Below are positions 1 to 64,000 of a stretch of 64,000 nucleotides of DNA, one piece after another (position 1 is the stretch's first letter; every line of letters begins with the position of its first letter). Under the pieces are notes generated by a model that did no database searches, was not told the DNA's origin, and worked only from the letters and a program-made list of their open reading frames with translations. Source of the stretch: Herbinix luporum (GTDB lineage Bacteria > Bacillota > Clostridia > Lachnospirales > Lachnospiraceae). The stretch covers positions 360,501-424,500 of the forward strand of contig NZ_LN879430.1 in assembly GCF_900070325.1 (NCBI RefSeq), read 5' to 3'. The translations under genes were made by a program, and so were the position numbers.

Positions 1-135
1 GATGAGGATATCGAGATTACTGCTCGTGTAAATCCTCGTACAACTGCAAGACCTGATGACGTACTTAAGATTGCATTTGATATGTCTAAGTTACATGTAT
101 TTGATAAAGATACAGAACAGGTTATCACAAACTAA
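1..135 (+). CDS. Sugar ABC transporter ATP-binding protein, C-terminal end (partial)
   Basis: The window opens inside a gene. The last 44 codons read in frame to a TAA at 133-135. The tail resembles the C-terminal TOBE-like part of MsmX/UgpC-type ATPases, which end in a short beta strand followed by VFD-K-D-T-E and a few polar residues. These ATPases energise carbohydrate ABC importers at the inner face of the membrane. The catalytic Walker motifs lie outside the window, so the family call rests on the tail alone and is tentative. A strong terminator follows directly, so this is the last gene of its transcript. Confidence 0.55.
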   Translation, partial: DEDIEITARVNPRTTARPDDVLKIAFDMSKLHVFDKDTEQVITN

Positions 136-150
136 TATAAGATTATTAAT

Positions 151-178
151 GGGGACACTTCGGTGTTCCCTTTTTTTT
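151..178 (+). terminator. Rho-independent terminator
   Basis: An 8-bp stem (151-158 with 163-170, one G-U pair) closes a TTCG tetraloop and is followed by eight T residues at 171-178. It ends the ABC ATPase transcript. Confidence 0.9.
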
Positions 179-295
179 ATATTTTCTATTTTTCTTACAA
201 ACCAATTTCTGTTAGTTTAATGGGCGAACAAACTTCCCAGATAAGTGTTTTGATAGTATTGTACGAAAAAGCTTGCATATTTTTATATAAAATGG

Positions 296-324
296 TTTAC
301 TTTTAACTATATTAATGATAAAAT
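296..324 (+). promoter_or_regulatory. Sigma-A type promoter for the CdaR-like gene
   Basis: TTTACT at 296-301 and TAAAAT at 319-324 are separated by 17 bp. They lie about 60 bp upstream of the start codon at 385, which has AAAGGAGTG in front of it. Nothing else in 179-384 looks like a gene. Confidence 0.6.
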
Positions 325-384
325 GGGACTAGCTTCTATGAATTTTAGGAGAAAATAGAAATATAATACTAAAGGAGTGTAAAT

Positions 385-1473
385 ATGATATCTAACCAAA
401 TTCTTCAGACTACTATAGACGGGTTAAAAAACATTACCAGAATTGACATCTCCGTTATGGATACAGAAGGTAAGGTGCTAGCTTCCACTGTGGAAAATCC
501 TGAACAATATGAGAATATTGTTTTATCATTTGTAGCTTCTCCTGCCGACAGCCAATCTATCCAAGGATATCAATTTTTTAAGGTATTTGAGGAACATCAG
601 TTGGAATATGTTATTGTAGCTAAGGGTGACAGTGAGGATGTATTTATGGTGGGTAAGATTGCCGCCTTCCAGATACAGAACCTTCTTGTTGCTTATAAAG
701 AACGTTATGATAAGGATAATTTTATAAAGAATTTGCTGCTTGATAATCTGCTCTTAGTAGATATTTACAACCGAGCAAAAAAGCTCCATATTGACTCAGA
801 GGCTAGAAGAGTAGTATATATTATTGAGACAAAGAATGAAAAGGATGCCAATGCCCTTGAAACAGTCCGCAGCCTTTTCTCCGGAAAAACTAAGGATTTT
901 ATTACAGCAGTAGATGAGAAGAACATAATCTTGGTTAAAGAAGTTAAGCCCAATGAAACTTATGAGGATCTAAACAAAACGGCTAAGATTATCTTAGATA
1001 TGCTAAATACAGAAGCTATGACTAAAGTTTATGTAGCTTATGGTACTATAGTTAATGAGATAAAGGATGTTTCAAGATCCTATAAGGAAGCCAAGATGGC
1101 TTTAGATGTAGGTAAGATATTCTATAGTGGAAAAAATGTAATGGCATATAATAATCTGGGAATCGGAAGATTGATTTATCAGCTTCCTATGCCTTTATGC
1201 AAGATGTTCATTAAGGAGATATTTGACGGCAAATCACCGGATGACTTTGATGAGGAGACCTTAACCACAATCAATAAGTTCTTCGAGAACAATCTTAATG
1301 TATCTGAAACATCAAGACAATTATATATTCACAGGAACACTTTAGTGTACCGCTTAGATAAACTCCATAAAAATACTAACTTAGATCTTCGTGTATTTGA
1401 AGATGCTATTACCTTTAAGATAGCTTTAATGGTTGTAAAATACATGAAGTATATGGAGCAGTTGGATTATTAG
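385..1473 (+). CDS. CdaR/PucR-type transcriptional regulator
   Basis: A 362-residue cytoplasmic protein. The N-terminal third resembles the putative sugar-diacid recognition domain of CdaR proteins. The centre (about 150-290) is a GGDEF-like fold without a GGDEF motif, as in this family. The C-terminus (about 300-350) is a PucR-type helix-turn-helix, with the stretch NVSETSRQLYIHRNTLVYRL giving the recognition region. Family members sense small carboxylates or sugar acids and regulate nearby catabolic genes. It is probably monocistronic: a sigma-A-like promoter precedes it and ctpA follows after 35 bp. The ligand cannot be read from the sequence. Confidence 0.75.
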   Translation: MISNQILQTTIDGLKNITRIDISVMDTEGKVLASTVENPEQYENIVLSFVASPADSQSIQGYQFFKVFEEHQLEYVIVAKGDSEDVFMVGKIAAFQIQNLLVAYKERYDKDNFIKNLLLDNLLLVDIYNRAKKLHIDSEARRVVYIIETKNEKDANALETVRSLFSGKTKDFITAVDEKNIILVKEVKPNETYEDLNKTAKIILDMLNTEAMTKVYVAYGTIVNEIKDVSRSYKEAKMALDVGKIFYSGKNVMAYNNLGIGRLIYQLPMPLCKMFIKEIFDGKSPDDFDEETLTTINKFFENNLNVSETSRQLYIHRNTLVYRLDKLHKNTNLDLRVFEDAITFKIALMVVKYMKYMEQLDY

Positions 1474-1508
1474 ACTACCCTTTGAACTATCTATGTTAGG
1501 AGGAGTAT

Positions 1509-2743
1509 ATGAAGAAAAATTATTTGACCGGGTTTCTTACGGGACTGTGCGGTGCCTTACTTGTTTTTATGCTAATGGGGACTGCCTATTTTCGTTTTTT
1601 TATGCCCCCAGGCTACAGACAGTTCCCATAGGGGATACCAAAGTCTCCGAAGATGAAGAAGAACCTTACGGTCATATTGTTAGCAAACTATCTGTTTTAC
1701 AGATGTTGATTGATACTTATTATCTGGATGAAGTAGATAATGAAGCGTTGGCTACCGGAATATACAAGGGATTTGTAGCCGGCCTTAACGACCCTTATTC
1801 CACATATTACACCAAGGAGGAATTCTCTAACCTTCAGGAGAGTTCATCCGGTGTTTATCATGGAATAGGTGCTGTTGTAAGCCAGGATAGAAAAACCGGA
1901 GTAATTACTATTGTAAGACCTTATAAGGACGGACCGGCATATAAGGTGGGATTGCTCCCCGATGACATTATCTATAAAGTTGAAGGGGAAGAAGTCACCG
2001 GCAAGGACTTGGCGGAAGTTGTCAGTAAAATGAAAGGAAAGGAAGGTACTAAGGTCAATATATCTATTATTCGGGACGGTGAAGCGGAACCCATTGATTT
2101 TACTATTGTAAGGCAAAAGATAAATATACCCACAATAGAATATGAGATGCTTGAGGACGATATAGGTTATATACAGATTATTGAATTTGATGAGATTACT
2201 GTTTCACAATTTAATGAGGCCATAGATAAGTTAGAAAAGATGGGTATGAAGGGGCTTGTTGTTGATGTTAGGAACAACCCCGGTGGTCTTTTAGAGTCTG
2301 TAGTTCAGATGCTAGATCGCCTGATTTTCAAAGGCTTAATCGTATATACGGAAGACAAATATCATAACCGAGAGGAAGAAAGAGCAGAAGATCCCAACAA
2401 GTTTGATAAGCCTCTTGCTGTACTTATTAACGGTAACAGTGCCAGTGCATCAGAAATATTTGCCGGTGCTATACAGGATTATGAAATCGGAACCGTAGTG
2501 GGTACCACCAGTTTCGGTAAGGGAATAGTACAAAAGATAATACCTTTAAGTGACGGAACGGCTGTGAAGCTTACTATATCTAATTATTTCACACCAAAAG
2601 GCCGAAGTCTCAATGGTACCGGTGTTGAACCGGATATAGAAGTGGAATTGCTAGATGAGTTAAAACAATTAGTAACCATTCCCCATGACAAGGATAACCA
2701 ACTTCAAAAGGCCATAGAAGTTATTAAGGAGCAAATACAATAA
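1509..2743 (+). CDS. ctpA: S41 family C-terminal processing protease (CtpA-like), frameshifted near the N-terminus
   Basis: This is a membrane-anchored serine protease that cleaves periplasm-facing or exported proteins near their C-termini. An ideal ribosome site (TTAGGAGGAG) precedes ATG 1509, which starts a typical signal anchor (MKKNYLTGFLTGLCGALLVF) in one frame. That frame stops at 1629-1631. The rest of the protein is read in the -1 frame: PDZ domain about 95-190, catalytic Ser in NSASASE and Lys in SFGKG. The crossover fits the T7 run at 1595-1601: one extra T, or a -1 slip, gives a continuous protein of about 411 residues, normal for the family. An ATG at 1493 opens the downstream frame but has no ribosome site and yields no anchor. 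Confidence 0.8.
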
Positions 2744-2745
2744 AA

Positions 2746-2794
2746 TATATACCAGCATAAATTCCCCTTCAAGGGGAATTTATGCTGGTATATA
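2746..2794. repeat. Perfect 24-bp inverted repeat with a 1-nt centre
   Basis: The arm at 2746-2769 is the exact reverse complement of 2771-2794, with C2770 at the centre. It begins three bases after the ctpA stop codon. There is no T-run on the right side; an A-rich stretch follows. It could act as a transcript 3'-end hairpin, but its length and perfection exceed ordinary terminators in this window. Confidence 0.9.
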
Positions 2795-2866
2795 CAAGAT
2801 AATAAAAAATAATGACATCGCAGTAAATCAATTAAATACAGAAGATTGCGTAGAAAAGGAGGTATT

Positions 2867-4036
2867 TTGCCTATTAGCAAGGTAATAGCTACCGTAGATT
2901 GGAATGTTATTTTTATGATTGCCGGCACCATGGGTATAGTAGGCTTCTTTATAGAATCTAAAATGCCCTCATTGTTAGCCGACCAGATCATTAATCTGGT
3001 ACCCAATGTAAAATGGGCTATAATAGCCTTGGCTTTATTTGCCGGAATTATATCTGCTTTTATTGATAATGTGGCAACCGTATTAATGATTGCCCCTGTG
3101 GCGGTAACCATAGCTAAAAAGCTTAAGATATCTCCTGTAAATAGCGTTATTGCCATTGCCGTCTCATCTAACTTACAGGGTGCGGCCACCTTGGTAGGAG
3201 ATACCGTATCAATTTTGCTTGGTGGACATGCTGGCCTAAGCTTTAATGATTTCTTTTTTCTTGAGGGAAAACCGGGGCTTTTCTGGATTGTAGAAGCAGG
3301 TGCCTTGGTTGCTACTTTAGTTCTTGTAATAGTCTTTCGTAAGGAAAAGGATCCTATTGACAAACAGGAGCTTACAAAGGTAGAGGATTATTTTCCTACA
3401 GTTCTTTTGGTAGGAGTAGTATTACTACTAATTATCAATTCTTTTATTCCCGGGAAGTACAAGCCTGATGCCATTGAAGGCTTAATAAATGGAATCATAT
3501 GTATGACCTTATTTTTAATAGGACTAATAAGAAAGTTTATTAAAACTAAAGATACAGAAACATTTATTGAAGCCCTTAAATCCATAGACTATGATACAAT
3601 ACTTCTTCTTGCCGGGCTTTTTATTGTAATAGGTGGAATTACTGAAGCCGGTTTGGTTAAGGAGATTAGTAAGATATTTGTAAAAGTCAGCGGTGATAAT
3701 GTATTTTTAATATATTCTCTAGTAGTATGGGCTTCTGTATTATTCTCCGCCTTTATTGACAATATACCCTATGTGGCAACCATGCTTCCGGTTGTAGGAG
3801 AAATATCAAGTATAATAGGTGTTGAAGCAAACTTATTATACTTTGGTCTTTTAATCGGTGCCACCCTTGGGGGTAATATAACCCCTATCGGTGCTTCAGC
3901 TAATATTACAGGACTTGGTATTCTTAGAAAAGAAGGCTATGATGTTAGTGCACCTACTTTTATGAAAATCAGTGTTCCTTTCACTTTGTCAGCAGTAGTA
4001 GCAGGATATTTATTAGTATGGCTTATATGGAGCTAA
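2867..4036 (+). CDS. ArsB/NhaD-like (SLC13 superfamily) permease, N-terminally short
   Basis: A polytopic inner-membrane protein of about 390 residues, rich in membrane helices. It has the family features of an internal duplication and two matching segments with AFIDN (FAGIISAFIDNVATV and FSAFIDNIPYVATM), plus glycine-rich GATLGGNITPIG near the end. Relatives exchange Na+/H+ or export arsenite or other anions; the substrate is unknown here. The start is uncertain: TTG 2867 has AAAGGAGGT only 3 nt upstream, and an in-frame TTG at 2846 has no ribosome site. Relatives usually carry one or two more membrane helices before the conserved DWNVIFM segment found here at residue 12. Upstream in-frame sequence meets a TGA at 2813-2815, so the gene looks 5'-truncated or re-started. 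Confidence 0.65.
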   Translation: MPISKVIATVDWNVIFMIAGTMGIVGFFIESKMPSLLADQIINLVPNVKWAIIALALFAGIISAFIDNVATVLMIAPVAVTIAKKLKISPVNSVIAIAVSSNLQGAATLVGDTVSILLGGHAGLSFNDFFFLEGKPGLFWIVEAGALVATLVLVIVFRKEKDPIDKQELTKVEDYFPTVLLVGVVLLLIINSFIPGKYKPDAIEGLINGIICMTLFLIGLIRKFIKTKDTETFIEALKSIDYDTILLLAGLFIVIGGITEAGLVKEISKIFVKVSGDNVFLIYSLVVWASVLFSAFIDNIPYVATMLPVVGEISSIIGVEANLLYFGLLIGATLGGNITPIGASANITGLGILRKEGYDVSAPTFMKISVPFTLSAVVAGYLLVWLIWS

Positions 4037-4066
4037 GTCTTCAAAGACCAGATTAAGCCATATAAG

Positions 4067-4122
4067 AATGACATTTATCAAGTTTATTAGGCTTTGCCTA
4101 CTTGTTAAATGTCATTTTTTTT
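4067..4122 (+). terminator. Rho-independent terminator
   Basis: An 11-bp outer stem (4067-4077 with 4106-4116) encloses a smaller inner stem and is followed by T residues to 4122. It separates the permease from the flagellar cluster. Confidence 0.8.
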
Positions 4123-4132
4123 AAAAGAACTA

Positions 4133-4159
4133 TAATATTAAATCAAAATCATCCGATAA
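4133..4159 (+). promoter_or_regulatory. Sigma-D (flagellar sigma-28) promoter for flgM
   Basis: TAAT at 4133-4136, a 15-nt spacer, then TCCGATAA at 4152-4159. The sigma-28 consensus in Gram-positives is TAAA, 15 nt, GCCGATAA. It lies about 65 bp upstream of flgM, the expected class of gene. Confidence 0.7.
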
Positions 4160-4223
4160 ATAATATAGAATATAATAGTAGAATGAATTAGAAGTTAAAA
4201 TTTTTTTAGTAGGTGGTGAGATA

Positions 4224-4502
4224 ATGCGTATAGAAGCATATAACAAGGTAAATCAAATTTATAATACAAGCAAAGTTCGAAATGTAAAAAAGACAGAAAA
4301 AAGCAGTTTTCAAGATAAGCTGGAAATATCTCAGACAGCCAATGATTACAGTATAGCTAAGCAGGCTGTGGATCAAACTCCTGATGTAAGAGAGGATAAA
4401 ATTAATGAGATTAAGAAACGTATGGAATCCGGAACCTATAATGTAAGTATGGAAGATGTGGCTGAAAAAATAGTTAGTCGGTATTTTGATGAACTGATTT
4501 AG
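4224..4502 (+). CDS. flgM: Anti-sigma-28 factor FlgM
   Basis: A 92-residue soluble protein, normal for FlgM. It binds sigma-D/FliA and holds late flagellar genes off until the hook is finished. The C-terminal half carries the typical sigma-binding region (VREDKINEIKKRMESGTYNV followed by a final amphipathic helix). The N-terminal half is polar and probably disordered. It is first in the cluster, 21 bp ahead of flgN, behind a sigma-D-like promoter, so it would be controlled by the sigma factor it inhibits. Confidence 0.88.
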   Translation: MRIEAYNKVNQIYNTSKVRNVKKTEKSSFQDKLEISQTANDYSIAKQAVDQTPDVREDKINEIKKRMESGTYNVSMEDVAEKIVSRYFDELI

Positions 4503-4523
4503 TTTATGGAAATGAGGTAAAAT

Positions 4524-5036
4524 GTGGCGAGTTTAATTGAAGAATTAATCAGTGTATTAGATAAGGAACACGAAATATATAAGGAGCTTATCCCTATTGC
4601 AAGGGAAAAGACACAGATTATTGTAAAAAATGATACGACAGCCTTGCAAGAGATTACTGCTAAGGAGCAGAAGGCTATTGATAAAATTACAGCCCTAGAA
4701 AACAGCAGAGGCAAGCTAATGGAGGATATTAAGACTGTTCTTGGTAAAAGGAATGAGAACTTAAATTTAGCAACATTAATTGGGCTTTTAGACCGGCAAC
4801 CTGAGGAAAAGCAAAAGTTATCCTTACTACATGATAAACTCAAGGAAACCGTGGGTGTTTTAGTAGATATAAATAACAGAAACAAAACTTTAATACAGCA
4901 ATCCCTAGAAATGATAGAATTTAATATGAATTTTCTTCAAAGTGCAAGGATGGCCCCGGGGGATAATACTTATACCAAATCTGCCTCTCAAAAAAGTGAG
5001 AACTTAGGAAGTGGCATATTCGATGCAAAACAGTAA
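4524..5036 (+). CDS. flgN: Flagellar export chaperone FlgN-like protein
   Basis: A 170-residue, almost wholly helical protein that begins with GTG 4524 behind GAGGT. The ATG two bases upstream is out of frame and stops at once. FlgN proteins are cytoplasmic chaperones that keep the hook-filament junction proteins FlgK and FlgL ready for export. Three of those genes (two flgK, one flgL) follow at once, which supports the call. The C-terminal tail is polar and ends in a short Phe-Asp motif. Confidence 0.78.
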   Translation: MASLIEELISVLDKEHEIYKELIPIAREKTQIIVKNDTTALQEITAKEQKAIDKITALENSRGKLMEDIKTVLGKRNENLNLATLIGLLDRQPEEKQKLSLLHDKLKETVGVLVDINNRNKTLIQQSLEMIEFNMNFLQSARMAPGDNTYTKSASQKSENLGSGIFDAKQ

Positions 5037-5061
5037 GTAAATTATATAAAGGTGGTATATT

Positions 5062-6792
5062 ATGGCTTCATTTGGTAGTTTATATGTGGGTGTATCGGGC
5101 TTGAATGTCAGTCAAGCTGCTCTTAATGTAACCTCACATAATTTGGCTAATATCGACACTAAAGGTTATGTCAGGCAGCAGCCTGTAATTACCGATTTTC
5201 AATATGTCAAAAAGGGGGATTCCCACCTTTCTTCTATGCAGCTGGGCTTAGGTGCCAATTTTGCAGAAATTAAACAGGTCAGGGATATGTTTTTGGATCA
5301 AGCCTATCGCCAGGAGATTGGCCGACAGGCTTTTTATGAATCTCAGTATCAGGCAATTTCTGAAATTGAAGGCTTGTTCGGGGAACTAGAAGGGGTTCAA
5401 TTCCAGAACACTATGAATGAGTTTTGGGAAGCTATGCAGGAGCTATCCCGGGAGCCTGATAATATAGTGGCCAGGGCTTCCTTTGTTCAAACGGCAGTTT
5501 CATTTATTGAAAGGGCTGACAATATATACGGCCAGTTAAGTGATTATCAGATAAATTTAAATACGCAAATTATTGATCAGGTTAATAGAATCAATGAGAT
5601 TGGAAATGAAATCAAGGAATTGAATATAAAGATAAGACATTACGAAAGTGCGGGAGTAGAAAAAGCCAACGATTTACGAGATCAAAGAAATTTGCTTCTA
5701 GATGAACTAAGTAAGATTGCAAATATTACATATAATGAGGATAAAGATGGAGTGGTAACGGTAAACCTAGAGGGGATGTCCTTTGTTTCAGAAGATTTGG
5801 TTTACCGGATGGAAACTGTAAAGATTAGTGAAGATTCTGATATGCTTAAGCCTGTATGGGTAGCCCATGGCTACGTGGATGTTTTTAATATGGATAGACC
5901 CCCCTCATCTATGCATGATACCGATATAGGTTCCCTTAAAGGTCTGCTTCTTGCCAGGGGTCATAAGAAGGCTAATTATACTGATATACCTGTAAGAGAA
6001 AGATATGAAACAGAAAGCATGTATCAAGAAGCGGTAAGGGAATATAATAATAAAATCAGCCCGTCGGTGGTAATGACTGTACAAGCACAGTTTGACCAAC
6101 TAATCCATGGAATAGTTACAATGATTAATGATACCTTAAGCCCCAATAAGGAGGTTACCTTAGCTGACGGAAGTAAGATGAAGATTTTGGATGTGGAGAA
6201 AGCCCCGGTGGGAATGGACTCAGACAGGGAGATGGGTGAGGCTTTATTTACCAGAAAGAGTATGGCCCGCTACAGTGATTGGGAGGAAATACAGATAGTT
6301 AATGAAGATGGTGAAATTGAGACCATATCCGCCAGAATATACATTGAGGAAGATCCAAAAGATAATTATTCCCTATACACCATAGGGGAAATAGAGGTAA
6401 ATCCCCGGGTTCTTCAGAATAAATCTCTTCTGCCTCTGATGAAAAACGACAAAACAGGAGCCTTTGATATAGAAGTAGCACAGGAATTGTTAGATAAATG
6501 GCAGAAACCTTTTGCCACCTTGTCACCAAACACATTAACTTCCAATAATGTAAATGACTATTATATTTCATTTATATCGGAGTTAGCTAACAGAGGAGAT
6601 CAGATTAATACTATCAGCTTAAATCAGGAATCCATGGTGGCTAGTATAGATAACAAGAGAGCAGAAGTGATAGGAGTATCTTCTGATGATGAGCTTACTA
6701 ATTTGATAAAATACCAGCATTCATACAATGCTGCTGCAAGATATATCAATGTAGTCAGTGAGATGTTAGAACACATTATTATGAATCTGTAA
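5062..6792 (+). CDS. flgK: Flagellar hook-associated protein 1, FlgK (copy 1)
   Basis: A 576-residue exported junction protein linking hook and filament. The N-terminus shows the flagellar rod/hook motif (ALNVTSHNLANIDTKGYVRQ). The C-terminus has the matching D0 helix (NLIKYQHSYNAAARYINVV). The middle is a long coiled-coil D1 region with the signature L-R-D-Q-R-N-LLLDEL at about 205-218. A ribosome site AAAGGTGG lies upstream. It is followed after 11 bp by a second flgK. The two copies share the end domains but differ widely in the centre. Confidence 0.9.
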   Translation: MASFGSLYVGVSGLNVSQAALNVTSHNLANIDTKGYVRQQPVITDFQYVKKGDSHLSSMQLGLGANFAEIKQVRDMFLDQAYRQEIGRQAFYESQYQAISEIEGLFGELEGVQFQNTMNEFWEAMQELSREPDNIVARASFVQTAVSFIERADNIYGQLSDYQINLNTQIIDQVNRINEIGNEIKELNIKIRHYESAGVEKANDLRDQRNLLLDELSKIANITYNEDKDGVVTVNLEGMSFVSEDLVYRMETVKISEDSDMLKPVWVAHGYVDVFNMDRPPSSMHDTDIGSLKGLLLARGHKKANYTDIPVRERYETESMYQEAVREYNNKISPSVVMTVQAQFDQLIHGIVTMINDTLSPNKEVTLADGSKMKILDVEKAPVGMDSDREMGEALFTRKSMARYSDWEEIQIVNEDGEIETISARIYIEEDPKDNYSLYTIGEIEVNPRVLQNKSLLPLMKNDKTGAFDIEVAQELLDKWQKPFATLSPNTLTSNNVNDYYISFISELANRGDQINTISLNQESMVASIDNKRAEVIGVSSDDELTNLIKYQHSYNAAARYINVVSEMLEHIIMNL

Positions 6793-6803
6793 GGGAGAGT
6801 GTT

Positions 6804-8660
6804 ATGGCTTCAACATTTTTTGGATTAAATATCGGAAAGACCGGATTATATGCATATAAGGCAGCCCTTAATACAACAGCCCACAATATATCCAACTCAG
6901 AAACTGAAGGATATACCAGGCAGGTTATGGGACTAAAAGCAGGAAAAGCCCTAAGAATGAATAGTACATATGGTATGGCCGGAACCGGTGTAGAGGTAAC
7001 AGGAGTAATACAGCTTAGGGATGAGTATTACGATTTAAAATATAGAAAAAACAATACAATTCTAGGTGAATATGCAAGCAAATCCCACTATATGACCGAG
7101 ATAGAAAACTATTTTAATGAAGTAAGTGTGGAAGGCTTTACAACTGCATTTGATTCCATGTATAACAGCCTGCAGGAGCTGTCTAACAATGGCTCCAATC
7201 TATCTGTCCGCAGCCAAGTTGTTAATTATGGAAAGAGCCTAACTGAATTTTTTAATTCCTTATCAAAAAATTTAAAAAATATACAGGAAGAATGTAATTT
7301 TGAAATCAGAAACATGGTGGATAAGATTAACTCAACCGCACAACAGATTGCTGCCCTTACTAAACAGATAAATACCTTGGAAGTAAGCGGAGGCACTGCC
7401 AATGATCTTAGGGATCAAAGGGCACTACTTGTAGACGAATTGTCACAGGTGGCAGGTGTAACAGTCAGTGAAAGTGTGGTAGGAGCAGGTATTGGAGTAA
7501 CCACTTATTTAGTAAAGATAGACGGTCAGACCTTGGTGGATGGAGCCAATTATAATAAGCTTCAGGTGGTTCCAAGGCAGTATAAAAACAATCAAAATGA
7601 TATAGACGGATTATATGATATAGTTTGGGAAAGCGGTCAAAGCTTCAATTTGTCAAGCCAAAGCCTTGGGGGCGCCCTAAAGGCCTTATACGAAATAAGA
7701 GACGGAAATAACCGTCATAATCTACAGGGAAGTATCTATGGGATTGCAGGAGATTCTTATTTGACCTTAACCGATACTAATATAAATGAAGTGGAAAAGT
7801 TAAACATTCCCGAAACCGGGGTAATTACAGTAGAAAATAAAAAATATGCCTATACAGGTTTTGAAGTAAACATAGATGAGGAAAGTGGTAAATATACCTA
7901 TACCTTTGAACTAGAAGAGCCCCTTTGGCTGCCTGTTGAAAGTAGCGATGCCTCGGTAGGTGAAAGTATTAATTATAAAGGAATTCCTTATTATCTAGAT
8001 CAGCTAAATGAATTTATCAGAACCTTTGCTAAGGCATATAATGATATCCATAGAACGGGAAAGGACCTTGATAATAACTCAGCAGCAGACTTCTTTACAG
8101 CTACAAATAAGGTTAATGGCAGGGAATATGTATTTGGCCCCTTAGCAGATTCCGATGATCAGTATTACTATGAATATAATCGTTTTAGCTCTCAAACCGG
8201 TGGTTTTTATGAAGAAGTGCCACAAAATAGACCTTTATACGGCTCATATTACTTTATGACTGCTGAAAACTTTACTATCAATAGTGATTTAATAAATAAT
8301 CCCAACAGAATTGCTACAGCTACCGATGTAGTCAACGGAATTGATAATAACGATGTGGTAGAAGCCCTAATTGCATTAAAAAGGGACAAGACTATGTTTG
8401 GACAAGGTGATCCCGGCGGCTTTATGAATACCTTAGTTGCAGATATTGGTATAGATACTAGGAAAGCCAATAATTTTGCTACCAACCAAGAAGATATATT
8501 AAATGCTATAACTAACCAGAAATTATCTATATCCGGAGTGGATATAGATGAAGAAGCCATGAATCTGGTTCGTTTTCAAAATGCATATAACTTATCGGCT
8601 AAAGTAATATCGGTTATGAATGAGATATATGACAGGTTAATTAATTATATGGGTGTATAG
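6804..8660 (+). CDS. flgK: Flagellar hook-associated protein 1, FlgK paralogue (copy 2)
   Basis: A 618-residue protein with the same end motifs as its upstream neighbour: ALNTTAHNISNSETEGYTRQ near the N-terminus and NLVRFQNAYNLSAKVISVM at the C-terminus. The coiled-coil signature (NDLRDQRALLVDEL) lies at about 200-213. The central domain is longer and does not resemble that of copy 1, so the pair is an old duplication and not a recent tandem repeat. Both are probably junction-zone proteins that use the FlgN chaperone encoded upstream. One may form the main hook-filament adaptor and the other a second ring or an alternative junction. Confidence 0.87.
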   Translation: MASTFFGLNIGKTGLYAYKAALNTTAHNISNSETEGYTRQVMGLKAGKALRMNSTYGMAGTGVEVTGVIQLRDEYYDLKYRKNNTILGEYASKSHYMTEIENYFNEVSVEGFTTAFDSMYNSLQELSNNGSNLSVRSQVVNYGKSLTEFFNSLSKNLKNIQEECNFEIRNMVDKINSTAQQIAALTKQINTLEVSGGTANDLRDQRALLVDELSQVAGVTVSESVVGAGIGVTTYLVKIDGQTLVDGANYNKLQVVPRQYKNNQNDIDGLYDIVWESGQSFNLSSQSLGGALKALYEIRDGNNRHNLQGSIYGIAGDSYLTLTDTNINEVEKLNIPETGVITVENKKYAYTGFEVNIDEESGKYTYTFELEEPLWLPVESSDASVGESINYKGIPYYLDQLNEFIRTFAKAYNDIHRTGKDLDNNSAADFFTATNKVNGREYVFGPLADSDDQYYYEYNRFSSQTGGFYEEVPQNRPLYGSYYFMTAENFTINSDLINNPNRIATATDVVNGIDNNDVVEALIALKRDKTMFGQGDPGGFMNTLVADIGIDTRKANNFATNQEDILNAITNQKLSISGVDIDEEAMNLVRFQNAYNLSAKVISVMNEIYDRLINYMGV

Positions 8661-8678
8661 TAAGGTAGGAGGTGTCCC

Positions 8679-10175
8679 ATGAGAATTACTAATCGAATGA
8701 TGACCAATAATATGTTAAGCAATATAAATAAAAACAAGTTAAATGTATCTAAGCTGGAAGAACAATATTCTACCGGCAAGAAGATACAAAGGCCCTCTGA
8801 TGACCCTATTGTAACAGTTCGTGCCCTAAAGCTTAGAACTAATTTATCAGAACTAAAGCAATACTATGAAAAGAATATCCCCGACGCAGCCAACTGGTTT
8901 GATGTAACAGAAAGTGCCTTAAGTACAATTAATGAGATTTTAAAACAGATTAATACTTACTGTGTTCAGGGAAGTTCAGATACTTTGACTGCCGAAAATC
9001 GCAACTCCATAGTCCAGAATCTTAAGCAGTTGAAGGATCAGATATATCAAGAGGGTAATACTAATTATGCAGGCAGATATGTATTTAGCGGATATAAAAC
9101 AGATAGTTCATTGACATTTATGGAAGATGTAAGCACTTTGAAGTATGATATTACAGAAAACTTCCATGGAAAGCAAATAGAGACAGTAACTAGGGTATCA
9201 GGTGCTTATGAATTAAAGGATTATGAAGAGGCTGATGTTACATTTGATGATACCCCTCAGATGGAAAATGTTTATCGCATAAAATTATCTTATGACAGTT
9301 TGGATAATACTATTATGGACGGTATTTACTACACCATACCGGTAGGTAATGGTGAAACACAGGAGCACTTTATCTCTCCCGTTAAAACCGTATCTGCATA
9401 TGAGGCGGATGCGTATAAACCGGATGATGATCCTCCTACTGTTAATTTTATATATGAAACCGGAGAAATCATTTTACATGAAAGCATATACGAAGAATTA
9501 AGATTAGCTGATAATATTAAAATATCATATACTAAATCAAGTTTTAATAAGGGAGAATTAAAACCGGAGCATTATTTTGATTGTGTAATGACAGATTCAA
9601 AAAGACCGGAAGAGGATCCTATTGAATTTACTAAAGAAAAACAAGAAATCCAATATGAAATCAACTACAATCAGAAGTTAACTATTAATACGGAAGGCTC
9701 TGATGCCATATCCCATAAGATTGGCAGGGATATTGATGATATCATTAAAAGCGTGGATGATGTTATTCGTACCGAAAACAAAATCAAAGAAGTGGAAAAT
9801 CGCATGAAAGATATCAACCTCTCCCAAGAAGAAATAGAACGATATGAAAAAATGCTGGGCCATCTTGAAACAGAATTGGTACTTAGAAAAGAGGTTATGC
9901 AGAAGGCCTTTTCTAAGGGTATAAGTAGTTCTAATTCGGAGCAGGATAGGGTCAATGTGGCCTTAGCAGATCTTGGCAGCAGGTATTTTAGATTAAATCT
10001 GACGGAGAATAGACTATCTAGCCAGAAGGCAGATTTTACAGAGTTGCTATCTAAGAATGAAGATGTGGATATAGTAGATACTATTATTAACTTTAATGCG
10101 GCTCAGCTGATTTATAATGCTTCGCTTTCGGCCTCATCTAAAATTGTACAAAGTTCATTATTAGATTTCTTGTAA
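8679..10175 (+). CDS. flgL: Flagellar hook-associated protein 3, FlgL
   Basis: A 498-residue flagellin-superfamily protein that begins MRITNRMMTNNMLSNINKNK and shows the family start (YSTGKKIQRPSDDP at about 31-44). It ends in the D0 helix (NAAQLIYNASLSASSKIVQS). It caps the junction between FlgK and the filament. Most FlgL proteins are about 300 residues. The extra length is an insertion at about 160-330 (beta-rich) and a charged coiled coil at about 365-400. It follows copy 2 of flgK by 18 bp with AGGAGGTG in front of the ATG. Confidence 0.9.
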   Translation: MRITNRMMTNNMLSNINKNKLNVSKLEEQYSTGKKIQRPSDDPIVTVRALKLRTNLSELKQYYEKNIPDAANWFDVTESALSTINEILKQINTYCVQGSSDTLTAENRNSIVQNLKQLKDQIYQEGNTNYAGRYVFSGYKTDSSLTFMEDVSTLKYDITENFHGKQIETVTRVSGAYELKDYEEADVTFDDTPQMENVYRIKLSYDSLDNTIMDGIYYTIPVGNGETQEHFISPVKTVSAYEADAYKPDDDPPTVNFIYETGEIILHESIYEELRLADNIKISYTKSSFNKGELKPEHYFDCVMTDSKRPEEDPIEFTKEKQEIQYEINYNQKLTINTEGSDAISHKIGRDIDDIIKSVDDVIRTENKIKEVENRMKDINLSQEEIERYEKMLGHLETELVLRKEVMQKAFSKGISSSNSEQDRVNVALADLGSRYFRLNLTENRLSSQKADFTELLSKNEDVDIVDTIINFNAAQLIYNASLSASSKIVQSSLLDFL

Positions 10176-10212
10176 GAAACCAGTAAAATAAACAGTTAAG
10201 GAAGGGGATTAA

Positions 10213-10686
10213 ATGTTAGTAAAAACAAGGCATTTTGGGGAGATTGATCTGGACGAAAACAAAGTAATAAATTTTGAACAGGGTATTTTAGGATTTGAAG
10301 ATTATAAAAGATTTACTATTCTATATGATAATGAGACCGGAGAAAGACCTGAAGTAAGTTGGCTGCAAAGCTTAGATGAACCTAGCCTTGCAATTCCTGT
10401 AATTAGTCCCTTTATTGTAAAGCCTGATTATAATCCTACGGTAGAGGACGAGCTATTAACACCTCTTGGGGAGATTACCCCTGATAATATAGTGGTTCTG
10501 GTATCCATAACGGTACCCAGTGACATATCAAAGATTTCTGCCAATTTAAGAGCTCCCTTTGTAATTAATGTGGACACAATGAAAGGGTGCCAGGTTATAG
10601 TAGAAAATACAGATTATGAAATTAGATACTATTTTTATGAGCAACTGCAGGCTAAAAAAGCCGAAAAGGAGGGCCGAGTATGCTAG
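10213..10686 (+). CDS. fliW: Flagellar assembly factor FliW
   Basis: A 157-residue cytoplasmic protein with the family N-terminus ([20 protein letters not shown]). FliW binds flagellin and also CsrA. When flagellin is exported, FliW is freed and removes CsrA from the flagellin mRNA. The gene overlaps csrA by 7 bp, the usual pairing. A GGAAGGGG-type ribosome site precedes the ATG. Confidence 0.93.
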
Positions 10687-10901
10687 CCCTATCAAGAAAA
10701 GCCAAAGAATCCATAATGATCGGAAATGATATTGAAATAACTGTATTGGAGATAAAAGGTGACCAGGTAAAAATCGGCATAAATGCTCCCAAATCTGTGC
10801 CTATCTATCGTAAGGAGATTTACCTGCAGATATTAGAAGCTAACAAAGAGGCAGCCTCCACTACCATAAGCGGTGATGATTTGAAAAAATTATTTCAGTA
10901 A
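10680..10901 (+). CDS. csrA: Carbon storage regulator CsrA, translational repressor of flagellin
   Basis: A 73-residue RNA-binding dimer subunit that starts [15 protein letters not shown] and has the core [22 protein letters not shown]. This is full length for Gram-positive CsrA. It recognises GGA in RNA hairpin loops and over ribosome sites. A matching hairpin and a GGA-rich ribosome site are present in the flagellin leader (14414-14453). It is translationally coupled to fliW. Confidence 0.95.
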
Positions 10902-10926
10902 TATATAGAATTGATAAATGATAAAG

Positions 10927-10953
10927 TAAAGTTTTTTTAAGTTATGTCGATAA
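10927..10953 (+). promoter_or_regulatory. Sigma-D promoter for flaG-fliD-fliS
   Basis: TAAA at 10927-10930, a 15-nt spacer and GTCGATAA at 10946-10953. This matches the flagellar sigma consensus except for one base and lies about 90 bp upstream of flaG. Confidence 0.78.
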
Positions 10954-11046
10954 AAAGTTATATAAGGTATGCCTAAAGATTGACAGTCAAGGATGACGAG
11001 TGAGTATTATTTAGGAATGTTAGAAGTGCACATGGAGGTGTATATA

Positions 11047-11433
11047 ATGGCTTTAGATGTAACCAAAGCATCAACATATCAAAATAATATAAGCCCAGGA
11101 GGGCAAACCAGTGTTGATACTGTAAAAGAAACCATTACAAATCAAGTAAATCAGATGGAACAAAATATAAGACCGGTTGAAGAACTTGGTGAGGATAAAT
11201 CAGAAGTTAGTGACAAGCATATTAAGACGGAGATATCCAAGGCAAACAGTAGACTAAAAAACCATAATGTCAGATGTGAATTTGCCTATCATGAGGAGAC
11301 TAAGAGGGTAACAATCAAGGTATTTGACAAAGATACTGAGGAAGTTATAAGGGAAATTCCCCCGGAAAAAACCTTGGATATGATACAAAAGATGTGGGAA
11401 TTGGCAGGAATTCTCGTTGATGAAAGAAGATAG
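11047..11433 (+). CDS. flaG: FlaG family flagellar protein
   Basis: The best start is ATG 11047, which has GGAGGTG 6 nt upstream; an upstream in-frame ATG at 10993 has none. The 128-residue product has a low-complexity N-terminal half and a conserved C-terminal FlaG domain (RCEFAYHEETKRVTIKVFDK, then EVIREIPPEKTLDMI). FlaG is linked to filament length control and is usually encoded next to fliD, as here with an 11-bp gap. It is probably cytoplasmic or co-exported; the mechanism is not known. Confidence 0.88.
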   Translation: MALDVTKASTYQNNISPGGQTSVDTVKETITNQVNQMEQNIRPVEELGEDKSEVSDKHIKTEISKANSRLKNHNVRCEFAYHEETKRVTIKVFDKDTEEVIREIPPEKTLDMIQKMWELAGILVDERR

Positions 11434-11444
11434 GAGGGATCGTT

Positions 11445-13403
11445 ATGCCACCACTTAGATTATCGGGATTGGCCTCCGGAATGGATACAGAAGCTGTAAT
11501 TGAGCAGCTGATGAAGGCGGAAAGGCTTAAGACAACAAAAGTACAAAATAAAATAACAACCACAGAATGGAAACAGGATAAGTGGAAAGATCTTAATAAA
11601 AAGATTTACTCCTTTTATACAAATCAATTATCAAAGTTGCGTATGCAGGGTAATTTTGATATAAAAAAGGCAACATCTTCAAATACAAGTAAGGTGGAAG
11701 TAACAGCGGCAAATACTGCCCCTGAAGGAACCCATATTATTAAGGTTAAGCAACTGGCCAGCTCTCAGTTTCTAACCGGTGCAAAAATTGATAAGGATAT
11801 TAATTTAAATACCAAATTGTCAGAACTGGGATTAAAGGCAGAAGACGGAGTTACAATACATATAAATGCAGAAAAATCAGTTGATTTTGAAGTTAATTCA
11901 AATTCAACCGTAGGAGATTTCATAAATGCCTTAAGAAGTGCAGGCTTAAATGCCAATTATGATACGGTTCAGAAAAGATTTTTTATCAGCTCCAAAAAAA
12001 GTGGAGTAGAGAATCAGTTTACCATGTATACTTCTTCTGAAACTTTAAAAGATAAGAATGCTGTATTAGACTTTATTGGATATGGTTCTTTAAGCAGCCA
12101 GGATAAGAATAAGGTAAATGATTACTTGGCATCTTATTTAAAAAGTGAAGATTCTAATGAAAAGAATGAGATATTAGAGAATCTAACTAAGATAAAGTTT
12201 AACAGTGAAGCATTTATTAATGAATATATGGCAGATGAAGAAAACAAGGCAGCAGCAACCGCTGCTGTACAAGAAAGACTTAAGGATGAGTATCCTGACG
12301 GAGTGATACCCCAGGAGCAGCTAGAGGAAGAAGTGCAAAAAGAATTAGAGAATGCTGCTAAGACAGCAGCTCAGGAGCGCTTTGACAGCTTAAAGAATGA
12401 ACTTGAGCCTCTTATGGAGAAATATGCAGATCAGAGTGAGAATCCCGCTTCCGAATCAGTAAGTTTAAGTGGACTGGGCTTAGGAGAAATAAGAAATGAT
12501 AGCGGAACCATAGAGCTTTCTGGAGTTACCGGTGCTGTTTTGGTAAATGCTAAAGATGCTATTATAGAATATAACGGAGCTGAACTTACCGGATCATCTA
12601 ATAATTTCTCCGTCAATGGACTTAATCTTAACCTTAAAGGGATTACGGCAGTAGGAGATGCAGATAAAGGTATAGAGGATGATGTTATAAGTATATCCAT
12701 TACCAATGACACACAAGCCGTATATGATATGGTGAAGGATTTTGTAAAATCATATAATGAACTGCTTACAGAAATGAATGAAGCATATTATGCTGCTTCA
12801 GCCCGTGGTTATGATCCTCTGACTGATGAGGAAAAAGAGACCATGACAGAGGAACAGATTAAGAAATGGGAAGATAAGATAAAGGATGCTCTACTTAGAA
12901 GAGATGATACACTGGGAAGTCTACTAAGTATGTTTCGTACAAGCTTAAGTGAGGGAGTAAAGGTAGGAGATAAGACATATTCCTTAGCAAGTTTTGGTAT
13001 AATGTCGGGGGACTATTCTGAGAAAGGAATATTACATATTCATGGTGATGAGGATTTTGCTAAAGTAGCATCCAATGATAATAAACTTATGGAGGCTCTG
13101 AGTAATAATCCAGAAGAAGTAAGAACAGTGTTAAATACCATAGCAGATAAACTTTATTCTTCCTTGATGAACAAGATGAAGAGTACAACCCTAAGCAGTG
13201 CTTTAACTGTGTATAACGATAAGGAATTGTCAAAGACACTAGATAACCATAAATCCGATTTAAAGAAATTGGAGGCCAAGCTGGCAAAGATTGAAGAAAA
13301 GTATTATAAGCAATTTGCGGCAATGGAATCTGCCATGGCAAAGATGAACGCACAAAGTTCAAGCTTGATGTCAATGCTTGGAATAAACACAGGTCAAAAT
13401 TAG
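11445..13403 (+). CDS. fliD: Flagellar filament cap protein FliD (HAP2)
   Basis: A 652-residue exported cap that folds flagellin at the filament tip. The N-terminus carries the FliD start (PPLRLSGLASGMDTEAVIEQ). The FliD C-terminal domain lies at about 425-650 and ends in a coiled coil that contains KKLEAKLAKIEEKYYKQFAA. An internal segment at about 220-330 is rich in Lys, Glu and Ala and strongly helical, longer than in classic FliD. The gene has GGAGGGAT before its ATG and is followed by fliS after 17 bp. Confidence 0.92.
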   Translation: MPPLRLSGLASGMDTEAVIEQLMKAERLKTTKVQNKITTTEWKQDKWKDLNKKIYSFYTNQLSKLRMQGNFDIKKATSSNTSKVEVTAANTAPEGTHIIKVKQLASSQFLTGAKIDKDINLNTKLSELGLKAEDGVTIHINAEKSVDFEVNSNSTVGDFINALRSAGLNANYDTVQKRFFISSKKSGVENQFTMYTSSETLKDKNAVLDFIGYGSLSSQDKNKVNDYLASYLKSEDSNEKNEILENLTKIKFNSEAFINEYMADEENKAAATAAVQERLKDEYPDGVIPQEQLEEEVQKELENAAKTAAQERFDSLKNELEPLMEKYADQSENPASESVSLSGLGLGEIRNDSGTIELSGVTGAVLVNAKDAIIEYNGAELTGSSNNFSVNGLNLNLKGITAVGDADKGIEDDVISISITNDTQAVYDMVKDFVKSYNELLTEMNEAYYAASARGYDPLTDEEKETMTEEQIKKWEDKIKDALLRRDDTLGSLLSMFRTSLSEGVKVGDKTYSLASFGIMSGDYSEKGILHIHGDEDFAKVASNDNKLMEALSNNPEEVRTVLNTIADKLYSSLMNKMKSTTLSSALTVYNDKELSKTLDNHKSDLKKLEAKLAKIEEKYYKQFAAMESAMAKMNAQSSSLMSMLGINTGQN

Positions 13404-13420
13404 TTTTTAGGAGGTTGGAA

Positions 13421-13789
13421 ATGGCTGTAAACGCCGCGGCTATATATAGAGATAATAAAATTTTAACAGCAACACCGGCAGAATTAACGTTAATGTTATA
13501 TGAGGGTGCAATCAAGTTTTGTAATATAGCATTGATGGCTATAGAAAAGGATGATATTGTAAAGGCTAATACAAACCTACAAAAAGCTCAGAAAATCATA
13601 TTAGAACTTAGAGCAACTTTAGACTTTAATTACTCTGTAGCTAATCAGTTTGATATGGTGTATGATTATATATATAGAAGATTAGTGGAGAGTAATATTA
13701 AGAAAGATAAAGAAATTTTGGAAGAGGCATTAGGCTATATTAGGGAAATGCGTGATACATGGAAAGAAGTAATGAAACAGGCTAAGTAA
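13421..13789 (+). CDS. fliS: Flagellin export chaperone FliS
   Basis: ATG 13421 is preferred, with TAGGAGG in front; an in-frame TTG at 13415 overlaps that region. The 122-residue helical protein shows the family motifs ILTATPAELTLMLYEGAIKF near residue 15 and ATLDFNYSVANQFDMVYDYI near 70. FliS binds the C-terminal helix of flagellin in the cytoplasm and prevents early polymerisation. Confidence 0.93.
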   Translation: MAVNAAAIYRDNKILTATPAELTLMLYEGAIKFCNIALMAIEKDDIVKANTNLQKAQKIILELRATLDFNYSVANQFDMVYDYIYRRLVESNIKKDKEILEEALGYIREMRDTWKEVMKQAK

Positions 13790-13804
13790 CCAAAGGAGCA
13801 AGGG

Positions 13805-14299
13805 ATGGAATTAAACGATAACAATAAGAAAACCTATATTCAGATAATAATTGATTCACTGAATAAGAAATATAAAGTTTTAAATGAAGTAATGCAAATT
13901 ACAAGCAGACAAAAAGCCATAATTGATGCTGATAGTTTTGATGAGGGTTTATTTATGGAAACTATATCTTTGAAGCAGGAACAAATAGACAAACTCTCAG
14001 AACTTGATCGAGGCTTCGAGCTGGTGTATGATCGCATAAGGGAAGATTTAAAAACAAACAGTAAGGAGTATCAATCTGAAATTACATCCCTAAAGGAATT
14101 GGTGACCAAGATTACTGATTTAAATATTAAATTACAGGCTTTAGAGAAAAGCAATAAGCCGAAATTGGAGAGCCGTTTGGCTAACAAAAGACAATCCATA
14201 AAAAAGTCCAGACTTAGCAATCAGACTGTAACAAATTACTATAAGACTATGTCTGGCGGACAGGAAGCTCAATCCTATTTTTACGACAAAAAAAACTAA
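13805..14299 (+). CDS. FliT/FlgN-like helical flagellar chaperone candidate
   Basis: A 164-residue, highly charged, mostly helical protein with ribosome site AAGGAGC. It sits 15 bp after fliS and before flagellin, where clostridia often carry a small FliT- or FlgN-like protein. The C-terminus ends in an aromatic-rich tail (TVTNYYKTMS then QSYFYDKK), which also appears in clostridial FlgN-like proteins. No catalytic motif is visible. The likely role is a cytoplasmic chaperone or export regulator for FliD or flagellin; this is inferred mainly from position. Confidence 0.55.
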   Translation: MELNDNNKKTYIQIIIDSLNKKYKVLNEVMQITSRQKAIIDADSFDEGLFMETISLKQEQIDKLSELDRGFELVYDRIREDLKTNSKEYQSEITSLKELVTKITDLNIKLQALEKSNKPKLESRLANKRQSIKKSRLSNQTVTNYYKTMSGGQEAQSYFYDKKN

Positions 14300-14316
14300 A
14301 ATATTTATAATGGGTA

Positions 14317-14343
14317 TAAAGTTTTATAAAACTTTACCGATAT
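14317..14343 (+). promoter_or_regulatory. Sigma-D promoter for flagellin
   Basis: TAAA at 14317-14320, a 15-nt spacer and ACCGATAT at 14336-14343. It lies about 115 bp upstream of the flagellin start and so leaves a long leader that can hold regulatory RNA. Confidence 0.85.
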
Positions 14344-14413
14344 ATATTACAAGTAAGGCACTTACTAAAAATATTTCCGGATTGGAGCGTACGGCCATGA
14401 AGGAAAAAATATA

Positions 14414-14453
14414 AGTGGCATGGAAGCCGCTAAATATAAAATTTCAAGGAGGA
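14414..14453 (+). promoter_or_regulatory. CsrA binding region in the flagellin mRNA leader
   Basis: A 6-bp stem (14414-14419 with 14426-14431, one G-U pair) closes the hexaloop ATGGAA, which places GGA in a loop as CsrA requires. A second GGA pair lies in the Shine-Dalgarno sequence AAGGAGGA at 14446-14453. The same two-site layout controls flagellin (hag) translation in Bacillus subtilis. csrA and fliW are encoded 3.5 kb upstream. Confidence 0.72.
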
Positions 14454-14459
14454 ATACAT

Positions 14460-15428
14460 ATGATTATTCAACACAATATGGCAGCAGCCAACACAAATAG
14501 GCAGCTAGGTATCACAACAGGAAGACTTGCAAAATCCACAGAGAAGTTATCCTCAGGTTATAAGATTAATCGTGCAGGTGACAACGCAGCAGGATTAACT
14601 ATCTCTGAGAAGATGCGTGCTCAGATTAGAGGTCTTGAGCAGGCTTCAACTAATGCTCAGGATGGTATTTCTTTAATCCAGACAGCAGAAGGTGCTCTAA
14701 ATGAGACCCAGGCAATTCTTCAGAGAATGAGAGAACTGGCAGTTCAGGCTGCTAACGATACTAATGAAACTGCTGACCGTACTGCTATTAAGAAGGAATT
14801 AGATGCACTTATTGATGAAGTAGATCGTATTGCAGGTCAGACTGAATTCAACAAGCAGAGACTTCTTGACGGAACTTTTAAGAAAGACGGTGGCAAAGAG
14901 CTTAATATTCAGGTAGGAGCAAATGCAGAACAAAAAATATCATTTAATATTGAAAGCATGACTGCAGCTGCATTGAATTTAAAAAGTGATACTGATCCAG
15001 AAACTGAGCCAGTAACTGAGCCAGAAACTGAGCCAGAAACTGAGCCAGAAACTGAGCCAGAAACTGAGCCAGAAACTGAGCCAGTAACTGAGCCAGAAAC
15101 TGATCCAGTAACTGATTCCAACATATTAGTTAAAGTGGATAGCTTTAAAAATGCAGAGGCTGCTATTACTACAATTCAAGAAGCACTTGATGCAGTATCT
15201 GCAGCTAGATCAGATTTAGGTGCTATACAGAATAGATTAGAGCACACAATTGCTAATGCAGATAATACTGCTGAGAACTTACAAGCAGCTGAGTCCCGTA
15301 TCCGTGACGTTGATATGGCTAAAGAAATGGTTAAGTTCGCTAAGGATACTATTCTTCAGCAGGCAGCACAATCTATGCTTGCTCAGGCTAATCAACAGAC
15401 TCAGGGTGTACTTGCATTATTGCAGTAA
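14460..15428 (+). CDS. hag: Flagellin with a Thr-Glu-Pro tandem repeat
   Basis: A 322-residue filament subunit that starts at ATG 14460 behind AAGGAGGA. An upstream in-frame ATG at 14415 lies inside the regulatory hairpin and is not used here. The N-terminal D0/D1 domain (MIIQHNMAAANTNRQLG to about 165) and the C-terminal D1/D0 domain (about 225-322, with SARSDLGAIQNRLEHT and a Gln-rich end) are intact. Between them a normal globular domain is replaced by 11 four-residue units at codons 178-221. The repeat is rich in Thr, so it offers many possible O-glycosylation sites. Transcription is probably by sigma-D and translation under CsrA/FliW. Confidence 0.95.
   Translation: MIIQHNMAAANTNRQLGITTGRLAKSTEKLSSGYKINRAGDNAAGLTISEKMRAQIRGLEQASTNAQDGISLIQTAEGALNETQAILQRMRELAVQAANDTNETADRTAIKKELDALIDEVDRIAGQTEFNKQRLLDGTFKKDGGKELNIQVGANAEQKISFNIESMTAAALNLKSDTDPETEPVTEPETEPETEPETEPETEPETEPVTEPETDPVTDSNILVKVDSFKNAEAAITTIQEALDAVSAARSDLGAIQNRLEHTIANADNTAENLQAAESRIRDVDMAKEMVKFAKDTILQQAAQSMLAQANQQTQGVLALLQ
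14991..15122 (+). repeat. 12-bp tandem repeat coding for TEPE/TEPV units
   Basis: Eleven head-to-tail 12-bp units, in frame with flagellin. They encode ten T-(E/D)-P-(E/V) units and a degenerate last TDSN. Near identity of the central units points to recent copy-number change. On the opposite strand the same bases give an open Gly-Ser-Val repeat, which is a by-product and not a gene. Confidence 0.95.
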
Positions 15429-15450
15429 TATACTGCTATATATGTATATA

Positions 15451-15480
15451 AAAGGGCTGACGTTTGTCAGTCCTTTTATT
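15451..15480 (+). terminator. Rho-independent terminator of flagellin
   Basis: An 11-bp stem (15451-15461 with 15466-15476, one G-U pair) with a 4-nt loop is followed by a T-rich run. It lies 22 bp after the flagellin stop. Confidence 0.88.
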
Positions 15481-15609
15481 GTATCTCATACAATAAAACC
15501 ACCTGCTATGCAGGTGGAACACATCAGCTTTAGCTTCAAGAAAATACCTCCAGTGTTATAATAAGTGTAGGTTCGCCAACCACACAAAATAACAAAGGAG
15601 GTAATCCAG

Positions 15610-15996
15610 TTGGATATGAATAGTTTATCACATACCAAGTGGGAATGTAAGTACCATATAGTATTTGCACCAAAGTATAGAAGATAAGTAATTTATGGAA
15701 AGATTAAAAAAGACGTTGCAAATATATTAAGTACGCTTTGTAAAAGGAAAGGCGTAGAAATTATAGAAGCCGAATGCTGTAGGGATCATATACATATGTT
15801 GGTGAGAATTCCACCAAGTATAAGTGTGTCGAGTTTTATGGGTTACTTAAAAGGTAAAAGCTCATTGATGATATTTGATAGACATGCGAATCTAAAATAT
15901 AAATATGGTAACCGACATTTCTGGTGTAGAGGTAAGCCCTTTAGGGCTAGTCCGAGAATAAGGTGCGGCTGGCGAACTTATTCAGAGAGTCTTTAG
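15610..15996 (+). pseudogene. IS200-type TnpA transposase, broken
   Basis: The frame opens at TTG 15610 behind AAAGGAGGTAA with SLSHTKWECKYHIVFAPKYR, the classic Y1 (HUH) transposase start. It hits a TAA at 15685-15687 where relatives have a Lys codon. After that the reading continues with the HUH motif (RDHIHMLV) and the conserved NRHFWCRG. Relatives then have the catalytic tyrosine segment (YYVDTVGKN). Here the frame instead runs into about 20 unrelated residues and stops at 15996. The gene has therefore suffered both a nonsense change and loss of its catalytic end. Confidence 0.85.
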
Positions 15997-16052
15997 ACTC
16001 ATGCCGGTACCAGCCCTTATAGGGCTGAGCAAACCACCGGCTAAGCCGGTGG
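15935..16052 (+). ncRNA. Structured right-end segment, possible omega-RNA-like relic
   Basis: Four tight hairpins follow each other: 15935-15948, 15987-16000, 16011-16027 and 16034-16052, each with a 6- to 8-bp perfect stem. The first and third share almost the same stem (AGCCCT/AGGGCT). This sequence replaces the 3' end of tnpA. Dense hairpins ending at the transposon right end are typical of the omega-RNA made by tnpB-bearing IS605 elements, but no tnpB is present in the window. The call is inference from shape and position. Confidence 0.3.
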
Positions 16053-16136
16053 TTATGATTATACCTATAATCAGTAAAAGATATATAAGATTAGAATCTC
16101 TATAAAATACCATGCATTTTTGTATACTAGGTGTAT

Positions 16137-16162
16137 TAAAATAAAAATAATTCTGTCGATAT
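16137..16162 (+). promoter_or_regulatory. Sigma-D-like promoter for the glycosyltransferase gene
   Basis: TAAA at 16137-16140, a 14-nt spacer and GTCGATAT at 16155-16162, about 100 bp upstream of the start codon. The spacer is one base shorter than at flagellin. The region 16053-16136 between the IS remnant and this site shows nothing else. Confidence 0.6.
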
Positions 16163-16264
16163 ATAATATGATAGGAAATATAGAATACATATATATTAAA
16201 GACTTAAATAAGCTTATGAAAACAATTGTGAGAAATCAATTAAAAATATTTTGAGAGGAAATAG

Positions 16265-17317
16265 ATGATATCAATATGTATAATTGTAAAGAATGAAGAA
16301 AAATTACTTAATCTATGTTTAAAGCATCTCATCCCATTAAACTACGAAATAGTTGTTGTAGATACAGGGTCTACTGATGGGACTAAGGATGTTGCTATAA
16401 ATTATACAGACAAAGTATATGATTATCCATGGAATCAAGATTTTTCAGCTGCGAGAAACTTTGCAATAAGTAAAGCAAGTAATGACTATATATTTATGAT
16501 TGACAGTGATGAGATATTAGCTTCATGTGATAAAAAAGAGCTGGAGACATATATTCAAAGATATCCTGATGGTATAGGTAGAGTAATGATTATTAGCGAA
16601 TATTATCGAGATAATGAAAAATATAGTGTAAAAAATCAAGTTAGCAGGATCTTTTCTAAAAAGAAATACTGTTACCAGGGTCGTATTCATGAGCAGGTAG
16701 TACCAATAGAGGGTGAAATTGCTACAATATATGATGCTCCAATCCGTATTTATCATCGAGGATATGATGGGGATTTGGAGACAAGGCGAAAAAAGACTGA
16801 ACGGAATATTAGCTTATTGAAGAAAGAATTAGAAGATAAGGGTGATGACCCGTATATCCTATATCAATTAGGAAAATCCTATTATATGCAGGAAGACTAT
16901 TTTGCCTCCTGTGAGGTGTTTAGTAAGGCACTATATTTCGATTTGGATCCAAATCTTGAATATGTGCAGGATATGGTAGAAAGCTACGGATATGCCCTTC
17001 TTAATTCACAGCAATATGAAACTGCCATGCAGTTATTAGGGGTGTATGATGAATTTGCTGTAAATGCTGATTTTCTATATCTTATGGGATTAATCTATAT
17101 GAATAATGCAATGTTTACAGAAGCTATAGGTGAATTTATTAAAGCAAGTCAGATGAAAGTATATAAGATGGACGGTGTAAATAGTTACCGGGCATATTAT
17201 AATATTGGAGTTGTTTATGAATGCTTAGGACTTGTGGATAAAGCTATAAAATATTATAAGAAGTGTGGAAATTATAGTCTAGCTGTTAAACGATTGAATA
17301 CTTTAGTATACGATTAA
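16265..17317 (+). CDS. Family 2 glycosyltransferase with C-terminal TPR-like repeats
   Basis: A 350-residue cytoplasmic enzyme. Residues 1-100 form a GT-A fold of family 2: VDTGSTDG at 32-39 and the metal-binding DSD at 80-82. Residues about 190-345 are helical tetratricopeptide-like repeats, which in such enzymes often grip a protein acceptor. Family relatives with this layout glycosylate peptides or surface proteins. Position behind flagellin and a sigma-D-like promoter suggest flagellin, or another late flagellar or surface protein, as the acceptor. The sugar donor cannot be told. The downstream gene is broken by an IS element. Confidence 0.8.
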   Translation: MISICIIVKNEEKLLNLCLKHLIPLNYEIVVVDTGSTDGTKDVAINYTDKVYDYPWNQDFSAARNFAISKASNDYIFMIDSDEILASCDKKELETYIQRYPDGIGRVMIISEYYRDNEKYSVKNQVSRIFSKKKYCYQGRIHEQVVPIEGEIATIYDAPIRIYHRGYDGDLETRRKKTERNISLLKKELEDKGDDPYILYQLGKSYYMQEDYFASCEVFSKALYFDLDPNLEYVQDMVESYGYALLNSQQYETAMQLLGVYDEFAVNADFLYLMGLIYMNNAMFTEAIGEFIKASQMKVYKMDGVNSYRAYYNIGVVYECLGLVDKAIKYYKKCGNYSLAVKRLNTLVYD

Positions 17318-17350
17318 TTAACATTAATTAGAGAAAAAGAGTGGTGTGAT

Positions 17351-17714
17351 ATGTATATTAACGATAAAAAAAATTATTGTCATTATTAATTACAATTTTA
17401 GAAGCATTAGATTGTATTCTTGATAACGGAGACGGATGGGAAGAATATGTAACCCTATGTGTCGAAGCTTTAGAAGCAATCTGTGGATTTATAGATAAAA
17501 AAGATAAGAGTATTAGTTTAGATATATTAAGTAAGGATATTAGACTTTTAAGAGAAATTAATTTATCAGAAGGAATGAAAAAGTCTGTAAAAAATATAAT
17601 AAAACAAGTAATAGATGATATCTTATATCAAGCCCGTGTTATAAAGGCTAAGAAAAACAGATGGAGGGCTGTTTTTTTACCATATAATGCTTCTATGTGG
17701 ACATCCTTAGTAAG
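17351..17714 (+). pseudogene. N-terminal remnant of a CDP-glycerol-transferase-like gene
   Basis: An ATG at 17351 opens MYINDKKN, then stops after 12 codons. The other frame stays open from 17377. The A8 run at 17366-17373 explains the break: one more A joins the two frames. The joined protein is helical and ends with KKNRWRAVFLPYNASMWTSL, which resembles the segment before the catalytic domain in CDP-glycerol glycerophosphotransferase-like proteins (VFLPYKASMWDSL). Host sequence ends at 17714-17715, where the IS6 end begins. The last ten or so codons of the open frame, up to the TGA at 17751, are IS DNA. The catalytic part is missing. Confidence 0.6.
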
Positions 17715-17715
17715 G

Positions 17716-19065
17716 GTTCTGTTAACTAAGTATGAAGAAAATGAGATCTGAAAGACTTTTGGTAAATAAGCAATGAAAAATGCCTACAAATGGAAATGCC
17801 AAAAGTAAAATAACACAAAAAACAGCGGTACGCAAGCATTTAAGAAACAATTAAGGCAGCACAAATAGTCCTGGCGTGATCCAGGACAGAAAGAACCTTG
17901 AAATCTGAATATTACTCAAGCAACCAAAAGCCAGAAGAGCCGTTCTTTTTCCGAGTATTCAATACCTGCAACCTGAGCTGGTGTTAGACCATTAAGGCTG
18001 GAATGAGGTCGGATGAAATTGTAAAAGAAAATATATGTAGCAATAATCCGATTGGCGGATTCAAATGAATTGAAACCTCTTTTAGGTTTATACCAAGCCT
18101 TGAATTGTCCGTTAAAAGCCTCTAGGACGTTATTGTTTATTAAGTCATCAAAGTCTTCAACACGGATATGTTCTACTTGAGGAAAGAACAATGAAGCTGG
18201 CTGCTGATAAGCATAATAGCGGTCAGAAATCACTGCATAGCGAGGTTGTCCAAATTTTCTTCTGCAGTTAGCTAAAAGGGCATGTGCAGAATTAGAGTCA
18301 CGATTAGGTGAAAGGTGAAAATCAAGAACTAACCTAGTTTCGGCATCAAGAGCAAGCCAAAGGTAATAATCTTTACCAGAAATTTTAATATATGTTTCAT
18401 CAAAATGCCATTCATCTGAGTCACAAAGGTTAATTTTAGAAAGCCGATCATCAGCAATCATCTTAAATATAGGTGCAAATCGCTTAACCCATTTAGAAAT
18501 GGTGACATGAGAAACTTTAACCTGATGAACCATATATAAGGTTTGGGCAACTTTACGAGTAGTTGAGTTATCACAAAAATAGTAATTCAAGGCACAAAGT
18601 ACAATAAAGAGTGGATGTCGCATACCCTTAAAAGAAAAATTTTGAGGCTTAAATTCAGAAGAAGGAAGCTTTACATTAATCAGCTTAGGAACTTTAAAAG
18701 AATGATTGCATTTTTTATCAGAGCAACGGAAGTTTGAGTAATAAGTATAGTCATGATGAAGAAAAGTTGATTTACCACAAGCGGGGCAATCAGGGTATTT
18801 CCTTTGACGTCTGGAACGCATATTGAAGGAAGGGTTATCAGGTGCAAACTGACGTTTACATTGTTTACACTGATATTTTTGAAATCCCTCATTATCCTTG
18901 CCAAAACGGTAAAGATTTTTTGAAAAACATCTTGGACATACGACATTTAATGGTATAATAGCCATGAGACCTAAGCACTCCTTTCTGGGAGGTAATGGTG
19001 ATTTGGCAATTTCCATTATACCAGAAGTGTTTCAGGTCTCATTTTCATTTTTAAGTTAACAGAAC
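17716..19065 (-). mobile_element. IS6-family insertion sequence
   Basis: The ends are inverted repeats. The left end reads GTTCTGTTAACT from 17716, and the right end is its complement ending at 19065. The match resumes imperfectly inside (17739-17763 against 19020-19044). The GTTCTGTT tip agrees with known IS6/IS257-type ends. Length is about 1.35 kb with one transposase on the minus strand. The 8 bp outside the left end (TAGTAAGG) and right end (ATTTATTT) differ, so the usual 8-bp target duplication is absent. IS6 elements commonly leave this pattern after an adjacent deletion. Confidence 0.85.
17916..18965 (-). CDS. IS6-family DDE transposase with N-terminal zinc ribbons
   Basis: About 349 residues when begun at the ATG on 18965-18963, which has AAAGGAGT upstream. 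An in-frame ATG at 19016 has no ribosome site. The N-terminus holds two zinc-ribbon-like motifs (CPRC with CKQC, and CPAC with CSDKKC), found in the long clostridial branch of the family. The IS6/IS240 catalytic core follows: Asp in WHFDET near 187, Asp in ISDRY near 245, Glu in VLEAFNG near 282. All three are intact, so the element may still be active. Confidence 0.88.
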   Translation of the reverse strand: MAIIPLNVVCPRCFSKNLYRFGKDNEGFQKYQCKQCKRQFAPDNPSFNMRSRRQRKYPDCPACGKSTFLHHDYTYYSNFRCSDKKCNHSFKVPKLINVKLPSSEFKPQNFSFKGMRHPLFIVLCALNYYFCDNSTTRKVAQTLYMVHQVKVSHVTISKWVKRFAPIFKMIADDRLSKINLCDSDEWHFDETYIKISGKDYYLWLALDAETRLVLDFHLSPNRDSNSAHALLANCRRKFGQPRYAVISDRYYAYQQPASLFFPQVEHIRVEDFDDLINNNVLEAFNGQFKAWYKPKRGFNSFESANRIIATYIFFYNFIRPHSSLNGLTPAQVAGIEYSEKERLFWLLVA

Positions 19066-19127
19066 ATTTATTTGTATTAGGAGAAGGTGCTAAAAGTAAA
19101 AAAATATATGGTATATGTGGTTATGTT

Positions 19128-19928
19128 ATGACAAATCGTCAGGAAAAGACAGATCTTCAATTAATTTTATTGAGGGTTATAGAAAATCAGAATAAGTTAA
19201 GCAGTATCGATCTTATACGTTACATAGAAAACAATATAAATCATAGGGTTCTTTCGTCTTGTGGAGTCAGACAAAATGTTACAGTTCTTTACGAATTGTT
19301 AGGATATCGTACTGGTAAATTGAATCACTATTATAGATTAGCCGATAAAGATGAATATAAAGTAGCCATTATTAATAAAAAAAATATAATACCTGGTAAA
19401 CCAGGAAACTACAAACTAAAACATATAACTTCCTTCGTGGAGCTAAGTAATTTAATTGATTTAAAAAAATATAAGAATATGGTTCCATATAAAGATGAAT
19501 GGTGCATAAGGCACCGTTATTATGAGAGTCAAATTCATAAATATAAGGTTTACGTAATAGATAAAGGAAATCATATTTATGATTCTTTAATTGTTATGAG
19601 GGAAATTGAAATTAGAGGAACAAAAATTTGCAAAATTGTAGATTTTGTAGGGATAGATGAAGATATAGCAGGGCTATATTCGTTCATTGATGATATGATG
19701 AAACAAAATGGTTATGAATATATAGAATTTTATAATTTAGGGATTTCAAAAGATATAATGAAAGCAGCGGGGTTTGTTTTAAGGTCAGATAGTGATAATA
19801 ATATTATTCCAAGGCTCTTTGAGCCTTTTGTGCAGGAAAATAAAGATATTTATTACTTTGCTAATGATTTTGACAGCCTACATATGTACTGTGGAGATGC
19901 TGATCAAGATAGAGCAAACAAGCTTTAA
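19128..19928 (+). CDS. GNAT-like protein of surface-glycan clusters, possibly 5'-truncated
   Basis: A 266-residue soluble protein. The second half (about 130-260) looks like the acyltransferase-like proteins found in nonulosonic-acid and flagellar glycan clusters, with a regulated beta-strand core (VMREIEIRGTKICKIVDFVG) and the closing GDADQDR. ATG 19128 lacks a convincing ribosome site. The same frame stays open without a stop back to the IS6 border at 19065. The true start may therefore have been lost when the IS caused a deletion. The role is probably acylation of a sugar for surface glycans, but this is inference from resemblance and context. Confidence 0.5.
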   Translation: MTNRQEKTDLQLILLRVIENQNKLSSIDLIRYIENNINHRVLSSCGVRQNVTVLYELLGYRTGKLNHYYRLADKDEYKVAIINKKNIIPGKPGNYKLKHITSFVELSNLIDLKKYKNMVPYKDEWCIRHRYYESQIHKYKVYVIDKGNHIYDSLIVMREIEIRGTKICKIVDFVGIDEDIAGLYSFIDDMMKQNGYEYIEFYNLGISKDIMKAAGFVLRSDSDNNIIPRLFEPFVQENKDIYYFANDFDSLHMYCGDADQDRANKL

Positions 19929-19949
19929 AATAAATTATAGAATATTAGT

Positions 19950-19976
19950 TAAGCAATTATAAGGTATATCCGATAA
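19950..19976 (+). promoter_or_regulatory. Sigma-D-like promoter for the 644-aa secreted protein
   Basis: TAAG at 19950-19953, a 15-nt spacer and TCCGATAA at 19969-19976. The -10 element is identical to the one before flgM. The site lies about 100 bp upstream of the gene. Confidence 0.65.
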
Positions 19977-20074
19977 ATATATTAAGAGGAAAATATTGTT
20001 ATACAATGACGGCTTGCTACGATGAACATAATATACTGTATTGATATAGGATTAATAAACGGAGGTAGCATAAA

Positions 20075-22009
20075 ATGAGATATTGCAAAAATGTTTTAAA
20101 GATTATCTTTCCATTGGTAATGATGTTGCTCCTGTTTTTTTTACCAGCTAATGATACAGCCTACGGAGCATCTTCTGTGACCATAGACACAGTAGATTAT
20201 AAGGAAGAAAATATCATAGTCAACAATAAGGGCAATTCAAGAATTTACTTTGCCACTGAAAATGAAGCTGCAAGAAATTCATGGGAAGTAATTCCTGCAG
20301 ATGATAATGAGGATGATACTACATCTATCGATTTTTCTTGGGTGTCGCCTACAAGCGATCAGGTTATTGTTATAAAAGGTGAAGACAATGTTCAAAGAAG
20401 AGTCACTTTAAAAGCAAGGGCAAAAAGGCTAGAAGTTTCCATCAGTTATGATAAGATAAGCAGCCTTAAAAAATCAGATAACATTGCAAAGTTATTAAAT
20501 ATCATGTCTTCTGCAGGTACAGGAGATGATCCTATAAATTATTACGACCTAGAGTGGAAAAAAGGTGAAAACGGATCATGGAAAGATACATCCACTCTTA
20601 CGGTTGCCCAGCTTGAAAAGCTGCAGGTTAAAGGTGCCGACTTGTATTTTAGAATTAAGGCCGAAAATGATGTAACCCAAGGTACAAATTATCCTGATGG
20701 TACTAAAGGTAGACGGGTTAGCAAGGAAGTTAGGTTAAAGATTGCTAAGAAAGCCTCTCCCGCTACAGTAGGAGTAAACGGAGAAAAATTTACAGCCCAG
20801 ATTAAGTATGGTAAGGAATACCGTGTTACCTATGATGGGAAAACCGGCTCCTGGGTTAAAGTTACCAATAAATCCATAAGGGAGCTGGCTTTAGCTGATA
20901 TTTTAAAGAACGGCATGGACGGATTAACACCGGAGACTAGATTCCCTGCCATGCTTATAGAGGTAAGGGATTATGCTACGGCAAATAGAGCTGCTTCAAA
21001 AATATCTGAAATATCACTTAAAGAACAAAGAGTCTTAAGCGGACAGATAATAGAAGATACTGTGGCAAGTACCGATGAGGCAGACCCTAATATCTACATA
21101 TCCTATAACAGTTCCGCCAGTATATCAGTTACCATTCCTTCTGCCTCAAAGGATAATCCATATCAGTACAGCATAGTAAAGCCCGGTGAAAATTTTGATA
21201 TCAGCAGAGCATCTTGGACTACTATATCAAAAAGTTCGGCTGTCAGAATACTTGCCAGCAGGGCCCCTGAAGGAAGTCATTTATATATTAGGCAGAAAGA
21301 AATTAAGTCAAAGGCTGCCACCAAAACTACCCCTGCGGTGGATTTTGAATTAGCATCAACCTATTTAAAATACAAGGTAGAATATCCTACGGGACCTAAG
21401 ATTGATGAAAAGAGTTTTACTTTCGTAAAGGGAATTACAGAAGAGATTTCCTTTAATATTAGGCTAAATAAAATCGGAAAGCTTCCTTTTGAAACTAAGA
21501 TTAAATCCATCAAGTATGGCAGCAGGGAACTGAATTTTACCTGCACACCGGATAAGATAGAAGCCACAGATCCTAATGTGGAATATACCATGAAAGTTTC
21601 CCTAGATGTAAACACTTTAAATAGTATGCCTAACAGCTATAGCAGAGCTCTTAATATTACTTTTGAAAATGGTACCCTAGACAAAACATCTGTAAAACTA
21701 GCAATACAAAATCCAACCCCTGCTACTGCATTAACAACTACAATTACTAAAGGTAAAACGACAGGTAGCACATCTGTTAGGGTGATAAGTTCCATTCGCC
21801 AAGGTAATCAATTGGTATATACTATAACAGATACTAAGGTAGAAGGGCTTCATATAGAAAATGTTATTAATGATGGTATAGGATTCGTACAAGATCAAGA
21901 TATAACTGTTTCAGCAGGTAAATATCTGACAGTATATGAGATTAATTCGGATACTAAGAAGGTTGTAAGATATAGATGTATTCAGATTACATCCCAACAC
22001 ATTTCTTAG
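20075..22009 (+). CDS. Unknown secreted protein, 644 aa, behind a sigma-D-like promoter
   Basis: The first 33 residues form a signal peptide: a basic start, the hydrophobic core LVMMLLLFFLP and an AYGA-S cleavage site. No lipobox, LPXTG or C-terminal membrane helix is seen, so the mature protein is released or held non-covalently. The remainder is beta-rich, with several repeats of about 100 residues that start with lysine-rich strands. No enzyme motif was recognised. Ribosome site GGAGG precedes ATG 20075. It is followed after 24 bp by the Maf-N-like gene, then a signal peptidase II gene. The sigma-D-like promoter suggests production with the flagellum. Confidence 0.7.
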   Translation: MRYCKNVLKIIFPLVMMLLLFFLPANDTAYGASSVTIDTVDYKEENIIVNNKGNSRIYFATENEAARNSWEVIPADDNEDDTTSIDFSWVSPTSDQVIVIKGEDNVQRRVTLKARAKRLEVSISYDKISSLKKSDNIAKLLNIMSSAGTGDDPINYYDLEWKKGENGSWKDTSTLTVAQLEKLQVKGADLYFRIKAENDVTQGTNYPDGTKGRRVSKEVRLKIAKKASPATVGVNGEKFTAQIKYGKEYRVTYDGKTGSWVKVTNKSIRELALADILKNGMDGLTPETRFPAMLIEVRDYATANRAASKISEISLKEQRVLSGQIIEDTVASTDEADPNIYISYNSSASISVTIPSASKDNPYQYSIVKPGENFDISRASWTTISKSSAVRILASRAPEGSHLYIRQKEIKSKAATKTTPAVDFELASTYLKYKVEYPTGPKIDEKSFTFVKGITEEISFNIRLNKIGKLPFETKIKSIKYGSRELNFTCTPDKIEATDPNVEYTMKVSLDVNTLNSMPNSYSRALNITFENGTLDKTSVKLAIQNPTPATALTTTITKGKTTGSTSVRVISSIRQGNQLVYTITDTKVEGLHIENVINDGIGFVQDQDITVSAGKYLTVYEINSDTKKVVRYRCIQITSQHIS

Positions 22010-22033
22010 TATAAATATTAGGGGTGACCTTAT

Positions 22034-22942
22034 TTGACTGAAAAAATAAAATTTATTTTTGAACAAAATATAAGCCTGCTTCAACAATTAGATAGGGCTG
22101 TCTGCTATTTTAGAAAGCAGCAGCATGATTTAGCCCTAGGAATAGTTGCGGATTCCATGGATTTAATAAATAATTCTATTGAAGCAATTATAACTGATAG
22201 TGAGTATTTTAACTTGGTATCAACAGATTCTGTATTGGGAATGTTAAGTTCTATCCTAGATTCTTATAAAAGGAAAGACTACATCCTTCTTGCAGATTTG
22301 CTAGAAATTAAGCTAATAAGCTTCATAAACAAGGTTCAGGAGCATATTATTGGCAAGGAGGAGATAGCCTTTGATAAAGACCGGTACCAGGAAAATCTTA
22401 ACTGGCTTATTAAACATAGTGTCGGTATTGATAGGTTAATAGATTATCCCATGGACCCACAGTTACTACTTAAAGAAGGTTACAGAGTGGAGTTTAGCTT
22501 TGGTGGTTTAATGACTCTTGTGGCTGAGAATAATAATAGCCAGTTTTATTTTCATACTAACGGCAGGATAACATTTGAAGCTCTTATGCTGGCAAAACAT
22601 TGGTATAAAAAAGAAGCCAGTAGATATATTCTGTACGGGCTTGGTTTTGGATATCATATTCGGGAGCTTCTTGCCATAAGCCCTAGGTCTAATATAACCG
22701 TATACGAAAGTGATTTAAATGTTATAATGTTGGCATGTGCTTTTGCTAATATAAAAGATATATTTGCCAGTGGCAGAGTGGATCTTATATATGATCCGGA
22801 TTATATTTGGCTGGGTGAAAGATTGCGTAATTTGTCTAAAAAGGAAAGCTTCTGTGTCCACTATCCTTCTTTTCAGAATATAAGAAATGATATGGGAATA
22901 AAATTAACAGAAAGTTATGTATCTTGGTCTAAAAATATTTAA
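22034..22942 (+). CDS. Maf-family (motility-associated factor) N-terminal-domain-like protein
   Basis: A 302-residue cytoplasmic protein that starts with TTG 22034 behind GGGGTGACC. The segment around 195-235 (ASRYILYGLGFGYHIRELLA then ITVYESDLNVIMLACAF) resembles the N-terminal domain of DUF115/Maf glycosyltransferases, which modify flagellin with nonulosonic acids. Full Maf proteins are about twice as long and have a separate catalytic domain after this point. Here the frame ends cleanly, with no sign of a frameshift within the window. It may be a stand-alone acceptor- or partner-binding domain, or a shortened gene. It is probably co-transcribed with the secreted protein upstream. Confidence 0.55.
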   Translation: MTEKIKFIFEQNISLLQQLDRAVCYFRKQQHDLALGIVADSMDLINNSIEAIITDSEYFNLVSTDSVLGMLSSILDSYKRKDYILLADLLEIKLISFINKVQEHIIGKEEIAFDKDRYQENLNWLIKHSVGIDRLIDYPMDPQLLLKEGYRVEFSFGGLMTLVAENNNSQFYFHTNGRITFEALMLAKHWYKKEASRYILYGLGFGYHIRELLAISPRSNITVYESDLNVIMLACAFANIKDIFASGRVDLIYDPDYIWLGERLRNLSKKESFCVHYPSFQNIRNDMGIKLTESYVSWSKNI

Positions 22943-22992
22943 TTCTGTTGATACTTATGTTAGTTAGATTCGGTTATAAAGGAGGGCTTTAT

Positions 22993-23469
22993 ATGATATT
23001 TTTCCTAATTGCACTATTTGTATTTTTACTGGATTGGAATATAAAAAATTACATTGAAGATAAGTTCCATATGGGTAAAAGGAAAGATATTTTTAATGGC
23101 AAAGTCACCATAAAGAAGCAATATAACAGTGGATTTTGCCTAAATTTTCTGGATAATAAGAAGGAACTGGTTAAAAAGGTAACAGCCATAGTCTTTGGTG
23201 TTTTAGCTTTGGCTTATGTAATAATTATTCCAGGTAAGCATAAGTCTATGAAAAAGCTAGGCCTATCCCTATGTCTAGGGGGTGCAGCCAGTAATGTTTT
23301 AGATCGTTTTAAGAGAGGTTATGTTATAGATTATTTCACCATAAACATAAAACCTATTAAAAATATTGTTTTCAATCTGGCTGATATATTTATATTTATC
23401 GGTTCCTTTATTACTTTTTTAACCTCCTTATCCGATGGATCAAGCATTCACCCCAATATCGAAGAATAA
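22993..23469 (+). CDS. lspA: Signal peptidase II (lipoprotein signal peptidase), divergent
   Basis: ATG 22993 follows AAAGGAGGGC; earlier in-frame ATGs lack this. The 158-residue membrane protein has four hydrophobic segments. It keeps both aspartate motifs of the aspartic signal peptidase: Asp in NVLDRFKRGYVIDYF and Asp in FNLADIFIF. LspA cuts prolipoproteins at the lipid-modified Cys. The sequence is divergent overall and the gene lies at the end of a presumed sigma-D transcript, so it may be a second, dedicated copy. None of the genes just upstream encodes a lipobox. Confidence 0.8.
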   Translation: MIFFLIALFVFLLDWNIKNYIEDKFHMGKRKDIFNGKVTIKKQYNSGFCLNFLDNKKELVKKVTAIVFGVLALAYVIIIPGKHKSMKKLGLSLCLGGAASNVLDRFKRGYVIDYFTINIKPIKNIVFNLADIFIFIGSFITFLTSLSDGSSIHPNIEE

Positions 23470-23470
23470 A

Positions 23471-23500
23471 AAAATGCAGTCATTTAAAGACTGCATTTTC
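23471..23500 (+). terminator. Rho-independent terminator
   Basis: An 11-bp stem (23471-23481 with 23489-23499) lies directly after the lspA stop, with a short T-rich tail. It closes the secreted-protein/Maf-N/lspA group. Confidence 0.75.
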
Positions 23501-23584
23501 TTATAAGTATACATAAATTGTATTTCCATTTTATTATTTTCCCGGTGAACACAGTTTGGTCACAGAATTTTTAGAACAATTTTA

Positions 23585-23613
23585 TTGATTTATAATGATA
23601 CAATAAGTATAAT
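23585..23613 (+). promoter_or_regulatory. Sigma-A promoter for ftsH
   Basis: TTGATT at 23585-23590 and a perfect TATAAT at 23608-23613 with a 17-bp spacer, 76 bp before the start codon. Confidence 0.75.
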
Positions 23614-23689
23614 GAGATATATTGTGAAAGAATGTTTGAATCTTATAATTTTTTATAGATTTGCATGAAAATAGAAGATGGAGGATTTA

Positions 23690-25747
23690 ATGGAAAATAA
23701 AAATGACAACAAGCAGAACAAAAATGGTTTACCAAATAAAAGCTTTATAATTATTACTTTGCTATCTGCTTTATTTCTCTGGTATATGATTTCCTTTGTA
23801 CAAAGGCAAATAGAGGAAAGCACCAATATTGAAAAGGCCTATAATGAATTTATCTATATGCTTGAAAATGATCAGTTAAAAGAGGTTTTTTTCGTTGATG
23901 ACAAAATCAAGTTTGTCCCTAAGGAACAACCTAACAATTACGATATAACTTACTATACCGGTAATTTATATGACCAAGAGTTATATGATAAGTTGTATGA
24001 GGCTTACAAACGAGACGGACTTGAATATAATCGGAAGCCTGTAAATAACAAGACCACTATATTTGAAACTATATTGTCTATGTTGCTTCCCTTTATACTT
24101 ATTTATATAGTAATGTGGTTTCTCTTTAAGGCCATATCAAAGAACAGCGGCGGTGTTATGGGCATAGGAAAAAGTAATGCTAAAGTATATGTGGAAAAGA
24201 CCACCGGTGTTACTTTTAAGGATGTGGCAGGTCAAGAAGAAGCAAAAGAATCTCTTACTGAGATTGTAGATTTTCTTCATAATCCCGCAAAGTATACCCG
24301 TATCGGTGCTAAGCTTCCCAAAGGTGCCTTGCTGGTAGGACCTCCCGGAACAGGTAAAACCCTTCTTGCTAAGGCGGTAGCCGGTGAAGCTAAAGTTCCC
24401 TTTTTCTCTTTATCTGGATCTGACTTTGTGGAAATGTTTGTCGGTGTAGGTGCTTCTAGGGTAAGGGATCTATTTAAGCAGGCTCAAGACTCGGCTCCTT
24501 GTATTATTTTTATTGATGAAATTGATGCAATCGGTAAAAGCAGGGATGGCCATTATGGTAATGACGAAAGGGAACAGACCTTAAACCAGCTCCTTGCCAA
24601 TATGGATGGTTTTGATTCCTCAAAAGGTTTGGTTGTCCTTGGTGCAACTAACCGACCGGAGGTACTTGATAAGGCCCTTCTTCGTCCCGGAAGATTTGAC
24701 CGTCGTATTATAGTTGATAAACCGGATTTAAAGGGTAGAATAGATATATTAAAAGTTCATGCTAAGAACGTACTTATGCATGATTCTGTAGATTTAGAAG
24801 CTATAGCCAGGGCTACCAGCGGTGCGGTGGGTTCTGATCTTGCCAATATGATCAATGAAGCTGCGATTCTTGCCGTAAAGCAAGGACGTACCGTAGTAAC
24901 CCAGGAAGATTTATTTGAATCTGTGGAAGTGGTTATAGCAGGTAAAGAAAAGAAAGATAGGATTTTAAGTAAGGAAGAAAAACGAATTGTAGCATATCAT
25001 GAGGTAGGCCACGCCTTGGTTACAGCCCTTGAAAAGCATTCAGAGCCTGTACAAAAGATTACTATTGTACCTAGAACAATGGGATCTTTAGGCTATGTTA
25101 TGCAGGTACCTGAAGAAGAAAAATACCTTATGAGTAAGGATGAAATGCTTACCAGAATTGTTACCTTCTTTGGAGGAAGGGCGGCGGAAGAATTGGTATT
25201 TGGCTCAGTTACTACCGGTGCCTCCAATGATATTGAGCAGGCAACTGCCCTGGCAAGGTCTATGGTTACTCAGTATGGTATGTCTGACAAATTCGGCCTT
25301 ATGGGACTAGAGTCCATAGAAAACAGGTATCTAGACGGAAGACCGGTTCTAAATTGCAGTGATCAAACTGCCGGAGAGATTGATAAGGAAGTAATGAAAA
25401 TCCTTAAGGAATGTTATGATAGAGCAAAGATGTTACTTTCCCAGAATCGTGAAGTATTAGATAAGATTGCAGAATACCTTATAGCCAAAGAAACCATAAC
25501 CGGTGAAGAATTTATGAATCTTTATCGTGAAGTTAAGGGCGAGGATCTTATAAAGGCTGATACAGACCAAAAGAAAGATGATGTTAGGGATGATGTCAGC
25601 AAGGAAGAGATACCATCAAAGGTAAATGAAGCTGAAGATAATACTAAGGAAGAAAGTGTATCAGAAACTGATAAAATTGATTTAAATAATAATTCGGTAG
25701 AAAAAAGCATTTCAGAAGCTGATAAAGATGATACGACTGTAGAATAG
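23690..25747 (+). CDS. ftsH: ATP-dependent zinc metalloprotease FtsH
   Basis: ATG 23690 follows GGAGG at 23680-23684; the ATG at 23678 overlaps that site. The 685-residue membrane protease has two N-terminal membrane segments (about 20-36 and 120-145), Walker A GPPGTGKT near 216, Walker [10 protein letters not shown], the second region of homology with ATNRPE, and zinc site HEVGH near 436. It degrades misfolded membrane proteins and short-lived regulators. The last 65 or so residues are an acidic tail rich in Asp, Glu and Lys. It is transcribed alone, between a sigma-A promoter and a terminator. Confidence 0.97.
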
Positions 25748-25795
25748 CCTGCTAAGTGCAAAAGTATAATTAATCAGATTATTTATAGGAAGATA

Positions 25796-25833
25796 GGTCT
25801 GCCTATTCCATAAGGATGGGCAGGCCATTTTTC
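25796..25833 (+). terminator. Rho-independent terminator of ftsH
   Basis: A stem of about 13 bp (25796-25809 with 25814-25826) has a 4-nt loop and is followed by TTTTT. Confidence 0.85.
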
Positions 25834-25903
25834 ATTATATATTTGGTTGCATTTAGCTATTATCTTATATAAAATAAAGACGAATGGGAGTGATTATATC
25901 CAT

Positions 25904-27775
25904 ATGTTTAATATAGAAGAAGAACTAAAAATGCTTCCCGATAAGCCGGGAGTATATATTATGAAAGATAAAGCTGATAATATAATTTATGTGGGAAAGG
26001 CTATTGTTCTTAAAAACAGAGTAAGGCAGTATTTTCAAAACAGTCGCAATCACACTGTCAAGATAAAACGTATGGTTGAGAATATTGACCATTTTGAATA
26101 TATAGTTACGGATTCGGAAGTAGAAGCCTTGGTACTGGAATGTAATCTGATTAAGGAACACAGGCCAAAATATAATACCATGCTTAAGGATGATAAGACC
26201 TACCCATATATCCGTGTAACCGTTTCAGAAGATTATCCCAGAGTCCTATTTTCTAGGCAGATGAAGAGGGATAAGTCTAAATATTTTGGTCCCTATACCA
26301 GTTCCGGAGCGGTAAAGGATATCTTAGAGCTTCTTAGAAAGATCTATAAGATTAGGACCTGTAACAGAAATCTTCCTCGGGATATCGGTAAGGAGAGACC
26401 CTGCCTCTATTATTATATGGGGCAATGTGATGCTCCCTGCCAAGGTTTTATATCCAAGGAGGAGTACGGTAAAAATATAGAGCAAGTTATTCAATTTTTA
26501 AGTGGTAATTATAATCCTGTGGTAAAGATGTTGGAAGATAGGATGCATGAAGCGGCAGCTAAGATGGAATATGAAAAAGCCGCAACCATGAGGGATCTTT
26601 TGGGAAGTGTTAGACAGATTATGAATAAGCAAAAGATTACCTATACCGATCAGGCAGACCGGGATATTATAGCCTTTGCCAGAAATAAGGATGAGGCTGT
26701 GGTTCAAACCTTCTTTATCCGGGGCGGAAAACTGATAGGAAGGGATCATTTTTATCTGACCGGTGTTGAAGATGAATCAGACAGTGGGGTAATCACCAGT
26801 TTTATCAAACAATTCTATGCCGGAACTCCTTATATTCCCAAAGAAATCTTTTTAGAAACAGAACCGGAGGAAAGTGATATTCTTAGTCGCTGGTTAAGTG
26901 AAAAAAGGGGACAGAAAGTATATATAAGGGTACCTAAAAAAGGTGAGAAGGAAAAGTTGGTTGAACTGGCCAAAAAGAATGCCATCCTTATTCTTAATAA
27001 AGATGCCGAAAAACTTAAAAGAGAAGAAGCAAGAACAACCGGTGCTCTTAAGGAACTGGCTGATTATCTGGATCTTAGCCAGATATCTAGGATAGAATCT
27101 TTTGATATATCCAACACGGCAGGATTTGCGCCGGTAGGTTCTATGGTTGTATTTGAACAGGGAAAGCCTAAAAAGTCCGACTATAGGAAATTTAAGATTA
27201 AATCTATTGAAGGATCCGATGATTACGGAGCCATGTATGAAATGCTGACCAGAAGATTTACCCATGGTATGCGGGAATTGGAGGAAATGAAGGAGAAGAA
27301 CTTAGATGAATCATATGGAAGTTTTACTAAATATCCAGATTTAATTTTAATGGATGGAGGTAAGGGACAGGTAAATGTGGCCTTACGGGTTTTAGATGAG
27401 TTAAAACTTGATATAGCCGTATGTGGTATGGTAAAGGATGATAATCACCGAACCAGAGGAATATATTACCGTAACCGTGAACTTCCCATTGACAAAAGCA
27501 ACGAGTTATTTAAGTTGATAACAAGAATTCAGGATGAGACACACCGTTTTGCCATAGAATATCATAGGAGTCTTCGTAAAAAGCAGCAGGTTCATTCCAT
27601 CTTGGATGATATTAAGGGTATTGGGCCAACCAGAAGAAGGGCGCTTATGAAGCATTTTCAGACCTTAGATTCTATAAAAAATGCCGACATTGAAGAATTG
27701 ATGAAGGTTCCTTCTATGAATAGGGCCGCTGCAGAAGAAGTCTATAACTTCTTTCATAAGCCTAAAACACAATAA
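25904..27775 (+). CDS. uvrC: Excinuclease ABC subunit C
   Basis: ATG 25904 gives the usual start [20 protein letters not shown]; upstream in-frame codons are not conserved in the family. The 623-residue protein has the GIY-YIG nuclease domain (about 10-95), a UVR motif ([12 protein letters not shown] near 225), the RNase H-like second nuclease ([20 protein letters not shown] near 405) and C-terminal helix-hairpin-helix repeats. It makes both cuts around bulky DNA lesions with UvrA and UvrB, which are not in this window. Confidence 0.96.
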
Positions 27776-27878
27776 GCATTTACATTGAAGTATAATTTAT
27801 GTTAGAATGTGTGCAGGTTATACAAATTTGAGGTTAAAAGTTAGGAATTATTTACAAACAGAAAGAGAGGTTGAAGGG

Positions 27879-28811
27879 GTGTATACAGTCGATTTGGTTC
27901 AATTGATTGAGAAGATGAATTTGGAAAATTGTACTCCCGATATAGATATTAAGAGAATAAAAATATCTCAGCCGGATGTAAACAGGCCTGCTTTGCAGCT
28001 GGCGGGATTTTTTGATCACTTTGATTCTGAGCGGGTTCAAATAATCGGTTATGTAGAACATGCTTATATGCAGACCGTAAGCCTAGAGAAACGTAATGAA
28101 ATTATGAGTAAGCTTATGGACTATAAGGTGCCTTGTATTGTTTTTTGCAGAAATATTGAGGTAAGCGATGAGCTGATAAAGATAGCTACCGAAAAGGAAG
28201 TGCCTATTTTAAGATCGGCTAAAACCACTTCATCCTTTATGGCTGAAGTAATAAGATGGCTAAATGTAGAACTGGCTCCAAGAATTTCTATTCATGGTGT
28301 TTTAGTAGATGTATATGGAGAAGGTATACTGATAACCGGTGAAAGCGGCATCGGAAAAAGTGAGGCTGCCCTTGAGTTGATTAAAAGAGGTCACCGTTTG
28401 GTTGCCGATGATGTGGTGGAGATTAAAAAGGTCAGTGATGAAACCCTTATCGGAACAGCTCCTGATATTACCAGACATTTTATAGAACTTAGGGGCATAG
28501 GAATTATTGATGTGAAAACCTTGTTTGGTGTAGAAAGTGTAAAAAACACACAGGGTATTGATCTTGTTATTAAGTTAGAAGAATGGAGCAGGGACAAAGA
28601 CTATGACAGATTTGGTCTAGATGAGCAGCATATTGAAATTTTAGGTAATAAGGTTGTCTGTTATTCGATTCCTATCCGTCCCGGCAGGAATCTGGCCATT
28701 ATCTGTGAATCTGCAGCGGTAAACCATAGACAAAAGAAGATGGGATATAATGCAGCCCAAGAATTATATCAAAGGGTTACTAATAAGATAAGAAACAGCA
28801 CTAAAAAATAA
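27879..28811 (+). CDS. hprK: HPr kinase/phosphorylase
   Basis: GTG 27879 gives the typical start (VYTVDLVQLIEKMNLE) and a 310-residue protein of normal length. An in-frame ATG at 27807 would add 24 unconserved residues. The C-terminal kinase half has the P-loop GESGIGKSE and the HprK signature IELRGIGIIDVKTLFG. It phosphorylates HPr or Crh on Ser46 in answer to sugar-phosphate levels and so drives catabolite repression. A Crh-like partner lies 3.8 kb downstream in the same cluster. Confidence 0.95.
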   Translation: MYTVDLVQLIEKMNLENCTPDIDIKRIKISQPDVNRPALQLAGFFDHFDSERVQIIGYVEHAYMQTVSLEKRNEIMSKLMDYKVPCIVFCRNIEVSDELIKIATEKEVPILRSAKTTSSFMAEVIRWLNVELAPRISIHGVLVDVYGEGILITGESGIGKSEAALELIKRGHRLVADDVVEIKKVSDETLIGTAPDITRHFIELRGIGIIDVKTLFGVESVKNTQGIDLVIKLEEWSRDKDYDRFGLDEQHIEILGNKVVCYSIPIRPGRNLAIICESAAVNHRQKKMGYNAAQELYQRVTNKIRNSTKK

Positions 28812-28837
28812 TTAAGATACTTATGGAGGATGATGTT

Positions 28838-29755
28838 GTGAAATATTGTTTTGGTGTTGACATCGGGGGAACAGGCATTAAAGTAGGATTATTTAATAGT
28901 GACGGAGTTATGTTAGATAAGTGGGTTATTGCCACAAAAAGAACCGAAGACGGCAAGGATGTTTTAAGGGATGCAGCCGCTTTTATCGAAAGTAAATTAG
29001 AAGAAAAGGCTATTTCAAAAGAGGAAGTAATAGGTATTGGTGTAGGGATACCGGGTCCGGTTAAGGATAACGGAGAGGTATTGGAACTTCCTAATCTTGG
29101 AATAGGACATTTTAATATAGAAGAAGAAATGTCCAAGATGACCGGTCTTAAGGTAAAGGCAGGTAATGATGCCAATGTAGCTGCCCTTGGGGAACAATGG
29201 ATGGGAAGCGGAAAAGGTTTTGACAGTATGGTAATGGTAACCTTAGGAACCGGTGTCGGAGGAGGAATTATTTATAAGGGCAAGATTGTGGCAGGCAGCG
29301 GCGGTGCAGGAGGAGAAATAGGACACCTTCCCGTAGATTATAATGAAACATCAAGCTGCGGCTGCGGAAAGAAAGGTTGCCTTGAGCAATACGCTTCCGC
29401 TACGGGTATTGTAAGGATTGCCAAAAAATACATGCCTAATCTAGATGATATTTCGGCTAAAACTGTCTTTGATATGGCTAAAGAAGGAGATGAACTGGCC
29501 TTAAAGGTGGTGGATGAGGCTTGCAGATACTTAGGAATTGCCTTAGCTCAAGTTGCACAAACCCTAGATCCGGAGGCATTTGTTATAGGAGGCGGGGTAT
29601 CTAAAGCCGGTGATATATTAATTGACCATATTAAAAAGCATTATATTCCTAATGTAATGGATGCTTTAAAGGACAGGGTGTTTATAATAGCTTCCTTAGG
29701 AAATGATGCAGGCATGTATGGATGTGCCAGACTGATATTGTCATCGGATGTCTGA
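28838..29755 (+). CDS. glcK: ROK-family glucokinase
   Basis: GTG 28838 (ribosome site TGGAGGATG) gives MKYCFGVDIGGTGIKVGLF, the standard ATP-binding start. The 305-residue enzyme has the ROK zinc motif CGCGKKGCLE near 180 and the active-site Asp in GNDANVAALGE near 112. It phosphorylates glucose to glucose-6-phosphate in the cytoplasm. It stands between hprK and murB, 26 bp after hprK. Confidence 0.92.
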   Translation: MKYCFGVDIGGTGIKVGLFNSDGVMLDKWVIATKRTEDGKDVLRDAAAFIESKLEEKAISKEEVIGIGVGIPGPVKDNGEVLELPNLGIGHFNIEEEMSKMTGLKVKAGNDANVAALGEQWMGSGKGFDSMVMVTLGTGVGGGIIYKGKIVAGSGGAGGEIGHLPVDYNETSSCGCGKKGCLEQYASATGIVRIAKKYMPNLDDISAKTVFDMAKEGDELALKVVDEACRYLGIALAQVAQTLDPEAFVIGGGVSKAGDILIDHIKKHYIPNVMDALKDRVFIIASLGNDAGMYGCARLILSSDV

Positions 29756-29805
29756 TAGTTGAATAAGAATTAGAAGTATTGTATGATAGCTAATGGAGGT
29801 ATCAT

Positions 29806-30729
29806 TTGGAGGATTTATTATTAAAAGAATTATATAAAATATTAAAAAAGGAACAGATTAAAATAAAGGAGCCCATGTCCCAGCATACATCTCTTCGTAT
29901 AGGAGGAGAAGCAGATTATATGGTTTTTCCCTCTTGTGTTGATGAGATTAGGCAGGTGGTATTATTATGTAAGACTCATAATATTCCTTATTATATTATG
30001 GGTAACGGCAGCAATCTGTTAGTTTCTGACATGGGATATCGGGGCTTAATAATTAAACTTGCAAGCAACTTCTCTGATGTTGTAGTAAATGATGATAATA
30101 CGGTCCATGCCCAAGCAGGAGTACTTTTGTCCAAGCTTTCAAGTGTTATAGCCAGGGAGGAATTAACCGGATTTGAATTTGCAGCGGGTATTCCCGGAAC
30201 CCTTGGAGGTGCCGTAACTATGAATGCAGGAGCATACGGGGGAGAAATGAAACAATGCTTACTTTCTGCTAAGGTTATGGATTCTGAGGGAGAAATTTTT
30301 ACCTTAGATAATGAAGGATTGAAGCTGGGATACAGAAGCAGTATCTTACAGAAGAATAATCTTTGTCTGCTGGAGGCTGTTATGAAATTTAACAAGGGAG
30401 ATAAGCAGCAGATTTGGGACAAAATCCATGAGCTTAATTCTCAAAGACGCTTGAAACAGCCCTTAGATCAATTTAGTGCAGGTAGTACATTTAAACGTCC
30501 CCAAGGGTATTTTGCCGGTAAATTAATTTCCGATGCCGGCCTAAAAGGATATCAGATTGGCGGAGCTGCAGTGTCAGAAAAGCATTGTGGATTTTTAATT
30601 AATAAGGATAATGCCTCAGCAAAAGATTTTATGGCCTTAATTAAGGATGTTAGCCGCATTGTTTATGAAAAGTTTGGGGTGCGGCTTGAGCCTGAGGTGA
30701 AATTTTTAGGTAACTTTGATATGGACTAA
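29806..30729 (+). CDS. murB: UDP-N-acetylmuramate dehydrogenase
   Basis: TTG 29806 is the start, with GGAGG 8 nt upstream. The 307-residue FAD enzyme reduces UDP-GlcNAc-enolpyruvate to UDP-MurNAc in peptidoglycan synthesis. The FAD domain has MGNGSNLLVSD near 65 and the AGIPGTLGGAVTMNAGAYGG segment near 127. The catalytic Ser lies in SAGSTFKRP and the last Glu in RLEPEVKFLG. Length and order match short-type MurB of Firmicutes. Confidence 0.96.
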   Translation: MEDLLLKELYKILKKEQIKIKEPMSQHTSLRIGGEADYMVFPSCVDEIRQVVLLCKTHNIPYYIMGNGSNLLVSDMGYRGLIIKLASNFSDVVVNDDNTVHAQAGVLLSKLSSVIAREELTGFEFAAGIPGTLGGAVTMNAGAYGGEMKQCLLSAKVMDSEGEIFTLDNEGLKLGYRSSILQKNNLCLLEAVMKFNKGDKQQIWDKIHELNSQRRLKQPLDQFSAGSTFKRPQGYFAGKLISDAGLKGYQIGGAAVSEKHCGFLINKDNASAKDFMALIKDVSRIVYEKFGVRLEPEVKFLGNFDMD

Positions 30730-30747
30730 AGAAAGGCCTGGAGATCT

Positions 30748-31599
30748 ATGAGATTTGTAATTGTAACAGGTATGTCAGGAGCCGGAAAAAGCTCCGTATT
30801 GAAAATGTTGGAGGATACAGGATTTTTCTGCGTAGATAATCTTCCTATAAAGCTTGTAAAAAAATTTGTAAAATTAATTATGCATGGACATCATAACAAG
30901 GTAGCCTTGGGATTGGATATAAGAAGCGGACAATATCTAGAGGAACTAGATGAGATCCTTAATGATATGAAAAAAGCCGGATATCCCTATGAAATTTTGT
31001 TTTTGGACTGTTCAGCTGAAGTATTAATCAAGCGCTATAAGGAGACCAGAAGACTACATCCTCTTTCCCAAACAGGCAGGGTGGACAAAGGAATAGAACT
31101 GGAACGGGAAAGGCTAGAATTTCTTCGTAAGAAGGCAGATGTTATTATTGATACCAGCCATTTGCTTATTAGGGAGCTGAAGGCCCATATTGATAAAATA
31201 TATGTAGAAGATAAGCAGTTTAAGAATTTTATGATTATGATGCTATCCTTTGGATTTAAGTATGGTATACCTTCCGATGCGGATTTGGTATTTGATGTTA
31301 GATTTTTACCTAATCCATTTTATATACCGGAGCTAAAACATAAAACAGGTATGGATTCTCAGGTAAGTAATTTTGTAATGAATTCAGAGGCTTCCGGGCA
31401 ATTTTTAGATAAATTAGAGGATATGCTTACTTTTTTGATTCCCCATTACATATCCGAAGGAAAAAACCAGCTGGTAGTGGCAATAGGATGTACCGGAGGT
31501 AAGCACCGTTCAGTTACACTAAATAATGAGATTTCAAAAAGAATGGCCGGTTTGGGATATGGAATAAAAACAGAGCATAGGGATATAGAAAAAGATTAG
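30748..31599 (+). CDS. rapZ: RNase adapter / nucleotide-binding protein RapZ (YvcJ)
   Basis: A 283-residue P-loop protein (GMSGAGKSS at 8-16) with the family DNLP motif near 31 and the conserved C-terminal GCTGGKHRSV. In Bacillus the orthologue YvcJ binds GTP and affects competence; in Escherichia coli RapZ guides RNase E to glucosamine-phosphate synthase RNA. It is encoded between murB and whiA, the usual Firmicute order. Confidence 0.94.
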   Translation: MRFVIVTGMSGAGKSSVLKMLEDTGFFCVDNLPIKLVKKFVKLIMHGHHNKVALGLDIRSGQYLEELDEILNDMKKAGYPYEILFLDCSAEVLIKRYKETRRLHPLSQTGRVDKGIELERERLEFLRKKADVIIDTSHLLIRELKAHIDKIYVEDKQFKNFMIMMLSFGFKYGIPSDADLVFDVRFLPNPFYIPELKHKTGMDSQVSNFVMNSEASGQFLDKLEDMLTFLIPHYISEGKNQLVVAIGCTGGKHRSVTLNNEISKRMAGLGYGIKTEHRDIEKD

Positions 31600-31626
31600 T
31601 AAAGATATTGAAGGTGCGGATGAAAG

Positions 31627-32607
31627 ATGTCGTTTTCAAAAAAGGTTAAAGAAGAACTGGCCGGTCAAATCAGTGATGCCAGGCATTGCAGGCTTGCGGA
31701 AATTGCAGCTATTCATGCTTTCGGTGGACTATTAATACAAGATAAATCTAATTTATATTTAAAACTTCAAACGGAAAACTTGACAGTTGCAAGAAAGTAC
31801 TTTACATTACTTAAAAAAACATTTAATATAAGTATTGATGTCTCAGTTAAGCAAAATCTAAACAGTAAGGACAGTCAAACATATATAATTATTGTTAAGA
31901 ATAAGGAAATGGTATCCCGTATTCTTCAGGCTACGAAACAAAATCCTGCAGAGGCAGAGGATGGCAAAATTCAAAGTCCGGGTCAATTAGTTGTTCAAAA
32001 TACCTGCTGTAAGAGGGCATTTATTCGTGGTGCATTTCTTTTATCGGGTTCAATGAGTAATCCAAAAAAATCATATCATTTGGAATTTGTCACGGATGAC
32101 ATCTTAAAGGCTGAAATGCTAAAAGATGTTATATGTACATTTTCTATAGACGCAAAAATCATTCAAAGAAAAAGAAATTTTGTAGTCTATATCAAAGAAG
32201 GATCCCAGATTGTAGATTTACTAAATGTTATGGAAGCCCATGTTGCATTAATGGATCTTGAAAATGTACGGATTCTTAAAGAGATGCGTAACCAGGTTAA
32301 TAGGCAGGTAAATTGTGAAGCAGCCAATATCAGTAAGACTGTAACCGCAGCCACAAAACATATAGATGATATTTTATATATTAGAGATAATGTTGGCTTT
32401 GGTAACCTGGCTAAAGGACTTGAAGAAATAGCCAAACTTAGGGTTGAATATCCTGAAGCCTCTTTAAAAGAATTAGGTACTATGTTGTCACCGCCAATTA
32501 GTAAATCCGGTGTTAACCATAGATTACGAAAATTAAGCATGATTGCGGAATATTTTCGGGAGCATAAGGAGGAAAACATAAATGATAAGAAAGGAAATAG
32601 TAATTAA
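31627..32607 (+). CDS. whiA: DNA-binding protein WhiA
   Basis: A 326-residue protein with an N-terminal LAGLIDADG-like fold and a C-terminal helix-turn-helix (about 265-310, containing SLKELGTMLSPPISKSGVNH). WhiA acts in chromosome segregation and cell division in Bacillus and in sporulation in Actinobacteria. Its last 26 bp overlap the crh-like gene, so the two are probably translationally coupled. Confidence 0.94.
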   Translation: MSFSKKVKEELAGQISDARHCRLAEIAAIHAFGGLLIQDKSNLYLKLQTENLTVARKYFTLLKKTFNISIDVSVKQNLNSKDSQTYIIIVKNKEMVSRILQATKQNPAEAEDGKIQSPGQLVVQNTCCKRAFIRGAFLLSGSMSNPKKSYHLEFVTDDILKAEMLKDVICTFSIDAKIIQRKRNFVVYIKEGSQIVDLLNVMEAHVALMDLENVRILKEMRNQVNRQVNCEAANISKTVTAATKHIDDILYIRDNVGFGNLAKGLEEIAKLRVEYPEASLKELGTMLSPPISKSGVNHRLRKLSMIAEYFREHKEENINDKKGNSN

Positions 32608-32836
32608 TATTCCTAATGGCTTAGAAGCCAGACCTGTCGCATTACTGGTTCAAGTTGCCAGTCAGTATGAAAGTAGTATCTTTGTTGAATGTGATGAAAA
32701 AAAAATTAATGCAAAAAGTATTATGGGCATGATGAGTCTTGGTCTTGCCTCTGGGGAAAAAGTCTTTGTAACGGCAGAGGGTCCCGATGAAGAAGAGGCA
32801 ATAAAAAACATTGAAAAATATTTAAGCAGCAAGTAA
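32582..32836 (+). CDS. Crh-like HPr paralogue, His15 replaced by Glu
   Basis: An 84-residue HPr fold protein. The active-site motif reads GLEARP, so position 15 is Glu, not the His that accepts phosphate from enzyme I. The regulatory site KSIMG keeps Ser46. That makes it a signalling protein like Crh of Bacillus (which has Gln15) and not a sugar-transport phosphocarrier. Its kinase hprK lies in the same cluster. A product phosphorylated on Ser46 would be expected to act with CcpA in catabolite repression. It overlaps whiA and ends before a terminator. Confidence 0.85.
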   Translation: MIRKEIVINIPNGLEARPVALLVQVASQYESSIFVECDEKKINAKSIMGMMSLGLASGEKVFVTAEGPDEEEAIKNIEKYLSSK

Positions 32837-32849
32837 TCTACAGACAAGG

Positions 32850-32900
32850 AGCTATCACAAAGAGATAAAATAAAAAATCTTTGGGATGCTTCTTTTTTTT
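32850..32900 (+). terminator. Rho-independent terminator of the uvrC-crh cluster
   Basis: A bulged stem pairs 32850-32866 with 32877-32890 and is followed by a run of eight T residues from 32893. Confidence 0.65.
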
Positions 32901-32952
32901 ATGAAAAATAATATAAAAGTTAAGAAAAAATAAAGAAAATGTAATAAATCTG

Positions 32953-32961
32953 TGGTATAAT
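32953..32961 (+). promoter_or_regulatory. Extended -10 promoter for the deacetylase gene
   Basis: TGGTATAAT at 32953-32961 is a complete extended -10 element, which can act without a good -35; none is evident. The start codon lies about 110 bp further on. Confidence 0.5.
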
Positions 32962-33069
32962 GTCAACAACCTGTGGTTTGCCTTAAAGTCATTAGTATAA
33001 AAAAAATTACCAAGCTATAAAATATGTATAAGTGAGATAATACATAGTAGAAAGTTGAAAGAGGTGTAT

Positions 33070-34491
33070 TTGGTGGAAGGAAGAAGAATAAGACCAAAGA
33101 AAAAGAGATCTATCAAAAGAATGGGAACCATACTTTTATTTGAAATATTACTCTTGTCTTTGTTAGCAGGATCTTACTATATAATATCTAAGACTAGAAG
33201 AAATAATAACAATCCCGGGAATATTACCACTGAGGATGAGCAAGATGACAATAATGGTAAAAATAAGCTTACTCCCGAGGAAGAAGAGGCTCTTAGGGAA
33301 CAAGAAAGACTTCAGCAGGAAATTGCTGAAAGGAATGAAATAATTGAAAAAGCCAAAAGGATGGCCTTAAGCTATGATTATGATGGGGCTATTGAGTTAA
33401 TTAAAAGTTATCAAGGTGAGGCAGGAGATTATTCAGTGTATACTGCCTTAGTAGATGCAGTTAATGAGTTAGAGGCTGAAAAGTCCAAATTGGTATTATA
33501 CGGTGGAGCTTATACTTCAGTTACACAAGTTAACCATATTTTCTTTCATTCTCTAATTGCCGATAATAGTAAGGCTTTTGACGGGGACTACGATTCTGTC
33601 GGATATAATATGTATATGACAACTATATACGAGTTTGAAAAGATGATGGAGAAAATGTACCAAGACGGATATGTACTGGTAAGTATTCATGATCTGGTAA
33701 AAAAAGTGACCGATGAAAATGGAAAGACTAAGTATGTGGAAGCCGAGATATACCTTCCCCCGGGGAAAAAGCCTTTTGTTTTATCTCAGGACGATGTTAA
33801 CTATTATGAGTATATGGATGGAGACGGATTTGCTTCTAGGATAGTTATCGATGAGGACGGCAAGCCAACCTGTGAAATGATTCTAGATGACGGCAGTGTG
33901 GTACAGGGACCTTTTGATATAGTTCCTATTTTGGATGCCTTTGTGGAAGAACACCCTGATTTCTCTTATAAAGGTGCCAAGGGTATTCTTGCTCTTACCG
34001 GATATGAAGGTGCCTTAGGATATAGAACCAATGATCCTACTTCACCCACCTATGAACAAGATAAGGAAACAGTCAAGGAAGTGGCAAGGGTGCTAAAGGA
34101 AAATGGCTGGGAATTTGCTTGCCATAGTTGGGGACATAAGAATATGGGAGAGAAAAGCTATGAGTTTGTGAAAACTGACATTACACGCTGGCTTGATGAA
34201 GTAGCTCCCTTAATCGGTCCCACTGACATATTAATCTTCCCCTTTGGTGTAGATATAGAAACCACAATAGGCCATTATGAAAGTGACAAGTATCATTTCC
34301 TTAAGGAGGTAGGCTTTGATTTTTACTGCGGAGTATATTCAAAGCCATGGATGCATGTTAAGAATGACTATGTAAGAATGACAAGACGACCATTAGACGG
34401 ACAAGCAATGCTCCAATTTCCTGAACGGTTAGCAGATTTATTTAGTGTAGAAGAAGTAATAGATCCGGAAAGACCGGCTAGAAACTGGTAA
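33070..34491 (+). CDS. Membrane-anchored polysaccharide deacetylase (NodB-like)
   Basis: About 474 residues from TTG 33070 (AAAGAGGTG upstream; GTG 33073 is equally possible). A basic start and one membrane segment at about 20-40 anchor it with the enzyme outside. A charged linker follows, then a NodB homology domain at about 155-460. The metal and catalytic motifs are Asp-Asp in LSQDDVNYYEY and His-x3-His in ACHSWGHKN. Enzymes of this group remove acetyl groups from peptidoglycan or other surface glycans. Neighbours give no substrate clue. Confidence 0.83.
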   Translation: MVEGRRIRPKKKRSIKRMGTILLFEILLLSLLAGSYYIISKTRRNNNNPGNITTEDEQDDNNGKNKLTPEEEEALREQERLQQEIAERNEIIEKAKRMALSYDYDGAIELIKSYQGEAGDYSVYTALVDAVNELEAEKSKLVLYGGAYTSVTQVNHIFFHSLIADNSKAFDGDYDSVGYNMYMTTIYEFEKMMEKMYQDGYVLVSIHDLVKKVTDENGKTKYVEAEIYLPPGKKPFVLSQDDVNYYEYMDGDGFASRIVIDEDGKPTCEMILDDGSVVQGPFDIVPILDAFVEEHPDFSYKGAKGILALTGYEGALGYRTNDPTSPTYEQDKETVKEVARVLKENGWEFACHSWGHKNMGEKSYEFVKTDITRWLDEVAPLIGPTDILIFPFGVDIETTIGHYESDKYHFLKEVGFDFYCGVYSKPWMHVKNDYVRMTRRPLDGQAMLQFPERLADLFSVEEVIDPERPARNW

Positions 34492-34494
34492 ATA

Positions 34495-34536
34495 AGTAAG
34501 GAACCCCATATATAGCGGGGTTCCTTATTAATTTTT
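34495..34536 (+). terminator. Rho-independent terminator
   Basis: A 10-bp GC-rich stem (34498-34507 with 34517-34526) is followed by a T-rich run. Confidence 0.85.
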
Positions 34537-34671
34537 CTGTAATGAGTATTAATTGTTACTACCATATGTTTGTTAGATGTATTATAATATTTATACCGAC
34601 ATATAAACAAATGAAATGTAACATAAGCTATTATTATATTATTTTTTGATTTTTAAGAAAGGTGGATTACC

Positions 34672-37600
34672 ATGAGTTTTACCCATTTACATCTCCATAC
34701 ACAGTACTCGCTGCTTGATGGTTCAGGAAAAATCAAGGAGATGGTGCTTAGGGCTAAGGAACTTGGTATGGATAGCCTTGCTATTACTGATCATGGTGTC
34801 ATGTATGGTGTTATTGATTTTTATAAAGCCTGCCTTTCTGAGAATATTAAGCCAATCATAGGTTGTGAGGTCTATGTTGCTCCAAATTCCAGATTTGATA
34901 GGGAGCCGGGGGCTTCAGAGGATCGCTATCATCATATGGTTCTTTTAGCTGAAAACAATATAGGCTATCAAAACTTGATGAAGATTGTATCCATAGGTTT
35001 TTTAGAAGGCTTTTATTATAAACCTAGGATTGATAAAGAAATCCTAAGCCGCTATAGCCAAGGGATAATTGCCCTTAGTGCCTGCCTTGGGGGAGAAATT
35101 CCGGGATATCTAAGAAGGGGTTTTTATAAGGAAGCAAAGGATGCGGCACTTAAATATAGGGAGATTTTCGGAAAGGATAATTTCTTTCTTGAACTTCAGG
35201 ATCATGGAATACCTGAGCAAAGGACGGTTAATCAAGGACTGATTAGAATATCCAATGAGACTGGGATAAAACTTGTGGCAACCAATGACGTTCACTATAC
35301 TTATGCCGAAGATGCAGATTCCCATGATGTTCTGCTTTGTATTCAGACTCAGAAAAAGGTTACCGATGAAAATCGTATGCGCTATGAGGGAGGACAGTAT
35401 TATCTTAAATCTCCCCAAGAGATGCTTGAAATATTCCCCTATGCCAAAGAGGCTGTTGAAAATACATATGAAATAGCAAAACGCTGTAATGTAACCATCA
35501 CCTTTGGGGAATATAAATTACCGGTCTATCCTGTACCGGCCCCTTATACATCATTTGAATATTTAAAACATCTTTGCAAGGAAGGCATGAAGGATAGATA
35601 TGGCACAGTTGACGAAGAATTATGGGAACGCTTAGATTATGAACTTAAAACCATAAACAATATGGGATTTGTAGACTACTTCCTTATCGTATGGGACTTT
35701 ATCAAATATGCAAAAGACCATGGAATTATGGTAGGGCCAGGTCGGGGTAGTGCCGCAGGTTCCATTGTTGCTTATGCCTTAAAAATAACCGATATTGATC
35801 CTATAAAATATAATTTGCTTTTTGAACGGTTCTTAAATCCTGAGCGTTTAACTATGCCGGATATAGATATTGACTTTTGTTTTGAAAGAAGACAGGAAGT
35901 TATAGACTATGTTACAGAAAAATACGGCAAAGATAAAGTAGCCCAGATTGTAACCTTCGGTACCATGGCAGCCAGAGCTGTAATTCGTGATGTGGGAAGA
36001 GCACTTGATCTTCCGTATTCACAAGTTGATACTGTGGCCAAGATGATTCCCAATGAAATCGGAATAACCATTGAAAAAGCCTTAAAACTTAATCCGGACC
36101 TTAGCCGGCTTTATGAAGAGGATGAAGATATAAAAAGGCTGATTGATATGTCAAAAAGACTAGAAGGTCTGCCAAGGCACACATCAATGCATGCTGCCGG
36201 TGTCGTTATCGGTAAAGACAGTATAGTTGAATATGTGCCCTTAACCCGTTCTTCCGATGATTCCATAACAACTCAATTTACCATGGTAACTTTAGAAGAG
36301 TTGGGCTTGTTGAAAATGGACTTTTTAGGCCTTCGTACCTTGACAGTAATTCAAAATGCCGTAGCTTTAGTTAATAAAAATACAGATATAAGTGATAAAT
36401 TTGATATAAACAAGATAGATTATAATGACGATAAAGTATATGAGTTAATCGGATCCGGTAAAACAGAAGGAATCTTTCAGTTAGAAAGTAGCGGTATGAA
36501 GAGCTTTATGAAAGAATTAAAGCCCCGCAGCTTAGAAGATGTCATAGCCGGTATTGCCTTGTATAGACCGGGACCCATGGATTTTATACCAAAGTATATT
36601 AAAGGTAAAAATGAAACCGGTCAAATCACTTATGATTGTCCTCAGCTGGAGCATATTTTGGCTCCAACCTATGGCTGTATAGTATATCAAGAACAGGTTA
36701 TGCAGATAGTAAGAGATTTGGCAGGATACAGTTATGGACGAAGCGATTTAGTTCGTAGGGCTATGTCCAAAAAGAAAGAAGATGTCATGATAAAAGAAAG
36801 GCAGACTTTTATTTATGGCAATGAAGAGGACAATATACCGGGATGTATAAAAAACGGTATACCTGAATCGGTTGCAAACCATATTTTTGATGAAATGCTG
36901 GATTTTGCAAAGTATGCCTTTAATAAATCCCATGCGGCAGCCTATGCTGTTATATCCTATCAAACAGCTTATTTAAAACGATATTATCCGGTGGAGTTTA
37001 TGGCTGCTTTAATGACATCAGTTATAGATAATCCGGCTAAAGTATCACAGTATATTTATAACTGTAGGCAGATGGATATTGATATTCTTCCTCCGGATAT
37101 CAATGAAGGAGATGCGGTCTTTACAGTACATAAGGGTGCAATCCGCTATTCCTTGGCTGCAATAAAGGGAGTAGGCAGACCTGTAATTGAGTCAATTGTA
37201 GCAGAAAGAGAGGCCGGGGGGCCTTATACTAGTCTAAAGGATTTTGCAAGCCGCCTATCCGGTAAAGAGGTCAATAAAAGAACTGTTGAAAGCTTTATTA
37301 AAGCAGGAGTTTTTAGTAATCTTCATAGTAACAGACGCCAGTTGATGATGAGCTATATTCAGATACTTGATCAAGTGGCTGAAGATAAAAAGAGAAATCT
37401 TACGGGACAGTTAAATTTATTTGACTTTGCAGGAGAAGAAGTTAAGCAAGAATTTGATTTTAATATGCCCAATGTAGAAGAATATAGTAAAGAAGAGATA
37501 CTGGCCTTTGAAAAAGAAGTCTTAGGTATTTATATTAGCGGACATCCTTTAGATGATTATATGGATAGTCTAAAAAAGAATGTAACAGCTTATTCCTATG

Positions 37601-38160
37601 ATTTTATTTTAGATGAAGAGATAGGAAAAGCAAAAGTAGAGGACGGAAGTTTTCATACCTTAGGTGGCATGATTACATCAAAAACAATTAAAACCACCAG
37701 AACCAACAGTATTATGGCCTTTATTACCTTGGAAGATATGTTTGGCACCGTGGAAGTTATTGTATTTCCCAGGGATTTTGACAGGTATAAGCATATACTA
37801 GATATTGATGCCAAGGTATTTATCCGAGGAAGGGTAACCACTGAAGAAGATAAAGATGCTAAGCTGATATGTCAAGAAATTATTCCCTTTAATGAATTAC
37901 CAAAAGAGATTTGGCTTAGGTTTAGAAATCATTCAGATTATAAGAAAAGTGAACTAGAACTATATAGTATACTGGATGGATATGACGGAAATGATTCTGT
38001 TATTATCTACTGTGAAGCAGAAAAAATTATGAAACGGCTTCCAAAAAGTAAAAATGTCAGTGCCAAAGATGAACTTATTACAAAACTAAAAGAGGTTTTT
38101 ACGGAAAATAATGTGAGAATTGTAGAAAAACAGCTTGATTCAGTGGCAAAAATAAATTAG
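34672..38160 (+). CDS. dnaE: DNA polymerase III subunit alpha (DnaE)
   Basis: A 1162-residue replicative-type polymerase. The N-terminal PHP domain begins FTHLHLHTQYSLLDG. The catalytic aspartates lie in MPDIDIDF near 394-401, in the polymerase III palm. The helix-hairpin-helix and OB-fold domains follow (TLEDMFGTVEVIVFPRDFD near 1020). The length and absence of an exonuclease domain separate it from PolC. In Firmicutes DnaE extends primers on the lagging strand. Confidence 0.97.
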   Translation: MSFTHLHLHTQYSLLDGSGKIKEMVLRAKELGMDSLAITDHGVMYGVIDFYKACLSENIKPIIGCEVYVAPNSRFDREPGASEDRYHHMVLLAENNIGYQNLMKIVSIGFLEGFYYKPRIDKEILSRYSQGIIALSACLGGEIPGYLRRGFYKEAKDAALKYREIFGKDNFFLELQDHGIPEQRTVNQGLIRISNETGIKLVATNDVHYTYAEDADSHDVLLCIQTQKKVTDENRMRYEGGQYYLKSPQEMLEIFPYAKEAVENTYEIAKRCNVTITFGEYKLPVYPVPAPYTSFEYLKHLCKEGMKDRYGTVDEELWERLDYELKTINNMGFVDYFLIVWDFIKYAKDHGIMVGPGRGSAAGSIVAYALKITDIDPIKYNLLFERFLNPERLTMPDIDIDFCFERRQEVIDYVTEKYGKDKVAQIVTFGTMAARAVIRDVGRALDLPYSQVDTVAKMIPNEIGITIEKALKLNPDLSRLYEEDEDIKRLIDMSKRLEGLPRHTSMHAAGVVIGKDSIVEYVPLTRSSDDSITTQFTMVTLEELGLLKMDFLGLRTLTVIQNAVALVNKNTDISDKFDINKIDYNDDKVYELIGSGKTEGIFQLESSGMKSFMKELKPRSLEDVIAGIALYRPGPMDFIPKYIKGKNETGQITYDCPQLEHILAPTYGCIVYQEQVMQIVRDLAGYSYGRSDLVRRAMSKKKEDVMIKERQTFIYGNEEDNIPGCIKNGIPESVANHIFDEMLDFAKYAFNKSHAAAYAVISYQTAYLKRYYPVEFMAALMTSVIDNPAKVSQYIYNCRQMDIDILPPDINEGDAVFTVHKGAIRYSLAAIKGVGRPVIESIVAEREAGGPYTSLKDFASRLSGKEVNKRTVESFIKAGVFSNLHSNRRQLMMSYIQILDQVAEDKKRNLTGQLNLFDFAGEEVKQEFDFNMPNVEEYSKEEILAFEKEVLGIYISGHPLDDYMDSLKKNVTAYSYDFILDEEIGKAKVEDGSFHTLGGMITSKTIKTTRTNSIMAFITLEDMFGTVEVIVFPRDFDRYKHILDIDAKVFIRGRVTTEEDKDAKLICQEIIPFNELPKEIWLRFRNHSDYKKSELELYSILDGYDGNDSVIIYCEAEKIMKRLPKSKNVSAKDELITKLKEVFTENNVRIVEKQLDSVAKIN

Positions 38161-38192
38161 AATACAGTTTAATATAGAAAGTGGAGGTAAGT

Positions 38193-39161
38193 ATGGACAA
38201 CAAAGTAAATGTTATCGGTGTTTTAACCAGTGGAGGAGATGCCCCCGGAATGAATGCCGCAATCCGGGCGGTTGTCAGAACTGCATTAAAGGAAGGTATA
38301 AAAGTCAAAGGTATACGAAGAGGATTTTTGGGACTGCTAGAAGAAGATATCTATGATATGGAATATAAAAGTGTTTCGGATATTATTAATCGGGGCGGTA
38401 CCATTTTGCATACGGCCCGTTGTCCTGAATTCGTAAAGCCTGAAGTTGTAGAAAAAGCGGCACAGGTATGTAAAAAGCATGGTATAGAGGGTCTTGTAGT
38501 AATAGGAGGAGACGGATCATTTCGGGGAGCCGCTGACCTAGCTAAGCATGGTATTAATACTGTAGGTGTTCCGGGAACAATAGACCTTGATATTGCATGT
38601 ACCGATTACACCATTGGTTTTGATACAGCAGTTAATACAGCCATTCAGACAGTGGACAAGGTAAGAGATACATCTACTTCCCATGAAAGATGCAGTATTA
38701 TTGAGGTTATGGGCAGGCATGCGGGATTTATTGCCCTTTGGTGTGGTATAGCTAATGGTGCCGAGGATATCCTAATTCCAGAGCGTTATGATTATGATGA
38801 GCAACATATAATTGATAAAATTAACCGTAGAAGAGAGACAGGTAAGAAACACTATATTATTATTAATGCAGAAGGCATAGGTGATTCCCATGCTATGGCT
38901 GAAAGAATTGAAAAAGCCACAGGAATGGAAACTAGGGCAACCATTATTGGCCATGCCCAAAGAGGCGGAAGTCCCACAGCTAGGGATAGGGTATATGCAG
39001 CAGCTATGGGAGCAAAAGCGGTAGACCTGCTTCGTAAAGGGGCAAGTAATCGTGTGGTAGCTCATGTAAAGGGCGAATTTGTAGATTATGATATAGCAGA
39101 AGCCCTAGCTATGACCAAGGATATTAACCAGTACATGTACGATTTGTCAAAGAGGCTGTAG
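38193..39161 (+). CDS. pfkA: ATP-dependent 6-phosphofructokinase
   Basis: ATG 38193 follows GTGGAGGT; the in-frame GTG at 38181 is part of that site. The 322-residue enzyme has GGDAPGMNAAIR, the ATP motif GGDGSFRGA and the catalytic segment VPGTIDLDIACTDYTIGF. The Gly in GGDG and the Gly in PGTID indicate ATP and not pyrophosphate as donor. The usual TIDND is TIDLD here: both aspartates stay, the Asn is Leu. It commits fructose-6-phosphate to glycolysis. Confidence 0.93.
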   Translation: MDNKVNVIGVLTSGGDAPGMNAAIRAVVRTALKEGIKVKGIRRGFLGLLEEDIYDMEYKSVSDIINRGGTILHTARCPEFVKPEVVEKAAQVCKKHGIEGLVVIGGDGSFRGAADLAKHGINTVGVPGTIDLDIACTDYTIGFDTAVNTAIQTVDKVRDTSTSHERCSIIEVMGRHAGFIALWCGIANGAEDILIPERYDYDEQHIIDKINRRRETGKKHYIIINAEGIGDSHAMAERIEKATGMETRATIIGHAQRGGSPTARDRVYAAAMGAKAVDLLRKGASNRVVAHVKGEFVDYDIAEALAMTKDINQYMYDLSKRL

Positions 39162-39199
39162 TAGCTGTCTTTGACAGATCTTAGACAGGAGAATACAGA

Positions 39200-40945
39200 A
39201 TGAATAAAAAGACGAAGAAGTTTTTGTCTTATTATAAACCATATCTTGGCTTATTTATGGCAGATATGTTCTTTGCCTTACTTGCATCGTCAATTTCATT
39301 GATTTATCCTATGATAGTCAGATATATTACAAATGAGATTTTGGTAAAGTACGATATTTCAGAGTCTGCACCAATAATTATGAAATTGCTTTTTGTCATG
39401 TTAGCTTTGGCAGCCATTGAATTTTTAAGTACTTTCTTTACAGCCTATAAAGGTCATATGATGGGTGCCAAGATGGAATATGATATGCGTAATGACATCT
39501 TTGAACATTTTCAGAAGCTATCTTTTAGTTTTTATGATAATCAAAAGATTGGTCAGCTGATGACTAGAATAACCAATGATTTATTTGATGTAACAGAACT
39601 ATGCCATCATGGACCTGAGGATATTATTATATCTTCTATTAAATTTATAGGGGCCTTTTTCATCTTAATAAATATTAATCTGCCTTTGACTCTTTTAGTA
39701 TTTTCTTTTATTCCTCTTATGTTAGTCTTTGCCTTGTTTATGAGAGGAAGAATGAGACGGGCCTTTAAAAGAAATAGGGAAAAGATTGCAGATATTAATG
39801 CCCAGATTGAGGACAACCTATCGGGAATCAGAGTTGTAAAATCTTTTGCCAATGAAGCTGTAGAAATGAGCAAGTTTAAGGAAGGCAACAATAAATTTAT
39901 AGACAGTAAACGCAACAGCTACTTAAATATGGGAATATTCCATTCGGGACTCACTTTATTTACAGCCTTAATTAATGTTGCGGTTATAGCCGGAGGGGGC
40001 TTATTTATAGCTAAGAAGATTATAAATGTCGGAGATCTTTTGACCTTCCTGTTATATGTAAATTTATTGGTAGATCCTGTAAAGAAGCTTATTAACTTTA
40101 CAGAGCAGTTCCAAAACGGTATGTCAGGCTTTAGCCGTTTTTATGAGATTTTAGAGATTGAACCGGATATTGTAGATAAACCGGATGCTATCTCCCTTAA
40201 TGAGGTTAAGGGAGAAATTGAGTTTAAAAATGTGGCCTTCAAATACAATGATGCTAAAGAAGATGTCTTTAGAAATATTAATCTTAAGGTGAAGGCCGGT
40301 GAATATATAGCCTTAGTAGGATCCTCCGGTGTAGGTAAGACGACCATGTGTAGCCTAATACCTAGGTTTTATGAAGTTTCTGAAGGGCTTATTACTATAG
40401 ACGGAATTGATATCAAAGATATTAAGCTGAAATCCCTAAGAAAGAATATAGGTATTGTGCAACAGGATGTTTATTTATTTGCCGGTACCGTAATGGATAA
40501 TATCCGTTATGGTAATGCCAATGCCACAGAAGAAGATGTAATAAGGGCTGCAAAAAATGCCAATGCCCATGATTTTATAATGGAGCTTCCGGAAGGCTAT
40601 TATACCGATATCGGCCAGCGGGGAGTTAAGTTATCGGGGGGACAAAAGCAAAGGCTTAGTATTGCCAGAGTATTTCTAAAAAATCCTCCCATTTTGATTT
40701 TTGACGAAGCAACTTCATCTTTAGATAATGAAAGTGAGAAAGTAGTACAAGAATCATTAGAAAAACTGGCGAAAAACCGAACAACTTTTGTTATAGCCCA
40801 TAGATTATCGACTATTAAAAATGCTCAGAGAATTATAGTACTGGCAGAGGATGGAATAAAAGAAACCGGTACACATGAGGAATTATTAGCTAAAGAGGGA
40901 GTATATGCCGGACTTTATCGCTTGGCATATAGCTCTCAAGAGTAA
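39200..40945 (+). CDS. ABC exporter, fused permease and ATPase
   Basis: A 581-residue type IV exporter half-unit. Six membrane helices fill about 15-320; the ATPase follows with Walker A GSSGVGKTT near 375, signature LSGGQKQR near 477 and Walker B PILIFDEATS near 495. It would work as a homodimer, exporting lipids, peptides or drugs. It is transcribed alone or with pfkA, 38 bp upstream. No substrate is suggested by the neighbours. Confidence 0.9.
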   Translation: MNKKTKKFLSYYKPYLGLFMADMFFALLASSISLIYPMIVRYITNEILVKYDISESAPIIMKLLFVMLALAAIEFLSTFFTAYKGHMMGAKMEYDMRNDIFEHFQKLSFSFYDNQKIGQLMTRITNDLFDVTELCHHGPEDIIISSIKFIGAFFILININLPLTLLVFSFIPLMLVFALFMRGRMRRAFKRNREKIADINAQIEDNLSGIRVVKSFANEAVEMSKFKEGNNKFIDSKRNSYLNMGIFHSGLTLFTALINVAVIAGGGLFIAKKIINVGDLLTFLLYVNLLVDPVKKLINFTEQFQNGMSGFSRFYEILEIEPDIVDKPDAISLNEVKGEIEFKNVAFKYNDAKEDVFRNINLKVKAGEYIALVGSSGVGKTTMCSLIPRFYEVSEGLITIDGIDIKDIKLKSLRKNIGIVQQDVYLFAGTVMDNIRYGNANATEEDVIRAAKNANAHDFIMELPEGYYTDIGQRGVKLSGGQKQRLSIARVFLKNPPILIFDEATSSLDNESEKVVQESLEKLAKNRTTFVIAHRLSTIKNAQRIIVLAEDGIKETGTHEELLAKEGVYAGLYRLAYSSQE

Positions 40946-40994
40946 GAAAGATTTCTTAACTATTATTTAAAAATTAAATATATAAGGTATTGTA

Positions 40995-41031
40995 AAAGAC
41001 CGTCGAAAAAGTTTGACGGTCTTTCTTTTAT
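40995..41031 (+). terminator. Rho-independent terminator
   Basis: A 10-bp stem (40995-41004 with 41015-41024) is followed by TTTCTTTTAT. Confidence 0.85.
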
Positions 41032-41111
41032 GTGGAACTAACTTGGCTGTAATAACGTCTAATTATTGTAAACTGAAAGATATTTCATTTCATAATGCAT
41101 CCAATTTCACG

Positions 41112-41140
41112 TTTACATCCTATTGTAGTACATGTATACT
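41112..41140 (+). promoter_or_regulatory. Sigma-A type promoter for the ECF sigma operon
   Basis: TTTACA at 41112-41117 and TATACT at 41135-41140 with exactly 17 bp between. No separate ECF-type self-promoter was recognised in the 255-bp gap after the ABC exporter. Confidence 0.7.
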
Positions 41141-41200
41141 ATAACTAGCACAAGCACTTGTGACTAAACCTAAAGGTATAGTATAGGGGGGAATAGTTGG

Positions 41201-41749
41201 ATGCAAAAGGACATGCAAAATGACAATTCACAATATTCTCCTGCATATGAGATAGAGGACTTAATCAGACAATATGGTAATGATGTACTTCGTATAGCTT
41301 ATATGTATGTTAAGGATATCCATACTGCAGAAGATATATTTCAAGAGGTTTTTATAAAGGTAAATAATAAGCTTTCCACATTCGGTGGCTACTCTAGTAT
41401 TAAAACATGGATAGTAAGAATTACTATTAATACATGCAAAGACTATTTGAAAAGTGCCTATAAGAGGAGAGTAGTCCCCATGATGGAATATCAGGAGGAT
41501 GCCATCATAAGTGATTCTGATTACGAGCAGATTGAGAAGCAGGATACCAGTGATTTGATAAAGAAATCGGTTCTATCTTTGCCGGCTAAGTACAAAGATG
41601 TGGTAATATGTATTTATTTTCAGGATATGTCTATTGCAGAGGCTGCAAAAGCCCTTAATATAGCAGAAGGAACAGTTAAAAGTAGGCTTTCAAGAGCAAG
41701 AAGTAAATTAAAGAATATGTTAGAAGGGAGGGTATCAGATGAATTTTAA
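41201..41749 (+). CDS. ECF-type RNA polymerase sigma factor
   Basis: A 182-residue group 4 sigma factor. Region 2 spans about 20-90 (IAYMYVKDIHTAEDIFQEVF) and region 4 about 125-175, with the recognition helix in EAAKALNIAEGTVKSRLSRA. It starts at ATG 41201 behind GGGGGGAAT. It overlaps the next gene by 11 bp, as sigma and anti-sigma pairs often do. The inducing signal is unknown. Confidence 0.9.
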   Translation: MQKDMQNDNSQYSPAYEIEDLIRQYGNDVLRIAYMYVKDIHTAEDIFQEVFIKVNNKLSTFGGYSSIKTWIVRITINTCKDYLKSAYKRRVVPMMEYQEDAIISDSDYEQIEKQDTSDLIKKSVLSLPAKYKDVVICIYFQDMSIAEAAKALNIAEGTVKSRLSRARSKLKNMLEGRVSDEF

Positions 41750-42596
41750 GCAAAATAATAATAATGAGCAAAAGATGGATGAATTTAATATTAAACATCA
41801 TCTGAACACTTCCTTAGACCAAAAAGGAATAAGTGTATCAGAAGACTTAATTAATAGAACCTTAGAAGCAATTAATAAACAGGGTAAAACAAAGCAAGAA
41901 GAGGACCATAGGCCTTTAATTACAAAAATCCGCTTATTAATGAAGGTGGCGGCAGCAGTTTTAGTATTTATGGTAGGTTTAAGTGCAATTCATCTATTTA
42001 ATCCAAGTGGATTAAAGCAAAAAAGTGTTAATGAAGAGGCCAAGTCTTTTACTTTAGATGGCAAAAACGATATTGCTATTTCCGATAGGGCAGGTGAATT
42101 AGATAATGAAATTGCTACTAAAGAAGCACAGGAAATAGATGATCAGGTAAATGATACTCTAGGTTCATGGGATAATGGTACTGTAGAAGAGGATAACAAA
42201 AAAGAGCCGGGAACTAATGAGCTTACATCCTTAAGTAATTATGAGCTAAGTTTTACTGATATTACGGCTATAAAGGAGGAAGAAGTTAAATCTATAACTG
42301 TTAAATCTCATGATAAAGATATAAGGGTTCAATTAAAGGAACCGGTTGATATAGAAAAGTTTTATTCTGTAATGGAAAACTATAGATTTAAGTATGATGA
42401 GGCAGATGATTCTACCGTGGAATATACTATTAAACTTGTCGGTAAAGACAATGAGAGCCATATTATTATTGGCTTATATACCATAACTGTAGATAATACC
42501 CATAGGGATGTTGCCTCCCATAGTAAGTATAGTGTCTTAGATACAAGTCTGCTAATTGATGATTTGAAAGAATTCCTAGCTAGTTATGATAATTAG
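41739..42596 (+). CDS. Single-pass membrane protein, probable anti-sigma partner
   Basis: A 285-residue protein. The first 65 residues are cytoplasmic and helical, one membrane segment follows at about 68-88 (VAAAVLVFMVGLSAIHLF), and the rest is an outside domain with a beta-rich end. The layout and the overlap with the sigma gene fit an anti-sigma factor. The zinc motif (H-x3-C-x2-C) of the common ZAS type is absent, so it would belong to a different class. The outer domain could sense the envelope. Confidence 0.6.
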   Translation: MNFKQNNNNEQKMDEFNIKHHLNTSLDQKGISVSEDLINRTLEAINKQGKTKQEEDHRPLITKIRLLMKVAAAVLVFMVGLSAIHLFNPSGLKQKSVNEEAKSFTLDGKNDIAISDRAGELDNEIATKEAQEIDDQVNDTLGSWDNGTVEEDNKKEPGTNELTSLSNYELSFTDITAIKEEEVKSITVKSHDKDIRVQLKEPVDIEKFYSVMENYRFKYDEADDSTVEYTIKLVGKDNESHIIIGLYTITVDNTHRDVASHSKYSVLDTSLLIDDLKEFLASYDN

Positions 42597-42599
42597 AAT

Positions 42600-42645
42600 A
42601 AAGGGTGTGGCGGTACTTCTTATACCTATACACCCTTTGTTTTAT
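42600..42645 (+). terminator. Terminator between convergent genes
   Basis: Stem 42600-42608 with 42630-42638 and a T-rich tail, just after the anti-sigma gene and before the 3' end of the opposing gene. Confidence 0.65.
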
Positions 42646-42668
42646 GGAAAATGCTTAGATATAATTTT

Positions 42669-42944
42669 CTATAAATCTTCTTCCTTAGCTTCTTCAGAAT
42701 CTTCTATTGCTTCCTTAGATTCTTCTTCCATCTGTATTTGTACATATTCTCTTGTAGTGCTTTTGCCGGAAACTTTTTCCTTATCATCTTCTTCATCTTC
42801 ATCTAAATCATCAAAGTCGTCGTCAAATTCATCTAAATCATCATCTGAATCTTTCTTAATAAAATTCTTATAAACGTAATAAGCCCCCGCAGCAACTGAA
42901 GCCACAGAAAGGCTACCAAGTACAAATTTTCTGAATTTTTTCAT
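42669..42944 (-). CDS. Small acidic membrane-anchored protein
   Basis: A 91-residue protein on the minus strand with AAAGGATG 8 nt before its ATG. A short basic start and a membrane segment at about 8-27 (FVLGSLSVASVAAGAYYVY) are followed by an extremely acidic tail of Asp and Glu. It resembles YtxH-type general stress proteins in layout only. No function is known. It is convergent with the sigma/anti-sigma pair. Confidence 0.7.
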   Translation of the reverse strand: MKKFRKFVLGSLSVASVAAGAYYVYKNFIKKDSDDDLDEFDDDFDDLDEDEEDDKEKVSGKSTTREYVQIQMEEESKEAIEDSEEAKEEDL

Positions 42945-43151
42945 TCGGTCTTATCATCCTTTCATTTTTATTTATAATTATATACTATTCTAATATTATA
43001 ATCCTGATATCATAAAAAATAAAGCAAAAACTGTTTTGCCTGAAATTTAAGAGGAGATTTATTAGTATAATAGAAATTATTTGATATCATTAATTTATTA
43101 ATATGTTACATCTTTACTTTTGGCTACAATTATCATATTATTAGTTTGAAA

Positions 43152-43171
43152 TTGATTCATTTATGAATCAA
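43152..43171. promoter_or_regulatory. Palindromic operator-like site before the DUF1622 gene
   Basis: Nine-bp arms TTGATTCAT and ATGAATCAA separated by TT form a perfect inverted repeat 36 bp upstream of the start codon. The position suits a repressor or activator site. The regulator is not known. Confidence 0.5.
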
Positions 43172-43207
43172 CAAAATTAGACATAATAAAAAAGGAGAAA
43201 GCATAAA

Positions 43208-43552
43208 ATGGAACAACTTCATATTTGGTTGGATTTATTATGTGAAACCGCTACTTTAATGTTTGAATTTATAGGGGTAATTATCTTAATACTTTCAGGA
43301 ATTATAGGAATTTATAATTACATTAAGAAAAGTCCCTATACCAGATTGGAACTGGCAAAAGGAATGGCACTGGGCTTGGAATTTAAGATGGGAGGAGAGA
43401 TTCTTAGGACTGTAGGTGTAACCGGTTGGGCAGAAATAGGTATGGTTGCCGGTATTATCCTCCTAAGAGCTGCATTATCATTCCTAATTCATTGGGAAAT
43501 AAAGGCGGAAGAAAGAGAATTTGAAGCATTGGAGAAAAAAGAAGACAAATAA
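43208..43552 (+). CDS. DUF1622 family membrane protein
   Basis: A 114-residue protein with three hydrophobic helices (about 14-38, 65-85 and 78-95 region) and the family core RLELAKGMALGLEFKMGGEI. The family is common in bacteria and has no known role. It has AAAGGAG upstream and is alone, between two gaps. Confidence 0.85.
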   Translation: MEQLHIWLDLLCETATLMFEFIGVIILILSGIIGIYNYIKKSPYTRLELAKGMALGLEFKMGGEILRTVGVTGWAEIGMVAGIILLRAALSFLIHWEIKAEEREFEALEKKEDK

Positions 43553-43628
43553 TAAATTTGGCGTCAAGACATATAAGAATATAATGTATAGATTTGTTAA
43601 AAGTATATTACAGATTTTTATCGGTTTT

Positions 43629-43657
43629 TTGACAAAATGTTACTGTTATGGTACCAT
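43629..43657 (+). promoter_or_regulatory. Sigma-A promoter for the Ig-like secreted protein
   Basis: A perfect TTGACA at 43629-43634, a 17-bp spacer and TACCAT at 43652-43657, 50 bp before the start codon. Confidence 0.75.
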
Positions 43658-43706
43658 ATATAGTATTAAAGGAATAAAATCAGTACTTATGTAGGAGGAA
43701 TTAAGT

Positions 43707-46265
43707 ATGAAGAACAACCCGGGCAAGAAGACAGCCTTTTCTATGGTACTGGCTTTGCTACTTACATCAATATTCTGGTTTAGTATTGATAAAAGTGCAT
43801 ATGGGGCATCACCCTCCTTTGTGGAAAGCAAGGTTGAGATTATTGGGGAAGATCAAACTTACCAGCTCGAAATAAAGGATAAGGTAGCAGGAAGTAAATA
43901 TAAATGGTCTTCTTCCAATAGCAAGGTTGCCAGGGTATCTAGTAAAGGTATAGTTACTTCAGTGGGTAAGGGAACAGCTACTATAAAATGTAAGATCACA
44001 TACCCCACCAATAAAAGTAAGACTATTAAATGTAAAGTTACTGTAATTATACCTGCAACTAAGATACGGATTAATAATGCCACTGAAGAAAATGGGGCAC
44101 ATATTCTAAAACTAGGAGAAACTTATAATTTTAACAGAGATATTACCCCAAGTAATTCTTCCGATAAAACTTATTGGTCCATAGGCGGAGGCGATCCGGA
44201 ATGCATTAGGGTTGTAAACAGTTCAAACGGCATTGTTGAAGGAACCAAGGCCGGCAAAGTAGTACTGGTAGCTACAGCAGCAAGAAAAGCTACAAAAGCA
44301 GAAGCTAAAAAAAGCATAGTTAACGATGCTATTATAATTGAAGTTGTAAAGCCTTCTGCAACAGTAAATTCTGCCTCTATCATAAGTAATAATGAAATAA
44401 AGGTAGTATTCGACAGTCCTATTGATGAGAAGACTGTAATCGGACAAAATAATATATTACTTGACAGTATAGATATAACATTAAAGCGTAATATAAAAGG
44501 GGTTTTAGCCGGTGATCCCGGTAAGTTAACTGCTAAGCTTTCAGATGATAAAAAGACCCTTATTATTACTTCTTCCAATAGGCTAGAAGGAGAGTACGGA
44601 ATTAATTTTACAAGCAAGATTAAGACTGTAGACGGAGAAGCCATTGAAGAATATTACAAGCAGATAAGATATGAAGATACAATTTTGCCGGAGATTGCAG
44701 ATATAATTTTGGATGATTCCGGAATGATTGTAACAATTGTATTCTCAGAAGCAATAGATTTTTCAGGACTTAAGGTATCAAATGCAGCTATAGTGCCCGG
44801 TTCATCTAGTTCACCGGCTGATCCCTTAACAATTAGTATCCTGAATAATAAAAATAATTATATTCCAAGCCAGGACAAGAAATCCCTTACAATTAATCTG
44901 TCCAATATTGCATATTCGGATTATGACAAGGTATTTACCGTAGTATTATCAGGTATAAAGGATTTGGCAGGGAATGCTCCGGCAAATTATAACTTACCTG
45001 TTTATCTGCGTACTGATACTAGACCAAAGCCTCAAGCAAGACTTATTAGTATTGCAAGAACATCATATAATACCTTGACGGCGATTTTCGACCGTTCAAT
45101 TCAGTATGGAGGCTATGCCACAATTAATAACGGCTCTACTATGGTTGGTATAGTAGATAGCCAAAATCCTAAGAAAGTACATTATACCTTGTCCGAGGCA
45201 GATGCATTAAAAACCGGTATCCAGACTGTATCCTTAATAGGGTGGCAGGCTTATAATGTTGATCCCTCAGACACAACATCTTATAAGCAGCATACAAGGA
45301 CTATTAGTTTCAATGTGGACAAATCAAATCCTGTATTACTTAGTCAGGAATTTGATCCGGAGACTAATATCCTTACCCTTACATACAATAAAGAAGTAGT
45401 CCTATGGTCCGATTCCGGAGTATTTAATGCAAGCTTAGTAACAGTTACCGATGAGATTAGATCCAATTATAATCTTACTTATAGTAAGTTAGCAACAGAT
45501 GATCCTAAAGTAATCAAATTGCAAATCGGTAATATGACCTTAATTGGAAACTATACATTTACCTTAAGCAAGAATTTCGTTATGGATACTTTCAGAAATT
45601 ATAGTACTGAAAGAACAATAACCATCAGTAACAGCGATGGAGTAGACCTAGAGCTTCCGGGACCTTATATGATAAGTCAGTCCACAACTAATCCTAGCCA
45701 GATTTATCTAGACTTTAACGATATGCTAGATATAGAGTCTGCACAGAATGTAACTAACTATGGAATCCCCGGTGTTACAATTATAAGTGCTAAGCTAGAG
45801 AAAAATTCAAAATATGAAGGGGCTAGGGTGGTACTTACCCTTGCGGACGAATCCATAGATATTTCAATGGAAAGACCCATTAAGATTTCCGGTGTTAAAG
45901 GTTATAACGGAATATATGGTCCTATAATAGATTATACCAGCAATGTATATCTAAGAGATAATAAGAAGCCTTATTATGTAGGTCCTCCAGTATTTGATAA
46001 GAATAAGCCTAATGAAATCAGACTAAGATTCAGTGAGGAAATCACCGGTTCAATGGTAGTTAAGGTTACCCAGTTAGGCACTTATTCATATGTGATAGGT
46101 AATAGTGTAAGTGTATCCGGTTCTGAAGTTATTATAACTTTAAATACTATACCGGATAGAAATGCATACTTAAGGATAGAGATTATTGATAATAAGATTC
46201 TTGACTTAAGCGGTAACCAATCATCACCTATGAGTACACAAGTAGGGGTAGTGGCCCAATACTAA
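43707..46265 (+). CDS. Large secreted protein with Ig-like (BIG2 and SbsA-type) domains
   Basis: An 852-residue exported protein. The signal peptide spans about 1-33, ending SAYGA-S. A bacterial Ig-like BIG2 domain follows at about 38-112 (KYKWSSSNSKVARVSSKGIV is its signature). At least five later repeats of about 100 residues each contain a phrase like VVFSEAI or LTYNKEV, typical of SbsA/Big_5-type Ig-like domains. No anchor motif or catalytic residue is seen. It probably forms part of the cell-surface layer or an extracellular scaffold. A strong terminator follows. Confidence 0.75.
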   Translation: MKNNPGKKTAFSMVLALLLTSIFWFSIDKSAYGASPSFVESKVEIIGEDQTYQLEIKDKVAGSKYKWSSSNSKVARVSSKGIVTSVGKGTATIKCKITYPTNKSKTIKCKVTVIIPATKIRINNATEENGAHILKLGETYNFNRDITPSNSSDKTYWSIGGGDPECIRVVNSSNGIVEGTKAGKVVLVATAARKATKAEAKKSIVNDAIIIEVVKPSATVNSASIISNNEIKVVFDSPIDEKTVIGQNNILLDSIDITLKRNIKGVLAGDPGKLTAKLSDDKKTLIITSSNRLEGEYGINFTSKIKTVDGEAIEEYYKQIRYEDTILPEIADIILDDSGMIVTIVFSEAIDFSGLKVSNAAIVPGSSSSPADPLTISILNNKNNYIPSQDKKSLTINLSNIAYSDYDKVFTVVLSGIKDLAGNAPANYNLPVYLRTDTRPKPQARLISIARTSYNTLTAIFDRSIQYGGYATINNGSTMVGIVDSQNPKKVHYTLSEADALKTGIQTVSLIGWQAYNVDPSDTTSYKQHTRTISFNVDKSNPVLLSQEFDPETNILTLTYNKEVVLWSDSGVFNASLVTVTDEIRSNYNLTYSKLATDDPKVIKLQIGNMTLIGNYTFTLSKNFVMDTFRNYSTERTITISNSDGVDLELPGPYMISQSTTNPSQIYLDFNDMLDIESAQNVTNYGIPGVTIISAKLEKNSKYEGARVVLTLADESIDISMERPIKISGVKGYNGIYGPIIDYTSNVYLRDNKKPYYVGPPVFDKNKPNEIRLRFSEEITGSMVVKVTQLGTYSYVIGNSVSVSGSEVIITLNTIPDRNAYLRIEIIDNKILDLSGNQSSPMSTQVGVVAQY

Positions 46266-46292
46266 ATTATATATTTATACATAATAAAAGAG

Positions 46293-46337
46293 GCTGTCGC
46301 TTTTACGATTTTAAAATCGTGAAGCGACAGCTTTTTT
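46293..46337 (+). terminator. Strong rho-independent terminator
   Basis: A near-perfect stem pairs 46293-46311 with 46313-46331 (GCTGTCGCTT at its base) and is followed by six T residues. Confidence 0.92.
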
Positions 46338-46461
46338 GGTAAATAAAAATAGTGTTAATATGTTTAATATTTAGAACAATTAAACGTATTGACACCCATA
46401 ATTTTACATGTAATAATATGTAACAAAATAACATAGGTTATCACTTTTGCTTTTAAGATAA

Positions 46462-46617
46462 TTATCTTTGGATGAGAACCAATGCATTAATCGCATTGAG
46501 CTTTTTAAAAAGGTTAATCAAGAAAGAAATGTATCAATTATAATGGTTACTCACAGCGACAGAACGCTAAAGTACTGCAACAAAGTAATCAGAATTTCGG
46601 ATGGGAGAATTGTCTAG
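46462..46617 (+). pseudogene. Remnant of an ABC transporter ATPase (3' end)
   Basis: The frame that ends at TAG 46615-46617 reads IELFKKVNQERNVSIIMVTH, then SDRTLKYCNKVIRISDGRIV. This is the H-loop and C-terminal end of a LolD/MacB-type ATPase. Upstream, pieces like the Walker B end (DE, then P in another frame) appear in shifted frames, and a TAA stands at 46459-46461. No start or P-loop exists. It is a decayed fragment in an otherwise empty 417-bp gap (46266-46682) that also holds two terminators. Confidence 0.75.
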
Positions 46618-46637
46618 TGATATATAAAATATATAAA

Positions 46638-46668
46638 GAAAAAACGCCATGTATCTTTGATACACGGC
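46638..46668 (-). terminator. Rho-independent terminator of the hydrogenase-like gene
   Basis: Read on the minus strand, a 10-bp stem (46659-46668 with 46646-46655) with a 3-nt loop is followed by a run of T (plus-strand A residues 46638-46644). Confidence 0.85.
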
Positions 46669-46682
46669 AATGTTAATGTTAA

Positions 46683-47939
46683 TCACTTTTTAGTGTTTGA
46701 TAAAAAGTTTCTGGTAAATATATCACTTTCATCGAGCAGACTGTCTATAGTTTCAAATCCCAGTTGCTTTAAAAGTTCAATTACATAAGGGTTATCTATT
46801 GGTGTAGGATATGCGGCGGCCTTGCCATACTCTTCTACATTTTTCCTTCCCTCTTTATGGGGAATTAAAGCTTTTGGTCCTCCAACACATCCTCCCTCAC
46901 AACCCATTCCTTCATAAAAATTAGCTGTTGTTTTCCCTGCAAGTATATCTTTAATCAAATCCCTGCAAGCTTTTACACCATCTGCCTTTTGGGTTTGTAA
47001 AGTTATTTCTCTGTTGGGGTTTATTCTTTCTAAGGTTAGCTTAACCGCTTCGCTTACACCGCCGGTATGGGCATATATTCTACCTGCTCTTGAGGAATGA
47101 TCTTTCTCGCTTTCCTCCATTTTGGCAGGATCAATCTCCATAATATTAAAGATATCCTGAACTTCCTGGAAAGTTAGTACATAGTCAATGGCACCTGCTA
47201 TATCCTTGTCTCTGGCTTCTGCTTTTTTGGCTAAACAAGGCCCAACAAATACTGTAAGGGCGTCGGGATATAAGGTTTTTACTGCCCGGCCGCTGGCTAT
47301 CATAGGTGATACAGAAGGGGGGACATGGGGAATTAAATCATTGTAAATATTTTTTATCCAAGCAATCCAAACGGGGCAGCAGCAGCTGGTAAGTTGAAAA
47401 TCCTCCTTAGTATTTATATTGCGGTCAAATTCTAAGGCTTCCTTAAGGGTTAAGATATCTGCAAATAAAGCTACCTCTAACATGCCGTCAAAGCCAATCT
47501 TTTTAAAGGCAGTTCTAAGTTTACCCGGTGTTACATCTTTAAATTGTCCTAAAAAGGCAGGGGCAATTAGAGCATAGGATAATCCTTTATGGGAGCGGAG
47601 AGCCCGTAAGACTGAAATAGCATCCTTACTTGCTGTTAGTCTTTTGGCACGACATTCTTGAATACAATAGGAGCATCCTGCACAAGCTGCTTCGTCTACC
47701 TGTAATTGGCCACTTTCATCTGGGAAAATGGCATGGAAAGGACATACCTTAACACAATGCCTATCATCCTTGGGACACTCACAGCTTTTAGTAGACCAAA
47801 CTAAGGAATGTTTTTTGGGGTTAAGCAGGCAGTCTAGCTGATGGGCATCGAAGGCATCAAGATTTTCAATATATTCTTCTTCCCGGTTATCTATGGTAGC
47901 TTTTAATAGTTCTTCATATAACTCATCAAATCTTTTCAT
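46683..47939 (-). CDS. [FeFe]-hydrogenase-like iron-sulfur protein
   Basis: A 418-residue cytoplasmic protein with GAGGTG before its ATG. Two [4Fe-4S] motifs lie at about 52-100 (CPKDDRHCVKVCPFHAI and CAGCSYCIQEC). The hydrogenase domain carries L1 as TSCCCPVW near 189, L2 as GPCLAKK near 237 and L3 as GMGCEGGCVGG near 352. All four cluster-binding Cys positions remain. L1 and L3 differ from the classic catalytic forms (TSCCPAW and MACPGGC). It may be a sensory or bifurcation-accessory type and not the main hydrogen producer. It stands alone with its own terminator. Confidence 0.8.
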   Translation of the reverse strand: MKRFDELYEELLKATIDNREEEYIENLDAFDAHQLDCLLNPKKHSLVWSTKSCECPKDDRHCVKVCPFHAIFPDESGQLQVDEAACAGCSYCIQECRAKRLTASKDAISVLRALRSHKGLSYALIAPAFLGQFKDVTPGKLRTAFKKIGFDGMLEVALFADILTLKEALEFDRNINTKEDFQLTSCCCPVWIAWIKNIYNDLIPHVPPSVSPMIASGRAVKTLYPDALTVFVGPCLAKKAEARDKDIAGAIDYVLTFQEVQDIFNIMEIDPAKMEESEKDHSSRAGRIYAHTGGVSEAVKLTLERINPNREITLQTQKADGVKACRDLIKDILAGKTTANFYEGMGCEGGCVGGPKALIPHKEGRKNVEEYGKAAAYPTPIDNPYVIELLKQLGFETIDSLLDESDIFTRNFLSNTKK

Positions 47940-48110
47940 TTATACACCTCGAACTAGTATTATTGAACTATTATCTGCAAAACATCCTGCAATATTCCAA
48001 TTTTTCCTTTACTATAAACTTTTTTTGTCTTATAATTGGCATAGGATTTTCATATAAATACAATTGTAACTTAAGATCAAGTATATTTATAAGGTATATG
48101 GAGAAGAACA

Positions 48111-48623
48111 TTGAAGAAAATTAATAAGAAGTGGATTAAACTGGCGGCTTGGCTTGCTTTTTATATATATATTTTAATGTTATCATATTTTTTGTTTTTT
48201 AGTGAACGTTATGGAAGATATATGGTTACTAAGAAATATAATTTGCAGCTGTTTAAGGAAATAAAACGCTTTATTAAATATAGGGAGTATATTGGTTTTG
48301 AGGGATTTGTAGTAAATATTGTAGGAAATGTTCTAGCCTTTTCTCCTTATGGATTTTTTCTTCCATTACTAAATAATAAGTATCGTAAATTTTATATTAT
48401 TACAATCTTAAGTATATTCTTTAGTCTGGCAGTTGAAACCTCCCAATTGTTATTAGAAGTGGGAGTTTTTGATGTTGATGATATTTTGATGAATTCTATC
48501 GGTGGAATTGTAGGCTATATTATATTTGTCATTGCCTATTCCCTATATAAAAAAAATGATAAAATTAAAGAGGAAGAGACAAGTAATATGCAGGAGGATG
48601 GAGAGGAAAGGGAGACAGTATGA
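48111..48623 (+). CDS. VanZ-like membrane protein
   Basis: A 170-residue protein that starts with TTG 48111 (GGAGAAG upstream). It has four membrane helices and the VanZ family layout, with NIVGNVLAFSPYGFFLPLL near 82 and ETSQLLLEVGVFDVDDILMN near 117. The founder VanZ gives low-level teicoplanin resistance; most family members have no known role. The gene overlaps the next by 4 bp (ATGA). Confidence 0.85.
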   Translation: MKKINKKWIKLAAWLAFYIYILMLSYFLFFSERYGRYMVTKKYNLQLFKEIKRFIKYREYIGFEGFVVNIVGNVLAFSPYGFFLPLLNNKYRKFYIITILSIFFSLAVETSQLLLEVGVFDVDDILMNSIGGIVGYIIFVIAYSLYKKNDKIKEEETSNMQEDGEERETV

Positions 48624-48955
48624 ATTTGGGCTTTTTTAAAAGAAGAGACACTATACAATTTTCCGGAAGAAGGCATACTCAATTAGGTATTTTGTCTGCT
48701 GTTATAGGATTAGCTGTTGTGGCCGGTTTTATTGCAGTAAGCATAATTTCAGGGATTAATAAAGGCCAGGCAGGTATTATTATAGGTGTTGTGGGCCTTT
48801 TATTATTTGCCTTATCTATCACAGGCTTTGTTTTTTCATACAGGGCAATAAAGCAAAGGGATATATATTATAGATTTCCCATGATTGGCTTAATCAGTAA
48901 TGGTATTATGATGATAGTATTGATGATACTTTATATAATAGGCATTGTAGTATAA
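48620..48955 (+). CDS. Small membrane protein of unknown function
   Basis: A 111-residue protein with three hydrophobic segments (about 25-47, 52-75 and 88-110). A short basic start precedes them, with many Arg residues in FKRRDTIQFSGRRH. Similar small proteins occur beside M29 peptidase genes in Lachnospiraceae (DUF6142-like), and the M29 gene follows here. It is translationally coupled to the VanZ gene by an ATGA overlap. No catalytic residues are visible. Confidence 0.7.
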   Translation: MNLGFFKRRDTIQFSGRRHTQLGILSAVIGLAVVAGFIAVSIISGINKGQAGIIIGVVGLLLFALSITGFVFSYRAIKQRDIYYRFPMIGLISNGIMMIVLMILYIIGIVV

Positions 48956-49002
48956 ATAATGTATAATAATTATAAATAAAATACAGTAGATTGGAGATGT
49001 AT

Positions 49003-51081
49003 ATGGATATTATGAATTTATCAAAAGAAGAAATGAAGTCAGTATTAGAAAGATATGAATTGGCTATGGAGCGAATCCGTGAGATAGAGAGGGAAGAGGA
49101 AGTTAGAATGCCCTTAAGGGATTATTTTCAAAAAGTATCTGCATTTCTTATTTTACTTGATGATGTGGCACAGAAGGTTAGGGACGGTTCATACCTTAAG
49201 CTTTCCCTTAAGGAGCTTCAGGCTGTGAATCGTTCTCTTTATAATGATATTATTGAAGATAATTATCTTGAAAGTTATGCAAATCCCACTTATGCATGTA
49301 AAAAACTTGGCAAAAGGTATGGTAAGCTTTTGTCTTTTTTGTATACGGAGCTTAGGGCTTTAATTGTATTTGCCTTTGAAAAGCAGTTATATCTTCATAC
49401 TATATATCTAGAGCTTTTTATTCAAGTATATGGACTTATCAGGTGGGAAGATGAATTTTCCTTTAAAGATATTAAAAGGGCAATCCATGATTTTATGTAT
49501 GATTACTGTGATGTAATTATAGATTACAGAACAAAAGAAACATCTGATCCGGCTTATTCTTTTGCAAAGGATATTATAATGGAAGCTGATTTAAGTGACC
49601 TTAGATATTTGTATCGGTTTGGAGACTATATTTCAGAAAATGAATTAAAAACAGCAGAATTTATAAATAGCCTGCCCGAAGAGCAGATTAAGTCCATGGC
49701 TGATACCTTTACATCCGGTTTTGAACGGGGCTTTCTTGTAGCGGGGCTTGATCTTAGTATAAAAAATAATGTAAATATCAGATATCAAATTGGATTTGAG
49801 AGGGTAGTGCGCCAGGCAGTAAAGAATTTTATGCAATTAGGCCTAGAACCTATAATTTTTAGGGCTGCTTACCTGGCCCTTAATAAAAAGCAGCATTTAA
49901 AGATTGGATATCATGCTTCATCACCTAATAAACAGTATGAATATGACCACCGTTTTGATATAGGAATCTTTCTTGATAAGGGACTAAAAAATAGGATGAT
50001 AGAATCAAGGAAGGCTTCCTTAGAAAAGATAAAACATATTACACAAAATTATGCAGGCCCTGCCCTTATAGAGGTCTTTGGTGAGGAGTTATTTGCACCG
50101 GAAGATAAGGCAGAAGCCATTAAGCTTAATAAGCTTCAGCAAAAGCTTATGACCCAATATTATAATGATGAGAAATTATTATCTAAGGAATATCTTAAGT
50201 TGGAGGAAATATCCTTTACCATTATATCTTATCCGATTCCTGAAATCGGCGAGGATTTTGAAGATATATTTGCCGATACTATTAAGGTAAATACTTTAGA
50301 TAATGATACTTATACTAAGATTCAGCAGTCTATAATTGATACCTTGGATAAGGGTGAGTATGTTAGGATTTTAGGAAAAGGCAAAAACCGTACAAATATG
50401 ATGGTAAAACTTCAGCCTTTAAAGGATGGGGATAAAGAAACTAATTTTGAAAATTGTGTAGCCGATGTTAATATCCCGGTGGGAGAAGTTTTTACATCTC
50501 CACAGCTTTCCGGAACCCATGGAATATTACATGTTCCCTTGGTTTATCTTAATGATTTGGCATATTATGATTTGGAATTGGTATTTGAAGATGGACGGAT
50601 TGTGGATTATTCCTGTAAAAATTACGATGACCTGGATAAAAACAAAAGTTTTATTAAGGAAAACTTATTATACAATCATGAGACCCTGCCCCTTGGGGAA
50701 TTTGCCATCGGAACTAATACTACGGCTTATATGATGGGCAAAAAATATGATATTGCTCCCAAACTTCCTATCTTGATAGCGGAAAAGACCGGTCCTCATT
50801 TTGCTGTCGGTGATACCTGCTATTCTATGAGGGAGGATTTAAAAGTTTACAATCCTGACGGAAAGGAAATTATAGCAAGGGATAATGAATATTCCTTACT
50901 TAGAAAAACTAATCCTTCTAAGGCTTATTTTAATTGTCATACGGATATAACTCTTCCTTATGATGAAATTATGGAGATTTCTGCTGTACTTTCTGATGGT
51001 TCTACAATACCTATTATAAAGGATTCTAGGTTTGTACTAGAAGGTACTAAGTTACTAAATGAAGCTTTTGACATGAAATAA
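49003..51081 (+). CDS. M29-family metallo-aminopeptidase with long N-terminal extension
   Basis: ATG 49003 follows TTGGAGATG; a TTG at 48991 overlaps that site. The protein is about 692 residues, while classic M29 aminopeptidases are about 370-410. The C-terminal half keeps the metal and catalytic residues: Glu in GEVFTSP near 493, Glu in GEFAIGTN near 565, His in GPHFAVG near 597, Tyr in CYS near 604 and HTDI near 645. The first 280 residues are helical and unlike known M29 members. It should release N-terminal residues from peptides in the cytoplasm. The role of the extension is unknown. Confidence 0.85.
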   Translation: MDIMNLSKEEMKSVLERYELAMERIREIEREEEVRMPLRDYFQKVSAFLILLDDVAQKVRDGSYLKLSLKELQAVNRSLYNDIIEDNYLESYANPTYACKKLGKRYGKLLSFLYTELRALIVFAFEKQLYLHTIYLELFIQVYGLIRWEDEFSFKDIKRAIHDFMYDYCDVIIDYRTKETSDPAYSFAKDIIMEADLSDLRYLYRFGDYISENELKTAEFINSLPEEQIKSMADTFTSGFERGFLVAGLDLSIKNNVNIRYQIGFERVVRQAVKNFMQLGLEPIIFRAAYLALNKKQHLKIGYHASSPNKQYEYDHRFDIGIFLDKGLKNRMIESRKASLEKIKHITQNYAGPALIEVFGEELFAPEDKAEAIKLNKLQQKLMTQYYNDEKLLSKEYLKLEEISFTIISYPIPEIGEDFEDIFADTIKVNTLDNDTYTKIQQSIIDTLDKGEYVRILGKGKNRTNMMVKLQPLKDGDKETNFENCVADVNIPVGEVFTSPQLSGTHGILHVPLVYLNDLAYYDLELVFEDGRIVDYSCKNYDDLDKNKSFIKENLLYNHETLPLGEFAIGTNTTAYMMGKKYDIAPKLPILIAEKTGPHFAVGDTCYSMREDLKVYNPDGKEIIARDNEYSLLRKTNPSKAYFNCHTDITLPYDEIMEISAVLSDGSTIPIIKDSRFVLEGTKLLNEAFDMK

Positions 51082-51091
51082 AGGAGGCTAC

Positions 51092-51805
51092 ATGCTAAGA
51101 ATTGTTGACTTTTCTAAGACTTATAAGGGCGGTAAAAAAGCAGTAGACGGATTAAATTTAGAGATAAATAGTGGGGATATTTTTGGTTTTATCGGCCATA
51201 ATGGAGCCGGTAAGACCACTACCATCCGTGCTATGGCCGGGGTTTTGGATTTTGATGAAGGGGATATTCTAATCGATGGGATTTCTATAAAAAAAGATCC
51301 GGTAAAATGTAAGAAAGTAACGGCTTATATTCCTGATAATCCTAATTTGTATGAACATTTAACCGGTATAGCTTATCTAAACTTTATCGGTGATATATAT
51401 GAAGTAGCCTCATCAGACCGGGAGAAGGCTATAGAAAAATATGCACAGGCCTTGGAATTAACAGCTAATTTAGGAGATTCCATTGCCTCCTATTCCCATG
51501 GAATGAAACAGAAGCTGGCTATCATATCTGCACTTATACATAAGCCAAAGCTTTTAATCTTAGACGAACCTTTTGTGGGATTAGATCCTAAAGCCTCCCA
51601 TACCTTAAAAAACATTATGGTGGACTTGTGTAAAGAAGGCAGTGCCATATTCTTCTCCACCCATGTTCTGGAGGTGGCTGAAAAGCTCTGCAATAAAATA
51701 GGTATAATTAAAGGCGGAAAGTTGGCTGCCTTTGGACCTACCCAACAAGTTATAGGGGATTCTAGTTTGGAGAATGTTTTTATGGATCTTATTGAGACTA
51801 ATTAG
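51092..51805 (+). CDS. ABC-2 type transporter ATP-binding protein
   Basis: A 237-residue ATPase with Walker A GHNGAGKTT near 36, a signature region SYSHGMKQKLAI near 134 and Walker B LLILDEPFVG. The signature is SHGMKQ, common in ABC-2 exporters. It starts 10 bp after the M29 gene behind AAAGGAGG and is followed after 24 bp by its permease. Confidence 0.92.
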   Translation: MLRIVDFSKTYKGGKKAVDGLNLEINSGDIFGFIGHNGAGKTTTIRAMAGVLDFDEGDILIDGISIKKDPVKCKKVTAYIPDNPNLYEHLTGIAYLNFIGDIYEVASSDREKAIEKYAQALELTANLGDSIASYSHGMKQKLAIISALIHKPKLLILDEPFVGLDPKASHTLKNIMVDLCKEGSAIFFSTHVLEVAEKLCNKIGIIKGGKLAAFGPTQQVIGDSSLENVFMDLIETN

Positions 51806-51829
51806 CTTTAAGAAAGGTTTGGTGTATAG

Positions 51830-53401
51830 ATGAAGCAAGTATGGCGTTTGGTAAGTGTTCAGTTATGGGCCATGCTAGGTAGTATGTTTGCCATAGGGGA
51901 AATGAGAAAGAAAAAAACTAGGGTCTTATATGTAGGTTTTACCTTTTTTGCTTTGATTATGAGCATGGTTTCTTTCTTTTACGGATATTCTATGGGATTA
52001 AGCTTAAAGCAGTTTAACAGTATTGAAATTATGCCTTCATTATTTATGGCTCTTACCAGTATGGCTGTATTATTTACAACAATCTATAAGGTTAAAGGCA
52101 CCCTCTTTGGTTTTGAGGATTATGACATGGTAATGTCTCTGCCCATAAGTACCGGTAAGATTGTTGCCAGTAGGATTATTCTTTTATATTCTATTAACTT
52201 GGTATTTGTATTAATTGTAATAATACCAATGATGGTAGCCTACGGTATACTGGTTAGACCTTCAGTAGGATTTTATATTTTCAATGTATTGACGGTATTT
52301 TTTATACCTTTAATTCCCATAATTATTGCTACATTTTTTGGTACAGTAATTACTTATATTTCAATGGGTTTTAGGTATAGTAATATAATATATATGGTTT
52401 TTACCTTTATATTTTTAATCGGAATAATGATTTCCCCTTATATACTGGCGGATTCTCAGCAAGTATTGGTAGAACTAGGTAAGTACTTATCTAAGCAGAT
52501 TAATACAATTTACCCCTTGGCCGGTCTTTATTTTGAGGCAGTTATTAATCTAGATTTTTGGTCCTTGCTTATATTTATTGCTATATCGGTTATTGCATTT
52601 ATTCTATTCTCCTTACTGGTAGGTAAGGTGTTTGTAAAAATCAATACCACAATTATGACCGGAAGATATAAGGGTAATTATAAATTAGGTAAATTAAAGA
52701 GCAACAAGCCTCTTACAGCCCTATATCGGAAAGAATTAAAACGTTATTTTTCATCACCGGTCTATGTGATGAATACAGGATTTGGTATTGCTATTATGTT
52801 TATTGGAGCCATAGCCCTGCCCTTTGTTAATCTTAATGATTTGGCAGCAGAAATGCAGATGATGGGGGATTTACATGATTTTGTACCGATTTTTATAACA
52901 TTTTGTATTGCTACATCCTGTACTACTATGGCTTCCATATCAATGGAAGGTAAAAACATATGGATAGTAAAAAGTATTCCGGTATCTGTAATTACGGTAT
53001 TTGCTTCTAAGATATTAGTTAATTTGACTATTCTTAGTCCCGTGATACCGGCTACAATACTTATAATTATTACTTTAAAAATTCCTTTTATTAAAGGGCT
53101 TTTGATTCTTCTTACTGCAGTTTCCTTTTCTGTATTTATATCTATGTATGGATTAATGATAAATTTGAATTTTCCCAATCTGCAATGGTCTAGTGAAACT
53201 GTAGTGGTAAAACAAAGCACGGCCTCTATGATTTCTGTGTTTTCCGGATTAGGCCTCTTAGCTTTACAATATTTTCTATGGATTTATACAGGTAATTATA
53301 TGGTAGCTGCTCTTGTTTTTATATGTATTTTGTGGCTGCTTAACCTTGTTATATATAAAATATTAACTGGCAAGGGAAGGAAGCAATTTGAAAGTTTATA
53401 G
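51830..53401 (+). CDS. ABC-2 type transporter permease
   Basis: A 523-residue membrane protein with about 12 hydrophobic segments. It matches the large permeases of putative ABC-2 exporters and follows its ATPase partner directly. The exported compound is not known. The N-terminus holds a short amphipathic start, then two helices at about 35-85, and the remaining helices fill 115-515. Confidence 0.85.
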   Translation: MKQVWRLVSVQLWAMLGSMFAIGEMRKKKTRVLYVGFTFFALIMSMVSFFYGYSMGLSLKQFNSIEIMPSLFMALTSMAVLFTTIYKVKGTLFGFEDYDMVMSLPISTGKIVASRIILLYSINLVFVLIVIIPMMVAYGILVRPSVGFYIFNVLTVFFIPLIPIIIATFFGTVITYISMGFRYSNIIYMVFTFIFLIGIMISPYILADSQQVLVELGKYLSKQINTIYPLAGLYFEAVINLDFWSLLIFIAISVIAFILFSLLVGKVFVKINTTIMTGRYKGNYKLGKLKSNKPLTALYRKELKRYFSSPVYVMNTGFGIAIMFIGAIALPFVNLNDLAAEMQMMGDLHDFVPIFITFCIATSCTTMASISMEGKNIWIVKSIPVSVITVFASKILVNLTILSPVIPATILIIITLKIPFIKGLLILLTAVSFSVFISMYGLMINLNFPNLQWSSETVVVKQSTASMISVFSGLGLLALQYFLWIYTGNYMVAALVFICILWLLNLVIYKILTGKGRKQFESL

Positions 53402-53551
53402 GAAAAAGATGAAAAATACTTATAAATAGGACATACTTATAAGGAAAGCTTATAAAAAGGATAAGATTTTTTTTCTGAAAGATTCTCTTAGGTATGCTAG
53501 AATGTTGGCAGGTAGATATTGTGGCCCTTGAATTAATATTAGGAGGTTATT

Positions 53552-54577
53552 ATGGATTATAAACAGGCAGGAGTCGATATAGAAGCTGGTTATAAGGCAG
53601 TGGACCTTATGAAAGAGCATATTAAGAAAACTATGCGTAAGGAGGTCTTATCTGATATAGGGGGATTTTCCGGTGCATTTTCTTTAAAGAGATTTATGAA
53701 TATGGAAGAGCCTACCCTAGTATCCGGAACCGATGGGGTAGGAACAAAGCTTAAGATTGCATTTTTACTTGATAAGCATGATACTGTCGGTATAGATTGT
53801 GTTGCCATGTGTGTCAACGACATTGCCTGTTCCGGAGCAGAACCTTTATTTTTCCTTGATTATATTGCTTGCGGCAAGAATGAACCTGAAAGGATTGCCA
53901 GTATAGTTAAGGGTGTAGCCGAGGGCTGCCAGCAGGCAGGGGCTGCCTTAATTGGCGGTGAAACAGCGGAGATGCCGGGTTTTTATCCTGAGGATGAATA
54001 CGACCTGGCGGGCTTTGCCGTGGGAATTGCAGATAAAAAGAATATGATTACCGGTAAAGATATAAAAGCCGGGGATGTATTAGTAGGTATTGCTTCTTCA
54101 GGTATTCACAGTAATGGCTATTCCTTAGTTCGTAATGTTTTTTCTATGAGACTTGATGTTCTTGAAACCTATTACGAAAGCCTGGGTATGTCTCTTGGTG
54201 AAGTTTTACTTACACCTACAAAGATATATGTGAAAGCCTTACAGGAATTAAAGGAGGGCAATGTATATATAAAAGGTTGTAGCCATATTACCGGGGGAGG
54301 ATTTTTTGAGAATATTCCTAGAATGCTTCCTCAAGGTATGACCGGACTTGTTAAAAAGGACAGTTACGATATTCCCCCTATCTTTAACATGTTAAAGAAG
54401 GACGGGGATATCTCCGATGAAGTAATGTATAATACCTTCAATATGGGCATCGGTATGATTTTGGCCCTGGATCCGGCTCAGGCAGATTTAGCTGTCAATA
54501 TAATAAATAAGGCTGGGGAGAAGGCTTATATTATAGGAGAAGTTGGCCAAGGTACTGAGGGGGTAAAATTATGTTAA
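53552..54577 (+). CDS. purM: Phosphoribosylformylglycinamidine cyclo-ligase
   Basis: A 341-residue AIR synthase with the start [18 protein letters not shown], the SGTDGVGTK motif near 59 and [11 protein letters not shown] near 136. It closes the imidazole ring in purine synthesis. It overlaps purN by 7 bp. No purine riboswitch was seen in the 150 bp upstream. Confidence 0.97.
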
Positions 54578-55197
54578 GGCTGGCCGTCTTAGTATCGGGG
54601 GGAGGAACCAATCTACAGGCTTTGATTGATCAGATAGAGGCAGGAAATCTTCCCGGAGTCACTATAAGTGTAGTAATCAGTAACAATAGGGAAGCTTATG
54701 CCCTAAAAAGAGCCGAGGCTCATAATATTCCACAAGCCATAATAAGTAAAAAAGATTTTGATAATCAGCAATCTTTTGAGGAGGCTTTTTATAATCTGCT
54801 TACGGGCTATGAGGTGGATTTGATAGTCCTTGCAGGATTTTTGCTGATACTTCCCGAAAAAATCGTTAAACATTATCAAAATAAAATTATAAATGTCCAT
54901 CCGTCCCTGATCCCTTCCTTCAGCGGTAAAGGCTATTATGGGCTTAAGGTTCATGAAGCTGCATTGGCTCGGGGGGTTAAGGTAACCGGGGCAACGGTTC
55001 ACTTTGTGGATGAAGGTACCGATACGGGACCTATTATCTTACAAAAGGCTGTAAATGTTGAGAAAAACGATACAGCGGAAACTCTACAAAAAAGAGTTAT
55101 GGAAGAAGCTGAATGGGTAATCCTTCCCGAAGCTGTTAGACTTATTGCACAAGGGCGAATTAGGATTCGGGATAATAAGGTGGTGGAGGTAATATAA
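54571..55197 (+). CDS. purN: Phosphoribosylglycinamide formyltransferase
   Basis: A 208-residue enzyme with the folate site [17 protein letters not shown] near 108-124. The family has Asn, His and Asp as catalytic residues: here Asn in INVHPS, His in the same motif and Asp in EGTDTG near 152. It adds the formyl carbon to GAR. It overlaps both purM (7 bp) and purD (1 bp). Confidence 0.97.
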
Positions 55198-56462
55198 TGA
55201 AGGTTTTAATTATTGGCGGAGGCGGAAGAGAGCATGCCATAGCTTGGAAGGTATCACAGAGTCCAAAGGTGGACAAGCTTTACTGTGCTCCCGGTAATGC
55301 GGGAATTGCCCAGTGTGCAGAATGCGTAGATATTCCTGTAATAGAATATGAAGCCCTGGCTGATTTTGCTCTATCCAATAAGATTGATCTAACCATAGTA
55401 GGACCCGATGATCCTTTGGCTGATGGAATAGTGGACGTTTTTGAGAAAAAGGGGCTGCGGATTTTTGGTCCCAGAAAAAATGCCGCTATTATTGAAAGTT
55501 CAAAAGTGTTTTCAAAAAATCTTATGAAGAAATATAATATTCCTACGGCCGCTTATGAAACTTTTGACCAGGCAGATAAGGCTATAGAGTATTTAAAAAC
55601 CAGAGATTTTCCCATTGTGGTAAAGGCAGACGGCCTAGCCCTTGGTAAGGGAGTTATAATCTGCAATGATTTTGACCAAGCAGTCAGTGCTGTTAAAGCT
55701 ATTATGGAGGATAAGCAGTTTGGTTTGGCAGGAAGCCAAGTGGTTATAGAAGAGTTTATTACAGGTCCTGAGGTATCGGTTTTGGCATTTTGTGATGGTA
55801 CTCATATTATTCCCATGGCCAGTGCCCAAGATCATAAAAGAGCCTTTGATAATGACCAAGGACCTAATACAGGAGGAATGGGAACATTTTCACCAAGCCC
55901 CTTTTATACGGAGCAAATCCATGAATATTGCCAAAAGTATATTTATCAGCCTACTATGGCTGCTATGAAAGCAGAGGGAAGAGATTTTGTAGGCATCTTA
56001 TTTGTAGGTCTTATGCTTACCAAAGACGGTCCTAAGGTATTGGAATACAATGCACGGTTTGGTGATCCGGAAGCCCAAGTAGTTCTTCCTAGGCTAAAAA
56101 ATGATTTAATTGACGTGATAGAAGCTTGTATTGAGGGCAGATTAGATAAGGTTAATCTTTCCTTTGAGGATAATGCAGCCGTATGCGTAATCCTAGCATC
56201 AGATGGTTATCCTTTGTCCTATGAAAAAGGATTTGAGATAGAAGGACTTGATAATTTCACAGACAAAGAGGATTATTATGTATTCCATGCCGCAAGTAAG
56301 AAGGAAAATGATAAAATTCTTACCAACGGAGGAAGAGTCCTTGGGGTTACTGCAATAGGCAAAACCTTAAAGGAAGCCAGAAGCAAGGCTTATGAAGCTG
56401 CGGATAATATTCATTTTAAGAATAAATATATGAGAAAAGATATAGGTAAAGCGATCCAATAA
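55197..56462 (+). CDS. purD: Phosphoribosylamine-glycine ligase
   Basis: A 421-residue ATP-grasp enzyme that starts [20 protein letters not shown]. It has the grasp segment FPIVVKADGLALGKGV near 138 and EYNARFGDPEAQV near 283. It makes GAR from phosphoribosylamine and glycine. Its ATG shares one base with the purN stop. Confidence 0.97.
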   Translation: MKVLIIGGGGREHAIAWKVSQSPKVDKLYCAPGNAGIAQCAECVDIPVIEYEALADFALSNKIDLTIVGPDDPLADGIVDVFEKKGLRIFGPRKNAAIIESSKVFSKNLMKKYNIPTAAYETFDQADKAIEYLKTRDFPIVVKADGLALGKGVIICNDFDQAVSAVKAIMEDKQFGLAGSQVVIEEFITGPEVSVLAFCDGTHIIPMASAQDHKRAFDNDQGPNTGGMGTFSPSPFYTEQIHEYCQKYIYQPTMAAMKAEGRDFVGILFVGLMLTKDGPKVLEYNARFGDPEAQVVLPRLKNDLIDVIEACIEGRLDKVNLSFEDNAAVCVILASDGYPLSYEKGFEIEGLDNFTDKEDYYVFHAASKKENDKILTNGGRVLGVTAIGKTLKEARSKAYEAADNIHFKNKYMRKDIGKAIQ

Positions 56463-56489
56463 AAATTAATGATAAGTGACTGGTAAGGG

Positions 56490-56530
56490 TGCCGGTATTT
56501 TATGTATAAAAAATACCGGGGCTCTTATTT
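56490..56530 (+). terminator. Rho-independent terminator of purMND
   Basis: A 10-bp core stem (56493-56502 with 56511-56520) is followed by a T-rich stretch. Confidence 0.8.
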
Positions 56531-56678
56531 TTTCTATTTTTTGCATTTCAAAATTTAACCTTTAAATGTATCTTATGACATGAAATCCTGTATATGCCAC
56601 AGAACTGCCATAGTTCTTTTTTAATATAACCATAGTATTCGACATATATTAAATGATTGTTCTTGGAAAGGAGTACTT

Positions 56679-59417
56679 ATGAAAAGGCGGTTTTTTCATA
56701 AATGTATAGTGATTTTACTATGTATAGGCTTATTGGTGCCTAATCAGGTAGCAAGTACCATAGTTGCAGCTACTAGAAAGGGGACAGTAACAGCCAGTAC
56801 GCTTAATGTCAGAGCTAAACCATCTACATCTGCCAAAAAGGTACAGCTTAATGACGGAACTTATGTTTATCTACGTAGAAATGAAACCGTAACAATTTTA
56901 GAGGAAGCAGGAGACTGGTATTATGTTTCTCTAAAGTTCAACGGGAAAAATATAAAAGGTTATGTACATGGTGATTACATTAAGGCGGAGAAAAGTAAAA
57001 GTACAAAAAAGACGCCAACGCCTACACCTACTCCGACACCAAAACCCACCCCGACACCTAAACCGAAAAACAGCAGTACATCCCAGGGATATAAGCATCA
57101 AGCTTCTGTTACTGCCAGTTCTTTAAATGTTAGAAGTGGGGCAGGTACAAATTATTCTAGAATAGGTTCTTTAAAGAAGAACAATAAGGTTACTGTTATT
57201 GGTGAGGCAGAAAATAGTAATACAAAATGGTATCAAATTAATATGGCAAATAATAAAACCGGATATGTATCCAGCCTTTATATTAAGTTAGATTTGAAAA
57301 AGAGCATTAAAGGGAAAGTAATTGCTTCCAAGATAAAGGTAAGAAAAAGTGCCAACAGTAAGTCTGCTTATGTAAAAAATTCATCAGGTAATATTATTTC
57401 ACTTAAAAAAGATAAGGCTGTAAATATTATAGATGAAGCAGTAGTGTCCGGTGAAAAGTGGTACAAGATATCATTTACGGTAAGTAAGGTAAAGTACAGC
57501 GGTTATGTTCCCGCTTATCAGATTGGATTTAGGGGAGAAGAAACCAAAAACACATCGGCACCTACTCCTACACCGACCCCAAAACCAAAAGCGACGCCGA
57601 CACCAAAACCAACGCCGACGCCTACCCCAAAGCCAAAAGCAACACCAACGCCAAAGCCAAAAGCGACACCCACACCAAAACCAACGGCGACGCCTACCCC
57701 AAAGCCAAAAGCAACACCGACACCAAAACCAAAGGCAACGCCGACACCTGTTCCGACGCCGGCGGATGCTAAGGTTTTAGAGATTAAAGACAATCCTATT
57801 TATTCATATATATATGGACCTATAGATGGCTTTGTATGTAATATTTTATATCTTAATGTATATGAAAACAGGGCGGTAAATGACAACTTTTTATATGATT
57901 CATCCGGTAAACCTGTTTTACTAAAAAGCGGAGATAAGATTCAAATTAATGAAGCCATAAGGGTAAACGGTGAAACTTGGTATAATGTCTCTTATAATAA
58001 TATAAGGGGACATGTTAGGGCTGAATATATTTATGTAGGATCCAAGTTACCTGCTAATGTTGACTGGAAGCAACCGGAAGCACCTGAAGTGCCCAAAGCA
58101 ACTCCTACACCGGTTCCTGATAATACTGATGATTTAGATTTTGAGGAAATGCTTATTAGAGAAGGTTTCCCGGAATCTTATAAGGAAGGTCTAAGACAGT
58201 TACATGCCAAACATCCCAACTGGGTGTTTTTAGCCTACCATACGGGACTTGATTGGAACACTGTGATTAAGGAAGAAAGTGTACCGGGCAAGAATACCAT
58301 ACCTAATTCAAGAAGTGTGGAATGGCTATCCTTTGATAAGGGGGCATATGATTGGAAGACGGACAAGTTCGTTGTATATGACGGTACATATTGGGTTACA
58401 GCTTCTAAAGCTGCCATAGAATATTATATGGATCCAAGGAATTTCCTAGATGAAGAGAGAATCTTCCAATTTGAACTTCTTAGATATCAAAGCCGTTATC
58501 AAAATGCAAAAGGTGTAGAGAATATATTAAAGGGAACAGCACTATATAATAAGTCATATACCTTCATAGACGATGACGGTAAATCTAAGACCTTAACTTA
58601 TGGTGAGACATTTATAAAGGCAGCAGAGTATTCAGGGGTAAGCCCTTACCATTTGGCATCCCGTGTTAAGCAGGAAGTAGTAACCGGGCCAAATACACTT
58701 AGTAACAGTGTGTCAGGTACATACAAAGGATATGAGGGTTATTACAACTTTTATAATATCGGAGCTAATGACAGCCCCGGTGGAGGTGCCATTGCCAACG
58801 GATTAAATTATGCCAAGAACGGTAGCAAGAACAAGGCAAATAATGAGAAATACCTTATTCCTTGGACAAGTCCTTATAGATCTATAGTGGGAGGGTCATA
58901 TTTCTTGGGAAGCACCTATATTAATAGGGGGCAGGATACGGTTTATTTACAGAAATTCAATGTAACTCCCGTATCAACTTATTTCCATCAATATATGACC
59001 AATGTGGAAGCTCCTTGGGCAGAGGCAAAAAAGATAGCCGCAGCCTATAAGAATATGGAAGATACTCCTATAGTATTCTCTATTCCGGTATATCTGAATA
59101 TGCCATCCAAACCTTGTCCAAGACCTACAAAACAGTATAATCCTAATAACAGATTAAAGAGCTTGAAAGTTCTTGATGTAAAAGGTAAGGAACTTAAGAT
59201 TTCACCTACCTTTGATCAAACAGAATACAATTATTATCTGATTGTAGGAAATAATATTGAGACAGTAGATATTAAAGCTAGCAGTGTAAGTACAAAAGCC
59301 AAAGTAATAGGAGGAGGAACTATACCTCTTAGTGTAGGAAATAATGAGATAGTTATAAGAGTTGTTGCTGAAAATGGCGACATTGCAAACTATACCATTA
59401 ATATTGTAAGGGAGTAA
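56679..59417 (+). CDS. Secreted SH3-domain glucosaminidase-like wall hydrolase
   Basis: A 912-residue exported protein. A signal peptide spans about 1-30. Bacterial SH3 domains lie at about 36-105, 142-208, 213-285 and 375-455. Pro-Thr-Lys linkers separate them (110-130 and 295-362). A glucosaminidase (GH73-like) domain follows at about 490-800, with the likely catalytic Glu in SRVKQEVV. The last 85 residues form a cadherin-like beta-sandwich. Such proteins bind and cut peptidoglycan. The cadherin-like end is shared with the next gene and may attach them to each other or to the wall. Confidence 0.85.
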   Translation: MKRRFFHKCIVILLCIGLLVPNQVASTIVAATRKGTVTASTLNVRAKPSTSAKKVQLNDGTYVYLRRNETVTILEEAGDWYYVSLKFNGKNIKGYVHGDYIKAEKSKSTKKTPTPTPTPTPKPTPTPKPKNSSTSQGYKHQASVTASSLNVRSGAGTNYSRIGSLKKNNKVTVIGEAENSNTKWYQINMANNKTGYVSSLYIKLDLKKSIKGKVIASKIKVRKSANSKSAYVKNSSGNIISLKKDKAVNIIDEAVVSGEKWYKISFTVSKVKYSGYVPAYQIGFRGEETKNTSAPTPTPTPKPKATPTPKPTPTPTPKPKATPTPKPKATPTPKPTATPTPKPKATPTPKPKATPTPVPTPADAKVLEIKDNPIYSYIYGPIDGFVCNILYLNVYENRAVNDNFLYDSSGKPVLLKSGDKIQINEAIRVNGETWYNVSYNNIRGHVRAEYIYVGSKLPANVDWKQPEAPEVPKATPTPVPDNTDDLDFEEMLIREGFPESYKEGLRQLHAKHPNWVFLAYHTGLDWNTVIKEESVPGKNTIPNSRSVEWLSFDKGAYDWKTDKFVVYDGTYWVTASKAAIEYYMDPRNFLDEERIFQFELLRYQSRYQNAKGVENILKGTALYNKSYTFIDDDGKSKTLTYGETFIKAAEYSGVSPYHLASRVKQEVVTGPNTLSNSVSGTYKGYEGYYNFYNIGANDSPGGGAIANGLNYAKNGSKNKANNEKYLIPWTSPYRSIVGGSYFLGSTYINRGQDTVYLQKFNVTPVSTYFHQYMTNVEAPWAEAKKIAAAYKNMEDTPIVFSIPVYLNMPSKPCPRPTKQYNPNNRLKSLKVLDVKGKELKISPTFDQTEYNYYLIVGNNIETVDIKASSVSTKAKVIGGGTIPLSVGNNEIVIRVVAENGDIANYTINIVRE
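57561..57762 (+). repeat. Pro-Thr-Lys coding repeat (linker)
   Basis: Imperfect short repeats code for PTPKPKAT-type units within the wall hydrolase. A shorter similar tract lies at about 57013-57068. The opposite strand is open as a Gly-Val repeat, a by-product of the base pattern. Confidence 0.9.
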
Positions 59418-59468
59418 TATATCAGCCTAAAAAAATAAACTATGTAAGGCTGGATTACCGGATTTGCA

Positions 59469-59517
59469 ATAACTCCGGCCGGAATGGAATAAACCATCTG
59501 GCCGGAATTATTTTTAT
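59469..59517 (+). terminator. Rho-independent terminator
   Basis: A GC core stem (CCGGCC at 59475-59480 with GGCCGG at 59500-59505), extended by A-T pairs, is followed by a T-rich run. Confidence 0.8.
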
Positions 59518-59543
59518 TAATAAAAAATTACAATTGGAAAAAT

Positions 59544-59566
59544 ATATTGTTTCTTCCAAACAATAT
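59544..59566. promoter_or_regulatory. Inverted repeat before the cohesin-like gene
   Basis: Nine-bp arms ATATTGTTT and AAACAATAT are separated by 5 nt, 34 bp before the start codon. It could be a protein-binding site overlapping the promoter. No regulator is known. Confidence 0.4.
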
Positions 59567-59599
59567 GTTATTATTAGATAAAGGAGAAAGGGAAGAAGA

Positions 59600-60820
59600 A
59601 TGAAAAGAAGATTATTTAAAGCAATAGCATTTTGCCTCTTATTTGTAATGGGCGGATTATTAAATATAAGCAGCATAAAGGCAGCCAGTGCCAATATAGA
59701 AATTACAGCTGATAACAATCAGATAACTGTCGGTGATAGTGTATATGTGTATATAACCATTGATTCAGATACCATCTTTTCTGATATTGAGGCTAATTTA
59801 GTCTATGATGAAAATATTTTAGAATACAAAAGCGGAGCTTCATTTATTAAGGGAAGCAGTGGCTTTTTAAAAATTGCTGATGTTAATATTTCAGAAGCTG
59901 ATGACAATAGAAAATATGCCTTAGAATTTAAGGCTATAAAAGTTGGTAAATGTGAGATAGAATTTAGCGGTCAGATTATGGTATATGATTATGAGACAGG
60001 CATGCCTATGTCTGTATCTAGTAATATTTTGGAGTTAGAGGTTAAGGCAGCCCATACAGCCTCTGATAATGCCAGTCTTGCCTCATTAAAGATAAGTCCT
60101 TCACAGTTAAATCCTGCATTTGACAAGAATATATATGAATATAATACCAATGTAGCTTATGATGTAGAGAAGTTAGTTGTGGTAGCACTTCCGGAAGATG
60201 AAAAGGCAACTATTCGCATTTCCGGTAATGAAACTTTAAAAGAAGGAGAAAATAAAGTTATTACAACAGTTGTTGCCGAGTCCGGAAAGAAAGTAGAATA
60301 TGTAATTAATGTTACTAAGGAAAGTGCTCCGGAAGATGAATTAGATATAGATCCAATAACACCGGATAATCGTCACGGTAGTTTTGAATTAATTCAGGAG
60401 GATAATGAAATATTTGCTATATATAATGGAAAATATAAATTGCTAGAACCCGCTAGTGATGTAAAAATACCTGAGGGTTACACAAAAACCAATATGATAT
60501 TATCAGGTATATCTATTTCGGTATACGAACCTAATCTACCCGGTAGCGATTTTGTTCTTATATATGCTGAGAATGAGCTGGGGGAAGCAAACTTCTATCG
60601 TTATGATAAGGTTGAAAAAACCCTGCAGCGTTTTGTGGAAGATATAGATTCCGTAACAGATCCTTCAGATAATATAGATAATGAGGATCAAAGTAGCTCT
60701 AAAAAATACCGTTCTAAGTTAAATAAGGCTGCTATTGTTATATCAATACTCTGTGCCCTATGTGCCGGTTTAGTAATTGTTGTAGTTCGTTTGTATATAA
60801 AGAATAGGAAGCAAAAATAA
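59600..60820 (+). CDS. Cohesin-like membrane-anchored surface protein
   Basis: A 406-residue exported protein with a signal peptide at about 1-28. A cohesin-like beta domain follows at about 30-150, including NQITVGDSVYVYITIDS and FSDIEANLVYDENILEY. Next comes a cadherin-like beta-sandwich at about 160-240, like the C-terminus of the wall hydrolase upstream. One membrane helix lies at about 375-398 (AAIVISILCALCAGLVIVVV), with a short basic tail inside. The layout points to display of a binding module on the outer face. A dockerin-bearing partner was not found in the window. Confidence 0.75.
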   Translation: MKRRLFKAIAFCLLFVMGGLLNISSIKAASANIEITADNNQITVGDSVYVYITIDSDTIFSDIEANLVYDENILEYKSGASFIKGSSGFLKIADVNISEADDNRKYALEFKAIKVGKCEIEFSGQIMVYDYETGMPMSVSSNILELEVKAAHTASDNASLASLKISPSQLNPAFDKNIYEYNTNVAYDVEKLVVVALPEDEKATIRISGNETLKEGENKVITTVVAESGKKVEYVINVTKESAPEDELDIDPITPDNRHGSFELIQEDNEIFAIYNGKYKLLEPASDVKIPEGYTKTNMILSGISISVYEPNLPGSDFVLIYAENELGEANFYRYDKVEKTLQRFVEDIDSVTDPSDNIDNEDQSSSKKYRSKLNKAAIVISILCALCAGLVIVVVRLYIKNRKQK

Positions 60821-60838
60821 GACCGGACCTTTTATATA

Positions 60839-60867
60839 TTGACAAAGAAACATATCTGTTATACAAT
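60839..60867 (+). promoter_or_regulatory. Sigma-A promoter of the gntR-mcsAB-clpC operon
   Basis: A perfect TTGACA at 60839-60844, a 17-bp spacer and TACAAT at 60862-60867. The -10 lies inside a long palindrome. Confidence 0.85.
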
Positions 60868-60882
60868 ATGTATAACAGATAT
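60852..60882. promoter_or_regulatory. 14-bp perfect inverted repeat, probable GntR operator
   Basis: ATATCTGTTATACA at 60852-60865 and its exact complement at 60869-60882 are separated by ATA. It covers the -10 and the likely transcription start. YtrA-type GntR repressors bind such sites before their own genes. Confidence 0.75.
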
Positions 60883-60902
60883 AACTAAATTGGTTGTGTA
60901 TC

Positions 60903-60921
60903 TATGTGATTTAATCACATA
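60903..60921. promoter_or_regulatory. Second palindrome in the same leader
   Basis: TATGTGAT and ATCACATA flank a 3-nt centre. It lies just before the ribosome site of the gntR gene. The core TGTGA-TTTAA-TCACA is like CRP/FNR-family sites, but the spacing is shorter than in standard CRP boxes. Confidence 0.4.
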
Positions 60922-60944
60922 AAATAAAGTAAGAGGTGTATACG

Positions 60945-61319
60945 ATGTATGTGAAGATTGATTTTAATAGTGATGAAGCTCTTTATATACAGCTAAGAAA
61001 TCAGATCATATATGGCATTGCATCCTCTCAGTTCCAGGAAGGGGATAATCTTCCGTCAGTAAGAGAATTGGCAGAGTATATTGGAATCAATATGCATACA
61101 GTTAATAAAGCATATTCTATTCTGAAACAGGAGGGATATATTAAACTGGATCGAAGAAAAGGCGCAGTAGTTGCTATTGATGTCAATAAGATGCAGGCTA
61201 TTGAGGATTTGAAGGAAGAACTTAGAGTAATACTGGCCAAGGCAATTTGTAAAAACTTAAGTCGTAATGACGTAATTGAGGTTATTAATGAGATTTATAA
61301 TGAGTTTGAAAGGGGGTAA
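60945..61319 (+). CDS. YtrA-type GntR family regulator
   Basis: ATG 60945 is chosen, with AAGAGGTG upstream; a GTG at 60936 lies inside that site. The 124-residue protein has a GntR winged helix (ALYIQLRNQIIYGI, then SVRELAEYIGINMHTVNKAY) and a short helical tail for dimerisation. Short YtrA-type proteins usually repress an operon that starts with their own gene. Here it heads mcsA-mcsB-clpC, where the stress regulator ctsR normally sits. No CtsR-like protein is encoded nearby. It probably binds the palindrome at 60852-60882. Confidence 0.9.
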   Translation: MYVKIDFNSDEALYIQLRNQIIYGIASSQFQEGDNLPSVRELAEYIGINMHTVNKAYSILKQEGYIKLDRRKGAVVAIDVNKMQAIEDLKEELRVILAKAICKNLSRNDVIEVINEIYNEFERG

Positions 61320-61324
61320 CTCCT

Positions 61325-61870
61325 ATGTTGTGTGACAGATGTTTAAAAAGAAATGCAAAAGTATTATATACTGAAATAATTAATGGCGTAAAGACGGAAC
61401 AACATCTTTGCGAAGAATGTGCAGCTGATTATACATCCTTTCAAATGGAAAAACCTTTATTAAATTCTGATATTACCCTAAATAGTTTACTATCAACCTT
61501 ATTAGGGGGATATCATACAAGTGCAACAAAGAAGCCTGGAGAAAGCAAACCCAGCCTTGTTTGTGAAGGTTGTAAGTCCACTTATGAAGAGTTTTTGCAA
61601 AGAGGGCGTTTCGGATGTGCCCAGTGTTATCGCAGCTTCCATGGGGAATTGGGAGAAACATTAAGAAGAATACAGGGGGCTGAAGTTCATACCGGAAAAC
61701 GGCCCAAAGGCTTTGTCTCATCAACAGATAAGATATTACAGGACTTAACTGAGGTAGAGAGACTATCCATAGAACTTCAGGAGGCCATAGAAAAAGAAGA
61801 ATTTGAGGAAGCAGCTAGGCTTAGGGATTTAATTAGGCAGCTAAAAAAGGAGGAGGCCAATAATGCTTAA
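61325..61870 (+). CDS. mcsA: Protein-arginine kinase activator McsA
   Basis: A 181-residue zinc protein with CxxC pairs at about 3-6 (CDRC) and 28-31 (CEEC), then 79-82 (CEGC) and 98-101 (CAQC). A C-terminal UVR motif follows at about 140-178. McsA turns on the arginine kinase McsB. It starts 5 bp after gntR and overlaps mcsB by 8 bp. Confidence 0.93.
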   Translation: MLCDRCLKRNAKVLYTEIINGVKTEQHLCEECAADYTSFQMEKPLLNSDITLNSLLSTLLGGYHTSATKKPGESKPSLVCEGCKSTYEEFLQRGRFGCAQCYRSFHGELGETLRRIQGAEVHTGKRPKGFVSSTDKILQDLTEVERLSIELQEAIEKEEFEEAARLRDLIRQLKKEEANNA

Positions 61871-62897
61871 ATGGTATGAAGAGATTGTACCGGATGGCGA
61901 CGTGGTTATCTCCAGCCGTGTTAGGCTTGCCAGAAATTTAGAGGATTTTAAATTCTCCCCCTTGCTTGTGGAAGCAGAGGCTGTAAAATTAGTAGACAGG
62001 GTTAAGAGTATAACCACATCCCTAGCAGAACAGGATAAGAGAAAGTATTATTCCTGTAATATTCAAACATTAAGTGATATTGATAAAGCTGCCATGGTAG
62101 AAAGGCATATAGTAAGCCCTCTGCTGGCAGAGAAAGAACAGACTACTGGCTTAATACTATCAGAAGATGAGACAGTCAGTATTATGATAAATGAGGAGGA
62201 CCATGTAAGGATTCAAGCTATTGTAGCCGGAATGAATCTAGAGGGGGCCTATGAGATAGCAAATCGAATAGATGATATTGCCTATGAGCAACTTAAATTT
62301 GCATATGATGAGAAATATGGATATATGACTTCTTGTCCCACTAATTCCGGAACAGGGATGAGAGCATCTTGTATGGTGTTTTTACCTGCACTTAGTGCTG
62401 CAAGAATGATACAGAAATTGTTTGAAGAGGTTGGCAGATATGGTGTAACTATCCGTGGCATTTACGGAGAAGGAACCAAAAGCTTAGGTAGTATATATCA
62501 GATATCCAACCAGAAGACCTTAGGTAATTCTGAGCTGGAGATTATCGATAACCTAAAGCGTATAGTTGATCAAGTTGTAAAACAGGAAAGAAAAAGAAGG
62601 GAATATATGCTATCCCTTAATTCAGATGAAATAGAAGACCAAGTATACCGTGCTTATGGTGTATTAAAATATGCTAGAAATATAAGTTCAGATGATGCAA
62701 TGACTCTTTTATCCCAATTAAAATTTGGGCTAGATTGTGGATTAATAAAGTTTGACAAAGAATTTAATATCCATAAGATGATGATGGGTGTACAGCCTGG
62801 AAGCCTTCAGTGGACCATCGGTAAAAATGTAGGAAGCATAGCAAGGGATAGAGCTAGAGCTGAATATATTAGAAAAGAATTACCTACAATTATATAA
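61863..62897 (+). CDS. mcsB: Protein-arginine kinase McsB
   Basis: A 344-residue guanido kinase with SSRVRLARNLEDFKFS near 17, the NEEDH substrate loop near 117 and CPTNSGTGMRAS near 161. It tags proteins with phosphoarginine for degradation by ClpC-ClpP. The operon neighbours are McsA and ClpC, as expected. In Bacillus it also inactivates CtsR, but no ctsR is present here. Confidence 0.95.
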   Translation: MLKWYEEIVPDGDVVISSRVRLARNLEDFKFSPLLVEAEAVKLVDRVKSITTSLAEQDKRKYYSCNIQTLSDIDKAAMVERHIVSPLLAEKEQTTGLILSEDETVSIMINEEDHVRIQAIVAGMNLEGAYEIANRIDDIAYEQLKFAYDEKYGYMTSCPTNSGTGMRASCMVFLPALSAARMIQKLFEEVGRYGVTIRGIYGEGTKSLGSIYQISNQKTLGNSELEIIDNLKRIVDQVVKQERKRREYMLSLNSDEIEDQVYRAYGVLKYARNISSDDAMTLLSQLKFGLDCGLIKFDKEFNIHKMMMGVQPGSLQWTIGKNVGSIARDRARAEYIRKELPTII

Positions 62898-62908
62898 CAT
62901 ATAATATT

Positions 62909-63058
62909 TAATATTGTTAAATATAATATTGCCAAATATTTAATATTGCCAAATATTTAATATTGTAAAATATTTAATATTGTAAAATATTTAATATTGT
63001 AAAATATTTTATATTGTAAAATATTTTATATTCTGAAATGTTTTATATTTTGATGGTA
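62909..63058. repeat. 17-bp AT-rich tandem array between mcsB and clpC
   Basis: Seven consecutive 17-bp units of the form TAATATTGTAAAATATT fill 62924-63042, with partial units on both sides. The third to fifth units are identical; others differ at one to five bases. Each unit is partly self-complementary (AATATT and AAATATT parts). It fills most of the 213-bp gap before clpC and contains no open gene. Confidence 0.9.
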
Positions 63059-63110
63059 CAATGAAGAGATACCCGGCTAGTACTCATAAGTTAGAATGGA
63101 GGACATTAAG

Positions 63111-64000
63111 ATGAACGATAAATTTACACAAAATGCAATACAAGCGATTAATTCCGCTAGGGAAACTGCTTTACGTCTTAACCATAATTATATTGGTACA
63201 GAGCATATCCTAATGGGTTTAATGCAGGTTGATGGAGTTGCCTCCAGAGTACTAAGAGAAAATGGCGTAACTGTTGAGAAGGTTATGGAGCTGGTTAATC
63301 AGCTTATAGCACCTAGCAGCGGCGTTGAAATGATGGAGGGGGGAGATTTTACCCCAAGATCTAAGCGAATTTTAGATCAAAGTCAGAGGGAAGCAGCCAG
63401 ATTTAAAGCCCAACAAGCAGGTACCGAGCATATCTTAATTGCCTTGCTTAGGGAGCAGGATTGTATAGCTGTAAGGCTTTTAAATACCCTTGGAGTTAAT
63501 CTACAGAAGGTATATATTGATTTGTTGCAGGCAGCCGGTGTAGATATCAGTACTGCTAAGAATGATTACTCTGCCAGTAAAAATAAGGGTAAGGCTAAGT
63601 CCTCTACCCCAACTCTTGACCAATACAGCAGAGATTTAACCCAATATGCCAGAGATGGCAAATTAGATCCTGTAATTGGCAGAGAGACTGAAATTCAAAG
63701 AGTGGTTCAGATACTAAGCAGACGGACCAAGAATAACCCTTGCTTAGTGGGTGAACCGGGAGTGGGTAAGACAGCTATTGCTGAAGGCCTTGCCCTTAAA
63801 ATAGTTGAAGGAAATATTCCGGAAACCATTAAGGATAAAAGGGTAGTTACCTTGGATTTATCCGGTATGGTAGCAGGCTCTAAATATCGTGGTGAATTTG
63901 AAGAAAGAATTAAGAAGGTAATAAATGAAGTTATAAACGACGGAAATGTACTTTTATTTATCGATGAGCTTCATACCATAATAGGGGCAGGTGGAGCAGA
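63111..64000 (+). CDS. clpC: ATP-dependent Clp protease ATP-binding subunit ClpC (partial)
   Basis: ATG 63111 follows TGGAGG. The first 296 codons are present; the gene continues past the window edge. It has the double Clp N-terminal repeat (about 5-140, with [14 protein letters not shown] and [13 protein letters not shown]) and the start of the first AAA+ domain with Walker A GEPGVGKT near 213 and Walker [10 protein letters not shown] near 283. ClpC unfolds phosphoarginine-tagged proteins for ClpP. It may be read from the operon promoter or from an additional promoter near the AT array. Confidence 0.96.

Follow-up and report, generated by a model that had tools for sequence, protein, structure and literature searches.

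A YtrA-type GntR regulator with its own operator probably takes the place of CtsR at the clpC operon of Herbinix luporum

In Gram-positive bacteria, the textbook circuit for the heat-shock response is CtsR-McsB-ClpC. In the 64,000-nucleotide stretch of the Herbinix luporum genome analysed here (the window), the mcsA-mcsB-clpC cluster is headed by a gene for a GntR-family regulator, which raises the question of whether this protein does the work of CtsR and, if so, on which genes and in answer to what signal. From the sequence evidence laid out below, we consider it very probable that a YtrA-type GntR repressor has taken over a CtsR-like regulon, comprising the clpC operon, hsp20 and clpB, in the family sampled, which we infer to be the Lachnospiraceae.

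A regulator gene and its operator ahead of mcsA-mcsB-clpC

The regulator gene, gntR (60945-61319 including the stop codon, with its ATG at 60945; 124 amino acids), follows a ribosome-binding site read from the sequence (AAGAGGTG, 60931-60938) and is, by gene order, the first gene of an operon on the plus strand. Behind it on the same strand lie mcsA, for the protein-arginine kinase activator (61325-61870; NF053706, E 8e-42, below the curated cut-off), mcsB, for the protein-arginine kinase (61863-62897; NF002194, 406 bits, exceeding the cut-off of 385), and the N-terminal 296 codons of clpC, with Clp_N and AAA domains (63111-64000, running past the end of the window; alternative start at the ATG at 63096). 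The best Pfam match of the GntR protein is PF00392 (E 8.6e-13; 48.2 bits against a cut-off of 27), covering an N-terminal winged helix-turn-helix, and a profile of its relatives matches Sulfolobus YtrA (6SBS) over its full length (positions 2-122 of 125, E 4.4e-25), including the short C-terminal domain of the YtrA subfamily (about 50 residues, two helices). A single-sequence AlphaFold model places helices at 80-102 and 107-123 and returns 6SBS as the best fold match (E 1.2e-05); as the model is weak (mean pLDDT only 65.9), this search merely agrees with the sequence match. The gene calls, PF00392 and the 6SBS profile together bear out the initial annotation, which had placed a YtrA-type GntR gene ahead of mcsA-mcsB-clpC. 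In its winged helix-turn-helix, its two-helix C-terminal domain and its position as first gene of its cluster, the regulator resembles B. subtilis YtrA and Sulfolobus YtrASa.

Upstream of gntR, a sigma-A-type promoter matches the consensus at 11 of 12 positions (TTGACA, 60839-60844; 17-nucleotide spacer; TACAAT, 60862-60867; plus strand), and its -10 box is overlapped by a perfect inverted repeat with 14-bp arms (60852-60865 and 60869-60882, 3 nucleotides between them), just as the initial annotation had described. The repeat contains the core TGTTATA-N7-TATAACA (60857-60877), a putative GntR site, and a third half-site (GATATAAC, 60878-60885, plus strand) repeats the right arm directly, 9 bp further on. 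It is conservation that raises the operator above chance, not the promoter scan, which by itself found 19 promoters with 15.8 expected (sd 4.6) and is not above chance. Of 30 genus loci, 29 share exactly this core (the contig of the thirtieth ends 62 nucleotides before the gene), and of the 28 whose sequence extends to the -35 box, 27 have TTGACA at the same place and one has TTGACT. Conservation in the genus is limited to the 7+7 core; outside it, the 14-bp arms vary. Across the family, a site within one mismatch of TGTKMTA-N7-TAKMACA lies within 250 nucleotides of gntR in 76 of 80 loci, compared with 0 of 1237 control stretches of 250 nucleotides, mostly coding, lying farther along these loci, and 3 of 1600 single-base shuffles. 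The third half-site (RRTATAAC, at most one mismatch) recurs in 29 of 30 genus loci and, family-wide, in 24 of 37 loci with mcsAB versus 1 of 39 without.

We propose that this conserved core is the binding site of GntR over the -10 box. Its GT-N15-AC arrangement agrees with the form given for YtrA-type operators in PMC4494728 and PMC6746942, a long palindrome whose GT and AC lie well away from the centre. These papers also describe extra half-sites near GntR-family sites, at a stated distance of 7-12 nucleotides; the one found here differs in starting 13 nucleotides from the palindrome centre.

Distribution of the regulator and absence of CtsR

Gene order in relatives, suggested at the outset as a check, places gntR at the head of the clpC cluster in the genus and family loci fetched: the order is gntR-mcsA-mcsB-clpC in 30/30 genus loci, gntR precedes mcsA-mcsB in 40/40 McsB-holding family loci, and it lies immediately upstream of clpC in 40/40 McsB-less ones. 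These 40 + 40 loci are the first of each kind by E-value among 150 GntR matches listed, from 150 different genomes, so that neighbourhood and operator counts refer to the 80 best-scoring of 150 listed, of 267 in all. An McsB match is missing from 102 of the 150, and in each of the 48 listed genomes with McsB the genes are linked. At E <= 1e-20, GntR or a homologue occurs in 267 of 397 family genomes and is without a match in 130; about 14 of the 267 hold only a weaker match (worse than 1e-40), maybe a paralogue, and the match in genome G237 and the second match in G079 do not lie beside clpC.

Beyond the family, the best GntR match in a sample of the class reaches 146 bits, versus 210-224 for clpC-linked family members. 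Seventeen weaker loci, 15 of them from other families, show neither clpC nor mcsA in their flanks, of which up to 1.5 kb was read. In a tree of 57 sequences, all 41 clpC-linked GntRs fall on one side of a branch with support 100/99; the tree was built from alternate members of the 80 family GntRs, the window GntR, 15 weaker loci (L217, with an internal stop, and the partial L225 left out, L218 included though partial) and one paralogue from the same genome. Eighteen mcsB loci from other families of the order carry no GntR before mcsA (L176 and L179 being cut short) and, by eye, no CtsR-like open reading frame there; a profile search of these loci at E <= 10 likewise found no GntR, with 80 of 80 positive controls recovered.

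The initial annotation had held that GntR stands in the place of ctsR, and the search of the organism's own genome came up empty as that claim predicts: its single contig of 2,609,352 bases contains no match to PF05848 (CtsR) at E <= 0.001, and a GntR with its own operator sits where ctsR would. Of 397 family genomes sampled, 0 gave a CtsR score over the cut-off, against 166 of 236 sampled class-wide, the class sample serving as positive control for the model; among 14 named control genomes, a CtsR match was listed only for Lactococcus lactis. None of 110 gntR upstreams contains a CtsR box at two mismatches or fewer, and a perfect box lies just before ctsR in 5 of 6 ctsR loci (each searched over its whole 3.2 kb). 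That a ctsR gene elsewhere governs the operon is hardly conceivable in the face of these searches and, for the organism's own genome, is refuted to the extent that the PF05848 model would detect such a gene. CtsR is also absent genome-wide from both genomes on record from other families of the order (G050, G052); with only these two, to place the loss of CtsR in the ancestor of the order is a guess.

Operator sites before hsp20 and clpB

In the organism's own genome, the remaining two sites of the degenerate pattern sit on the promoters of an Hsp20 gene (genome position 589442) and clpB (2526436). The pattern TGTKMTA-N7-TAKAACA, derived from the gntR operators and these two sites, occurs 90 times in 34 genus genomes, the gntR operators included, versus 7 for the reversed control. 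Of 49 further listed genus sites that were fetched, 23 lie before hsp20, 15 before clpB and 1 before a gntR at a contig end, leaving 10 before other genes or none, 4 of which are inside genes. When the own-genome sites are counted in and the best of 8 registers is taken, a promoter matching the consensus at 10 or more of 12 positions underlies 20 of 24 hsp20 sites and 10 of 16 clpB sites; at the 4 hsp20 sites without a good promoter in the registers tried, the Hsp20 is 37-42% identical to the organism's own. The hsp20 and clpB sites mostly differ from the gntR form by a single letter (TAGAACA).

Across the family, 14 of 24 clpB loci carry the site at one mismatch or fewer in their upstream regions, versus 0 of 56 others, and 10 of the 24 are without it. 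The 24 loci were assigned to the family by record title, with genera such as Diplocloster, Mediterraneibacter, Agathobacter and Parablautia and a Clostridium sp. locus (L262) taken as presumed members, in part by hit-list rank; without L262 the count is 13 of 23. Looser matching was dropped as a way to the regulon: at two mismatches to the core, the organism's own genome holds 60 forward sites compared with 96 in the control, so that sequence gives no reading of weak targets, and the follow-up kept to the six places at one mismatch (L040-L045). The first of these lies before hsp20 and the last before clpB; L041 lies 22 nucleotides before an opposite-strand gene, L042 33 nucleotides before a gene, and L043 and L044 are inside genes. 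None of the sites found lies before clpP, in a search that started from the pattern and not from clpP upstreams; clpP is class III in C. acetobutylicum according to PMC3828012.

The clpB gene is a CtsR target in other Firmicutes. The GntR protein, too, heads the clpC operon and has candidate sites at other class III genes, hsp20 and clpB; given the operators before these two genes and the linkage to clpC, the most likely reading is that it controls a heat-shock regulon like that of CtsR. The likeness to the CtsR regulons of C. acetobutylicum, B. subtilis and O. oeni extends to a putatively autoregulated repressor gene at the head of mcsA-mcsB-clpC and to an hsp18/hsp20 gene as a further target; in C. 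acetobutylicum, CtsR sites precede ctsR-yacH-yacI-clpC and hsp18 (PMC3828012). The protein, in contrast, is unrelated (PF00392, not PF05848), and its operator is TGTTATA-N7-TATAACA where the CtsR box is a GGTCAAA direct repeat. HrcA with CIRCE, the class I heat-shock system, is likewise built on a repressor of chaperone genes and is present in the organism's own genome, with three CIRCE sites before hrcA-like, groES/groEL-like and htpG-like genes (named by eye), but it differs in both protein and operator. Inspection by eye shows clpB in some relatives to be preceded by both the GntR operator and an adjacent CIRCE-like sequence.

As the link between GntR and the operator is drawn from sequence, the operator might belong to another regulator and GntR be a passenger beside clpC. 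We regard this as very unlikely. The operator lies on gntR's own promoter, has a GT...AC spacing in keeping with YtrA-type sites, and goes where the regulator goes: 13 of 94 McsB genomes are without a GntR match, and the 12 of these that were fetched have neither gntR nor operator before mcsA. In all, mcsA upstreams without GntR show the operator at one mismatch or fewer in 0 of 29 cases (17 + 12, the order-level locus L179, on a broken contig, being dropped), in line with the 0 of 56 non-family clpB upstreams.

Signal, release and meaning of the proposed circuit

In the circuit that we propose, a GntR dimer would bind TGTTATA-N7-TATAACA over the -10 box and block RNA polymerase at the promoters of gntR-mcsA-mcsB-clpC (or gntR-clpC where mcsAB is missing), hsp20 and clpB, and the operator on its own promoter would make the circuit self-limiting. 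Unfolded proteins, for example on heating, would cause the repressor to leave the DNA, and ClpC, ClpB and Hsp20 would be made.

The initial annotation had suspected a different, non-heat signal, and the protein is indeed YtrA-type: it could control the regulon in answer to envelope stress or a small molecule, as is thought for B. subtilis YtrA, and protein quality control would then be wired to that signal. This suggestion went unsupported, as the other sites in the organism's own genome lie on the promoters of heat-shock genes, those for Hsp20 and ClpB; with clpC, clpB and hsp20 and not transporters as predicted targets, we judge such a signal unlikely. Most of the YtrA regulons described consist of one operon with ABC transporters (PMC4494728), whereas the targets predicted here are ClpC, ClpB and Hsp20 at separate loci. 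No GntR controlling clpC, clpB or hsp20 is described in the titles and abstract beginnings covered by our literature search, and the main text of PMC4494728, a large survey of GntR regulons, mentions neither 'clpC' nor 'heat shock'; its supplementary regulon table may differ.

A second suggestion was that McsB may act on the GntR. McsB could phosphorylate arginines of GntR and thereby inactivate it, as with CtsR: mcsA and mcsB share the cluster in the window and in 30/30 genus loci fetched, R40, R70 and R71, in the DNA-binding domain, show little or no variation, and arginine is commoner in McsB-holding than in McsB-less loci at residue 99 (14/40 vs 3/40, the widest gap), residue 84 (13 vs 5) and residue 61 (19 vs 11). 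ClpC, moreover, retains two N-domain glutamates (GTEH) that serve as its phospho-arginine contacts. Against this, the 40 McsB-less loci fetched keep the gene order in 40/40 and the operator in 39/40, R40, R70 and R71 are kept to the same degree in McsB-less loci, and no arginine is restricted in its conservation to the McsB-holding ones. Residues 99 and 61 are mostly K where R is missing. The arginine comparison is weakly negative. The ClpC glutamates are kept in 40/40 McsB-less and all 38 readable McsB loci and are thus no marker of McsB dependence. As 102 of the 150 listed GntR genomes are without McsB, it does not serve as the general inactivator of GntR, and we find inactivation through McsB improbable, more so than a non-heat signal; it could still act on GntR where both are present. 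Since most listed GntR genomes do without McsB, the release step most likely resides in the repressor itself or in feedback from Clp or chaperones. CtsR regulons without McsAB are known from lactic acid bacteria (PMC6305308), and the CtsR of O. oeni was studied heterologously in a B. subtilis strain without ctsR (PMC6305308).

Our findings suggest that most sampled members of this large family of anaerobes control CtsR-type genes through a repressor unrelated to CtsR, in many cases with no McsB, and they propose a function for genes labelled only GntR by the families searched. Such a GntR-run regulon would amount to a natural experiment on the requirements for the sensor, and sensing by a YtrA regulator without a known ligand becomes directly testable. 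It is quite possible, if somewhat short of probable, that the family holds a second, independently evolved class III repressor, a YtrA-fold sensor of heat or unfolded proteins, self- or ClpC-based, that replaced CtsR early, with many members then losing McsAB. If this is true, there are species that regulate ClpC without CtsR and without arginine phosphorylation.

A GntR regulator in the place of CtsR

At the end of the window, a YtrA-type gntR gene (60945-61319, + strand) is followed on the same strand by mcsA, mcsB and the start of clpC, with 5 nt between gntR and mcsA and an overlap of mcsA and mcsB. Its most likely start is ATG 60945, preceded by the ribosome site AAGAGGTG; the alternative GTG at 60936 lies within that site. 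The initial annotation proposed that this gene replaces ctsR, and we found no PF05848 (CtsR) match across the genome's single 2,609,352-base contig (completeness 99.98%). A survey of gene order in relatives bore the proposal out: McsB matches occur in 33 of 34 genus genomes, all 30 genus loci fetched of the 33 available have the order gntR-mcsA-mcsB-clpC, and in the 34th genome (L347) gntR and mcsA lie where the contig stops. Between mcsB and clpC lies an AT-rich tandem array (62903-63049; 8.8 copies of the 17-bp unit AATATTTAATATTGTAA). Of 29 genus relatives, 28 have a smaller mcsB-clpC gap and one, L023, a larger one. Two cadherin-like-domain proteins are encoded 5' of gntR (56679-59417, additionally with SH3 domains and a Pro/Thr/Lys-rich repeat, and 59600-60820), and by eye several GntR-less relatives have similar-looking proteins 5' of mcsA.

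CtsR scores above its cut-off in none of 397 family genomes, with a single weak match below it; the model is sound, since 166 of 236 class genomes pass. McsB matches 94 of the 397, and GntR 267 at E <= 1e-20 (most < 1e-40), of which some 14 weaker matches may be paralogues. Among the best 150 of these 267, taken one per genome, 48 are in McsB genomes, all 533-1101 nt 5' of mcsB with space for mcsA, and 102 are in genomes without McsB. We sampled the best-scoring neighborhoods, namely the first 40 of the 102 McsB-less loci and 40 of the 46 linked loci unseen before (relatives named from record titles). In every one of the 40 McsB-less loci clpC follows gntR immediately on the same strand, and in all 40 McsB loci gntR precedes mcsA and mcsB, with clpC next in 39 and the contig ending in the 40th. 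It is therefore clpC, and not mcsB, that constantly accompanies GntR. The flanks read at all 17 weaker GntR loci lack clpC and mcsA. The best match outside the family in the class sample reaches 146 bits, against 210-224 for clpC-linked family members, and in a tree of 57 sequences, with bootstrap incompletely settled and some outside sequences on long branches, a branch with support 100/99 separates the 41 clpC-linked GntRs from all others. The GntR system is family-wide.

Twelve family loci with mcsA-mcsB (L187-L198) have neither GntR nor operator 5' of mcsA; they may have lost both secondarily or use a different regulator. L169 (1632-2003) and L173 (1351-1782, as reverse complement), from two further families of this order, have ORFs 5' of mcsA that by eye resemble PadR and MarR regulators. 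CtsR may thus have given way to other regulators on several occasions.

The operator and its promoter

A perfect 14-bp inverted repeat (60852-60865 / 60869-60882) 5' of gntR covers the -10 box of the promoter TTGACA-N17-TACAAT. The repeat is as first described, but its conserved part is a 7-bp core: TGTTATA-N7-TATAACA is unchanged in 29 of 30 genus loci (the L005 contig stops short of the site), always with 7-nt spacing, so the 14-bp arms consist of this core and variable flanks. Just upstream, 27 of 28 readable genus loci have TTGACA and one has TTGACT. When no more than one mismatch is allowed, TGTKMTA-N7-TAKMACA is present less than about 250 nt from gntR in 39 of 40 McsB-less and 37 of 40 McsB loci, compared with 0 of 1237 control stretches of the same loci (mostly coding) and 3 of 1600 single-base shuffles; at the same stringency no operator was found in 29 mcsAB upstreams without GntR (17 order-level loci of other families, 12 of this family).

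A third half-site, TATAAC, follows 9 bp past the right arm, 21 to 179 nt from the gntR start codon across genus loci. It starts 13 nt from the operator center, whereas PMC4494728 places extra half-sites of the GntR family at 7-12 nt. It is present in 24 of 37 loci with mcsAB and 1 of 39 without, a pattern that may reflect shared ancestry. Between operator and ribosome site lies a second perfect palindrome, TATGTGATT-T-AATCACATA (60903-60921); other genus upstreams have none of >=8 bp at that position.

A predicted chaperone regulon

In the Herbinix luporum genome the exact core occurs once and the one-mismatch core at six further places, two of them on the promoters of hsp20 (589442; TTGACA-17-TATATT; HSP20 E 1.6e-17, nearest NCBIfam Hsp18_Clos, under its cut-off) and clpB (2526436; TTGAAA-17-TATAGT; a partial protein best matching TIGR03346, ClpB). 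At both, as at gntR, the operator covers the -10 box, a position from which GntR would block polymerase and repress transcription; the site at gntR itself is a candidate for autoregulation. Across 34 genus genomes, TGTKMTA-N7-TAKAACA, drawn from the gntR operators (counted here) and the two sites above, matches 90 forward sites, and its reversed control 7. Among the matches listed, 49 further sites lie 5' of hsp20 (23), clpB (15), gntR (1) and other or no genes (10), and, with Herbinix luporum included, at least 24 genomes have the hsp20 site, at least 16 the clpB site and at least 14 both. The ten sites elsewhere (L339, L232, L344, L237, L350, L351, L242, L358, L248, L363) include four that are intragenic; in one genus member an operator-like TGTGATATAATGTATATAACA (L344:1501-1521) lies 56 nt 5' of an ftsH-like gene, and the L351 site precedes a gene that by eye looks like rpsP. 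In clpB upstreams of named genomes, the operator is found with at most one mismatch in 14 of 24 from the family versus 0 of 56 others. A CIRCE-like sequence, seen by eye, adjoins it 5' of clpB in L259, L262, L264, L270 and L273. This suggests that HrcA and GntR both control clpB there.

Signal, release and likeness to CtsR

The likeliest signal for GntR is heat or protein damage. The release mechanism that we propose, and rank first, is sensing by GntR itself or in a coupling with Clp; a different signal, as the initial annotation envisaged, ranks second. The suggestion that McsB acts on GntR ranks third: residue 99 is arginine in 14 of 40 McsB loci and only 3 of 40 McsB-less ones, but no arginine is conserved solely where McsB is present, and McsB cannot serve as the general releaser because it is absent from 102 of the 150 GntR genomes among the matches listed. 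Release without McsB has precedent, since according to PMC6305308 there are lactic acid bacteria that lack McsAB but retain CtsR, and the O. oeni CtsR senses heat on its own.

As a protein, GntR has the YtrA-subfamily features that we tested. According to PMC4494728, most of the YtrA regulons described so far comprise one transporter operon, so a predicted chaperone regulon of three loci would be unusual for the subfamily; our literature search, which for that paper covered the main text, found no report of a GntR-run chaperone regulon.

The predicted targets of GntR, the clpC operon, hsp20 and clpB, resemble the CtsR regulon. In other bacteria clpB is a CtsR target. PMC3828012 describes CtsR sites 5' of the clpC operon and hsp18 in C. 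acetobutylicum, where clpP, clpE and clpX are also class III; among the GntR sites read, none was noted 5' of these three genes. The GntR regulon would work like that of CtsR, under a regulator from outside the CtsR family.
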